45,546 nt of DNA, from positions 1 to 45,546 of the forward strand of contig CANJIL010000022.1 in NCBI GenBank assembly GCA_947474455.1, written 5' to 3'. The notes under the pieces were generated by a model. The model searched no databases, was not told where the DNA came from, and worked only from the letters and a program-made list of their open reading frames with translations. Every line of letters starts with the position of its first letter. Positions within the stretch are counted from its first letter, which is position 1. The position numbers were made by a program, and so were the translations under genes. This DNA is from Hyphomonadaceae bacterium (lineage in GTDB: Bacteria; Pseudomonadota; Alphaproteobacteria; Caulobacterales; Hyphomonadaceae). Positions 1-45,546 of this stretch are shown here, piece by piece.

Positions 1-2
1 CG

Positions 3-680
3 CGCATGAAGCCGCTCACCGACACGCGCCCCAAGGCGCTGGTCGAAGTCGGCGGCCGCGCGCTGGTCGACCGCGCGCTCGACAAGCTGGTCACGCAAGG
101 CGTCACCCGCGCCATCGTCAACGTGCACCACTTCGCCGACCTGCTGGTCGCCCATCTCAAGCCGCGCAAGGACATCGAGATCATCATCTCCGACGAGCGC
201 GACGTGCTCCTCGAAACCGGCGGCGGCGTCATCAAAGCGCTGCCGCTGCTGGGCGACGATCCCTTCTTTGTCATCAACACTGACGTGACCTGGGTCACAC
301 CCGGCGACCAGACCTTCGCCAGAATGGCCGGCGCCTACGACCCCAACACCATGGACGCTCTCCTGCTGCTCGCCGACATGGGCGCAACACTCGGCTTCCG
401 AGGCCCCGGCGACTTCTATCTCGCCCCCGACGGCCAGCTACAGCGCCGCGGGGACCGCCCCACCGCGCCCTACGTCTTCGCCGGCACGCACATCACCCGC
501 GCCGACCTGCTGCGCAGCTACGAGATCAAACCCTTCTCCGCCAACATCTACTGGAACGCTTTCGGCCGCGCCGGCCGCCTCTATGGCGCGGTGATGTCGC
601 CCTTCTGGATGCACGTCGGCGACCCCGCCGGCCGCGACGAAGCCGAAGCCCGCCTGAAAACCATGGGGCCGGGAAGCTGA
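3..680 (+). CDS. MurU-like sugar-1-phosphate nucleotidyltransferase, 5' end cut by window
   Basis: Nucleotidyltransferase of the NTP_transferase/GT-A fold. The first visible residues (R-MKPLTDTRPKAL) are the second half of the family's opening loop, normally AAGxGTRMxPLTxxxPK, which binds the nucleotide. About 15-20 N-terminal residues therefore lie before the window and the ATG at 6 is internal. DVLLETGGGV (about residue 67) and FFVINTDVTW (about residue 87, the metal-binding Asp) are the usual core motifs. In alphaproteobacteria this gene commonly sits just before addB-addA and is related to MurU, which uridylates N-acetylmuramate-1-phosphate during cell-wall recycling. A mannose- or glucose-1-phosphate enzyme remains possible. 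Its TGA overlaps a candidate CTG start of addB. Confidence 0.85.
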   Translation, partial: RMKPLTDTRPKALVEVGGRALVDRALDKLVTQGVTRAIVNVHHFADLLVAHLKPRKDIEIIISDERDVLLETGGGVIKALPLLGDDPFFVINTDVTWVTPGDQTFARMAGAYDPNTMDALLLLADMGATLGFRGPGDFYLAPDGQLQRRGDRPTAPYVFAGTHITRADLLRSYEIKPFSANIYWNAFGRAGRLYGAVMSPFWMHVGDPAGRDEAEARLKTMGPGS

Positions 681-3600
681 CGCGCAAATCAGCACTTGCA
701 GGCATATTCGCGGAGGGCGCGCCGAAAACCTTCTCGCTTCCCGCCTCGTCCTTCTTCCTCGAAGAGCTCGCCAAGGGCCTCGTCCACGCCGCCAATGCGC
801 GCGAACATCCTGGAGCCCTCGCCGACGCCCTGATCTTCACGCCCAACCAGCGCGCCTCCCGCGAACTCGCTCTCGCCCTCTACCGCGCGATGGACGGCAT
901 GCTGCTCACGCCCACGATCCGCCCCCTCGGCGACATCGAGGAGGAAGACGGACTTACAGCCTTCGGGCCACACGCGCTGGATCTTCTACCCGCTCTTTCT
1001 CCCGCCCGTCGCCGCGGCGCGCTCGCAAGGCTTATCCAGCACTGGCGCAAGGCGCAGGAGGAAGAACCGCTCCCGCCCGCCTCGCTGCTTATGGCGGCCG
1101 ACGAACTCGGCGCACTGATCGACCAGGCCGCGCTCGTAGGCGGCGTCGACTGGGACAAGCTCAAGAAGCTGTCGGAAGACCTCGCCCCCCGCCTCGCCCA
1201 GCACTGGCAGGTCTCTTCCAACTTCCTCGACATCATCATGCACGCCTGGCCCGCCTTCCTGAAGGAGGAAGGCGTCATGGATGCGCAGACCCGCCGCCTC
1301 GCCGCCGCCGAAGTGCTCGCCACCCGCTGGGCCGCCAAGCCGCCGAAACACGCTGTCATCATCGCCGGCTCCACCGGCACTGGCGCCGCTACCCGCCGCC
1401 TGATGGAGGCCGCCCTCAAACTGCCGCGCGGCCTTATCGTCTTTCCCGGCGTCGATCCCGATCTGAGCCCCAAGGGCTGGGCCGCCGTCGCCGACGCCGC
1501 CAGCCATCCCCAGCACGCTATCGGCGAAACCCTCAAATGGCTGCGTCTGTCCGCGAAGGACATCCACGCATGGCCTGGCGGCGGCGAAACGCCTGCCGAA
1601 ACCTCCCGCCGCCGCCTCGTAAACGAAGCCCTCGCCCCCGCCATCGAAACACGCGACTGGAACATTCGTCTCGGCGATCTCGCCAAGCCCCGCACCGCCG
1701 ACGAACTCGTCACTGAAGCCCTCGCCGGCCTCGCCCTCGTCGAAGCTGAAGACGAAGCCGAGGAAGCTCTCGCCGCCGCCCTCCTGCTGCGCCAGACGCT
1801 CGAATCTCCCGGCCGCACTGCCGCGCTTGTTACCCCCGAAGCCTCCCTGGCCCGCCGCGTCGCCGCGATCCTCGGACGGTGGAACATCGACATCACGCCC
1901 TCATCTGGCGCGCCGCTCGCGCGCACGCCTCCCGGCAGTTTTCTCCTAATCCTCGCCCGATGGGTCCGCGACCTCGGCGATCCCGTCCGTCTGTTAGCCG
2001 TCCTGAAGCATCCCCTCGCCAGGCTCTGCCGCACGCAAGCCGACCTCGCCCGCATCGTCGGCAGCGTGGAACGCGAAGCACTGCGCGGCCCGCGCCGCCA
2101 TCGCACGCTGAAGGATCTCGCCGCCCGCCTCGAAAACCCGCACGACAAAAGCCAGCGCCCACAACCAGAAGCTGCGCAACTAATTCGTGATCTCGACGCG
2201 CTTCACGCTCCGATCAGCGCCGCGTTCAACAACGAAACCATCGACGGCGCAGCAGCAGCGGAAGCCATCGCCCGCCTCGCCGAAGCCATCGCCAGCGGCG
2301 CGCACGTCTGGGCGGGCAAGCCCGGCGCAATGGCCGCGCAGTTCATCGCCCAGCTCTGTGAGCTCGCCAGCGGCATGGGCAAGATCCGGTCCGCCGATTT
2401 CGCCGATTTCGCCGAAGCGGTCATGCACCGCATGATCGCCGCGCCCGACGCGCCCGAACATCCGCGCATCGCCATCTGGGGTCCACTTGAAGCGCGCCTG
2501 CAGCGCCGCGACCGCATGATCCTCGCCAGCCTCAACGAAGGCTCATGGCCCAAGCCTGCCGCCGCCGACGCCTTCCTCAACCGCACCCTGCGCAAGCAAC
2601 TCGGCCTGCCGGACCCCGACGAGCGCGTCGGCCTCTCCGCGCACGACTTCGCACAGATGGCCAACGCGCCGGAAGTTATCCTCCTCCGCGCCCGCCGCGT
2701 CGACGACAAGCCCGCCGTCGCCTCGCGCTGGCTCTGGCGCCTGCGCACGCTCGCCGCCGGCGGCTTCGGCGGCCGCGAGAAGGCGGAAGATGCGCTTCGC
2801 CCCGCCGAGAATTCCGATCCCCTGATCTGGGCCCATGCCATCCGCCGCGTCGCGAACGTCACGCCCGCGCCTGCCCCAGCGCCCACACCGCCCGTCGACA
2901 AGCGCGCACTCACGAAATTCTCGCCCAGCCGCGTCGTCACATTGATCCGCGACCCTTATGCCGACTACGCCCGCCGCATCCTCCGCCTCGAACCTCTGCG
3001 TCGCGTCGCCGAGGACATCGACGCCCGCGAGCGCGGCACCGCCGTCCACCTCGCCGTCGAAACCTTCGAAAAAGAGGACAACACGCGCACGATCGACGAC
3101 CTAATCGTCACCAGCCTCAACGATGCCGGCGCCGCGCCTGAACTGATCGAACTCGAAAAGCCGCTCTGGATCCGCGCGGGGGACGCCTATCTTCGCTGGT
3201 CGAAACAGCGCGACGGCCATCGCGTCGATTTCGACACCGAACAGGAAGCCGCCATCACCTTCGGCTCCTCGATCGGCCAGGTCGAATTGAAAGCAAAAGC
3301 CGACCGCGTCGAAAAACTCTCTGACGGCACGCTCGCCATAGTCGACTTCAAGACCGGCATCCCCAAGACCGCGCCGCAAGTCGAACGCGGCCTCGAACCC
3401 CAGCTAGCGCTCGAGGCCGCCATCGCCGCCCGCTCCGCCTTCGGAAAGGTCGGCCCAGCGCCGTCCTCCGAACTGATTTATTTCCGCATGTCGCTCAGCG
3501 CGCAGACGATGAGCGAGAAGAACGGCCAGCCGCTCGAATTCGAGTCCGGCGACACGATGCAGATCGCCGAAGCCGGCCTCAAAGGCCTGCAAGACCTGAT

Positions 3601-3730
3601 CGAGCAATACGCCGATCCCGCCCAGCCATACTATTCCAAGCCGCGTGTCGAATTCGCCTGGTCCGTCTCTGACTATGACCGCCTCGCCCGCCGCGCCGAA
3701 TGGACCACCGACGAAGGAGGCGACGAATGA
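677..3730 (+). CDS. addB: AddB, double-strand break repair subunit (alphaproteobacterial type)
   Basis: Partner of AddA in the AddAB helicase-nuclease that resects double-strand breaks for RecA. Family sequence begins well before the first ATG (890): TFSLPASSFFLEEL and ALIFTPNQRASREL are encoded at about 727-870 in the same frame, and there is no in-frame ATG, GTG or TTG there. The best upstream start is CTG at 677, which overlaps the previous stop as CTGA and follows GGGAAG. This gives about 1017 residues, normal for the family. The N-terminal part lacks a Walker A motif. The C-terminal nuclease carries AIVDFKTG (about residue 888) and QLALEAAI. No cysteines are seen in the nuclease region, so the Fe-S staple of Bacillus AddB is absent. 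Followed by addA with an ATGA overlap. Confidence 0.93.
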   Translation: MTRKSALAGIFAEGAPKTFSLPASSFFLEELAKGLVHAANAREHPGALADALIFTPNQRASRELALALYRAMDGMLLTPTIRPLGDIEEEDGLTAFGPHALDLLPALSPARRRGALARLIQHWRKAQEEEPLPPASLLMAADELGALIDQAALVGGVDWDKLKKLSEDLAPRLAQHWQVSSNFLDIIMHAWPAFLKEEGVMDAQTRRLAAAEVLATRWAAKPPKHAVIIAGSTGTGAATRRLMEAALKLPRGLIVFPGVDPDLSPKGWAAVADAASHPQHAIGETLKWLRLSAKDIHAWPGGGETPAETSRRRLVNEALAPAIETRDWNIRLGDLAKPRTADELVTEALAGLALVEAEDEAEEALAAALLLRQTLESPGRTAALVTPEASLARRVAAILGRWNIDITPSSGAPLARTPPGSFLLILARWVRDLGDPVRLLAVLKHPLARLCRTQADLARIVGSVEREALRGPRRHRTLKDLAARLENPHDKSQRPQPEAAQLIRDLDALHAPISAAFNNETIDGAAAAEAIARLAEAIASGAHVWAGKPGAMAAQFIAQLCELASGMGKIRSADFADFAEAVMHRMIAAPDAPEHPRIAIWGPLEARLQRRDRMILASLNEGSWPKPAAADAFLNRTLRKQLGLPDPDERVGLSAHDFAQMANAPEVILLRARRVDDKPAVASRWLWRLRTLAAGGFGGREKAEDALRPAENSDPLIWAHAIRRVANVTPAPAPAPTPPVDKRALTKFSPSRVVTLIRDPYADYARRILRLEPLRRVAEDIDARERGTAVHLAVETFEKEDNTRTIDDLIVTSLNDAGAAPELIELEKPLWIRAGDAYLRWSKQRDGHRVDFDTEQEAAITFGSSIGQVELKAKADRVEKLSDGTLAIVDFKTGIPKTAPQVERGLEPQLALEAAIAARSAFGKVGPAPSSELIYFRMSLSAQTMSEKNGQPLEFESGDTMQIAEAGLKGLQDLIEQYADPAQPYYSKPRVEFAWSVSDYDRLARRAEWTTDEGGDE

Positions 3731-6700
3731 CGCCTCTTGACCATGAATGGCCCGAATACGCCGCCGCCAGCGAAGGCCAACGCAAGGCCGCGCTGCCCGA
3801 TCACTCCGCCTGGGTGGAGGCCAATGCCGGCTCCGGCAAGACGAAAGTTCTGATCGACCGCGTCGCCCGCCTTCTGCTCAAGCGCGCCGAGCCTGACTCC
3901 ATCCTCTGCGTCACCTACACCAAGGCTGCCGCCAGCGAGATGCAGTCGCGCCTGTTCAATCGCCTTGGCGGCTGGTGCGTGATGGAGGAAGACCAGCTCC
4001 GCACGCGCCTAGCCGAACTCGAGAACCGTCCCGCCGCCGACTATACGCATGATGATATCGGCCGCGCCCGCGAACTCTTCGCGAAGGCGCTCGAGACGCC
4101 CGGCGGCCTGCGCATTGAAACCATTCACGCCTTCGCCAGCCGCGTCCTGCACCGCTTCCCGCTCGAAGCCGGCATCGCGCCCGGCTTCTCCGAACTCGAC
4201 GAAGATGACGCCGCCAGCCTGTGGGACGACGCCTTCCGCGCCATGGGCCGTCGCGTCGTGCGCGGCGATGAAGTCCTCGTCAACGCCGCGCGCTGCGCCG
4301 CCGAAGCCGGCGGCGGCAAAGGCTTTGACGCCATCCGCGCGCTCCTTCCCCGCCGCGCCGCGATTCAGCGCTTCGTGGAAAAGGCGGGCGGCATGGACGC
4401 CGCGATCGAACGCCTCCGCACCGACCTCAACGCGCCCACCGCAACTCCAAACGTCCTGCTCGACCAGGCCATGGGGCCCGACCTCCCACGCAAGGCGCTC
4501 AAGGATCTGCTCGGCGCCCTTCCACGCGCCAAGAGATCCGACGCCGAACTCGCCGACGTTCTCAGCGCCGTCCTGTCAGATGCATCTGCCGAAAACCGCT
4601 TCGCCGCCTACGCCTCGCTCGCCTTCACGAAGTCCGGCGATCTTCGCAAGTCCAACCCCTACACCGGCGAAGCGATGAAACAGGCCCCCGCCGCCGCCCT
4701 GTTCTTCCAGATCAAGGATGTCCCGCAAGGCTCCGAAATACACCGCATCTTCGCCCTCGCCTCCGCCCTCAATGCCGCGCGCCTGTTCCAGCGCTCGTCG
4801 GCCCTGCTGCGCCTCGCCAGCGTCCTCTTCGCCGACTTCGCCCAACGCAAGCGCGCCCGCGCCGGCCTCGACTTCGACGATCTCATCGAAACCACGTCCC
4901 GCCTCCTCACCCGCCAACACGCCGCCGAATGGGTGCTGTGGAAACTCGACGGCGGCATCAGCCACATCCTGCTCGACGAAGCGCAGGACACCAGCCCCGC
5001 CCAGTGGGAAATCCTCCGCGCCCTTACCGCCGACATCTTCGCCGGCGCCGGCGCCGTGCGCGATGAGCAGCGCACGCTCTTCGTCGTCGGCGACCAGAAA
5101 CAGTCGATCTACTCCTTCCAGGGGGCCGACCCCGAACACTTCCTCCGGGAGACGCAGGAATTCGAAACCAAGGCCCGCACCGCGAACGTCGACTTCGCCC
5201 TGCCCAACCTCGCCATGTCGTTCCGCTCGGCGCCGGAAGTCCTCAGCTATGTCGACGCCGTCTTCAGCACCGACGTATTCGCGCCCGACTCGCCTTTCAC
5301 GCTGCTCCCGCCCGACGGCGCCAATCTCCTCCGCCACACGCCCTTCCGCCGCAACGAGACCGGCTCGGTCGAACTCTGGCCGCTCGAACCCAAGCCCGAC
5401 GTCCAACCGGCAGAACCCTGGACGGCGCCGAAGGGCCAGGAAAGCGCCGCCAGCCCAAAGGCAAAACTAGCCAGCCGCATCGCCAAATTCATCCGCCGCG
5501 AGATCGACGCCGGCGCCGCCGTCTGGGAGAAGAACCAGCAACGCCCCTGCCGTCCCGGCGACTTCCTCATCCTCGTGCGCGGCCGCACCGGTGGTCTCTT
5601 TGACGGCATCCTCCAGGCCCTTAAGCGCGAGAACATACCCGTCGCCGGCGCCGACCGCATCCAACTGCTCGACTCACTCGCCGTGCAGGACCTGCTCAAC
5701 CTCATCCGCTTCGCCCTCTGCCCCGAGGACGACCTCACGCTGGCCGAAATCCTCAAAGGCCCGTTCGGCGGCCTCAATGACGATCAGCTCTTCGACCTCG
5801 CCAACCCGCGCAAGGGCCGCCTCTGGCCCGACGTGCAGGCCGCGAAACTCCCCGTCACCGCCTTCCTCGAAGACGTGTTCGCCCGCCGCCATCAGCCACC
5901 CTTCGAATTTCTCACGCATGCACTCGAATGCGGCGCCAGCCTTTCCCGGCCAGGGTGGGAGCTGATCCTCTCCCGCTTCGGCGCCCCGGCGCGCGAGCCC
6001 GTCACCGCCCTCATCGACCGCGCCGCCGCCTTCGACGCCGACGAGCCGCCGAGCCTTCAGCTCTTTCTCGACTCAGTCGAACGCCGCGGCGGCGAGGTGA
6101 AGCGCGAACTCTCCGGCCCGCAAGGCGAAGTCCGCGTCATGACCGTCCACGGCGCCAAGGGCCTCGAAGCCCCCATCGTCATCCTGCCCGACACCTGCTC
6201 CGCCCATCGCATCGACCGCGACGGCATCTTCATCACCGAAGATGGCGCGCCCATCTGGGCCGGCCCAAAAACCAACGACATCGAACTCAGCGCAAAACTT
6301 CGCGCCATCGCCGAAGCCCGCGCCCTGCGCGAACACCGCCGCCTGCTCTACGTCGCGCTCACTCGCGCGCAGGACCGCCTCATCGTCTGCGGCGCCTTCG
6401 CCGGCCACCCGAAAAGCGCCGGCCACGCCGACACGTCCTGGAACACTGTCTGCCAGTCCGCCATGACGCGTCTCGCCGAGGCCGGCCACGTCGAAGAGGT
6501 CGGGGACGGCGATCGCATCATCCGCCGCTTCGGCGCCGCGCCCGATCTGCTGATCCCCGCCATCGTCTCCACGAAATCCGCGCCTGCACTCCCCGGATGG
6601 CTCACCCAGCCCGCGCCCACCGAAGCGCTCCCGCGTATTCTCTCGCCCTCCCGCCTCACCACCTCCAGCGAACCACCCGTCATCTCCCCCTTTGGTCCCG

Positions 6701-7227
6701 GCCGCGCCGAACGTCTGCGCCGCGGCGAACTCATCCATCGCCTGTTCGAAGTACTTCCCGACCTCCCGCAGAGAACCCGCCGCAAGGCGGCCGAAGCCTT
6801 CCTCAAGAAGCAGCCCGATCTTTCTCCGACCCAGCGCACGGAAATGCTCGCCGCCGCGCTGGGCGTCCTCGACGACCCGACCTTCGCCGCCCTCTTCGCC
6901 CCCGGCGGCCGCGCCGAGGCCCCAATTATTGGAAGGATTGGCATCGACGGGATCGGCGCATCCATCATCAACGGCCGCGTCGACCGCCTTGTGATAACCA
7001 ATGCCGAAATCCTGATCGTCGACTACAAGACCGACCGCCCCGCTCCCCCCACGGTTGAGGGCGTGGGCGCGGCCTATATCGCCCAGATGGCCGCCTATCG
7101 GGCCGTGTTGACGCAGCGCTGGCCGGATCGTTCCATCAGGTGCCTGCTGGTATGGACAGACGGCCCCAGACTCATGGAAATACCCCCTTCCGCCCTCGAC
7201 GGCGCGTTTCTGGCCCTGAAGCGATGA
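3727..7227 (+). CDS. addA: AddA, helicase-nuclease subunit of AddAB (alphaproteobacterial type)
   Basis: UvrD-type superfamily 1 helicase with a C-terminal RecB-like nuclease. It unwinds and degrades DNA ends with AddB. Start chosen at 3727: ATG overlaps the addB TGA (ATGA), with GGAGG at 3716-3720. Visible motifs: Walker A ANAGSGKT at residues 32-39, ILCVTYTKAAA (motif Ia), LLDEAQDTSPAQW near residue 415 (Walker B), GDQKQSIYSFQGA (motif III), VMTVHGAKGLE and LLYVALTRAQDRL (motifs V and VI), and the nuclease motif ILIVDYKTDRP near residue 1096. About 1166 residues, the full family length. Co-transcription and translational coupling with addB are likely. Confidence 0.96.
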   Translation: MTPLDHEWPEYAAASEGQRKAALPDHSAWVEANAGSGKTKVLIDRVARLLLKRAEPDSILCVTYTKAAASEMQSRLFNRLGGWCVMEEDQLRTRLAELENRPAADYTHDDIGRARELFAKALETPGGLRIETIHAFASRVLHRFPLEAGIAPGFSELDEDDAASLWDDAFRAMGRRVVRGDEVLVNAARCAAEAGGGKGFDAIRALLPRRAAIQRFVEKAGGMDAAIERLRTDLNAPTATPNVLLDQAMGPDLPRKALKDLLGALPRAKRSDAELADVLSAVLSDASAENRFAAYASLAFTKSGDLRKSNPYTGEAMKQAPAAALFFQIKDVPQGSEIHRIFALASALNAARLFQRSSALLRLASVLFADFAQRKRARAGLDFDDLIETTSRLLTRQHAAEWVLWKLDGGISHILLDEAQDTSPAQWEILRALTADIFAGAGAVRDEQRTLFVVGDQKQSIYSFQGADPEHFLRETQEFETKARTANVDFALPNLAMSFRSAPEVLSYVDAVFSTDVFAPDSPFTLLPPDGANLLRHTPFRRNETGSVELWPLEPKPDVQPAEPWTAPKGQESAASPKAKLASRIAKFIRREIDAGAAVWEKNQQRPCRPGDFLILVRGRTGGLFDGILQALKRENIPVAGADRIQLLDSLAVQDLLNLIRFALCPEDDLTLAEILKGPFGGLNDDQLFDLANPRKGRLWPDVQAAKLPVTAFLEDVFARRHQPPFEFLTHALECGASLSRPGWELILSRFGAPAREPVTALIDRAAAFDADEPPSLQLFLDSVERRGGEVKRELSGPQGEVRVMTVHGAKGLEAPIVILPDTCSAHRIDRDGIFITEDGAPIWAGPKTNDIELSAKLRAIAEARALREHRRLLYVALTRAQDRLIVCGAFAGHPKSAGHADTSWNTVCQSAMTRLAEAGHVEEVGDGDRIIRRFGAAPDLLIPAIVSTKSAPALPGWLTQPAPTEALPRILSPSRLTTSSEPPVISPFGPGRAERLRRGELIHRLFEVLPDLPQRTRRKAAEAFLKKQPDLSPTQRTEMLAAALGVLDDPTFAALFAPGGRAEAPIIGRIGIDGIGASIINGRVDRLVITNAEILIVDYKTDRPAPPTVEGVGAAYIAQMAAYRAVLTQRWPDRSIRCLLVWTDGPRLMEIPPSALDGAFLALKR

Positions 7228-7320
7228 ATAGTGTGGCCGTGAACAGTCCGTTTAGCGGCGCTGTGTTGGATGATGTACCGGCCCTCCCTACCTGATGGGC
7301 CAGAGTTTCGTGAGGATACC

Positions 7321-7653
7321 ATGTCCGTCGCCGCCATTTCCGATGACACCTTCGACAGCGAAGTCCTTGCTGCCGGCAAACCGGTCATCGTCGACTTCTG
7401 GGCCGAATGGTGCGGCCCCTGCAAACAGGTCTCCGCCCACTTCCAAGCCCTCGCCGACGAGCTGGGCGAGAAGGTGAAGGTCGTGAAGATCAACATCGAC
7501 GATAATCCGATGACCGCCGGCCGCTTCGGCGTGCGTGGCCTGCCCACCTTCATGATCTTTCAGGAAGGCAAGGTGTCGGCCACGCATCTTGGCGCCATGA
7601 GCAAATCGCGCATGGTCGAATGGCTCAAGGAATCCGCGCCGTCGGTCGCCTAA
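7321..7653 (+). CDS. trxA: Thioredoxin
   Basis: Small cytoplasmic thiol-disulfide reductant, 110 residues, one thioredoxin domain. Active site WCGPC with Cys31 and Cys34. The cis-proline loop is RGLPTFMIF near residue 75. An upstream in-frame start exists at 7270, but thioredoxin homology begins at 7321 (MSVAAISDDTF), with GAGGA just upstream. It follows addA by 93 bases, an arrangement common in alphaproteobacteria. A second thioredoxin lies 70 bases downstream. Confidence 0.95.
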   Translation: MSVAAISDDTFDSEVLAAGKPVIVDFWAEWCGPCKQVSAHFQALADELGEKVKVVKINIDDNPMTAGRFGVRGLPTFMIFQEGKVSATHLGAMSKSRMVEWLKESAPSVA

Positions 7654-7723
7654 TCCGGGACCGTCAGGCGCCTGCCCGGCAAACGCTGCAAAGCAGCGTG
7701 TCCTCCCCACCAAAGGAACACAC

Positions 7724-8056
7724 ATGGCCCTCGCCGAAATCACTGACGACACCTTCGAAGCCGAAGTGATGCAGGCCGCTGGCCCCGTCGTCGTCGACTT
7801 CTGGGCCGAATGGTGCGGCTCGTGCAAACAGATGATGCCCGCCTTCGAACAACTCGCCGGCGAACTCGAAGGCAAGGCGCGCCTCGTGAAATTCAACGCG
7901 GATGAGAACCCCATGACCCCCGGCCGCTTCGGCGTCCGCGGCCTCCCCACCATGATGATCTTCGAGAACGGCAAACTGCTCGCGACCAAGACCGGCGCCA
8001 TGACCAAATCCAAGATCGCGGACTGGATCACACAAACCACCCCGTCGGCCGGTTGA
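7724..8056 (+). CDS. Second thioredoxin with CGSC active site
   Basis: 110-residue thioredoxin in tandem with the previous gene and similar along its whole length, with shared blocks VDFWAEWCG and GRFGVRGLPT, so probably an old duplication. The active site reads WCGSC (Cys31, Cys34): serine replaces the usual proline. In thioredoxins the residues between the cysteines tune redox potential, so this copy probably has different properties from the first. The cis-proline (RGLPTMMIF) is kept. A GGAA-containing ribosome site lies before the ATG. Confidence 0.93.
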   Translation: MALAEITDDTFEAEVMQAAGPVVVDFWAEWCGSCKQMMPAFEQLAGELEGKARLVKFNADENPMTPGRFGVRGLPTMMIFENGKLLATKTGAMTKSKIADWITQTTPSAG

Positions 8057-8071
8057 CCTGACCCACGCCCC

Positions 8072-8110
8072 CATCCTTCGAGACGCCGCTACGCGGCTCT
8101 TGAAGATGAG
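8072..8110. repeat. REP-like imperfect palindrome
   Basis: Intergenic inverted repeat: outer arms CATCCTTCGAG and the near-complement ending GAAGATG, inner CCGC-TA-CGCGG. Such CATCCTTCGAGACGCC...GATGAGG elements are common dispersed extragenic palindromes in alphaproteobacteria. Only one copy is visible here. It lies just after the thioredoxin stop and may act as an RNA hairpin. Confidence 0.55.
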
Positions 8111-8236
8111 GGCTACAGATCCATCTGCCGTCGGCGCTAATGGTAAGCAGCTGCAAAGCGGCGCCCGCCGAACCATGAGCGCGTACGCACAAACGCCGCA
8201 CCGCATCCACGTGGCGCTCGATCCGGAACACGCCAC

Positions 8237-8908
8237 ATGAAGCCCCGTGAACTGATCGCCAGAGCAAAAGTGCCCGGCGGCGTCGAACTTCGCCTCATCC
8301 GCCATGGCGACGATCACGTCATTATGGTCGACAGCAACGAACTCATGAGCAGCCGCCTCGGCGGTTCCGAAGAAGCCCTCGCCACCGAGTCATGCGATCG
8401 CATGCGCGAACGCGTGGCCCCTCATCTCCTGATCGGCGGTTACGGCATGGGCTTCACCCTGCGCGCCGCCCTCGCCGTCCTCGGCCCGGCGGCGAAGGTC
8501 ACCGTCGCCGAACTCGTCCCTGAGATCGTCGAATGGGCGCGCGGCCCCATGGCGGCGCTGACCGCCGGCTGCCTCGATGACCCGCGCGTCCATCTGATGA
8601 CAGGCGACGTCGCCGCCGAAATCAGCTCCGCGAAGAAACGCTATGACGCCATCCTGCTCGACGTCGACAACGGCCCCTCCGGCCTCACGCGCGCCTCCAA
8701 TGACGGCTTGTATTCCCGGCGCGGTCTCGCAACGGCCAAGGCCGCACTCAGGCCCGGCGGCGTTCTCGCTATCTGGTCCGCCGCCCCCGATGAAGCCTTC
8801 ACCCGCCGCCTCAAAGACACTGGCTTCACCGTCAGCCAACTCACAGTCCGCGCCCGCAAAACCGGCAAAGGCCCCCGCCACACCATCTGGTTCGCTAATG
8901 TGCGGTGA
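8237..8908 (+). CDS. Spermidine-synthase-like SAM-dependent methyltransferase fold protein
   Basis: 223-residue class I methyltransferase fold of the spermidine/spermine-synthase-like group. The glycine-rich SAM-type loop is LLIGGYGMGFTLRAAL (about residues 68-83), followed by VAELVPEIVEWAR, where the acidic residue ends strand 2 and normally binds the ribose. DAILLDVDNGPSGLT (about residues 137-151) is the active-site loop seen in this family. No transmembrane segments. The substrate cannot be told from sequence: true polyamine synthases are usually longer, and members of this size are generally of unknown role. It stands alone between two intergenic gaps. Confidence 0.8.
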   Translation: MKPRELIARAKVPGGVELRLIRHGDDHVIMVDSNELMSSRLGGSEEALATESCDRMRERVAPHLLIGGYGMGFTLRAALAVLGPAAKVTVAELVPEIVEWARGPMAALTAGCLDDPRVHLMTGDVAAEISSAKKRYDAILLDVDNGPSGLTRASNDGLYSRRGLATAKAALRPGGVLAIWSAAPDEAFTRRLKDTGFTVSQLTVRARKTGKGPRHTIWFANVR

Positions 8909-9177
8909 CTTTCCCTCCACCGTACACACGCCCTCGTGTCGACAGCGAATGCACTAACTTGCGAGAGAAGGAATCTTTGCGCGGTATGTTCAAGAATACT
9001 ATGGCGCGCTTTGCCTCGTAGTACGCCCTCGCAACCCGCCAGAAAGCCAAGACTTCAAGCCTTCAAGCTCTCGCAGGCGGCTTGCAGCTCGTGGAGTTGC
9101 ATGAAGTAGTCCGGGACACTTGAACACCACTCCTCTTGGTGCGATGCAGCATGAGCTGCCGAACAGAGGGGACATCC

Positions 9178-10230
9178 ATGAGCACCAGAACACCCCGCCA
9201 GTTCTTCAAGCCTCTCGCCATCGGCGCGCCCGAACCTTTGCGCGAACTTCCCGTGAAGCTGGAGCGCATGATCCACTTCGTGCCGGGCCATAACGAGAAG
9301 GTCCGATCCAAGACGCCCGACATCGCCGCCAAGGTCGACGTCATCCTCGCCAACCTCGAAGACGCCATCCCCGCAGACGCCAAGATCGCCGCCCGCGCCG
9401 GCGCGATCGAGATGGCCAACATGATCGACTGGAAGAAACAGGGCACGGGCTTGTGGACGCGCGTCAACCCTCTCAACTCGCCCTGGTTCCTGGACGATGT
9501 CGCCGAAATCGTCACCAAGGCCGGAAATATCTATGACGTCATCATGCTGCCCAAGGTCGAGGGCCCATGGGACATCCATTACGCCGACCAGCTCGTCGCC
9601 CAGCTCGAAGCGAAAGCTGGCGTCATGCGACCGATCATGTTCCACGCCATCCTCGAGACCGGCCAAGGCGTCGCCCTCGTGGAAGAGATCTGCCTCGCCT
9701 CACCGCGCATGCAAGGCATTTCGTTAGGCCCCGCAGACCTCGCCGCCAACCGCGCGATGAAAACCACCCGCGTCGGCGGCGGCCACCCGATGTACCGCGT
9801 GATCGAAGACCCCGTCGAGGGCCGCGATCGCGCCTCCGCCCAGCAGGATCCGTGGCACTACACGCTCGGGAAGATGGTTGACGCCTGCGTGCAGGCCGGC
9901 ATCAAGCCATTCTACGGCCCTTTCGGCGACATCGCGGATCTCGCCGCCTGCGAACAGCAGTTCAAGAACGCCTACCTCATGGGCTGCGCAGGCGCCTGGT
10001 CGCTCCACCCCGGCCAGGTCGATATCGCCAAACGCGTCTTCTCCCCCGAAGCCGCCGAAGTGAAGTTCTCCCTGCGCATCCTTGAAGCCATGCCCGACGG
10101 CACTGGCGTCGCGATGATCGACGGCAAGATGCAGGACGACGCCACGTGGAAGCAAGCCAAGGTCATCGTCGATCTCGCAAAGCAAGTCGCCGCGAAGGAC
10201 CCCGAGATGGCGAAGGCGTATGGTCTCTAG
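9178..10230 (+). CDS. HpcH/HpaI aldolase/citrate lyase family CoA-ester lyase (malyl-CoA lyase-like)
   Basis: 350 residues, a TIM-barrel CoA-ester lyase of the CitE/Mcl type. Such enzymes use Mg2+ to cleave or condense acyl-CoA thioesters, for example malyl-CoA to acetyl-CoA and glyoxylate. Visible motifs: [12 protein letters not shown] with the acidic pair, [10 protein letters not shown] with the substrate arginine, HAILETGQG with the metal-binding Glu, and [11 protein letters not shown] with the metal-binding Asp. Start at 9178 is chosen over 9136 because AGAGGGGA lies 6-13 bases before it. It resembles the malyl-CoA lyase-like group more than CitE of citrate lyase. No pathway partner is adjacent, so the substrate is open. 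Confidence 0.85.
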
Positions 10231-10251
10231 GAGAGCCCCCTGCCGCGCACG

Positions 10252-12126
10252 ATGACGACCCTCATCCGCCTGAGCATCATCGCTGCAGCCTTGCTCGCTG
10301 CGGCATGCGGGGAGAACAAAACCGCGCCCGCTGCGAGCGCCGGAGGGCTGCCGCCCGGCGTTGTCGCGAAGATGCACCTGCAGGCGAAGATGCGGGATGG
10401 CGTCCGGCTAGACACATCTGTCTGGCTGCCCGTGGCGGAGGGAAAATTCCCTGTCGTGCTGACGCGCACGCCTTATGAAAGCGAGATGGGCAGCTTCCAG
10501 GAAACCCTTCTCAAGGCCGGCTACGCTGTCGTCCATCAGCACGAGCGCGGCCGCTTCCTGTCCGAAGGCGAGATGCGCATGCTCGGCCGCGCGGATGAAG
10601 ATGGCTGGGACACGCTCGACTGGATCACGAAGCAAGCCTGGTCCAACGGCAAGATCGCCACCTATGGCTGTTCATCCTCTGCGGAGAACCAGCTCAAGCT
10701 CGCCTCGCTCGGCCATCCTGCCCACAAGGCGATGATCGTCGGCTCCTCCGGCGTCGGCATCGCGCAGGTCGGACCACATCGCGAACAGGGCAATTTCTGG
10801 CGCGGCGGCGCGTGGCAGATGGGCTGGGCCAATTATTTCTTCGAGGAGATGCCGCTCAACTGGCCGCAGCTTCCAGCGGGCCTCAGCGACGAGGAGCGCG
10901 CGCGCCTCACGCCGACAACGCCGTCCTCGCCCGACAATCCGCCGATCACGCCGCAAGTCTACGATGCCGTTCGCATGCACTTGCCCGTCATCGATCTCGC
11001 GAAGGCTGCAGGCGCGCCGGATACTGAGATCGAGGAATACCTCACGCGCGGCCCCTCCAACCCCGCGTGGGCGGAAGACCGCGTCACTGACGCCGACGTC
11101 ATCAAGGTGCCAGGGCTCTGGGCCGAGGCGCTATACGATATCTCCGCGCCCGCGGGCGCCGCCTTCTTCGAGAAGACGCGCCGCGAGAACCCGCCCGGCA
11201 CGCAGCAGATCGTCATCACCAATGGCCAGCACTGCTCGTTCAGTCGTCCGCGTACGCAGATCGGCGCACGCACGCTCGGCGATGCGACATTCGACTACCA
11301 GGGTCTGGCGCTCGACTGGCTCAACCGCTGGATGAAGAGTGAAACTGGAGCGCCAACGCCGCGCCTGCCCGTCAGAGCCTACTTTGCCGGCGCTGACCGC
11401 TGGGCCGATCTCACGAGCGTGCCCACCGCCGATAACACGAACAGCCGGACACTCTACCTGTCGAGCAGAGGCTCGGCCAACACCACCGCCGGCAATGGCG
11501 CGCTCATTGACAAGCCGCCCACAAGCGCGGTTGCGGATAGCTTCAGCTACGATCCCGCCAATCCCGTGATCAGCAATGGCGGCCAGATTTCCGGCATGGG
11601 AACAGACCAGCGCGACGGCGCCTTTGACCAGCGCGAGATCGAGAGGCGCAACGACGTGCTCGTCTACACCAGCCCGCCTCTGACCGAAGACCTGCCGGTG
11701 TTCGGCTTCATCACGACGGAGCTGTTCGTCGGCTCGGATGCGCCCGACACGGACTTCACAGTGAAGCTGGTCGACGTGGATCCGCACGGCATGGCGTGGA
11801 ATATTTCCGACACGATCCTGAGGATGCGCTATCGCAACGGCGATGCGGCGCCGCAATTTATGAAAGGCGACGAAATCCACGCCATCTCGCCGCCGCCCAT
11901 GCTGGCCGCCAACGTGTTCCTGAAGGGGCACTCGATCCGCATCGAGATCTCGTCGAGCAATTTCCCGACCTATGCACGCAACCTCAACACCGCCGCCGAT
12001 CCGTACACGTCAACCGAGATTCGCGTCGCCAAAAACAAGGTGCTGCACGGCCCCAACCGGCTGTCCAAAATCATGCTGCCGGTCGCAGCCCTTCCCCCCC
12101 AGAATCCAGGTCCGGGCGCGCCTTGA
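10252..12126 (+). CDS. CocE/NonD-type serine hydrolase, lipoprotein
   Basis: 624 residues, family S15/CocE (X-Pro dipeptidyl-peptidase-like acyl esterases). The N-terminus MTTLIRLSIIAAALLAAAC has a lipobox, so a membrane-anchored periplasmic lipoprotein is predicted. The alpha/beta-hydrolase core begins at about residue 40 (MRDGVRLDTSVWLP). The nucleophile elbow is YGCSSSAENQ, near residue 143, with serine central. The catalytic His is probably in ITNGQHCSF. The jelly-roll C-terminal domain (about residue 420 on) contains TDFTVKLVDVDPHG, typical of the family. It could hydrolyse esters, amides or beta-lactam-like acyl groups. It starts 21 bases after the lyase gene, so they may share a transcript. 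Confidence 0.88.
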   Translation: MTTLIRLSIIAAALLAAACGENKTAPAASAGGLPPGVVAKMHLQAKMRDGVRLDTSVWLPVAEGKFPVVLTRTPYESEMGSFQETLLKAGYAVVHQHERGRFLSEGEMRMLGRADEDGWDTLDWITKQAWSNGKIATYGCSSSAENQLKLASLGHPAHKAMIVGSSGVGIAQVGPHREQGNFWRGGAWQMGWANYFFEEMPLNWPQLPAGLSDEERARLTPTTPSSPDNPPITPQVYDAVRMHLPVIDLAKAAGAPDTEIEEYLTRGPSNPAWAEDRVTDADVIKVPGLWAEALYDISAPAGAAFFEKTRRENPPGTQQIVITNGQHCSFSRPRTQIGARTLGDATFDYQGLALDWLNRWMKSETGAPTPRLPVRAYFAGADRWADLTSVPTADNTNSRTLYLSSRGSANTTAGNGALIDKPPTSAVADSFSYDPANPVISNGGQISGMGTDQRDGAFDQREIERRNDVLVYTSPPLTEDLPVFGFITTELFVGSDAPDTDFTVKLVDVDPHGMAWNISDTILRMRYRNGDAAPQFMKGDEIHAISPPPMLAANVFLKGHSIRIEISSSNFPTYARNLNTAADPYTSTEIRVAKNKVLHGPNRLSKIMLPVAALPPQNPGPGAP

Positions 12127-12134
12127 TCGCCCTT

Positions 12135-12163
12135 TTGTCAGTTGGCTGTAATATCGCTGTAAT
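12135..12163 (+). promoter_or_regulatory. Putative sigma-70 promoter of the haem-motif lipoprotein gene
   Basis: TTGTCA at 12135-12140 and TGTAAT at 12158-12163, separated by 17 bases, about 50 bases before the ATG at 12216. The spacer contains a short direct repeat (GCTGTAAT twice, 11 bases apart). It lies right after the stop of the upstream hydrolase gene, so it would give the next gene its own transcript. Confidence 0.5.
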
Positions 12164-12215
12164 CTAAACGGCGTTTTGTCGGGCGACTTGCCCAAAGTGA
12201 CGGGAGCCGGGCCAC

Positions 12216-12782
12216 ATGAAACACACTCTCAAACTTGCCGTTTTCCTGGCGCTGGTCGCCTGCGCCCCGAAGGCCGAGGCGCCGAAGGCCGAAGCTTCGA
12301 AGACAGAAGCGGCCGCCCCCGCCGAAGCTCCCGTAGCGCCAGATGTCGCAGCAGCCGCGGCCGCCGGCCAGCCCGACCCCCGCATTCCGACCGTAGACCC
12401 CGCCTCCATCACCACCTCCTCCACCGTGGCCGACGTGATGCACGCCTATGTCATTCCCGGTTCCGAAAGTCTCTTCGCGGCAGAATCCGCCGCACCGGCC
12501 AACGATGCTGAATGGACGAAACTCCAGAAGGCGGCCCAGGACGTCATCACCGGCACAGAGATGCTGAAGGCGACCGGACGGTCAAAAGGTGATGGCTGGA
12601 ACAAGACCATCGACACAGTGGTCGCCGCCACGAAAGTTACCGCCGAGGCGCTCGGCAAGAAGAACGCCGATGATCTCGTCTTCACCAACGGCGACATGAT
12701 GGCCGGCTGCACGGCCTGCCACCAGCAATTCCGTGACCTGGCGCCGCCTCAAGGCCATCTGATCGAGCAGAAGGCGAACTAG
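12216..12782 (+). CDS. Lipoprotein with C-terminal CxxCH haem motif (cytochrome c'/c556-like)
   Basis: 188 residues. Signal peptide with lipobox (LALVAC, Cys16), then a low-complexity Ala/Pro/Glu linker with near repeats of APKAEA (residues 17-60). The folded part (about 70-188) is helical and ends in CTACH (Cys165, Cys168, His169). A c-type haem site near the C-terminus of a helical domain is the hallmark of cytochrome c'/c556. A periplasmic, membrane-tethered electron carrier is therefore likely, with attachment by the Ccm system. The redox partner is unknown. Its TAG overlaps the stop of the convergent DUF1287 gene within CTAG. Confidence 0.8.
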   Translation: MKHTLKLAVFLALVACAPKAEAPKAEASKTEAAAPAEAPVAPDVAAAAAAGQPDPRIPTVDPASITTSSTVADVMHAYVIPGSESLFAAESAAPANDAEWTKLQKAAQDVITGTEMLKATGRSKGDGWNKTIDTVVAATKVTAEALGKKNADDLVFTNGDMMAGCTACHQQFRDLAPPQGHLIEQKAN

Positions 12783-13399
12783 GCCCAGCTCTCGAAGCGG
12801 AACCAGCCTGACATCGGCCAGTCGAACAGGCATGGCTCCTCGCGCGTGCCTGCGCCGATATTGTGCGCGATCAACGGCTGCCCGCCCTGTCGCTTGCGTG
12901 TTACCACGCCGATGTGCGCCAGCCCACCTCCCGTCAGCCGCCAGCTCACAATGTCGCCCGCCAGATAGTCCGCCGCCGACCGGCTGAGCGTCCGCGCCCC
13001 GCCTTTGCGACGAAAATACGTTTCGAGGTTCGGCACACGGCGGTGATCGATATTGTGGTCGGGCTTCGCGAGTCCCCACATTTTCGGGTAGACGCCAAAG
13101 TTAGCCGCCATGTCCTCGTGCACCTCGACCTGCAGGTCAACGCCGGCATGGCGAAAGGCACGGATCACCGTGTCGGTGCAGACGCCGCGATCGTCGGGAA
13201 CATCGCCCATCGGATAGGCGAGCTGGACATAGGCCGGATCGTAGACCTCGGCCTTCAGCGCCCGCTTCTCGGCGCCGACCGCCACCTTCGTCGCGAAGGA
13301 AACGTTCGCATTCGCCGACTGAGCCTGCGCCACGGCGCGAAGCGAGATCAGCGCCGCTCCCAACCCCAGCAAAACAAGCCTGCGATCGGAGCCAGACAT
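12779..13399 (-). CDS. DUF1287 family exported protein
   Basis: 206 residues. N-terminal signal peptide (MSGSDRRLVLLGLGAALISLRAVAQAQ). The rest matches the DUF1287 (YijF-like) family, with CTDTVIRAFRHAGVDLQ, a DHNIDHRRVPNLETYF block, DYLAGDIVSWRL, HIGVVT and IAHNIGAGT. The conserved Cys-...-His-...-His-Asn pattern resembles an NlpC/P60-like cysteine peptidase core, so a periplasmic cell-wall role is possible but not shown. It is convergent with the preceding cytochrome gene, and the two stop codons share bases. Confidence 0.85.
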   Translation of the reverse strand: MSGSDRRLVLLGLGAALISLRAVAQAQSANANVSFATKVAVGAEKRALKAEVYDPAYVQLAYPMGDVPDDRGVCTDTVIRAFRHAGVDLQVEVHEDMAANFGVYPKMWGLAKPDHNIDHRRVPNLETYFRRKGGARTLSRSAADYLAGDIVSWRLTGGGLAHIGVVTRKRQGGQPLIAHNIGAGTREEPCLFDWPMSGWFRFESWA

Positions 13400-13502
13400 G
13401 AAAAACCCCTGACATCGGTTGACATAAGGGGGCCATCAGATTGAGGCGGCGCAGCGACCGAAACCCGGCGTACTACAGCCGCAACTGTGCGTCAGCGGCT
13501 CC

Positions 13503-14201
13503 CTATTTTGGAAGCTTAACGACACCCATGTGCGTCAGCACGATCAGCACGCCGCCGGCGACCGTGATCAGCATGCCGGGCGAAATCCCGAACCCAATGA
13601 ATTCGAGGATGCCCATGCGGCCAGCTCCGCCAAATGCGGCGCCCATTTCGCGAATGCCTCTCAGCATCTCCGGCGCCACGAGACCCGCAAGAACCGGCAG
13701 CACGATCGGTCCGCCGATTGCGACCGCGGCCGTGATCAAACGGAACTGACCGGCAAGCTTGTGGTTGGTGAACTCGAAGAAGATCAGCACGGCCGCCACA
13801 ACAGGAATGGCGAACAGGAGAGCTATGAAAACAGTGCTGAGACCCAACCCGCTGCCCATCGGTCCGCTCATATCGCCAAACGCGCTCAGCGTACTGAAGT
13901 AGCCAGCGACCAGCGAACCAAGAACGATGACCGCGGCCCAGAGCATATATGGCTTGGCCAGAATGTTCGCGACGGTCGGGTTCGATGCGAGGGCGGCGAG
14001 GTCCACGTTTGGCATCGCCGCAGCGGTTACATAAATGTTGCCGGCGGTCGCGCCGTTGGTTTCGAAATCGACGGCGTCGTTCGCTTTAGCCGGTCCGGGG
14101 CTTTTGAAGTCCGCAGCGGCGAAAGAGTAGCGCTGACCATCTTCTCCGCTGATCGCGCCAGTGCCGCTGGCCGCATCAAAGCCAAGATTCTTGCCCTTCA
14201 T
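13503..14201 (-). CDS. Membrane protein with N-terminal cold-shock-like domain
   Basis: 232 residues from the ATG at 14201, preceded by AGGGG. An upstream extension to 14306 is less likely. Residues 1-60 (GKNLGFDAASGTGAISGEDG, then QRYSFAAADF) look like a short OB-fold/cold-shock-like domain found at the front of several bacterial membrane proteins. The rest has four predicted membrane helices: near LWAAVIVLGSLVAGYF, STVFIALLFAIPVVAAVLIF, ITAAVAIGGPIVLPVLAGLV and MLITVAGGVLIVLTHMGVV. Function unknown. The cytoplasmic domain could sense or bind nucleic acid, but this is inference. Confidence 0.72.
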   Translation of the reverse strand: MKGKNLGFDAASGTGAISGEDGQRYSFAAADFKSPGPAKANDAVDFETNGATAGNIYVTAAAMPNVDLAALASNPTVANILAKPYMLWAAVIVLGSLVAGYFSTLSAFGDMSGPMGSGLGLSTVFIALLFAIPVVAAVLIFFEFTNHKLAGQFRLITAAVAIGGPIVLPVLAGLVAPEMLRGIREMGAAFGGAGRMGILEFIGFGISPGMLITVAGGVLIVLTHMGVVKLPK

Positions 14202-14465
14202 GTCCGAACCCCTGCAAAATTGTTCCAACAGCTCCCAAAACAATAGCAAATTTTGGATGCTCACGCAAACGAGCGCTAACCAGATCGGCCTAACGTTCGA
14301 GAACAATGTCGAATAGCGGCGTCACTGCTCATTGTCTGTCCACGCGCTCGGGCTGGCGCATTAATCTGGCCGCAACCCTTTTTCCTGTTCGCGCGACACC
14401 GCTGGTTAAGCTTGATCGCGCATAAACGGGACAACGCAAAATGCGCCTAACGGCAGGGTCGAGTC

Positions 14466-15329
14466 ATGTTTCAGATCATCGGGGTGGTGGTTGTCTTCGC
14501 AATGGTGTTCGGCGGCTTCATGCTCGCCGGCGGCCATTTCGACGTTATCATCAAGGCCGCTCCCTTCGAGATGATGATGATCGGCGGCGCTGCGGTCGGT
14601 GCGTTCCTGATCGGCAACTCGTTCAAGACTGTGATGGCCGCCATGGGCGGCTTCGGCAAGATCATGGGCGGGTGCAAGTGGAAGGCGAAGGACTACACTG
14701 ACCTGTTGTCATTGCTATTCGTGCTGACGAAGACCATGAAGACAAAAGGCGTTGTGGCGATCGAACAGCACATTGAGAACCCGAAAGAGTCCACGATCTT
14801 CCAGAACTATCCTAAGATTCTGAAGGACCATTTCGCCACCGACCTCATCTGCGACACGCTGCGCATGATGACGATGAACCTCGAAGACCCGCACCAGGTC
14901 GAGGATTCCATCGACAAGCAGATCGAAAAGCACCACCACGAGGCGCACAAGGCCGCCCACGCCCTGCAGAACATGGCCGACGCCCTGCCCGCGCTGGGCA
15001 TCGTTGCCGCCGTGCTCGGCATCATCAAAACGATGGGCGCCATCTCGCAACCGCCGGAGTATCTTGGCAAGCTGATCGGCTCAGCGCTTGTCGGCACGTT
15101 CCTCGGCGTGTTCCTCGCCTACGGCTTCGTCGGTCCGTTCGCCGCGCGCATGGGCCAGGTGATCGACGAAGAAGGCCAATTCTACAAGATCATCAAGGAC
15201 GTGCTCGTCGCCCACCTGCACGGCAACGCCGCCCAAGTCTCGGTCGAGCTCGGCCGCGGCCAGATTCCGTCCGAAGCCCAGCCCACCTTCGCCGAACTCG
15301 AAGAAGCGCTCAACGCGGTTACGGTCTAG
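14466..15329 (+). CDS. motA: MotA flagellar motor stator protein
   Basis: 287 residues, the usual MotA length. With MotB it forms the proton-driven stator in the inner membrane. Four membrane segments: residues about 2-22 and 34-52 at the N-terminus, and two helices after residue 170 (PALGIVAAVLGIIKTM and LVGTFLGVFLAYGFVGPF), each with the conserved proline of MotA channels. The large cytoplasmic loop between helices 2 and 3 holds the charged residues that contact FliG. No motB is adjacent, so the stator partner must be encoded elsewhere. It ends 2 bases from the stop of the convergent M16 gene. Confidence 0.95.
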   Translation: MFQIIGVVVVFAMVFGGFMLAGGHFDVIIKAAPFEMMMIGGAAVGAFLIGNSFKTVMAAMGGFGKIMGGCKWKAKDYTDLLSLLFVLTKTMKTKGVVAIEQHIENPKESTIFQNYPKILKDHFATDLICDTLRMMTMNLEDPHQVEDSIDKQIEKHHHEAHKAAHALQNMADALPALGIVAAVLGIIKTMGAISQPPEYLGKLIGSALVGTFLGVFLAYGFVGPFAARMGQVIDEEGQFYKIIKDVLVAHLHGNAAQVSVELGRGQIPSEAQPTFAELEEALNAVTV

Positions 15330-15331
15330 GC

Positions 15332-18184
15332 CTAATCTGCAGTCGGCCCCGGCAAGACGCGCGCTTCCTGCTGCGCGGCTTCAGTCAACCACCTGTTGGC
15401 GGCGGCGACCACGTCCGCTTTCGTCACCGCCCGCAGGCTCGCCGCGATGGCGGGCAGCTTGCCACGCTCCATGAGATCCGGCCTGCCCTGCGCCTGCGCG
15501 ATCAGGCCCAACCAGTAGCCGTTAGACGTTGCATTCTGCGGCAACGTTTCCAGCGAGGGGGTGATGGCGCGGCTGAATTCATCGTCGCTGATCTCGCCCG
15601 CGCGCATCTGCGCCACGATCCTCTCAAGCGCCGCGATCACCCGGTCGACGTCCTCCGGCTTGACCTCGGCGCCGGCGTTCACATAGCCAAAGCCCGGATT
15701 GACCGCTGACAAAGATGCGCCCGCCGAGGGCGAGTACGTCGCGCCCAGCGTCTCACGCACTTCCTCCACCACTTTCAGCCGCATGATCGCCGCCGTCACG
15801 GCGAGCACGCGCGACATCTGGGGATCCGCATCCGGATCAACATCGGTCACCGGCCAGAAGACATAGGCGAGCGCTTGGCTCGCTTCGCCCGCATGCGTGA
15901 ACACAAGCGGCGTCTTGTCCTGCCGGAAAGCCACCGGCTTGTCGAACTTGAACTTCAGCGGCGCCGCAGCGCGTGGGGGCAGAGCGCCGAACGTCTTCGC
16001 CACCAGTGCAATCACGGTCGCCTCATCGACATCGCCCACGACCGCAATCTCGATCGCACCGGCCTGCAACGCCGGGGTCAGATAGTGGCGCAGCTCCACG
16101 AATGACCGCCACGCATGGCCATCGTCAGGATCGACGCCGTAGCGCTTGTCTCCCGACGCCAGCGCCCGCATGCCGTGTGCAGACCACACCGTCTGCGCAT
16201 CCTGATCCAACCGCGGCCAGCTCAGCACTATCGACTCCCGCCAGCGCCGTTCGGCTTCGGAGCGATAGCCAGGATGCGTGACATACGCCGCCGCCACTTG
16301 CAGCTGCAACTCCAGATCCTCCGGGGTCGTGGCATATGTTCCCCCGAACGATGTTCCCGATGATGTGAATCGCGCGCTGACCTGGCGCCCCTGCAGCATC
16401 GAGCGCAGATCGTCGATCGAATGCTTCTCCAGCCCGCCATTGCTGAAGGCGTCCATGAGCGAACTCAGGCCATAGGGCGCTTCAGGAAAATCGAGATTCC
16501 CGTGTCCGACGCGCACAGACACTTGCACAGTGTTCCTGGCGAACGTCGTGCGCTTGATGTTCAGTCTGACATTGTTCTGGAAAGTTACGGTCCGCGTATC
16601 GATGTCCGCGATGCGCGCATCCTTCGCCACTTTGCCTGGCGCTCCGAAATTCGTGTAGGCGAACGGGACTCTCACCTTCACTTCCGGAGGCGACACATCG
16701 ACCCGCGTGCTCTCTTCCCAGGCCGCGACGACGTCAGCCGCCTTGCGGTCGATCGTCGACGCGACAAAGAAAAGCGGGTCCTTTATCGGCATTCGCCTGC
16801 GGAAAACCTCAGCGACCGTCTCAGGCGTCACCTGGCCCGCCCACGACTCAAAGCGCTTCAGCCCGGATGATGGCGTTGCAAACACGCCGTCATTCTGGAT
16901 CGCCGACAACAGCCCCGAAATGAGCGCGGCAGTCGTTCGCGTATTCTCCCGCTCCGCCTGATTCTTCTGGCTGATGCGCAGCGCCTCGATCTGCCGGTCA
17001 ATCTCGTCCTTCGTGAAGCCGTAGAGCAGCGCCCTGCGCCACTCCTGCTCCAGCCGCTGCAAGCCCGGCCGCCAGTTCTCCGGCGTCACTGAAACCGAGC
17101 CCATGGCCATATCGACCGTTTCGAGAATATCGCCGGTCGCCAGCCCCGCGCTGCGGAACGGAGGGTTCGCCTCATTGGCCATCGGCGCCAGCCGCCGGCC
17201 AATTACATTGATGGCGAACATCAGCAGGTTGTCCTCTCGTCTGTTCGCCACCGTATCGGGCTTGTCAGCGAAGGGCGCCAGCGTATAGGCGCTGATCGAA
17301 TCTCCGCCGTCCTTATGCACGAACACCGACGCTTCCGGGACACGCGGCTTGATCGTGTAGGGATGATCCGACTCCCTGCCCGGCTCGCCCTTTCCGATCC
17401 AGCCTGCGAATTTCGCCGTGATCTTCATCTCGACCGCGTCGACATCGAAATCGCCAACCATGACCAGTGTCGTCCGTTCCGGCCGATAGTAACGGTCATA
17501 AAGGCTCGCAATCGTGTCCCGCGTCGCAATCTCCAGCACGCGCGCATCACCGATCGGCATGCGGCTGGCTGCATAAGAACCTGGGATCAGCAGGTCGAAT
17601 TGCTGGTCACTGCGCCGCCGCTGGAAATTGTCGCTTCGCCGATACTCCGCCAGCACGACGCCGCGCTCCCGGTCAATCGCGCCGGCGTCGAATGTCAGCT
17701 CGCTGGCCACCTCCCGCAACAGGAACAGGCTTTCGTCAACGAGCGCGTCCGACGCATTCGGCAACTCCAGCTGATAGGTCGTGAAGTCCTGTCCCGTCGA
17801 TGCATTGGTGTCCGCGCCGAACTCGAGACCCAGCCGCTCGAGAATTCGCACCATCTCGCCCTCCGGGACGTGTGTCGAACCGTTGAAAGCCATGTGCTCG
17901 ATGAAATGGGCGAGGCCCTTCTCGTTTTCCGCCTCCTCGAGCGACCCGAAGTCGACCGAAAGGCGGATCGACACCGCGCCTGGCGGCAGCTGATTCTTCA
18001 TCAGCGCATAGCGCATGCCATTGGGCAAAGCCCCGAACCGCACCGCAGGGTCGGGCGCGATATCGCTCGTCTCATGCGCCCATGTCGTTGCTGGCGGATC
18101 GGTCTGGGCCCACGCCGGCGCCAGCGCCGCCGCGCCAAGCGACAGGACGAGGCAAAGGCAGGCGAGCAGGCGTTTCATGAGCAT
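15332..18184 (-). CDS. M16 family zinc metalloprotease (pitrilysin/insulinase type), exported
   Basis: About 950 residues. Signal peptide MKRLLACLCLVLSLGAAALA ending at WA, so periplasmic. The inverted zinc motif HxxEH is present as HFIEH (residues 93-97) in GLAHFIEHMAFNGS, followed by the downstream acidic ligand region VDESLFLLREVASELTF. The protein holds two M16 repeats: an active N-terminal half and a C-terminal half (from about residue 540) with TLGATYSPSAG near the end. This is the full-length pitrilysin-like form. The ATG at 18184 is preferred; 18178 is also possible and a TTG lies at 18202. Confidence 0.92.
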   Translation of the reverse strand: MLMKRLLACLCLVLSLGAAALAPAWAQTDPPATTWAHETSDIAPDPAVRFGALPNGMRYALMKNQLPPGAVSIRLSVDFGSLEEAENEKGLAHFIEHMAFNGSTHVPEGEMVRILERLGLEFGADTNASTGQDFTTYQLELPNASDALVDESLFLLREVASELTFDAGAIDRERGVVLAEYRRSDNFQRRRSDQQFDLLIPGSYAASRMPIGDARVLEIATRDTIASLYDRYYRPERTTLVMVGDFDVDAVEMKITAKFAGWIGKGEPGRESDHPYTIKPRVPEASVFVHKDGGDSISAYTLAPFADKPDTVANRREDNLLMFAINVIGRRLAPMANEANPPFRSAGLATGDILETVDMAMGSVSVTPENWRPGLQRLEQEWRRALLYGFTKDEIDRQIEALRISQKNQAERENTRTTAALISGLLSAIQNDGVFATPSSGLKRFESWAGQVTPETVAEVFRRRMPIKDPLFFVASTIDRKAADVVAAWEESTRVDVSPPEVKVRVPFAYTNFGAPGKVAKDARIADIDTRTVTFQNNVRLNIKRTTFARNTVQVSVRVGHGNLDFPEAPYGLSSLMDAFSNGGLEKHSIDDLRSMLQGRQVSARFTSSGTSFGGTYATTPEDLELQLQVAAAYVTHPGYRSEAERRWRESIVLSWPRLDQDAQTVWSAHGMRALASGDKRYGVDPDDGHAWRSFVELRHYLTPALQAGAIEIAVVGDVDEATVIALVAKTFGALPPRAAAPLKFKFDKPVAFRQDKTPLVFTHAGEASQALAYVFWPVTDVDPDADPQMSRVLAVTAAIMRLKVVEEVRETLGATYSPSAGASLSAVNPGFGYVNAGAEVKPEDVDRVIAALERIVAQMRAGEISDDEFSRAITPSLETLPQNATSNGYWLGLIAQAQGRPDLMERGKLPAIAASLRAVTKADVVAAANRWLTEAAQQEARVLPGPTAD

Positions 18185-18271
18185 CTTCGGATTGCGCCGC
18201 AAAACTATGCGATGCGGGCTGCGACGTGTCGATTGAGTCTCGTCAGCGCAGCGCGGTCGTGATCGCGGCGA

Positions 18272-19582
18272 CTATTCTACATGCTCGTCATTCGCCTGCA
18301 ACGCAGCGCCGCAGAGATAGACCGAGCCGCAGATATAGATGCGCTCGACCCCGGAGCGCCGGGCCAGCGCGACCGCTTCACGCAGATCGCATGCAATCTG
18401 CGCCTTGTCGCCCAGCGTGCGGGCAATGCCCGCAACTTGGCGAGGGTCGGCCCCAGGGCCACCCTCCTGCCCGCCGCTGTCCGGCAGCGGACAAACGATC
18501 AATGCGTCGGCCGCGGGCACAAGTTCGGCCAGCACGCCTTCGACATCCTTCACCGCTTGGATGGCGAACACGATGGCCGAGCGAGCGCCCTCTTCGCCGG
18601 ATTCCCGGATGGCGGCAGCCAACGTCGCAGCCCCGCCCGGATTGTGGGCCGCGTCGATCCATACGGCGGCGTCGCCAACCAGCGGCCCCGGCTTCATGCG
18701 CTGCAGCCGCGCCGGCCATGTCGTCTCGCGAAGTCCCGCCGCCATGTGCTGCGGCGTGATGCGGGTCTCGCCGATCGCCTCCAGCGTCGCGCAAGCCGCG
18801 CCGGCATTCTGCGCCTGATGCCGGCCGCGCAAGCCAAGCCATGGGGCCCGCACGCTGAGCTCGCGCCCCTCATAGAGAAACGCCTCGCCTTCCCAGCCGG
18901 CCCGCCAGTCTATGCCCGCCTCCGAAACGACGGCCGCGGTCGTGCGCGCCTCCTCGCGCAACACGCCCAGAGCAATCGCAGGCTGCGGCGAGATGATCGC
19001 CGGCACGCCCTCGCGGAAAATCCCGGCCTTAAGCCGCGCGATGGCCGCCACGCCCGACACGCCGAACATCGTCTCATGATCGCGGCTGATCGGGGTCACC
19101 ACGGACGCAGACGGATGGCTCATCACGTTGGTCGCGTCCGTGCCACCGCCTGCGCCGACCTCGATGATGGAGATGTCGGCCGGATTGTGCGCGAACAGGC
19201 AGAATGCAGCGGCCGTCAGCGCCTCGAAATAGGTAAGGCCTTCGGTTCGCCGCCAAATGTCGGCCAGCACATCTGCCAGCGCCTCGTCCTCGACCAACCG
19301 GCCGGCGATTCGGATGCGCTCGTTCACACGGATCAGGTGCGGCGATGTAAAGACATGCACCGACAGTCCCGCCGCCTCGGCCATGGCCCGGATGAACGCG
19401 CCGGTCGATCCCTTGCCGTTTGTGCCCGTAATGTGGATCGCCCGAACAATTCGATCTTGCGGATCGCCCAGCTCAACCAGCGCCTTGCGTATATACGCCG
19501 TGCCGAAAGCGGGCGAGACGCGCCCGGTCGCGCCCTCGCGAAAGCGGTCGAGAGCAGCTTCAACGATTGCGGCGTCCGCCAA
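18272..19582 (-). CDS. folC: FolC, dihydrofolate/folylpolyglutamate synthase
   Basis: 436 residues, Mur-ligase-like ATPase that adds Glu to dihydropteroate and to folates. P-loop ITGTNGKGST at residues 51-60. TSPHLIRVNERI is the folate-binding loop, and IIEVGAGGGTDATNV holds the metal/ATP region. SRDHETMFG and the C-terminal ligase signature VWIDAAHNPGG are present. In this class the gene usually follows accD, as here, with a 228-base gap. Confidence 0.95.
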   Translation of the reverse strand: MADAAIVEAALDRFREGATGRVSPAFGTAYIRKALVELGDPQDRIVRAIHITGTNGKGSTGAFIRAMAEAAGLSVHVFTSPHLIRVNERIRIAGRLVEDEALADVLADIWRRTEGLTYFEALTAAAFCLFAHNPADISIIEVGAGGGTDATNVMSHPSASVVTPISRDHETMFGVSGVAAIARLKAGIFREGVPAIISPQPAIALGVLREEARTTAAVVSEAGIDWRAGWEGEAFLYEGRELSVRAPWLGLRGRHQAQNAGAACATLEAIGETRITPQHMAAGLRETTWPARLQRMKPGPLVGDAAVWIDAAHNPGGAATLAAAIRESGEEGARSAIVFAIQAVKDVEGVLAELVPAADALIVCPLPDSGGQEGGPGADPRQVAGIARTLGDKAQIACDLREAVALARRSGVERIYICGSVYLCGAALQANDEHVE

Positions 19583-19674
19583 ATCATTTCTCCGCGCCTG
19601 CGGCGCAATCCGGGATGATGCTCTTTACGAGCAAACCAACTCCCAGTGTAGAGAGAAATCAGGCGGTCCCAACA

Positions 19675-19712
19675 GCTTCATTCCCGCCGAAGCCGGAAGG
19701 GCGAAGCGCGGC
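19675..19712. repeat. Imperfect 'CATTCCCGCCGA' extragenic repeat, copy 1
   Basis: The stretch starting TTCATTCCCGCCGAAGCCGG shares its core with a second intergenic stretch at about 24045-24090 (GTCATTCCCGCCGAGCCG). Such CATTCCCGC...GCGGGAA units are common dispersed palindromes. It lies in the gap between accD and folC. Confidence 0.4.
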
Positions 19713-19810
19713 GCCTAGAGGTCTTCAACCGTGAACACGGCTTCCAGGTTCCGGCTCACGCGCTCCGCGCGTATCTGGAACGACGGTGAAATGTAGATAT
19801 CCCTGCAGCC

Positions 19811-20713
19811 CTACTTTGCCGCGGCGACTTCATCCGCGGGCTGAGCTTTCGAGCGGCGGCCGCGCGCGGGGGGCATCAGCATGCCGAGGATCGCGCCAAC
19901 GGTCGGCGTCAGCTCCTTGCGGGAGCAGACGATGTCGACCATCCCGCGCTCGCGCAGGAATTCCGAACGCTGGAAGCCTTCTGGAAGTTTCTCGCGGATC
20001 GTCGCTTCGATCACACGCGGGCCGGTGAAGGCCAGCTGTGCGCCCGGCTCGGCGATCTGCACATCGCCCAGCATTGCGTAGGACGCCAGCACGCCGCCCG
20101 ACGTCGGATCGGACAGGATGACGATGTAGGGAAGCCTGGCGCGCTTCACGTCCTGGATCGCCAGCACCGTGCGCGGCATCTGCATCAGCGCGAACGAAGA
20201 CTCCTGCATGCGCGCGCCGCCCGAAGCGGTGACAACGATCAACGCGGCCTTGCGCGCCACGGCCGTCTCGGCCGCCTTTATGAAGGCCTCGCCAGCCGCC
20301 ATGCCCAGCGATCCGCCCATGAAGGCGAAGTCCTGGACGAGGATCACTGCCTTGCGCCCGTTGATCTCGCCATGGGCCGCAACCATGCAGTCCTCACGGC
20401 CCGTCTTGGCCTTCGCGGCCTTAAGACGGTCGGTGTAGCGTTTGTCGTCCTTGAACTTCAGCGGGTCGCGCATGACCGGCGGCATCGGGATCTCAGTCCA
20501 CAGCCCCCCGTCGAACATGTATTTGAAGCGCTGCTCGGGGCTGATGCGCATGTGTGCGCCCGACTGCGTCACCCAGTAGGCGCTCTCGAGCTCCTGTCGG
20601 TAAACCAGTTCGCCGGTCTTGGGGCATTTGACCCAGAGGCTGTCGCCTTCGGTGTCATCCTTCTTGGCGAAGATGGACTTGAGGCCAGGAGGAAGATTGG
20701 TGAGCCAGTTCAA
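19811..20713 (-). CDS. accD: AccD, acetyl-CoA carboxylase carboxyltransferase beta subunit (no zinc ribbon)
   Basis: 300 residues, makes malonyl-CoA with AccA, AccB and AccC. Crotonase-like core motifs: ASGGARMQES near residue 163, LSDPTSGGVLASYAMLGD, and AFTGPRVIEATIREKLPEGFQ. The N-terminal C4 zinc ribbon of the E. coli protein has decayed: only the first Cys remains in LWVKCPKTGELVY and the second pair reads VTQSGAH. Loss of the ribbon is typical of alphaproteobacterial AccD. The start is TTG at 20713, overlapping the trpA stop as TTGA, with GGAG 7 bases upstream, so translation is probably coupled to trpA. Confidence 0.94.
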   Translation of the reverse strand: MNWLTNLPPGLKSIFAKKDDTEGDSLWVKCPKTGELVYRQELESAYWVTQSGAHMRISPEQRFKYMFDGGLWTEIPMPPVMRDPLKFKDDKRYTDRLKAAKAKTGREDCMVAAHGEINGRKAVILVQDFAFMGGSLGMAAGEAFIKAAETAVARKAALIVVTASGGARMQESSFALMQMPRTVLAIQDVKRARLPYIVILSDPTSGGVLASYAMLGDVQIAEPGAQLAFTGPRVIEATIREKLPEGFQRSEFLRERGMVDIVCSRKELTPTVGAILGMLMPPARGRRSKAQPADEVAAAK

Positions 20714-21549
20714 TGCGCACTCCGTACTGTACGGGCGGTGATTATGGCGTTTGACAGTGACTTTGCAACCACACTTATTCGCTTGACAGATGACGCTGGA
20801 TCGCCCAGGTCCACTGCCGCCCGAACTTCCTCAACCAGCGCCGACCCTACGACCACCCCGTCTGAAATACGCGCAAAAGCGGCCGCTTGATCCGGGGTGC
20901 GGACGCCAAAACCAACCGCCACGGGGAGTTTCGAGATCCGCCGTGCGCGCTCGACGCCGGCGGCAATGTCCGCCTCCGTTCCCACGCCCGCGCCGGTCAC
21001 GCCCGCAACTGAGACGTAATAGACGAAGCCAGAAGACCCGTTGCCCACTGTTTCCATACGCTTTTCGGTCGTGGTGGGCGTCGCCAGACGGATCACGGCA
21101 AGACCAAGCGCAGCCAGCTCCGTGCGCAACGGCGCATCTTCCTCAGGGGGTAAATCGACAGTGATCACGCCATCCACTCCCGCGTCCGCAGCCGCCCGTG
21201 CAAAAGTGGCAAAGCCCATACGGTGGATCGGGTTCGCATAACCCATCACGATCAGAGGTGTGGAAGTGTTAACAGAGCGGAAACGTCGCGCGATTTCTAA
21301 CGTAACTGTAAGATTACCGCCAGCCTTCAACGCACGCAGCGCTGCTTTCTGAATCGCCACACCATCGGCCATAGGATCGGTGAAGGGCGCGCCCAACTCG
21401 ATGATGTCAGCGCCAGCCTCCGATAATGACAGGAGATTCTGGTAGGACGTCTCGATGTCCGGGTCAGCCGCCATCAGATACGCCACGAAGGCGGCGCGGC
21501 CTTCCCTGGCGCAGGATGCGAATGTCGCGGATATGCGGTCGGCGGTCAT
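20710..21549 (-). CDS. trpA: Tryptophan synthase alpha chain
   Basis: 279 residues, TIM barrel. Cleaves indole-3-glycerol phosphate to indole, which is channelled to TrpB. Catalytic acids are in place: Glu in DIIELGAPFTDP (equivalent to Glu49) and Asp in PMADGVAIQ (equivalent to Asp60). The phosphate-binding loop is VGFGVRTPDQ with GVVVGSALVE. It is separated from trpB by a broken GFA-family gene and overlaps accD by 4 bases. Confidence 0.96.
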   Translation of the reverse strand: MTADRISATFASCAREGRAAFVAYLMAADPDIETSYQNLLSLSEAGADIIELGAPFTDPMADGVAIQKAALRALKAGGNLTVTLEIARRFRSVNTSTPLIVMGYANPIHRMGFATFARAAADAGVDGVITVDLPPEEDAPLRTELAALGLAVIRLATPTTTEKRMETVGNGSSGFVYYVSVAGVTGAGVGTEADIAAGVERARRISKLPVAVGFGVRTPDQAAAFARISDGVVVGSALVEEVRAAVDLGDPASSVKRISVVAKSLSNAIITARTVRSAH

Positions 21550-21651
21550 TTGAGACGGGAAGCGCTTCTAAAGGGACCTGGCGAAAGCACGTGTGTCTGG
21601 AGCCCCATCGGGGCTGAAGCGTGGCTGAATACCCGAAATCGCCCCGGCACC

Positions 21652-22056
21652 CTACCCCTCCCGGCGCTTCCCGATGCCGCACTGCAACAAAGCGGGAACA
21701 AGCGTTTGGCTAAAGCCTCGCCCCGTCGAATTTCTGGATGTCCGCTTATCAATATCAACATCCGGCAGGCAGCGCAGGTTGATCGCCACCATCTGCTTGC
21801 CGTATGGCGCGACGCCGCCTTGCGTGGTGATAGCGCAATTGGCCCAGAAGTAGTGATTGATGAGCTGCTTGTTGAACCGATAGACCGACACGTCCTTCCG
21901 CGGCGTCTTCACCGGGAACTTGTCCGGCGTCGCAAACGCCAGCCTATGCTCCTCCTGGCGGCAGCACGAACAGTTGCACACCGGCGCGGATGGGAATTCC
22001 CCATCCACCTAGATGGCGAAATTTCTGCAACGGCAGCTGCCGGCGTGTGTGGTCAA
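21652..22056 (-). pseudogene. GFA-family (Gfa/DUF636) gene interrupted by an in-frame TAG
   Basis: The frame reads [15 protein letters not shown], a TAG at 22009-22011, then VDGEFPSAPVCNCSCCR and on to NLRCLPDVDID. Both halves match the zinc-binding GFA fold (normally GSCHCG...CNCSxCR...FCxxCG...INVRC), so one gene has been split by a nonsense codon after residue 15. One zinc cysteine of the FCxxCG pair is also lost (YFWANC). The TTG start at 22056 overlaps the trpB TGA as TTGA, so it was once coupled to trpB. A GTG right after the stop could restart translation of a 118-residue fragment lacking the first Cys pair. Intact relatives have been linked to glutathione/formaldehyde chemistry, mostly without proof. 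Confidence 0.78.
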
Positions 22057-23294
22057 ATCTTCATTCCCAGATGCCCAGCCACAGCGAAGATATCCTTGTC
22101 GCCCCGGCCGCACATGTTCATCACGATCAGCCCGTCCTTGCCGAGCTCCTTCGCGATATCGCCCACTCGCGCCAGCGCATGCGCCGGCTCAAGCGCGGGG
22201 ATGATGCCTTCGAGCTTCGTACAGAGCTGGAACGCATCCAGCGCTTCCTTGTCAGTGCAGGTGCGGTAGGTCGCCCTGCCCGCCTCGTAGAGGAAGGAAT
22301 GCTCGGGCCCGATGCCCGGATAGTCGAGCCCGGCCGAGATCGAGTGCGCGTCGATGATCTGGCCGTTGTCGTCCTGCAGCAGATAGGTGCGGTTGCCATG
22401 CAGGATGCCCGGCTGCCCGCCTGATAGCGACGCGGCATGCATCGGCGTATCGACGCCATGCCCGCCAGCTTCGACGCCGATCATCTTCACCGACTCATCT
22501 TCAAGGAAGGGATGGAACAGCCCGATCGCGTTCGAGCCGCCGCCGATCGCCGCGACCAAAACATCCGGCAGCCGCCCTTCGGCTTTCAGGATCTGCTCGC
22601 GAGCCTCGCGCCCGATCACGCTCTGGAAGTCACGCACCAGCATCGGATAGGGATGCGGCCCGGCCGCGGTGCCGATCACATAGAACGTCGTCGCGACATT
22701 GGTGACCCAATCCCGAAGGGCCTCATTCATCGCATCCTTCAGCGTGCCCGTGCCCGCCGACACCGGCACAATCTCCGCGCCGAGCAGACGCATGCGGAAC
22801 ACATTCGGCTTCTGCCGCTCGACATCCGTCTCGCCCATGAACACGACGCACGGCAGGCCGAAGCGTGCGCAAATCGTGGCCGTCGCCACGCCATGCTGTC
22901 CGGCCCCTGTCTCCGCGATGATCCGCGTCTTGCCCATCCGCCGCGCCAGCAGGACCTGGCCGATGCAGTTGTTGATCTTGTGCGCACCAGTGTGGTTGAG
23001 CTCGTCGCGCTTGAAATAGATCTTCGCGCCGCCGAAATGCTTCGTCAGCCGCTCGGCGTAATACATGGGGCTTGGCCGCCCAACATAGTGCTCCAGCAGC
23101 CAGTCGAACTCTTCCTGGAATTTCGGGTCCGCCTTGGCCCGCGCGTATTCCTGCTCGAGCTCGAGCACCAACGGCATCAGCGTCTCTGGCACATATCGTC
23201 CGCCAAACTCGCCGAAGCGGCCATTTGCGTCGGGCCACTGGCTCCAGGAATTGGGCGGCGGCGTCTTGGATCTGGGTTGGGCTGCGTTTGTCAT
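22053..23294 (-). CDS. trpB: Tryptophan synthase beta chain
   Basis: 413 residues, PLP enzyme joining indole and serine. PLP lysine in [11 protein letters not shown] (Lys106). [13 protein letters not shown] is the substrate carboxylate loop, GGGSNAIG the phosphate-binding loop. Start set at 23294 (MTNAAQPR), since family sequence starts soon after ([14 protein letters not shown]). In-frame starts further up, at 23342 and 23387, give a non-conserved extension. Confidence 0.96.
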
Positions 23295-23411
23295 CGCGTC
23301 CCGATAAACCGCCTTTCCCTCCCCAACAAGTCGGCAGGGCATGCGAAACGGTTCAGGTCCACGATTTCGACCGTAGGTCGCGGTCACTTGAGGCCGATCG
23401 AAGCCGTCGGG

Positions 23412-23597
23412 CTATTCCTCGTCGGCCTCGTCTTCTTCTTCGCCCGCATCTTCATCCTCGTCCTCGTCCTCGTCTTCATCCTCGTCCTCGTCTTCATCCT
23501 CGTCCTCGGGCGTCGCGAGCAGAGGATCGGCCGGAGGCGCGGCGCGCAGCACCGCGAAGGGCAAAGGAGTCGGGATGGCTTCGGGGATGAGGGACAC
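23412..23597 (-). CDS. Small acidic protein with a Glu-Asp repeat tail
   Basis: Possible 61-residue protein starting at GTG 23597 (MSLIPEAIPTPLPFAVLRAA), with AAGGAA 6-7 bases upstream. An ATG at 23642 would add 15 residues. After a short hydrophobic, proline-containing part comes an alternating Glu-Asp run of about 20 residues and a second acidic cluster. The DNA under the run is a tandem repeat (18-base unit built of TCCTCG and TCTTCA), prone to slippage. It sits between trpF and trpB on the same strand, 117 bases before trpB. I do not recognise a family. Confidence 0.45.
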   Translation of the reverse strand: MSLIPEAIPTPLPFAVLRAAPPADPLLATPEDEDEDEDEDEDEDEDEDEDAGEEEDEADEE

Positions 23598-23698
23598 GAG
23601 GCTTCCTTTATATGACACGGCGAATCGCCAGAAGTATTGCATGTCTAGTTAGCTCGCATGTGACAGGAAGAAAGGATCGCCCCCGCATCCGCCCGCCG

Positions 23699-24022
23699 CT
23701 AGGGTTCACCAAACACAGGACAGCTGCATGCGATATTTCGATTCAGTTCGCGTAGGTGAGTGGGGTCCACGGTCAGTGCACGGGTGAAGGAGCCGCCCAT
23801 TGTCTTGTAGGCGGCGATCAGCGTGCGGAGACGCTCGTTGATCTGGCGGTTCATACGCTGCTGGCGTTGCTGGATCGTCAGCATCATCAGGACGCGGATG
23901 CCGACCCCGATCAAGGCGAAAAGCGCGATCGCGAGGACCGAGAGTAGGATGCCCAGCCACGACGTGCGGGTCGGGCCCTGGCGGGGGATGACCGCCAGCA
24001 AGGCGGCGGAATGGGTCGCCAC
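23699..24022 (-). CDS. Small membrane-anchored protein, probably C-terminally truncated
   Basis: 107 residues from GTG 24022; earlier starts up to 24112 run into a repeat element. One membrane helix (WLGILLSVLAIALFALIGVGI) is followed by a charged, helical stretch, QQRMNRQINERLRTLIAAYK, then TMGGSF and VDPTHLRELN. From memory, small proteins of unknown function with this MNRQINERLRxLIAAYKxxGGSF block usually continue well past the DPTHLR motif. Here the frame ends with an unrelated tail (IACSCPVFGEP), suggesting a truncated remnant. No function assigned. Confidence 0.45.
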   Translation of the reverse strand: MATHSAALLAVIPRQGPTRTSWLGILLSVLAIALFALIGVGIRVLMMLTIQQRQQRMNRQINERLRTLIAAYKTMGGSFTRALTVDPTHLRELNRNIACSCPVFGEP

Positions 24023-24044
24023 TCGAACGACGCCTGGCTCACCG

Positions 24045-24095
24045 TCATTCCCGCCGAGCCGAGAAGCCGCGCGGAGCGGGAACCCCGGAGCTGCA
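24045..24095. repeat. Imperfect 'CATTCCCGCCGA' extragenic repeat, copy 2
   Basis: GTCATTCCCGCCGAGCCGAG followed by GCGGAGCGGGAACCCCGG: an inverted repeat (CATTCCCGC / GCGGGAA) sharing its left core with the element at about 19675. It lies between trpF and the small membrane protein gene. Confidence 0.45.
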
Positions 24096-24155
24096 ATCAT
24101 AGGCGCCCGCATCCTCCGGCTTCGGAGTCTCCGCTACCTCGGAAAGGCAGCTGGC

Positions 24156-24815
24156 TTACCCCGCCCCCTTTGCCGCCTCGATGAAGGCGTCGACCTTCGC
24201 CTTGTCCTTCACACCGGGACTCGCCTCGACGCCGGACGAGACATCGACCGCAGCCGCGCCGCTCTTCCAAATCGCCTCGGCGACGTTCTCCGCCGTAAGG
24301 CCGCCCGAAAGTGTCCAGTCCTCATGATCGTTCACGCGGAAGCCCTTGAGGATTGACCAGTCGAAACTGCGGCCATGCCCGCCCTCGCGATCCGCACCCT
24401 TGGGCGGCTTGGCGTCGAACAGGAAAGCATCCGCAGCCCCGAACTCCGGGACTTCTTCGAGGTCGCGCTTCGAGACGACGCCCAGCGCCTTGATGACTGG
24501 CACAAGCGGATGCTTTCGCGCGAAAGCCGCAACCGCCGCCGGGCTCTCCTTGCCGTGCAGCTGCACAGCGCCGATCTCAGGAGTTTCGCGGATCAGCTGG
24601 TCGAGCCAGAGAATGTCAGCGGTCGCCACCACCCACGGTTCGGCCCCAAGCTCGGCGGCACGGCGGATCAGCGCCTGAGCCTTTTCGAAAGAGACAAAAC
24701 GCGGGCTCGTGTCCACCAGCACGAAGCCGACCATGTCGGCTCCGGCGGCGATTGCCATCTCAAGGTCTGATTCGCTGGTGAGACCACAGATCTTTACGCT
24801 GATCATCTTCGCCAT
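24156..24815 (-). CDS. trpF: Phosphoribosylanthranilate isomerase
   Basis: 219 residues, TIM barrel, third step of tryptophan synthesis. General base Cys in VKICGLT (residue 10) and general acid Asp in AFLFDAK near residue 132. AVQLHGKE and the phosphate loops LSGGLTAENV and AAVDVSSGVE are present. It lies downstream of the mscL terminator on the same strand, so it probably has its own promoter. trpB and trpA follow after two small genes. Confidence 0.96.
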   Translation of the reverse strand: MAKMISVKICGLTSESDLEMAIAAGADMVGFVLVDTSPRFVSFEKAQALIRRAAELGAEPWVVATADILWLDQLIRETPEIGAVQLHGKESPAAVAAFARKHPLVPVIKALGVVSKRDLEEVPEFGAADAFLFDAKPPKGADREGGHGRSFDWSILKGFRVNDHEDWTLSGGLTAENVAEAIWKSGAAAVDVSSGVEASPGVKDKAKVDAFIEAAKGAG

Positions 24816-24859
24816 CCGGCGGCCTGGGCACTTGTATTTACAGCGTTTTTTATGCCAGG

Positions 24860-24896
24860 AGAAAACAGAAAGGGCGGCGCTAAGGCCGCCCCTTCC
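24860..24896 (-). terminator. Rho-independent terminator after mscL
   Basis: On the minus strand GGGCGGC, a 6-base loop, then GCCGCCC, followed by TTTCTGTTTTC. It lies 40-70 bases after the mscL stop and before trpF, separating the two transcripts. Confidence 0.75.
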
Positions 24897-24932
24897 TTAC
24901 GCCACTAACTCTACTCAGATGGCCCGGATACC

Positions 24933-25346
24933 CTACCGGCCCTTCGCGAGCAAGTCCCTGATCTCGGACAGGAGTTTCTCCTGTGCGGGCGTCTCCGGCG
25001 GCGGCGCCGGCGCTTCTTCCTGCTTCCGTTTCAGCTGGTTCATTCCCTTGATCAGAATGAACAGTGCGAACGCCACGATGATGAAGTTGATCACCAGGTT
25101 GACGAACACGCCGTACCGGATCTCGACTGCCGGGATCGCGGCGGCGTCAGGACCCGTGGCCGCCGGCTTCAGCACATAGGACAGATCCTTGAAGTCCATG
25201 CCCCCGGTCACATAGCCGATGATCGGCATGATGATATCGTTGACCAGCGAGTTAACAATCGCGCCGAAGGCGGCGCCGATGATGATGCCGACCGCCAAGT
25301 CTACGACATTGCCGCGCATCGCGAATTCGCGAAATTCCTTAAACAC
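24933..25346 (-). CDS. mscL: MscL, large-conductance mechanosensitive channel
   Basis: 137 residues from GTG 25346 ([20 protein letters not shown]), with GAGGGAAAG upstream. The longer reading to 25448 adds a non-conserved tail. Two membrane helices: [19 protein letters not shown], the glycine-rich pore helix, and [22 protein letters not shown]. The amphipathic N-terminus (FKEF) and a C-terminal helix ([13 protein letters not shown]) that packs as a bundle are present. Protects the cell from osmotic downshock. Confidence 0.95.
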
Positions 25347-25456
25347 TCGGCTTTCCCTCTGTGACCCGACGCCGTACGCGCCGCTGCAGTGTCTCATACG
25401 AGACCGATGCGTCAAATCTGAATCAGGCGGGCAGCCATGCTTTGGCAAAAAAGCCG

Positions 25457-25759
25457 TCAGTCGCGATCTTCGGGGTCGTGGCCATTGTTTAGCCGCGAGC
25501 GCAGCTCCTTGCCCGCCTTGAAGAAGGGAACATGCTTGGCCTCTACGGAAACCGCATTCCCGGTGCGCGGGTTGCGCCCCGTGCGGGCGTCCCGCTTGCG
25601 CACGGAGAACGCGCCGAAGCCCCGCAGCTCCACACGATCCCCCCGCTCCAGGGCGGCGGCTATCTCGTCGAAAATGACGTCGACGATCCTCTCGACCTCA
25701 CGCCCTTTGAGCGTGGGGTTCTCTTCAGCCAGTCGGGCGATGAGCTCTGAACGCAGCAT
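25457..25759 (-). CDS. ihfB: Integration host factor beta subunit
   Basis: 100 residues, HU/IHF family DNA-bending protein. [15 protein letters not shown] starts the dimer helix. [25 protein letters not shown] is the DNA-binding beta arm with the intercalating proline in RNPRTG. The short acidic tail (GHDPEDRD) is typical. It follows rpsA, as in many proteobacteria, but with a terminator between them, so it needs its own promoter in the 220-base gap. Confidence 0.94.
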
Positions 25760-25976
25760 GTGGGGAAATTCGCGCTAACCCGAGCCAAAGACAAGAGTTT
25801 TTCGCAAACAACCTTGCGAGGGACAGAGCGTTCCTGTCCCGTATTGATCCAGACGCTGTCATAAACCGCTGTTTCGCCGCTTGGGCGAGCTATCGAGCCG
25901 GTCCGGACCTGAGAATAAGCGCTCAAAAGGCGATTTCGAGCCAGGCGCAATTCGCACGCCCCTTCAGCAGATCATC

Positions 25977-26013
25977 ACCAAAAAGCAGAACGCCCCCGCT
26001 TTCGCGAGGGCGT
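25977..26013 (-). terminator. Rho-independent terminator after rpsA
   Basis: Minus-strand hairpin ACGCCCTCGC-GAAA-GCGGGGGCGT with a stable GNRA-type tetraloop, then TCTGCTTTTTGG. It sits 27 bases beyond the rpsA stop. Confidence 0.85.
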
Positions 26014-26039
26014 CCCACAAACACAAACAGACAAGACGA

Positions 26040-27731
26040 CTAGTCGTCCTTCTTCTGACCCTTGAGGGCGGCGCCGAGAATGTCGCCCAAGGAAGCGCCC
26101 GAGTCAGCCGAACCATACTGTTCGACAGCCTCCTTCTCGTCGCGGATCTCCATCGCCTTGATCGAAAGGCCGACCTTGCGGGCGGCCTTGTCGAACGCTG
26201 TCACCAGCGCGTCGACCTTCTCGCCGACAGCATAACGCTCGGGGCGCTGCTCCTGGCGGTCGCGCGAGAGATCGCCCTTGCGGATGAACGCTTTCATCGC
26301 GCCGTCCGCGATGGAGACTTCGATGCCGCCCGAGGTCACTTCCGTCACCGTGCCGGTGACGATCGAGTTCTTGCGCAAGTCGATGGCTTCCGTGGGGTCC
26401 TGGCTGAGCTGCTTGACGCCCAGCGAGATACGCTCCTTCTCGATGTCCACATCGAGAACGCGCGCCTTCACCGTATCGCCCTTGTTGTACTTCTTGATGG
26501 CCTCCTCGCCAGCGACGTTCCAGTCGATGTCGTTGATGTGGACCATACCGTCGAGATCCGGACCGAGGCCAATGAACAGGCCGAACTCGGTGATGCCGCG
26601 GACTTCGCCTTCTATGTTCGTGCCGACCGGATGCTCGGCAATGAAGGCTTCCCACGGATTGTTCATGACCTGCTTGAGGCCGAGCGAGATGCGGCGCTTC
26701 TCGGCGTCGACATCCAGAACCATGACGTCCACTTCCTGGCTGGACGAGATGATCTTGCCGGGATGCACGTTCTTCTTGGTCCAGCTCATTTCGGAGACGT
26801 GGATCAGGCCTTCGACGCCGTCTTCCAGTTCAACGAACGCGCCGTAGTCGGTGATGTTCGTCACGCGGCCCGTGAGCTTGGCGCCCACCGGGTATTTCGC
26901 GGCGACGCCATCCCACGGATCGGTCGCCAGCTGTTTCATGCCGAGCGAGATGCGCTGGGTTTCCGGGTTGATTTTGATGATCTGGACTTCGACTTCCTGG
27001 CCAACTTCCACAACTTGCGACGGGTGCGAAACGCGCTTCCAGCTCATGTCGGTGACGTGCAACAGGCCGTCGATGCCGCCCAAGTCCACGAACGCGCCGT
27101 AGTCCGTGATGTTCTTGACGACGCCGCGGCGCTTCTCGCCCTCGGCCATGTTGCCGACGATCTCGGCACGCTGCTCTGCGCGCGACTCTTCGAGAACGGC
27201 ACGGCGCGAGACAACGATGTTGCCGCGCGGACGGTCCATCTTGAGGATGGCGAACGGTTGCGCCTGGCCCATCAGCGGACCGACGTCGCGGATCGGACGG
27301 ATGTCGACTTGGCTTCCCGGCAGAAAGGCGTTGACGCCGCCGAGATCGACGGTGAAGCCGCCTTTGACACGGCCCACGATCGAGCCCTTCACGGTCTCTT
27401 TCTTCTCGTGCAGGCGCTCAAGGCGCGTCCAGGCTTCTTCGCGTTTCGCCTTGTCGCGAGACAGCACCGCATCGCCGAGCGCGTTCTCGATGCGCTCCAG
27501 GTAGACTTCGACGATGGAGCCGACAGTCGGCGCAGTTTCGTCGGCGGCGAATTCGCGGGTGGGAATGCGACCTTCGGTCTTGAGGCCAACGTCGACCGTG
27601 ATGAAATCATTTCCGACGGCGGTGACAGTTGCGGGAACGACCCGCCCTTCGATCATGGCCGATCCGGAGAAGCTCTCATCGAACAGAGCGGCAAAATCGT
27701 CGGTGGTGGGGTTCATTTGGGCGACAGGCAT
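26040..27731 (-). CDS. rpsA: 30S ribosomal protein S1
   Basis: 563 residues, RNA-binding protein that brings mRNA to the 30S subunit. Six S1 OB-fold repeats are visible. The later ones carry the clear signature [21 protein letters not shown] (residues about 200-221), [20 protein letters not shown] and [20 protein letters not shown]. Start set at 27731 ([13 protein letters not shown]) because GGAG lies 5 bases upstream; 27716 is an internal ATG. Upstream cmk and downstream ihfB match the usual order. Confidence 0.97.
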
Positions 27732-27899
27732 CAAAGCTCCAAAAGGGTTAGTCGTTACGGGCCAACCGGCTCATCCGGCGGACTCGCCGCGGGATGCGGC
27801 GTGAATTCTGAATTTTCGCCAGGATCAGGGTGGGATTTCGCGGGCATCTACCGGTCAGACCGGCGCGCTCACGAGGCTGTCCACAAGGCGAGAGCGGGT

Positions 27900-27928
27900 C
27901 TCTAGTCGCTGAGCCCTCGAAAAGTCAA
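27900..27928 (-). promoter_or_regulatory. Putative rpsA promoter
   Basis: Minus strand: TTGACT (27928-27923), 17 bases, CTAGAG (27905-27900). It would give an rpsA leader of about 160 bases. S1 mRNAs in other proteobacteria often have a structured leader through which S1 represses itself, but I only infer that here. Confidence 0.5.
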
Positions 27929-28013
27929 GAGAAAGAGGTATTTCGGGGCCAGTCGCAGTCCGCGACCACTGGGGCGCCGGACCCAGATGTTTGCCATGCA
28001 GCCAACAGGATCT

Positions 28014-28550
28014 TCAGAAATTGGCCCAGACAGGATTTCCGCGCCCGCCCCAGAGCACATACCACCGCCCCGCCACATCAATGATCTGACGCTGTTCTTG
28101 GACACTCGACGCGGACGCGCCGGCCGCCCAAAACGCGCGCTTGAGAGCGTCGAACAAATTTGCAGAAGGGGGTGGCCTCGGCGTTGGCGGTTCCGCGCCC
28201 GGCCGATCCGGCGCAGCGATCAGCCTCCGCCCATAAGCCACAGCCTCGGATGGCGGTATGACGCTTCGCCAAGCCATCTCAATCGTCGACTGATCGAGGA
28301 AAGCAGTGCAGCCCTTCAGAAACTCGCCGCGGAACGAGGTCGCAGCGACGTAGCCGAACGACGCGTTTGAATGGGACGGGACGCCGTAGCCTTTCTCGTG
28401 CAGCAGCTCCACGACTTAGTCACCCGTGCTGCCTTCGATGATTTCCGCATCGGCCCGTTGGTCGCCGGCGTAAAGCCGAGCCAACAGCTTTCGCCAATCT
28501 TACTCATTCCCCGCCTTCGCACGGCCAAGCAGGTCAAGGTCCAGGCCCAT
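28014..28550 (-). pseudogene. Unknown gene broken by two in-frame TAA codons
   Basis: A strong start (GGAGG, 5 bases, ATG at 28550) opens MGLDLDLLGRAKAGNE, then TAA at 28500-28502. The same frame goes on with WRKLLARLYAGDQRADAEII, a second TAA at 28416-28418, and VELLHEKGYGVPSHSNASFG to the end at 28014. Protein-like composition in one frame across both stops suggests a recently inactivated gene of about 178 codons. Only a 132-residue C-terminal part stays open. I do not recognise the family. It lies between rpsA and the SDR gene, where cmk would normally come next. Confidence 0.6.
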
Positions 28551-28665
28551 CTAGTCCTCCCTCGTCCGCCTCCCGCCGAGGATACCGTGAGATTTTGTTT
28601 CGACAAACCTCCATCCGCGGCGGCTTCAGATTGCGTATACATGCGCCGGCAGCGGGGAGACCTAC

Positions 28666-29520
28666 ATGAAATCCATCGTGGTGACGGGCGCATCCAGCGG
28701 CATAGGCTGGGGCTGCGTGAAGGTGCTTACGGCCAAGGGCTTCCAGGTCTTTGGCAGCGTTCGCAGGCAGAGCGACGCCGACAGGCTATCGGCGGAATTC
28801 GGCAGCACCTTCACGCCGCTGATGTTCGACGTCACCGACGAAGCCGCGGTCGCCTTGGCCGTAAAGAGCGTAGCTGCAAAGCTCGCGGGCGAGCCCCTCT
28901 TCGGCCTCGTCAACAATGCCGGCATCGCCAATCCCGGGCCCCTGCTCCATCTCGACATCGCTGCTTTCCGCCAGCAGATGGAGGTGAACGTCACCGGCCA
29001 GCTCATCGTCACGCAGACCTTCGCTCCGCTCCTTGGCGCGACGCCTGACGCGACGTCGAAAGCGCGCGGCCGCATCTGCATGATGAGTTCGGTCGGCGGA
29101 AAGGTGGGCTCGCCCTTCGTCGGTCCATACAACGCATCCAAGTTCGCACTCGAAGGGCTCTCCGAAAGCCTTCGCCGCGAGTTGATGATCTACGGCGTCG
29201 ACGTAATCATCATCGCCCCCGGCGCCATCGCCACGCCGATCTGGGACAAGGCCGATGCAATGGATGTGTCCCGCTACGCCAACACGCCCTACGCAAAAGC
29301 GCTCGACACGGTGAAGCGCTACATGGTCAACCTCGGTCGCAACGGCCTCCCGCCAGAACGCATCGGCGAGACCGTCCACACAGCGCTGACGGCCACGAAC
29401 CCGAAGACCCGCTACGTCGTCACACCCGAACCCTTCACCAACTGGCTGAGCAACCGCCTCCCCAAGCGAATGATCGACAACGCCATCGCCACACGCCTGG
29501 GTCTGACGCGCCGGATCTAA
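28666..29520 (+). CDS. Short-chain dehydrogenase/reductase (SDR)
   Basis: 284 residues, classical SDR, NAD(P)-dependent oxidoreductase. Cofactor loop TGASSGIG (residues 7-14), DVTD after strand 3, NNAG (83-86), catalytic Ser in MMSSVGG (about 141) and YNASK (Tyr155, Lys159). VRR at the end of strand 2 suggests a preference for NADP(H). The long C-terminal part (RYVVTPEPFTNWLSNRLPKRMID) is common in SDRs acting on lipids or steroids. It is on the opposite strand to the housekeeping genes around it, so it is probably a later insertion between rpsA and cmk. Confidence 0.9.
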   Translation: MKSIVVTGASSGIGWGCVKVLTAKGFQVFGSVRRQSDADRLSAEFGSTFTPLMFDVTDEAAVALAVKSVAAKLAGEPLFGLVNNAGIANPGPLLHLDIAAFRQQMEVNVTGQLIVTQTFAPLLGATPDATSKARGRICMMSSVGGKVGSPFVGPYNASKFALEGLSESLRRELMIYGVDVIIIAPGAIATPIWDKADAMDVSRYANTPYAKALDTVKRYMVNLGRNGLPPERIGETVHTALTATNPKTRYVVTPEPFTNWLSNRLPKRMIDNAIATRLGLTRRI

Positions 29521-29542
29521 AGCCAAGCGTTTGAAACAAGGC

Positions 29543-30226
29543 TCAGCCCTGCGGCTTCTTCGCCGCCGCCTTTTTCGCGGTCTTCTTCGCAACGGGCTTC
29601 GACGCTCCCCTGCGCTCCTCGATAATCTCGAGCGCCCTCGCCAGCGTCTGGTCGGGATTCGTCAGCGTCGTGTCCATCCAGATTGCGTCGTCAGCCGGCT
29701 TCATCGGCGCATCCTTGCGCGCCGCATCGCGCGTATCGCGCTCCTTGAGCTGTTCCCGCACGCTTTGGGGCGTCACCGCCTCGCTCATGCCGGCAAGTTC
29801 GAGATATCTGCGCCGCGCTCGCTCCTCGACCGCAGCGTCCACCCACAGCTTCACGTCGGCATCCGGCGCGATCACCGTGCCGATGTCGCGCCCGTCCAGA
29901 ACCGCTCCGCCCTTCTGCTGGGCGAATTTCCGTTGCAGCTCGAACAGCGCCCGTCGCACCGCGCCAAGCGAGGCCACCACCGAGGCCGCCGCTCCGACCC
30001 TCGCCGCCCGCAACTCTCGCTCATCGAACTCCGAAAGATCGACATGCACCGCCAGCAGCGCACATTCTCGCTCGTCCTTGAAGTCGATCCCCTTGTTGAT
30101 CGCCGACGCTGCGACCGCGCGATACAGCAGCCCGGTGTCCAGATGCGGCAGCCCGTAATGCGCCGCCAGTCGCTTGGCGAGCGTGCCCTTGCCGGAAGAT
30201 GTCGTGCCGTCGATTGCAATGATCAT
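29543..30226 (-). CDS. cmk: Cytidylate kinase with a basic Lys/Ala tail
   Basis: 227 residues from ATG 30226 (MIIAIDGTTSSGKGT); a longer open frame upstream has no kinase similarity. P-loop GTTSSGKGT at residues 7-15. DTGLLYRAVA binds CMP, LDGRDIGTVIAPDADVKLWV is the Cmk signature, and RDTRDAARKDAPMKPA is the LID region. The end carries an added basic stretch, KPVAKKTAKKAAAKKPQG, resembling a histone-H1-like tail and not needed for kinase activity. Usual neighbour of aroA and rpsA. Confidence 0.94.
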   Translation of the reverse strand: MIIAIDGTTSSGKGTLAKRLAAHYGLPHLDTGLLYRAVAASAINKGIDFKDERECALLAVHVDLSEFDERELRAARVGAAASVVASLGAVRRALFELQRKFAQQKGGAVLDGRDIGTVIAPDADVKLWVDAAVEERARRRYLELAGMSEAVTPQSVREQLKERDTRDAARKDAPMKPADDAIWMDTTLTNPDQTLARALEIIEERRGASKPVAKKTAKKAAAKKPQG

Positions 30227-30375
30227 GGCGCATGCCCTTTCGAGGCATGGCCTTGGGCTGTCAAGCCGCTTGCGTCTGCCCGCGGCCGTGACGTTACCGC
30301 GACATCTGGGCCACGGTAGAAGCTTCAAGCATCGCGCTATAGTCGATCCCGTATAACGGGTGGCTAAGCAGTATC

Positions 30376-30381
30376 TATAAT
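30376..30381 (+). promoter_or_regulatory. Candidate -10 element of the receptor remnant
   Basis: A perfect TATAAT 27 bases before the ATG at 30408. No good -35 box at the usual distance (ATAACG lies there), so only the -10 is supported. Confidence 0.3.
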
Positions 30382-30407
30382 CAAACATAACGCTGCGGGG
30401 GGGACTT

Positions 30408-30755
30408 ATGAACTTCGCTGGCATCAGCCGGGCCGCTCTGCTTCCCGGCATTCTGACCGCGCCAATCGGCGCCGCCATCGCGCAGGAAACCGCCGATCGC
30501 GACACCGCCTTCGTGCTTGGCCGCATCGACACCGGTATCACGAGCGGCGATGGCGAGGTCGCCTCCTCCAGCGGCGCGGAAAAGATGCGCAACTTCGACC
30601 GCGCCAGCTTCGATGAAGCGCTCGATCACATCCGGGGCGCAAACGCGTCCAACACCGGCCGTTCGCGCAACAAGCGCCTGATTTTCGTCCGCGGCTTCGA
30701 CCGTCTTCAGACCAGGCCGCAAGAAGGCCGCGACTTCTCGCTGTCGCTGCGCTGA
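30408..30755 (+). pseudogene. TonB-dependent receptor remnant (signal peptide, partial plug, C-terminal end)
   Basis: 115 residues with a GGGGGGGA ribosome site. MNFAGISRAALLPGILTAPI starts a signal peptide. LGRIDTGITSGDGEV and FDRASFDEALDHIRGANASN, then TGRSRNKRLIFVRGFDRLQT match the plug domain of TonB-dependent (siderophore-type) receptors, where one expects xxLDxALNLVPGVxxxNTGGSRNExxxxVRGFDRxQ. The match breaks off at RGFDRLQT. The last residues, EGRDFSLSLR, look like the final beta-strand of such receptors, so a deletion of several hundred codons may have joined the two ends. It cannot form a barrel. It lies between cmk and aroA. Confidence 0.65.
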
Positions 30756-30768
30756 GGAACTAGGCCCG

Positions 30769-32097
30769 CTATGTCTGGGTGTGGACGACGTCCGCGCCCA
30801 ACACGGACATGTGCTCGAAAAATTCGGGATAGCTGGTTGCGATCATGGCGATGTCGTCGACCGTGACGGCGTCCTGCGCCGCGGATCCCATCACTAGCGC
30901 CGACATGGCGATACGGTGGTCATGGCGGGCTTCGACCGTGCCGCCGCCAGGAACGCCGCGCGCGCCGCGCCCGGTCACGACAAAGCCATCCGGCAGCTCC
31001 TCCACCGAAACGCCGCTTACAGCCAGCATGGCGCAGATCGCCTTGATGCGGTCGCTTTCCTTGACGCGCAGCTCGGCGGCGCCCGTAACCGTGGTCTTGC
31101 CGTCCGCAAACGCCGCCAGCACCGCGAAGATCGGCAGTTCGTCGATCATTGACGGCACCAGCGCGGGATCCAGCAAGACGCCGCGAAGGCGTGAGGGCGA
31201 GGCGATCACGCGCACCGTGTCTTCGCCTGTCGCCTGGCCGTCCTCTTCGGTACGCAACTCCGCGCCCATCGCCCTGGCTGCGTCGACAAAGCCCGTGCGC
31301 GTGCGGTTGTCGAGCATGCCCGTTACGCTGACCCCGCCTTCGCCCGCGATCAGCGCCATCGCCAGCGCGAATGCCGCAGAGGAAGGATCGCCCGCCACAA
31401 CCGCCTTGAGCGATTTCAGCATCTGACCGCCGCGCAGCGATACGACCGGCCCGCCGTGCGGCCGCTGCTCAACGCCAACCTCGACGCCAAAGGCGCGCAG
31501 CATCCGCTCCGTATGGTCCCGCGTTGCTTCTTTCTCCTCGACGACCGTCACGCCGTCCGCGCGCAGGCCTGCGAGCATCACCGCCGACTTCACCTGCGCC
31601 GACGCCTCCGGCGGGGCATAGCGGATCGCCTTGAGACCGCCGCCTCGAATCACAACAGGCAGCCGGCCGCCTGGCGCCGTCTCACACGTCACGCCCATCT
31701 CCCGCAGCGGCTTCAGAACCCGCTCCATCGGGCGCGAGGAGAGCGATGCGTCACCCACGAAGCGGGCGCTGACCTCGTGGCCGCCGACCAGGCCCATCAT
31801 CAGGCGCGCGCCCGTGCCGGAATTGCCGAAATCGAGGTCGGCCCGCGGCGTGGAAAACCCGTTCGACCCGACGCCCTCGATCGTCCAGGCGCCAGGGCTT
31901 GTGCGCGCCACGCGCGCGCCCAGCGCCTTGACGGCTTTGGCGGTGTTGAGAACGTCCTCGCCTTCAAGAAGCCCGGTAATCGTCGATTCGCCGCTCGCCA
32001 CGGCCGCCATCATGATGGCGCGATGGGAGCAGGATTTGTCGCCGGGGGCCCGAACCGATCCCGCGATCTGACTGACAGGTCTTGAGATCGCTCGCAT
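30769..32097 (-). CDS. aroA: EPSP synthase (3-phosphoshikimate 1-carboxyvinyltransferase), class II-like
   Basis: 442 residues, sixth step of the shikimate pathway. APGDKSCSHRAIMMAA binds shikimate-3-phosphate. RPMERVLKPLREMG, SAQVKSAVMLAGL and LRVKESDRI are typical. The overall pattern resembles class II (CP4-like) enzymes, but the inhibitor-site loop reads FGNSGTGAR (Gly94), where CP4 has Ala. This residue alone would not predict the strong glyphosate tolerance of CP4. It is divergent from the TIGR02300 gene. Confidence 0.95.
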   Translation of the reverse strand: MRAISRPVSQIAGSVRAPGDKSCSHRAIMMAAVASGESTITGLLEGEDVLNTAKAVKALGARVARTSPGAWTIEGVGSNGFSTPRADLDFGNSGTGARLMMGLVGGHEVSARFVGDASLSSRPMERVLKPLREMGVTCETAPGGRLPVVIRGGGLKAIRYAPPEASAQVKSAVMLAGLRADGVTVVEEKEATRDHTERMLRAFGVEVGVEQRPHGGPVVSLRGGQMLKSLKAVVAGDPSSAAFALAMALIAGEGGVSVTGMLDNRTRTGFVDAARAMGAELRTEEDGQATGEDTVRVIASPSRLRGVLLDPALVPSMIDELPIFAVLAAFADGKTTVTGAAELRVKESDRIKAICAMLAVSGVSVEELPDGFVVTGRGARGVPGGGTVEARHDHRIAMSALVMGSAAQDAVTVDDIAMIATSYPEFFEHMSVLGADVVHTQT

Positions 32098-32219
32098 GGA
32101 CTAATAAGCGCCCTTTTGCAGGTCTGTGGAAAGCCCACGCGAAGCCACTGGACTCCGAGAAACATGGGCGCTTTACAGGTTCGCGCAGACATGGCAAGCG
32201 CCCGACCCAAGCATGGGGA

Positions 32220-32741
32220 ATGAACTTGGCCAACACTGACCTCGGCGAAAAGCATATCTGCCCGGAATGCGGGTCCAGATTCTACGACCTCGGCAAGAAC
32301 CCGCCCGTCTGTCCAAAGTGCAAGACCGTCCTTGAATTGACCGCTGAACCGGCCAAGCCGAAGAAGGCCGCTGCCGCCAAGTCGAAGCCCGTCGCCGTCA
32401 AGAAGGCCGCGCCCGTCGTTGATGACGAGGATGATGAGGACGAGGACGACGACGAGGACGACGACGATGAGGAGGATGACGACGAGGACGACGAGGACGA
32501 TATCGACCTCGACGAAGACGATGACGAAGTCCTTGAAACCGAGGACGAGGAAGAAGATGTCGCTGTGCCGGCCAAGACAAAGGTCAAGCCTGCCTTCTCC
32601 CCGGGCGATGACGACGATGACGTCGACGACGAACTTGAGGACGATGACGAAGACGATGATGATCTGACGATCATCGATGAGGACGACGAATTCGAGGATG
32701 ACGACCTCGAGGACGGCGCTGCGGAGGAACAAGAGACCTGA
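32220..32741 (+). CDS. TIGR02300 / FYDLN acid family protein
   Basis: 173 residues from ATG 32220. A TTG at 32226 (MANTDLGEKH) has a better-spaced GGGGA and fits the family start, so it may be the true one. Residues about 10-40 form a small zinc ribbon (CPECGSRFYDLGKNPPVCPKC) with the motif that names the family. A Lys/Ala-rich linker follows, then an almost purely Asp/Glu tail of about 110 residues. The family is largely restricted to alphaproteobacteria and its function is unknown. Divergent from aroA and followed by a strong terminator. Confidence 0.9.
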   Translation: MNLANTDLGEKHICPECGSRFYDLGKNPPVCPKCKTVLELTAEPAKPKKAAAAKSKPVAVKKAAPVVDDEDDEDEDDDEDDDDEEDDDEDDEDDIDLDEDDDEVLETEDEEEDVAVPAKTKVKPAFSPGDDDDDVDDELEDDDEDDDDLTIIDEDDEFEDDDLEDGAAEEQET

Positions 32742-32765
32742 TCCGCGCCCACATCCAGCAAACGA

Positions 32766-32796
32766 AACGGCCCGCGGCTATCCGCGGGCCGTTTTC
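32766..32796 (+). terminator. Rho-independent terminator after the FYDLN gene
   Basis: ACGGCCCGCGG-CTAT-CCGCGGGCCGT followed by TTTCGCTTTC: an 11-bp perfect stem. It may also end the tRNA transcript coming from the other strand, about 20 bases away. Confidence 0.9.
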
Positions 32797-32813
32797 GCTT
32801 TCAGGCCGGAAGG

Positions 32814-32891
<78 letters not shown>

Positions 32892-32946
32892 ACTTCCGTG
32901 GATCAGGGTGTTGGCCAAGGCCGCCCCCCGATTTGGGAGCGCGTTG

Positions 32947-32973
32947 CTTATACTGCGGCTCCCCGCTGATCAA
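32947..32973 (-). promoter_or_regulatory. Candidate tRNA-Ala promoter
   Basis: Minus strand TTGATC, then TATAAG after 15 bases, about 55 bases before the tRNA. The -35 box overlaps a 7-bp palindrome (CCCCGCT...AGCGGGG, 32961-32979). The spacing is short, so confidence is low. Confidence 0.3.
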
Positions 32974-33126
32974 GCGGGGAAAAACAAGGGCGGCGAATAA
33001 CTGAAATTCTGACCTTTTTACCGGGAACGATGTGCGATCACCGCATCTGGCCGCCTGTCCAGGAAAGGTTGGCGCCTAGGTTCTCCACCGAATGCGCGGC
33101 CATCGAATCCTAACTCACGTGCGAAG

Positions 33127-33672
33127 GCATGCTGCGTCCGATTCATTCCGCAGCTTCTGCTCGGGATCCGCTTCCTCTCGCTGGGCGGCTAGCTGGCCCT
33201 GGAATTCGCCCTCGACAATCCCGGGAAGGTCGTCTCGCTGGTGACCATTGCATCCTGCACATTCGGGCTAACCGGAGAGGAAGCTGCGGATCGGGTGCGC
33301 GCGCTGGAGCTTCTGGAAAAGCACGACTACAGGGGCATACCGCAGGCGCGCATCAATCAGTTCGTCCACCCCTCGCTCCTCTCGGACCCGGCCGTCGCGA
33401 GCGTCGTCCACGCCATGGACCGGGATCTGGGCAAGGCTGTGCTGGTCGCCCGGCTCAGAGAAAGCAGCACGCCCCCTCACTGGCCTCGCGCCTGCCTGAG
33501 CTCGATATTCTGGTCCTGCTGATCGGAGCGGCAGCGATCCGTTCGCGCCTGGCAGTCGGTCGAATAGATGGCCGCGCTGAATCCGGGCGCCAAAGTCATC
33601 AAGGCGGCGGCTGCGGGGCACATGGTCCTGCTGGAACAGCCAGACTGGCTGGCCGTCCACATAATTGAGTTT
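33127..33672 (+). pseudogene. Alpha/beta hydrolase, broken by a TAG and frameshifts
   Basis: Pieces of one hydrolase in shifting frames. Frame 1 reads FLSLGG, TAG at 33190-33192, then LALEFALDNPGKVVSL, TIASCTFGLTGEEAADR and on to VARLRESST. Frame 3 then carries SLASRLPELDILVLLIG near 33480-33530. Frame 1 returns with NPGAKVIKAAAAGHMVLLEQ (from about 33577), holding the catalytic His. The first stop falls in the nucleophile elbow (normally GxSxGG). At least one nonsense codon and two compensating frameshifts show a dead gene. The N-terminal third is not recognisable. The 3' end abuts the stop of ptsN on the other strand. Confidence 0.75.
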
Positions 33673-33683
33673 ACAGCTGAAGA

Positions 33684-34166
33684 TCAGGCCGCGTTGATCG
33701 CCCTGTCCGGGGAGAGGATCGCCAGCACTGCCTCCTCCGTCTGCGCCTGACGCAAGGCAGAGCGAATGCGCTCCTGCCGGAATACACGGGCTGCACGGGC
33801 CAGCGCCCGCAGATGGTCCGCCCCGGCGTCCGTCGGCGCCAGAAGCATGAACACCAGGTCGGCGGGCCGTTCGTCGATCGCCTCGAAATCGGCCGGCTCC
33901 AGAAGGCGCGCAAAGCCGCCCACCGGACGCGACAGGGTCTCGATCCTTGCGTGCGGGATGGCGACGCCCTCGCCCACGCCGGTCGCGCCCAGACGCTCGC
34001 GCTCAAGCACGGCCTCATGGACCTGCCGCGCATCAAGCCCAAGGGCGGTGGCCATGACACCGGACATTTCCGCCAGCACCTGCTTGCGGCCTTTCCAGCG
34101 CGCACGCGCGACGACTGCATTGGGAAGAAGAAGCTCACCGAGGCTCGTAACGACCGGACCGTTCAT
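33684..34166 (-). CDS. ptsN: PtsN, nitrogen-type PTS EIIA protein
   Basis: 160 residues, EIIA-Ntr regulator phosphorylated through PtsP and NPr. Phospho-acceptor His72 lies in GVAIPHARIE. LVFMLLAPTDAGADHLRALARAAR is the conserved core. In alphaproteobacteria this family affects potassium balance and the stringent response. It follows hpf and rpoN on the same strand, the usual cluster. Confidence 0.95.
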   Translation of the reverse strand: MNGPVVTSLGELLLPNAVVARARWKGRKQVLAEMSGVMATALGLDARQVHEAVLERERLGATGVGEGVAIPHARIETLSRPVGGFARLLEPADFEAIDERPADLVFMLLAPTDAGADHLRALARAARVFRQERIRSALRQAQTEEAVLAILSPDRAINAA

Positions 34167-34333
34167 CGGCGGCCCTCGACCGGCATAACAAGCTGCACCG
34201 TCATAACTCTACCAGTCCCTCCCGAGGGGACGCTCCAAGGCCCGATGGACAAGACCATAGGGCAATAACTCGCGAGAGCGCCAATGGGCGCACGTTCCAT
34301 TGGAAGACATCTGCAAATTTTCAGCCGTGATGT

Positions 34334-34951
34334 TCAGCCGTCTTTGCCGGGGTCTACCCAGCCAACATTACCGTCGTGCCGGCGATACACCATATTCAGC
34401 CGGCCGTGGGCCGCATTGCGGAACAGGACTGCCGGAGAATCCGCCAGTTCAAGCTGCATCACCGCCATGGAAACGGTCATAGTGCGAATGTTCGTGTCCG
34501 ATTCTGCGACAATAGCCGGGGAATCCCCGGCTAACCCGTCGAGGCCGGATTCGGCGCCGAACTCGCGGTCCGGTTCATTGGATTCATCGAGGGGGAGAAT
34601 AATCCGCTCGGCCGCGATCTCGGGCAACGCGCCGTTGCCGTTGCCGTTGGCGGTGCTGCGATGATCGCGGAGGCGGTTCTTGTAGCGGCGCACGCGTTTC
34701 TCGATCTTGTCGAGCGCCATCTCGAAGGCTTGGTAGCCGTCATCGCCTTCGCCATGCGCCTGCAGCGTCACGCCAGAGGGAAGGTGGATCGAGCAGTCGC
34801 AGTAAAACGCCCAGCCGGGCTTCGAGACAGTGACGAACGCTTCGCCCGTGCGGTTGAAATACTTCGATACGCGGGACTCCAGACCGAACGATATTCGCTC
34901 CTGCAAGGCGGCGCCGACTTCGATTTTCTTACCGGCGATCTGGACTTGCAA
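34334..34951 (-). CDS. hpf: Long ribosome hibernation promoting factor
   Basis: 205 residues, long HPF. The N-terminal domain (1-100, MQVQIAGKKIEVGAALQERI) binds the decoding region of 30S. A Gly/Asn-rich linker (NGNGNGALPEI) joins it to the C-terminal dimerisation domain (about 150-205; VMQLELADSPAVLFRNAAHG), which pairs two ribosomes into 100S particles. Sits between rpoN and ptsN, the common order. Confidence 0.95.
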   Translation of the reverse strand: MQVQIAGKKIEVGAALQERISFGLESRVSKYFNRTGEAFVTVSKPGWAFYCDCSIHLPSGVTLQAHGEGDDGYQAFEMALDKIEKRVRRYKNRLRDHRSTANGNGNGALPEIAAERIILPLDESNEPDREFGAESGLDGLAGDSPAIVAESDTNIRTMTVSMAVMQLELADSPAVLFRNAAHGRLNMVYRRHDGNVGWVDPGKDG

Positions 34952-34971
34952 GATGAGGCTCCTTTTCTGAA

Positions 34972-34991
34972 CCCTCGCGCGGGCGCGAGGA
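34972..34991 (-). other. GC-rich hairpin in the hpf leader
   Basis: CCTCGCG-(4)-CGCGAGG inverted repeat about 20-40 bases before the hpf ATG on the minus strand, just upstream of its ribosome site (AAAAGGAGCC). It has no U-tract, so it is not a clear terminator. It could influence hpf translation or partly end the rpoN transcript. Confidence 0.4.
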
Positions 34992-35061
34992 TCACCCCGA
35001 CCTTCCTATGTAAGTCTGCGTTCGCCGGACATGAAGGTCAACGTCAAGAAACAAGATCAGT

Positions 35062-36567
35062 TCAGCCGCCGGAGGCAAAAATGCGGCGGCGCTCCACAGA
35101 GGAGGGAATTCGGAGCGACTCCCGGTACTTGGCGACAGTGCGGCGCGCGATATCTATACCAAAGGCGCGGAGACGCTCGACAATCTGGTCGTCCGAGAGG
35201 ACAGCATCCTTGCTCTCCGTGTCGATCATGTCCTTGATACGGTGCCGCACAGCTTCGGCGGAGTGCGACTCGCCTCCCTGCACTGACGGAATCGAGGCCG
35301 AGAAGAAGTATTTCAACTCGAAAACGCCACGCGGGGTCGAGACATACTTGTTCGATGTAACTCGGCTTACCGTCGACTCGTGCATTTCGACAGCGTCAGC
35401 CACGGTCTTGAGATTGAGCGGCCGCAGCGCCCTTACGCCTGAAACGAAGAACCCGTCCTGCTGACGCACGATTTCGGACGCCACTTTCAGGATGGTGCGG
35501 GCGCGCTGGTCGAGCGACTTGATCAGCCAGTTGGCATTTGCTTGGCATTCGGAGATGAAAGCCTTTTCCTCTTCCGTCTTGGAGAGGCCCGAGACCTCGG
35601 CATAGTAGGTCCGGTCAAGCAGCACGCGCGGCAGCGTATCGGCGTTGAGTTCCACCGAATACGCGCCGTTCGGCATCTCGCGCACGAAAACGTCTGGCGT
35701 GATGGCAGGGGCCGCATCGCCGGCAAACGCCGCACCCGGACGTGGCGTCAGCGTGCGAAGCTCGGCCAGCATGTCGATTACATCTTCCTGGTCTACGCCG
35801 CAGATTTCCGCGAGACGCTTGAAGTCACGGCGCGCCGCGATCTCGAGATTTTCCATAAGCTTCTGCATCGCAGGATCGAAGCGATCACGCTCAATAAGCT
35901 GCAGCGACAGGCATTCTTGGAGGTTGCGAGCCATGACGCCAGTGGGCTCGAAGCCCTGGCAGGTCTGCAGCACCGCTTCCGCATCTTCGTATTCAACGCC
36001 GAGCGCATTTGCGATCTCGTTGAGGTCGCCGCGCATGAAGCCAGACTCATCCGTTTCTTCGATGAGCCGCGAGGCGATTAGACGATCTGAATCGATCAGT
36101 CCGGCGATCTGAAGTTGATCATCGAGGTGATCGCGAAGGGATTTCTCCTCCGCCGTGATCGACTCGAGATCGAAATCTTCCGAGCGCTGCTTGCCCGAGC
36201 CCGCTTTCGACCAGTCGAGCTGCGCCGAGGGACCGCCCTGGCTGCCGGCGTCGGGCGCTTCCGAGGGGCTGTCGTTTTCGTAGACATCGTCGGAGCGGGC
36301 ATCGAGATCACGGCTGGCCTCGTTGGCGCCGCTGGCTTCGTCAAGCCGCATCTCTTCGCGTTTCTCGGAGACCTTCTCGGGCGCCTCGCCATCGCCGGCG
36401 CCTTCATTCTCGGCGCGGGCGAGAAGCGGATTCCGCTCGATCTCGGCCTCGACATATTCCTGGAGTTCGACGTTGGAGAGCTGGAGCAGCTTGATCGCCT
36501 GCTGCAGCTGCGGCGTCATAACAAGGGATTGCCCCTGTCTCAGCTGCAGACGATGCGCAAGCGCCAC
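35062..36567 (-). CDS. rpoN: RNA polymerase sigma-54 factor
   Basis: 501 residues from GTG 36567 (MALAHRLQLRQGQSLVMTPQ), preceded by GGGAGG. The longer ORF to 36615 adds no conserved sequence. The Gln/Leu-rich activator-interaction region (QLQQAIKLLQLSNVELQEYV) is N-terminal, followed by an acidic linker, the core-binding domain and the C-terminal RpoN box, ARRTVAKYRESLRIPSS, near residue 474. Directs enhancer-dependent transcription, typically nitrogen and flagellar genes. Confidence 0.96.
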   Translation of the reverse strand: MALAHRLQLRQGQSLVMTPQLQQAIKLLQLSNVELQEYVEAEIERNPLLARAENEGAGDGEAPEKVSEKREEMRLDEASGANEASRDLDARSDDVYENDSPSEAPDAGSQGGPSAQLDWSKAGSGKQRSEDFDLESITAEEKSLRDHLDDQLQIAGLIDSDRLIASRLIEETDESGFMRGDLNEIANALGVEYEDAEAVLQTCQGFEPTGVMARNLQECLSLQLIERDRFDPAMQKLMENLEIAARRDFKRLAEICGVDQEDVIDMLAELRTLTPRPGAAFAGDAAPAITPDVFVREMPNGAYSVELNADTLPRVLLDRTYYAEVSGLSKTEEEKAFISECQANANWLIKSLDQRARTILKVASEIVRQQDGFFVSGVRALRPLNLKTVADAVEMHESTVSRVTSNKYVSTPRGVFELKYFFSASIPSVQGGESHSAEAVRHRIKDMIDTESKDAVLSDDQIVERLRAFGIDIARRTVAKYRESLRIPSSVERRRIFASGG

Positions 36568-36688
36568 AACGACCTCCCAGAACCCAACCCGGATCAAGCC
36601 CGACCGGCTGACCACCCGACTTGAGTCACATTAACCAACCGGTATTAAAATTGCATAATCGGCAACGTCAGAACCGTCGGAAATCACG

Positions 36689-37480
36689 TCACTGGGCTGT
36701 GAATCTTGCTCCTAGGTAAACACGGCGAACGTCCTCGTCGGTCAGGATCTGGTCCGGCGTGCCTTCCTTCAGCACCTTGCCATCATAGATGATCGAGGCC
36801 CTGTCGACGATCGCCAGCGTCTCGCGGACTTGGTGGTCCGTGATCAGGACACCCAGACCCCTGCCCTTGAGATAGCGGATCAGGTCTGAAATATCGGACA
36901 CTGCCAGCGGATCGATGCCGGTGAACGGCTCGTCCAGCAGCATGAAGCTGGGTCGAGACGCCAGCGCCCGTGCGATCTCGACGCGGCGGCGCTCACCGCC
37001 CGAAAGGGAATTGGCGTTCTGCTTGGCCAACCGCGCGATCTGGAGTTCCTCCAGCAGTGATTCGGTGAGTTCCTTGCGCTTGACGCGGGAATTCTCCGTC
37101 AGCTCGGCCACGGACATCACATTGTCCCACACGCTCATGCCGCGGAAGATCGAGTTCTCCTGCGGCAGGTAGCCGACGCCGAGCCGCGCCCGCTGGTACA
37201 TCGGCAGCGATGTGACGTCCGCGCCGTCGATGGTGACACGTCCTGCGTCCGCATGGATGAGACCCATGATCATGTAGAAGCACGTCGTCTTGCCCGCACC
37301 GTTAGGCCCGAGCAAACCTACGATCTCGCCGCGGCGCAGGTGAAGACTGACGTCCGTGACCACCTGTCGGCCCTTGAACGCCTTGGCCAGATTGCCCGCG
37401 CGCAGCCCGTCGCGATCGTCGGCGCCGTTCTGAACGTCTCCGAGCCCGATAGGCGCGATTTTCTTCGTGGGCGTGTCCAT
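36689..37480 (-). CDS. lptB: LptB, ATPase of the LPS export ABC transporter
   Basis: 263 residues from ATG 37480. Powers LPS extraction from the inner membrane with LptFG. Walker A GPNGAGKTT at residues 58-66, Q-loop YLPQENSIFR, signature LSGGERRRVEIARAL, Walker B FMLLDEPFTGIDP, H-loop ITDHQVRE. The N-terminal 30 residues are an extra non-conserved lead; the open frame further up to 37726 overlaps lptA and is not used. Starts 7 bases after the lptA stop. Confidence 0.96.
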   Translation of the reverse strand: MDTPTKKIAPIGLGDVQNGADDRDGLRAGNLAKAFKGRQVVTDVSLHLRRGEIVGLLGPNGAGKTTCFYMIMGLIHADAGRVTIDGADVTSLPMYQRARLGVGYLPQENSIFRGMSVWDNVMSVAELTENSRVKRKELTESLLEELQIARLAKQNANSLSGGERRRVEIARALASRPSFMLLDEPFTGIDPLAVSDISDLIRYLKGRGLGVLITDHQVRETLAIVDRASIIYDGKVLKEGTPDQILTDEDVRRVYLGARFTAQ

Positions 37481-37487
37481 CCGTTTC

Positions 37488-38048
37488 TCAGTTCGGTCGC
37501 AAAGCCGGCGCCGGCGGCGTGGGCGCGACAGGCTTAGGCGCGCGCTTTGCCGGCGTGAAGATCGAGGTGACGCGATTGGAGCCAGCCGTGATAACGGTGC
37601 GACCTTCGCTGATCTTATAGACGACCTGCGAGCCGCGCACGACGCCTTCATTGCCACGCGACAGAATGACGTCGCCTGTGATAGTGATGGTGTCCGAGGG
37701 ATAGTCGTATTGCGCACGATCGCCACGGATCTTCACATCGGGCGCCGTGTAGTAGACGCGGCCCTCCGCCAGCAGTTGTTGCATCGCTTCGCAAGCGGCT
37801 GCCTCGCCCGCAGCCGGCGCCGCGGTGGTGCAGATGACGGTGAGCTTGTCTGTGGCGATGCGGCTGTCGCCCTGCGTTGCAACGACATCGCCCGTATAGA
37901 CGCCACGCCCTTCGTTCTGGAGATACTCGCCCTGTTTGGACGTGATCTCGACCGGCGCATCCCCGCGGCCGATCTGCGCAATGGCAGGACCCGCCAGAAC
38001 CAAGGCGGCGGCTGCAAGTACCGGAATGCGTGCCCAAATCATTGTCAT
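37488..38048 (-). CDS. lptA: LptA, periplasmic LPS bridge protein
   Basis: 186 residues. Signal peptide MTMIWARIPVLAAAALVLAG ending at AIA. OstA-type beta-jellyroll with repeated strands: VEITSKQGEYLQNEG, YTGDVVATQGDSRIATDKL, ITITGDVILSRGNEGVVRGS. A Cys pair (VICTTAAP and AAACEAM) lies in the middle and could form a disulfide. The C-terminus is proline-rich. Start at 38048 lies 4 bases after the lptC stop. Confidence 0.93.
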   Translation of the reverse strand: MTMIWARIPVLAAAALVLAGPAIAQIGRGDAPVEITSKQGEYLQNEGRGVYTGDVVATQGDSRIATDKLTVICTTAAPAAGEAAACEAMQQLLAEGRVYYTAPDVKIRGDRAQYDYPSDTITITGDVILSRGNEGVVRGSQVVYKISEGRTVITAGSNRVTSIFTPAKRAPKPVAPTPPAPALRPN

Positions 38049-38052
38049 TGCC

Positions 38053-38715
38053 CTATCTTGCCGGATCCCCAGTCGTCTCGCGGCGTGTTCTCTTGGGCGT
38101 GAATTTTGTCCAAACATTGCCCTTGAGGACGATCCGCCTGCCATCGTCCGTCACCTCGTATTGGTCCGCCCGGACCTCGCCGATAGGCCCCACCCCGTTC
38201 AGCGGCGTCTGGCCTTCGACTCTGTTGTCTTTCACATACATGCGGGTCCGCTGCGACGTGAACGTGTAGCCGGCGGCATCCGTCATCACGACATCCCCTA
38301 CCAGCTCAAGCACCTCGGTTTCCGCATTCCAGACCCCTTCCCGGGCCTGCACGATGGTCGAGGCTGCATCTTCAAGCCGCGGACTCACCAGGTCGATCAG
38401 CGAAACATTCTCGCGCCGGCGGCGCGCGGTTTCGGCAGTGAGGCTGTAAGGCCGGTCGTGCGCGTCGAAGCCTTCGAAGCGCGGGGAAAGAACAGTGACA
38501 CTGAGACCTGACGTTGGACCTGCGACCGGAGGCGCGGCGAGGCTGGAGTTGATGACGGTTCCGACCAGCACGCCCGCCGACAGCACCGCCCCGATCGTGA
38601 AGAGCAGCCGCAGGATGTGCACCAGCGCCGTGTGCGTCCGCGCCTCCTTCAGGGAGGTGGTGCGCCGCGGACCCCAGATGTCCATCGAGTGATCAGAGTG
38701 AGCGGCGGAAACCAT
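38053..38715 (-). CDS. lptC: LptC, inner-membrane LPS transport protein
   Basis: 220 residues, single N-terminal membrane helix (ILRLLFTIGAVLSAGVLVGTVI) and a periplasmic jellyroll domain (SLIDLVSPRLE, VVMTDAAGYTFTSQ, ILKGN-type strands). Hands LPS from LptBFG to LptA. Position before lptA-lptB supports the call, since LptC sequences are weakly conserved. Confidence 0.9.
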   Translation of the reverse strand: MVSAAHSDHSMDIWGPRRTTSLKEARTHTALVHILRLLFTIGAVLSAGVLVGTVINSSLAAPPVAGPTSGLSVTVLSPRFEGFDAHDRPYSLTAETARRRRENVSLIDLVSPRLEDAASTIVQAREGVWNAETEVLELVGDVVMTDAAGYTFTSQRTRMYVKDNRVEGQTPLNGVGPIGEVRADQYEVTDDGRRIVLKGNVWTKFTPKRTRRETTGDPAR

Positions 38716-38792
38716 GACCCAGCCTAAAACAGACGCCCTGCACAGGGAAATCTCTTGACCTCAGTCAAAACACCCAAAAGCAGCCGAAAACC

Positions 38793-39407
38793 CTAGGTGT
38801 GTGCAAAAATGTCCTGATCAGCCCAACCGGACAGGTCCAGCGCGGCGCGCACCGGCAGGAAATCGAAGCAGGCCTGCGCCAGCTCGGTCCTTCCCTCCCG
38901 CTGCAGCATTGCGTCCAGCCGCGCCTTCAATTCGTGCAGATGGGTTACATCGGACGCCGCATAGGCCAGCTGCGCATCGGACAGCGTTTCTGCGCCCCAG
39001 TCCGAGCTTTGCTGGGCCTTTGACAGGTCGACGCTGAGCAGCTCGCGGGTGAGCTCTTTCAGCGAGTGCCGATCCGTATATGTGCGCGCCAGCCGTGAAG
39101 CGATCTTGGTGCAATAGACCGGAAAGCACGGCGCGCTCAACCACTGCTGGATCATGCCAAGGTCGAACCGCGCGAAATGGAAGATCTTGAGGATGCGCGG
39201 ATTGGACACCAGTGACTTGAGGTTCGGGCAGTCATAGTCCGGCCGCTTCAGCCGGACGACGTGCGCATCGCCCTTCCCGTCCGAAAGCTGCACGACGCAC
39301 AGCGCGTCACGAAAGGGATTGAGTCCCATCGTCTCCGTGTCGATGGCGACGGACCCCGTGAACGTCACGCCCGCCGGAAGATCTCCCTCATGATGATGAA
39401 TGGCCAT
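38793..39407 (-). CDS. rnd: Ribonuclease D, short form
   Basis: 204 residues, DEDDy 3'-5' exonuclease acting on tRNA and other RNA ends. Exo I VAIDTETMGL (Asp23, Glu25), Exo II IFHFARFDLGM, Exo III LAYAASDVTHLHEL with the catalytic Tyr and Asp. The HRDC domains of the E. coli enzyme are missing, which is usual for alphaproteobacteria. Stands at the head of the lptC-A-B/rpoN cluster. Confidence 0.94.
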   Translation of the reverse strand: MAIHHHEGDLPAGVTFTGSVAIDTETMGLNPFRDALCVVQLSDGKGDAHVVRLKRPDYDCPNLKSLVSNPRILKIFHFARFDLGMIQQWLSAPCFPVYCTKIASRLARTYTDRHSLKELTRELLSVDLSKAQQSSDWGAETLSDAQLAYAASDVTHLHELKARLDAMLQREGRTELAQACFDFLPVRAALDLSGWADQDIFAHT

Positions 39408-39502
39408 TCGATGCCTCACTTTCGGGAGGAGGAATGGAGGGAAACGCCACGAAAGACAACCCGCGGGGGGCGGGGGGGCTGTTTGGCCTGGACACGCTCC
39501 AG

Positions 39503-40533
39503 CTAAGCAGCCGGCGCCATGCCGCTAGCGGTGCAAACGCCAACAACAGCCTTCTTTTTGCCCCGCCGGCCCAGCTCCATCAATGTGGACCCAAGGTAAC
39601 GTATCCCCGACATCCCATAGGGCTGGCCGAACGCAACAGCCCCGCCATTGATGTTGGTGGTCTCCCACGGCGTCTCCAGCTGGGCCTGGTTGTAGAGCGT
39701 CGTCTCCGCATAGGCTTCGTGTAGTTCCCACACGTCGACATCGTCCCGGCTGAGCTCGTGGCGCTTCATGAGCTTCCAGATCGCCGGCGTGATGGCAATG
39801 CTCGTCTCCTCCTGCGCCAGCGAGGCGAGCTGCACGCCCCGGATCGGCAAGCCGCGCTTCGCCGCCAGACCTGTCCGCACACGGCCCCTCGTCCTAATCG
39901 AGAGTCACGTCCTGTTCGCGGCTCAACCCTGTCGCCCTGTCGGTGATCTTCATCACCGAGGTGAAGGGAACGCTCTCTTCAGCCAACTTTCCCGCCGCCC
40001 GCGCCGCCTCGATGCGCTGCTGGCTGTCGACGACATGCCAGGCCGGCGCCTAGCGGCTAAACTTATATTTCTTGACGACGAAATCCGCGGTCTCGTTCCT
40101 GGTTCCGCCTGACGGACGGCCGATGTTGCTGCAGCGGTGCACATAAGAAGCCATCGACCGCGATGCCGATCGGCATGGGGCTGATGCCCTCGACCCCGCC
40201 CGCGATCCCGCAGCTTATTTCGCCCGTCGCGATGCGGCTTGCGATCACCGATCGGCGCCGTGAGGCTCGACCCACAATACCGGTTCAACGTGACGCCCGG
40301 CGCATCGACCCGGCCTCAAGCGTCGCCGTGCGTCCGATATTATATCCCATCGCGCCCTTCGGCAGGCCGCAGCCAAGCATGACGTCTTCGATCTCTCTGC
40401 TCTCAACCTTCGCGCCCCACCGCCTGGTTGAGCACGTTGCCGCCAGCGGGATGCCATGTGCCTGGGTGAGCGCGCCGCGGAACGCGTTGGCCATCTCGGT
40501 CCGACAATAACCAACGAAAGCAACATGCTTCAC
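39503..40533 (-). pseudogene. Degraded thiolase (acetyl-CoA acyltransferase)
   Basis: Thiolase pieces in different frames on one strand. The start MKHVAFVGYCRTEMANAFRG and EDVMLGCGLPKGAMGYNIGR run at 40285-40533. Then NRYCGSSLTA with the catalytic Cys lies near 40260 in another frame, IATGEISCGIAGGVEGIS near 40170-40220 in a third, and the C-terminal third (VDVWELHEAYAETTLYNQAQ, NINGGAVAFGQPYGMSG) at 39503-39880. The His of the usual GHP motif reads Gln, and the last Cys motif (CxGGGxG) reads CTASGMAPAA. Several frameshifts and a lost middle make it non-functional. Possible original role: beta-oxidation. Confidence 0.82.
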
Positions 40534-40829
40534 CTGGAAGTCCTTGCTCGCCGTGTTGGTCAGACTGTCAGGAAAAGGGGTCAGCTACGCGATGTCGCGC
40601 CTTGCTGGTTTGCGCGGACGTTAGCGCCAGCCAGCGCGCGCCATCCCAGACACCGTCAAGTTTCAGCTATCAGTCTCAGTCTTTTTGATTTCTGGTCGCT
40701 ACATTTCACAAAATTGATTTCGAGAATTGAGTTTTCCATTGGTCCGGCATGAGTCGTCGATATTGTTCAGCACTTCCGTTGGGGCCGTTCGCATCTCTCC
40801 GGCGGCGACAAAATAGAGGGAGGCAATGC

Positions 40830-41876
40830 ATGCGTCCGTTATCCCGGATTTTGCTGGCGACAACGATCTTGGCGGCGCCGGCGGCGTTCGCACAGGCGGC
40901 GCCCGGCTACACAGTGCCAAAGACGGCGTGGGGTGCGCCTGACATTCAGGGCGACTGGACCAACCAATCGCTCACCACGATGCAGCGCCCGGACGGCGCC
41001 GCCAAGCTAGTTCTCTCGCCTAAAGAGGCCGAGGAACTGACATACAAGAACAACTACTCGGCTGCGGAGCGCCAGGAAGCACACGCATCGAAGGTCGACG
41101 CGAAATCCTCGGAAGAGTTTCTCTCCGACAAGAATGCTTCTCGCGCCTACAACCGGTTCTGGATGGATCCGGGAAGAGGGTATGCCCAGGTCAAAGGCGA
41201 GTACCGCTCGTCCTGGATCACCAAGCCGGACAGTGGCCGTATCCCTTATACGGAGGCCGGCATTGCCGCCAACACGCGCGGCGCCAACTTCGACGACTTC
41301 GAGATCCGTCCGTTGGCGGAGCGCTGCATCATGAGCTTCACGGGCAGCGGCGGCCCTGTGCTCGGCAACGGCATGTACAACAACACGATCCAGATCGTGC
41401 AGACGCCCGGCGCGGTGATGATGCTCGCGGAAATGATCCACGACGTTCGCGTGATCCCGATCGTCAAGTCAGCGTCTGAAGCCAAGCACACGCCCGATGC
41501 GATCCCGAAATGGGGTGGCGACTCGGTTGGCTGGTATGAAGGCGACACGCTGGTGGTCGAAACTGTCAACTCGCATCCCAGGCAGCGTTCTTACATCACC
41601 CCCAAGGGCAAGGTGACCGAGCGTTACACACGCTGGTCTGATGGCGAGATCTTCTACGAGTTCAAGGTCGAGGATCCGACGCTTTACACCGAAAATTGGG
41701 GGGGAGAGATGTCGCTCCGCATTTCCGGCGAGCCGCTCTACGAATATGCGTGCCACGAAGGCAACTACGCCCTTCCCGGAATTCTCGCTGGCGCCCGCAA
41801 GCTTGAGCGTGAAGGCCGTCCGCATCCGGAAGTGAGACCCTTCTTCGCCGGCGTCGACGAGTCCGACGGCGAATAG
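40830..41876 (+). CDS. Exported protein of unknown function
   Basis: 348 residues from ATG 40830, with GAGGGAGG 7 bases upstream (an earlier ATG at 40749 is not supported). Signal peptide MRPLSRILLATTILAAPAAF ending at AQA. The mature part begins PKTAWGAPDIQGDWTNQSL, and later shows MYNNTIQIVQTPGAVMMLAE, MIHDVRVIPI, and GDSVGWYEGDTLVVETVNSH. These blocks (pWGxPDLQGxW, YNNxxQIxQTP, WxGDTLVVxT) define a widespread periplasmic family of unknown function found mostly in soil and aquatic proteobacteria and Acidobacteria. Only two Cys are seen (ERCIMSF, EYACHEG). It has its own terminator and is probably a single-gene unit. Confidence 0.8.
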   Translation: MRPLSRILLATTILAAPAAFAQAAPGYTVPKTAWGAPDIQGDWTNQSLTTMQRPDGAAKLVLSPKEAEELTYKNNYSAAERQEAHASKVDAKSSEEFLSDKNASRAYNRFWMDPGRGYAQVKGEYRSSWITKPDSGRIPYTEAGIAANTRGANFDDFEIRPLAERCIMSFTGSGGPVLGNGMYNNTIQIVQTPGAVMMLAEMIHDVRVIPIVKSASEAKHTPDAIPKWGGDSVGWYEGDTLVVETVNSHPRQRSYITPKGKVTERYTRWSDGEIFYEFKVEDPTLYTENWGGEMSLRISGEPLYEYACHEGNYALPGILAGARKLEREGRPHPEVRPFFAGVDESDGE

Positions 41877-41897
41877 GAGACAGACGATCATCACAGG

Positions 41898-41934
41898 CTG
41901 CGCCGGCCCCTAGGACCGGCGCAGTTTTGTTTTG
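41898..41934 (+). terminator. Rho-independent terminator
   Basis: Perfect 9-bp stem CTGCGCCGG...CCGGCGCAG with a 9-base loop, then TTTTGTTTTG. It lies 22 bases after the stop of the exported protein gene. Confidence 0.9.
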
Positions 41935-41970
41935 CGAGACAACGCGCTGACCCGCGCCGGAAACAATCCA

Positions 41971-42441
41971 TCAAGTCTGAAGGCTGTAGCCACCGTTCTC
42001 GGTTATCGGGTAGCGCAACACAGCGTGGTTGGGCTCAATCTTCTGGCGTAGCCGGTACATGAGCGTTTCGAGGGTGCGCAGGGTCGCCTCGGAATCCCAC
42101 CCCCAGACAACGGCCAGAAGCTCGTCACGCAGCACAGGCTCTCCCGCGGCGCGATGCAGTTGCGGCGGGATGTCCGCTTCCATTTCCGTCAATCTTGCAA
42201 TGGCCCGCGTCGACAGGAAGCCTCGACGACGGCCGGCATTCATAGGGACCAATCTGGAGTGACACGTCTTCAGAATGTTGATGATCACGTCGGGCCTTGC
42301 CGTTTCCGCCTTCGCGAGTCATGCGGAAGCAGTTGCGGCCGGCTACATCCTGAGGGCTTCGTGCAGACTGAACTGCCGTGCGAGCGCTTCGCGCAGGTCG
42401 ATATCATCCTCGATCAGAAGGATCGTCTTCGCCGACATCAT
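41971..42441 (-). pseudogene. OmpR-family response regulator with collapsed receiver domain
   Basis: Starts like a receiver domain, MMSAKTILLIEDDIDLREAL, with the acidic pair DD, then stops at TAG (42343-42345). A fragment ALAKAETARPDVII-like (here LAKAETARPDVIINIL) follows in frame, but the phospho-acceptor block that should come next (LDxxLPDxDG to TKPF) is missing. The winged-helix output domain is nearly complete: LTEMEADIPPQLHRAAGEPV, LRDELLAVVWGWDSE, TLETLMYRLRQKIEP and ITENGGYSL. It has both a nonsense codon and an internal deletion of about 60 codons. A 105-residue DNA-binding fragment (41971-42288) could still be made. No sensor kinase is adjacent. Confidence 0.75.
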
Positions 42442-42609
42442 GACGGACCGTTTCCCATCATGTAAGCAGCAGCCTCATCGGCAAACGCGAATGGCGTCAT
42501 CAGCATCTTTTGCCGGTCACCGGCATGACGCTGCGAGGGAGCCGCAAGCAAGATCCACACAGCTGCGAGAGTCGGCCATTGTGCGGTCTCGACAATCCAC
42601 AATAGCGAA

Positions 42610-42645
42610 CCACCCTGGAACGCCCGCACAAGGCGCCCAGGGTGG
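42610..42645. other. Strong hairpin downstream of the copper/haem fusion gene
   Basis: CCACCCTGG...CCAGGGTGG with an inner CGCC...GGCG, 31-66 bases after the stop of the 42676 gene on the minus strand. No U-tract follows, so it is either a Rho-type 3' end structure or a processing barrier. Confidence 0.5.
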
Positions 42646-42675
42646 GACATTGCGTTCGACCTCTAATCGCGTTCC

Positions 42676-44646
42676 TTACTGCCCGGCCGTAGGAGCGCGA
42701 TTGGGAGCATATTTGCGTAGCTCGGCAAACACAGGCTTTGCCGCCTTGATTTCGGTGGCATCAAGAGCGCCATCCTTGTCGGCGTCGAACTCGGCGAACT
42801 TCGGCTGCATGGCGTCGTAAACGCGGCCACGCAACTCGGTCAGCTGGACCTTCCCATCGAGGTTATCGTCGAGAGCGCCAATGGCGCCGCTCGCTTTCAG
42901 TGCATCAGTCGCATCAGCTTCCGCGCCAACCTTCTCGTCGTCCCATTGATAGAACATCGAAGAGTAGTGCATTTCTTCCCATGACTGGTCGCCCCAGATC
43001 ACTTTCTCCTTGGGATTGGGGTTCGCACCGTTGCGGGTGCTGTTGTCATACCACCAGGTCGCGACGATCTTGGAGCCAGCGGCCACTTTGATCGGCTCGG
43101 CAAAGTCGTAGTAGCGCTGCCAGTTGAAGTCGTAGCGCGGCACGTTGAGAATCGTCGTCGTCTTGCCGTTCGGTTCGACCAGGTCGACCCTAGCCGCCTG
43201 CCCGCGCACGTGCGCGTGCATCATCATCGAGAACAGAGTCGCGTTTTTCGGGAACTGCAGGTAGGCGATCTCCTTGTGGAAGTCGGTGTTGGCCGGCAGC
43301 TCGATGAAATTATCAGTGACCACCGCATGGCGCATGATCTTGGTGGGCGCCTTGTCCTTCGGATAGAAGTACAAGCCGACCTTCGAGACATCCAGGCTCT
43401 CCTTGCCGTATGGCGTGTAGTGCATCTGGAAGCCAAGGTTTCCGCCTGCCGGCAGTTCGACACCCCAGCCCTCCGGAACATTCCAGTCGCCACCGCCAAC
43501 GGCGAACTCGCCATAGCTGTTTATCCACTGAGAAGCTGATGCCGGACCTTCAAGCGGTTTTTCGGCGATGTTGCCCATGAGGATATGGTGGACGCCACGA
43601 CGGTCGCCCGGGATGAAGCTCGTCGAGCGCACCCAGCGAGATTCGGTCGTGGGGTTTACGGTCGTCGGATACTGGTACTCGACCACGCCCGAGGCCGGGA
43701 TCGTGTACCCAGGAATGTCGACCACCAGATCCGGCTGCCCCTTCGGCCATTCGGGAGCAGTCGTGGCGGCTACTGCGAGTGGGTCTGCGCCGCCCGAGCG
43801 CGGAGCGCCAGCTTCGATCCAGTGAACGATCGTCTTGATCTGGTTGTTCGACAGCGAGGCGTCGTGCTTGAACTTGCCGACCGTCGGATCGGCGTGCCAT
43901 GGCGGCATCGTGTCCGTGCGGATGGCTTCGCGGATCATCGGGGCCCAGCCCTTGACCGTCGCATAGTCCTTCATCGCGAACGGGCCGATGCCGCCTTCCT
44001 GGTGGCAGGCTACGCATTTCGCCTGGAGTATCGGCGCGACGTCGCTTTCATATGAGATCTTGGCGTGCTCGGCGGTGCGCTGACGCTCCGGGAACGCGAT
44101 CGGCGTACCCGTGAATTTCACGTCCGTCATGGCAATCGGCTTGCCGGCCTTGAGATTGGCAAGCGCCGCGCCGACGCCGTCGGCCGCGCCGTGATACAGG
44201 ACCTTGAGCGTTTTCGGCTGGAGCACGAAAGCCTCACCGGCGGTGGTGATGCCCAGCTGCTCTCCGGCCAGCTGCAGGTCGTCATGCAGGACCGGGAAGC
44301 TGTAGCCTTGCGAGTTGGCCTCCGCCGCGATCTGGGCGCGCGTCACGCCAAGGGTCGAGTTCAGCATCATGAACTTGGTTTTCGGATGCGCCGCCTGGAG
44401 AGCTTCAAGCGCCTTCCCTGCCTTGCGCGACCCGGCATCACCGTTGACCTGCGACACGACGACGACTGCATCGACATCGTTCAGGCGGCGGAGGCTCTGC
44501 GCCAGACCCGTGTGGTCGACAAGGCGGAAATCGTCGGCCGCAGTTGCGACTTTCACGGTGTCGCCAACACGGTAGGCCAGCGCCGACCCTGCGATCGCCC
44601 CGGCGACGGCGAGCACGGCTACACCAGTCAAAATACGCATCCGCAT
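42676..44646 (-). CDS. Redoxin-like / cytochrome c / copper type II monooxygenase / EF-hand fusion protein, exported
   Basis: 656 residues from ATG 44646, with GGAGGAC 6 bases upstream. Domains in order: signal peptide (1-24); thioredoxin-like redoxin fold (about 30-170) with no cysteine at all, so no peroxidase site; c-type cytochrome (about 195-280) with CVACH at 211-215 and a possible Met ligand in TMPPWH (Met247); a PHM/DBM-like copper monooxygenase module (about 300-565); two EF-hand loops, DDNLDGKVQLTE (about 593-604) and DADKDGALDATE (621-632). The monooxygenase part keeps counterparts of all PHM copper ligands: His353-His354, His409, HAH (477, 479) and Met559. Such enzymes hydroxylate C-H bonds using copper and O2. 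The substrate is unknown. Confidence 0.85.
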   Translation of the reverse strand: MRMRILTGVAVLAVAGAIAGSALAYRVGDTVKVATAADDFRLVDHTGLAQSLRRLNDVDAVVVVSQVNGDAGSRKAGKALEALQAAHPKTKFMMLNSTLGVTRAQIAAEANSQGYSFPVLHDDLQLAGEQLGITTAGEAFVLQPKTLKVLYHGAADGVGAALANLKAGKPIAMTDVKFTGTPIAFPERQRTAEHAKISYESDVAPILQAKCVACHQEGGIGPFAMKDYATVKGWAPMIREAIRTDTMPPWHADPTVGKFKHDASLSNNQIKTIVHWIEAGAPRSGGADPLAVAATTAPEWPKGQPDLVVDIPGYTIPASGVVEYQYPTTVNPTTESRWVRSTSFIPGDRRGVHHILMGNIAEKPLEGPASASQWINSYGEFAVGGGDWNVPEGWGVELPAGGNLGFQMHYTPYGKESLDVSKVGLYFYPKDKAPTKIMRHAVVTDNFIELPANTDFHKEIAYLQFPKNATLFSMMMHAHVRGQAARVDLVEPNGKTTTILNVPRYDFNWQRYYDFAEPIKVAAGSKIVATWWYDNSTRNGANPNPKEKVIWGDQSWEEMHYSSMFYQWDDEKVGAEADATDALKASGAIGALDDNLDGKVQLTELRGRVYDAMQPKFAEFDADKDGALDATEIKAAKPVFAELRKYAPNRAPTAGQ

Positions 44647-44960
44647 CTCAAGTCCTCCGAGTGTATTTTTTGTTGGATCGCAACATGCCACATGATCCAC
44701 CTAGCACTAGTAGGCTCGCCCCGGACTCACGCGCATGTCATCGGAATCCCCCTATCGCCCTAACCTCACAATTCCAGCTCTAGATAAGGAATATACCGGC
44801 CTCGCGCCGAAGCGCCTTGCATTGACCCAGCGTAAGCTCGCCCGGGATGCCGCGGCGCTCTGCCGAATGTGGCCGGCGACCGTATCCGGCCGGCCGAAAA
44901 CGAAATGGCCGACCACGTATCGGCCTTGAAGTTGTAAGTCGGGGCCGTGCGGCGACAGAG
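44647..44960. other. Intergenic region without a supported gene
   Basis: 314 bases between the fusion protein gene and the small exported protein gene. A 64-codon ORF on the plus strand (44735-44929) has no recognisable features. Its end is built from repeated GGCCGG/ACCGTAT segments that form weak inverted repeats. It probably holds the promoter of the fusion gene, but I cannot place it. Confidence 0.5.
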
Positions 44961-45404
44961 CTAAGAGCCGTGCACCATCACGCTGACACGGCGCCTCTCG
45001 ACGACTTTGAGCGCTCCGGGAGCGCCAGTCAGCTTGTCGAACGTGACGACGATGTCGGCGTCCTTGGTGGCGCCCGGGACCAATTCGAAGACCTGATATC
45101 GCGCGCCGTCGGCCGCTGCATCATCCGTGGCCTTGCGAATGGCGACCATCTCGCCTTCGGACGCCCTGGCAGTCCAGGTCGCGTCGGGACTACCCGGCAG
45201 GCGGACCCGGTTCACATCGTCTTTCTTGGTGTGGAAGGTACATCCGTCGGGAGTCTCCCCCTGTTTGGCGCAAGGCGTCGCTTTGGCGCCCGGCCTCAGC
45301 GGGTTCGGAATTGCATATGCCGGGTTCGCAGAATTGGGCGTTCCTTGGGCGCTCGCGCCAGCACAACCCGCAACCAGAGCGACGATCACCAGCACCGAGC
45401 GCAT
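44961..45404 (-). CDS. Small exported protein or lipoprotein, function unknown
   Basis: 147 residues from ATG 45404 (GGAGAAA upstream); a longer start at 45437 puts charged residues before the signal and is less likely. The N-terminus MRSVLVIVALVAGCAGASAQ is a signal peptide with a possible lipobox (VAGC) or cleavage after ASA. The mature part has two Cys (ATPCAKQG and DGCTFHT), likely disulfide-bonded, then an alpha/beta-looking segment ending VVERRRVSVMVHGS. I do not recognise a family. It is upstream of the copper/haem fusion on the same strand, but 314 bases away. Confidence 0.65.
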   Translation of the reverse strand: MRSVLVIVALVAGCAGASAQGTPNSANPAYAIPNPLRPGAKATPCAKQGETPDGCTFHTKKDDVNRVRLPGSPDATWTARASEGEMVAIRKATDDAAADGARYQVFELVPGATKDADIVVTFDKLTGAPGALKVVERRRVSVMVHGS

Positions 45405-45546
45405 GTCACGTTTCTCCACAACCCACATCAGCGGCATTACGTGCCGCTAGGACGGTATCGCAACGTACCTTTTGCTCAAGCACCATCAAGACCAGGCAAC
45501 GAGGCCAAGCCCTCACCTATTCTGCGTGCGGCAATGCGATGGTGCC

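Follow-up and report, generated by a model that had tools for sequence, protein, structure and literature searches.

A gene in the window (the whole 45,546-nucleotide stretch of a Hyphomonadaceae contig that we analysed) encodes a protein that there is good reason to regard, from its sequence, as a haem-carrying bacterial branch of the PHM/DBH family. In the hormone chemistry of animals, PHM and DBH are textbook enzymes: they make amidated peptide hormones and noradrenaline. The window protein joins a copper core of their type to a c-type cytochrome, a redoxin-like domain and two EF-hand loops (Table 1), a combination that suggests a copper oxygenase with a built-in electron supply. Our search of the open-access literature for bacterial PHM/cytochrome fusions found no description of this architecture.

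Table 1. Features of the window gene and of its downstream neighbour, with positions counted along the window
Feature	Positions	Strand	Basis or remark
Whole gene, 656 aa	42676..44646	(-)	signal peptide, then redoxin - cytochrome c - PHM-type copper core - EF-hand
Signal peptide, residues ~1-24	44575..44646	(-)	read by eye from the sequence
Degenerate AhpC/TSA-redoxin domain, residues ~30-180, no Cys	44107..44559	(-)	family-level Pfam and PDB matches
Class I cytochrome c domain, residues ~190-300, CVACH 211-215, probable axial Met247 (MPP motif)	43747..44079	(-)	Pfam, alignment
PHM/DBH-type dicopper core, residues 304-569	42940..43737	(-)	Pfam PF03712, DBH match, L115 bridge, ligand invariance
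Two EF-hand loops, residues 593-604 and 621-632	42751..42870	(-)	alignment; Pfam EF-hand_5 below cut-off
'c10' neighbour, unnamed family	40869..41876	(+)	convergent, 799 bases downstream of the window gene

The gene is an intact frame from ATG to stop, with a GGAGG 7 bases ahead of the ATG; an alternative GTG start at 44700 would add 18 residues and is less likely. The protein is apparently exported, as judged from its N-terminus. The column of S21 is Cys in 51 of the 122 members of the family alignment, so that many members are probably lipoproteins. Searched against Pfam, the window protein matches Cu2_monoox_C at residues 469-539 (28.5 bits, cut-off 23), with EF-hand_5 (617-634) and Cytochrome_CBB3 (205-252) below their cut-offs. 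Its only cysteines are C211 and C214 of the haem motif. The original prediction had proposed the four parts in the order of redoxin, cytochrome c, copper core and EF-hands, and this order is, on the evidence of Pfam and PDB matches (for the redoxin part at the level of the family), haem motif, copper ligands and EF loops, real. Relatives are on average most similar to the window protein in the cytochrome (mean identity 0.61), followed by the copper core (0.47), the redoxin domain (0.41) and the EF part (0.37).

Conservation provides evidence for a copper enzyme. Out of 173 matching ORFs, those near full length were kept and identical cores merged, giving 122 members picked by similarity and length only and hence with no bias toward the ligands. 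A further 20 loci were searched with a pattern that itself includes some ligands and contributed one ORF each; three merged with existing members and 17 were added, giving 139 members, while L248 and L249 were omitted as cut by contig ends. Thinning for redundancy produced member sets A1 (n=70) and A2 (n=52). Among the 139 members the only invariant Cys, His and Met residues are C211, C214, H215, M237, M247, H353, H354, H409, H477, H479 and M559, and the same eleven are invariant in 122 of the 122 members of the unbiased set. They include every proposed copper ligand, namely H353, H354 and H409 for CuH and H477, H479 and M559 for CuM. Because all predicted ligands are invariant in 122/122, the ligand set is far beyond chance. 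R481 and E558, which flank copper ligands, are also invariant in the 139 members. The haem residues C211/C214/H215 and the ligands H353/H354, H409, H477/H479 and M559 lie where the original prediction had put them, and a check for freely varying ligands among homologues found zero variation in 139 members.

Kinship to the animal enzymes becomes visible at the level of the family. Used alone against the PDB, the window protein matched neither PHM nor DBH at E up to 1. The core profile built from the 52 members of A2 has human DBH (4zel) as its sole significant PDB match (E 1.1e-4; next 0.86). With a constant offset of 39, the alignment sets H409 on His333 and H477/H479 on His412/His414, the numbers given for the DBH copper ligands in PMC4846438, and it ends before the Met. 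A bridge to PHM is provided by L115 (genome G154), a 421-residue ORF that consists of cytochrome c and PHM core only and is a probable lipoprotein. L115 is 27% identical to the window protein; it also aligns with PHM over 259 residues (E 2.8e-7), spanning the VHH, VHY, HxH and DEMC motifs, and it matches both PHM domains of Pfam above cut-off, including the N-terminal Cu2_monooxygen. When L115 is aligned together with the family, its CxxCH, MPP Met and six copper ligands coincide with those of the window protein. Since L115 aligns all six ligands with PHM and these are invariant in 139 members, the earlier claim of a PHM-type ligand set is borne out. Through the same alignment M559 corresponds to Met314 of PHM.

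The window protein also differs from the animal enzymes. Successive ligand groups are spaced 55, 68 and 80 residues apart in the window protein versus 70, 79 and 73 in DBH, and the N-terminal Pfam domain Cu2_monooxygen (PF01082) had no match in the window protein or in the 52 family cores (E 0.1). The core of PHM is disulphide-bonded; that of the window protein has no Cys.

In the cytochrome part, the two Cys and the His of CVACH and the Met at 247 are all among the residues invariant in the 139 members. M237 is equally invariant and has no counterpart in the distant relative L115, where M247 is present. The retention of M247, and not of M237, in L115 indicates that M247 is likely the axial haem ligand. 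The haem maturation gene CcmF was found in the window genome, and we infer that the protein would be loaded with haem as well as with metal.

The family is expanded in the genus of the window. The window genome (G000, 3.29 Mb, 103 contigs) holds two members, 48% identical to each other, and one redoxin-only match, and each of the 14 remaining genomes of the genus yields 5-11 matches, of which some are redoxin-only or contig fragments. Outside the genus the distribution is patchy. Among 398 genomes of the order, 38 match the core profile, and they fall in 9 of 59 genera. Across the phylum the profile matches only 3 of 398 genomes, two of these in the same order; the whole-genome searches covered the window's phylum. 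The 43 named contigs with members carry labels that include Hyphomonadaceae, Phenylobacterium, Caulobacteraceae and unclassified Alphaproteobacteria, and are mostly MAGs. One family-member contig is a Cellvibrionales MAG, and one member, L047, comes from the strain Phenylobacterium kunshanense BUT-10. A plasmid search found no relatives.

A tree of the 122 full-length members resolves at least six subfamilies (A-F), each also with members from other genera of the taxonomic family, and the duplications are therefore older than the genus. The coexistence of several old subfamilies in one genome suggests different substrates, and the expansion points to a range of oxidation reactions that are still unexplored. 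The window member belongs to branch A, where its terminal branch (0.43) compares with 0.02-0.29 for the other tips; the stem of the L085/L086 pair of the same branch is 0.58, longer than the window tip. In a 2022 paper PHM is called widespread in eukaryotes (PMC8812541); the subfamilies described here show that the PHM/DBH copper core also has a long and varied history in some bacteria.

Patchy distribution and high copy number, in a family without a known substrate, could also be expected of a non-catalytic metal protein such as a copper carrier or a haem/copper redox sensor. We regard this as most improbable, because the strict conservation of both copper sites together with the haem, R481 and E558 exceeds what a carrier would appear to need.

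The redoxin domain has no Pfam match when the window protein is searched alone. At the family level (E up to 0.01), AhpC-TSA is matched by 51 and Redoxin by 42 of the 70 members of A1, and the family profile finds the thioredoxin-fold PDB entries 3u5r (E 4.8e-18), 2ywi and ResA. On inspection of the sequence, the peroxidatic Cys is absent from the redoxin domain of the window protein. The description of this domain as cysteine-less, made in the original prediction, is thus correct for the window protein and does not extend to the whole family: a single redoxin Cys (column 70) is kept in 29 of the 139 members, and the other 110 have none. The Cys is found in 7/9 members of branch P1, 6/8 of S, 3/15 of B and 13/19 ungrouped members, and in no member of A, C, D, E, F1, F2 or P2. 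As the domain is kept in most branches despite the loss of its Cys, a role as scaffold or binding part is suggested. Candidates for natural redoxin-less members within the genus (the short frames G014:C59, G002:C74, G009:C50 and G009:C51) were rejected, as all four reach contig ends.

At the other end of the protein, both EF loops are canonical 12-residue DxDxDG...E loops whose positions 1 and 12 are conserved in 135-137 of the 139 members. Asp occupies position 1 of the first loop in 137 members and that of the second in 136, the remainder being gaps in the rows of L060, L067 and L163: L067 ends before the loops, L163 ends after the first loop, and L060 is cut by its contig. The conservation of these loops points to a possible dependence on calcium.

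With PHM as the closest solved relatives of the minimal form L115, the window protein might be expected to act on peptides, as a bacterial peptide alpha-hydroxylating enzyme that works ahead of a partner, as PHM does in PAM, in amidating or degrading peptides. PAL, which forms the other half of PAM, is a beta-propeller. Branch B has a beta-propeller gene downstream in 5 of its 15 loci and an ABC-transporter ATPase (peptide type by eye) upstream in 8 of the 15, and genes for DUF885, which we take to be peptidase-like, or for M3 peptidases adjoin a few members. The DUF885 and propeller genes are confined to few branches, and the branch-B propeller, whose PDB matches include designed propellers, PknD and YncE, found no PAL at E up to 1 among the 44 sequences listed. 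In the PHM chain aligned with L115, an Arg stands two residues before the first His of HxH, where it presumably binds the peptide carboxylate; the corresponding column 475 of the family is F in 63, Y in 31, Q in 21, V in 16, L in 4, T in 2, M in 1 and H in 1 of the 139 members, and never Arg. Around the window gene itself, we found no fifth domain in the chain and no propeller by Pfam in the adjacent ORFs (44961-45437, 41971-42288 and 40749-41876); the contig ends 900 bases upstream. Peptide amidation is consequently unsupported, given the absent Arg and the lack of a detectable PAL partner among the neighbours examined, and we consider a peptide alpha-hydroxylating role very unlikely.

A different source of information is the genes found next to other members, which were called with a home-made codon-usage caller and not with a standard gene finder. 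Directly upstream of the family gene in 14 of the 25 F1 and F2 loci, in three genera, lies the large subunit of an IorB-type Mo hydroxylase, identified by Pfam and NCBIfam searches with a single representative per subunit. The 2Fe-2S subunit precedes IorB in 12 of these 14 loci and the other two reach a contig end; IorB is separated from the family gene by 158-308 bases in 13 loci and by 482 in one. Related dehydrogenases usually have a cytochrome c subunit. By our heuristic gene calls, the space from IorB to the family gene contains no further CxxCH gene in any of the 14 loci, and the whole fetched stretch is free of others in 9 of the 14 IorB loci, or in 20 of all 25 F1 and F2 loci.

A second family of the order presents a comparable arrangement, with a PQQ dehydrogenase at most 3 kb from the family gene in 6 of 6 loci. 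The PQQ dehydrogenase of L197 has an N-terminal cytochrome domain, and the other five are 57-61% identical to it. At one of these loci, G462, IorA-IorB are present as well, together with a CxxCH protein that Pfam does not recognise. A second locus, G374, encodes a receptor judged by eye to be of the TonB type and a TPR-sulfotransferase, which share 55% and 57% identity with their counterparts beside the Cellvibrionales member. Both the Mo hydroxylase and the PQQ-haem dehydrogenase are probably periplasmic dehydrogenases.

The pairing in branch F is nonetheless loose. Four of the 11 F1/F2 loci without IorB lie at the edge of a contig, and the remaining seven are flanked by different genes. L242 and L244, Phenylobacterium-branch members that fall inside F1 in the larger tree, are also without IorB. 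The window genome keeps a Mo hydroxylase of the branch-F type (77% identical, open frame) and has no branch-F monooxygenase, whose expected place is occupied by transposase-like genes (Pfam matches below cut-off). The IorB-less loci and this lone Mo hydroxylase indicate that the pairing is frequent and not obligatory. A promoter-like TTGAC-N16/17-ATA site is found 76-104 bases before the family gene in 10 of 11 F2 and 4 of 14 F1 loci, compared with 1 of 13 A genes and 0 of 84 others tested (background 0.003 per 350 bases, counting the sites themselves). Among five gaps scanned, those of L143 and L109 have a terminator-like hairpin after IorB, and those of L121, L110 and L162 have none on that strand. 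A single operon of Mo hydroxylase and monooxygenase, which we had considered, is weakened by the family gene's own promoter-like site and by these hairpins, and the branch-F pairing is better described as a neighbourhood. The window genome has three Mo-enzyme and two PQQ-enzyme copies, numbers that leave a small chance background for nearness; the isolated cases L113, L079 and L245 may be due to chance. The window gene has no dehydrogenase next door. Dehydrogenases near two branches make transfer of electrons from haem to copper more plausible for the family, and not for the window copy itself.

Such Mo- and PQQ-dehydrogenases would need an electron acceptor, and in none of the 14 IorB-containing loci of branch F is there a separate cytochrome gene between the two partners. 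The family protein could then be an electron sink, in which dehydrogenases feed the haem and the copper centres reduce O2 or H2O2, making it a small periplasmic oxidase or, with its attached peroxiredoxin-like domain, a peroxide remover. This is unlikely in our view, since the six hydroxylase-type dicopper ligands, including the Met of CuM, are invariant, the redoxin domain is without Cys in 110 of the 139 members, and several paralogues per genome fit several substrates better than they fit one oxidase.

For the convergent gene c10, neither Pfam nor NCBIfam gave a match, and the PDB gave none below E 0.9. In the branch-A relatives L080, L081 and L084 a c10 gene lies on the same strand, 29 to 192 bases downstream. 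We rejected c10 as an obligate partner: the window genome has 39 matches to it, 26 of them near full length and many in tandem arrays, and with such abundance its nearness to the family gene is only suggestive. Six of the 10 branch-C loci have ModA upstream; L170, counted among the 10, leaves the branch in the larger tree.

Taken together, these observations make it probable that the window protein is a haem-wired monooxygenase of the PHM/DBH type, located in the periplasm or on the outer surface, in which a covalent c-type haem replaces ascorbate and is fed by a dehydrogenase. A periplasmic dehydrogenase would reduce the haem of the window-type protein, and the haem would pass single electrons to CuH. 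CuM would bind O2 and hydroxylate a small molecule, exported or imported, at one of its C-H bonds. The redoxin domain would serve as a non-redox scaffold or substrate platform, and Ca2+ bound by the EF-hands would stabilise the C-terminal end. For at least two branches, the electrons would probably come from the neighbouring Mo hydroxylase or PQQ-haem dehydrogenase, an enzyme that might in addition oxidise the resulting alcohol or aldehyde. For the window protein itself, we infer export, electron path, hydroxylation and substrate class from its sequence and from its relatives.

The last of these roles for the dehydrogenases permits a bolder and doubtful extension, a self-paying oxidation chain. 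The monooxygenase would hydroxylate its substrate, and PQQ and Mo dehydrogenases would oxidise the product and return two electrons through the haem to the copper, in at least six parallel subfamilies tuned to different substrates. If this were true, hydroxylation would be paid for by its own product, with neither ascorbate nor NAD(P)H needed.

A haem-wired monooxygenase would also be of use for the study of the copper chemistry. The crossing of electrons over the 11 Å between the two coppers of PHM and DBH is described as long studied and discussed (PMC6123673, PMC4846438). A natural single-electron haem donor within the same chain could let light or stopped flow set the start and the timing of electron entry, without adding ascorbate.

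Parts of the proposed design are found in known systems. LPMOs hold a single copper in a histidine brace, act on polysaccharides and have a fold unrelated to the PHM type. Their likeness to the proposed window enzyme lies in the principle of a copper monooxygenase supplied with electrons by a cytochrome or PQQ dehydrogenase: a c-type cytochrome (CjX183) is reported to reduce bacterial LPMOs (PMC8981238), and a PQQ dehydrogenase, pyranose dehydrogenase, to drive an LPMO (PMC5960967). Lanmodulin and other EF-hand proteins have EF-hand loops in common with the window protein, with weak similarity; identity with lanmodulin was rejected (22.6 bits against a cut-off of 135, and two loops only). DBH, like the window protein, has an accessory domain, whose order and origin differ, and to our knowledge this DOMON domain is without haem c. 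DBH is described as ascorbate-dependent and as having 15 Cys, 14 of them in disulphides, and its additional DOMON domain is shown aligned with the haem domain of cellobiose dehydrogenase (PMC4846438).

The nearest comparisons are with L115 and PHM. L115 has the CxxCH, the MPP Met and the six ligands in common with the window protein and is without redoxin domain and EF-hands. PHM (PDB 1opm, which we take to be the rat enzyme, and others) shares, via L115, the order and nature of the six copper ligands (HH, H, HxH, M). It differs from the window family in its Arg before HxH, whereas the window protein belongs to a bacterial host, has a core free of Cys, and carries redoxin and EF-hand parts and a haem c within the same chain.

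A promoter-like site, TTGAC-N16/17-(G/A)ATA(T/C)T, is conserved 76-104 bases upstream of the branch-F genes, the subfamilies often preceded by a Mo hydroxylase gene (loci L109, L143, L162 and others). The site was found at 10 of 11 F2 genes and 4 of 14 F1 genes; outside branch F, it precedes only the gene at L084 among the remaining family genes tested. At a Mo hydroxylase locus of the window's own genome (L194), transposase-like genes lie directly downstream of the hydroxylase, at the place where its relatives have the branch-F monooxygenase.

A TonB-type receptor, named by eye, and a TPR-sulfotransferase form a pair at both L067 (a Cellvibrionales MAG) and L197 (an alphaproteobacterium), each time near a family gene. 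The pairs are 55-57% identical and could be a transferred unit. In the family tree, however, the two members that accompany these pairs, which share 47% identity, do not group as sisters.

Coordinates of the features discussed
Feature	Location	Strand	Basis
Thiolase gene remnant, C-terminal piece (Thiolase_C)	window 39503-39880	-	
Thiolase gene remnant, short piece from nearer the N-terminus	window about 40256-40324	-	
c10 copy	window 40749-41876	+	
105-residue frame, OmpR-type DNA-binding domain (Trans_reg_C)	window 41971-42288	-	Pfam
Thioredoxin-like genes, two in tandem	window 7321-7653 and 7724-8056		by eye
Transposase-like genes	L194 1197-2179 (G000 contig C16)		IS630 type by eye; Pfam matches just below cut-off
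Receptor/sulfotransferase pair	L067 820-5527		receptor by eye
Receptor/sulfotransferase pair	L197 3-4561		receptor by eye
Minimal cytochrome c-PHM protein	L115 1432-2694 (genome G154)		

Between the family gene and the convergent gene of the unnamed c10 family sits the Trans_reg_C frame, from which the receiver domain is absent. The 3.3 Mb genome holds 39 c10 matches, 26 of them near full length. Many stand in tandem arrays (contigs C40, C23, C18, C42 and C58), and one adjoins a PQQ dehydrogenase on contig C28. The family had zero matches in Pfam and NCBIfam and nothing clear in the PDB. Elsewhere in the window, the tandem thioredoxin-like genes carry the motifs WCGPC and WCGSC.

The minimal cytochrome c-PHM protein of L115 is present in one of the 78 genomes searched of its order. 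Whereas the window protein gave no match to PHM in a single-sequence search, such a search suffices to match the L115 protein to this enzyme.
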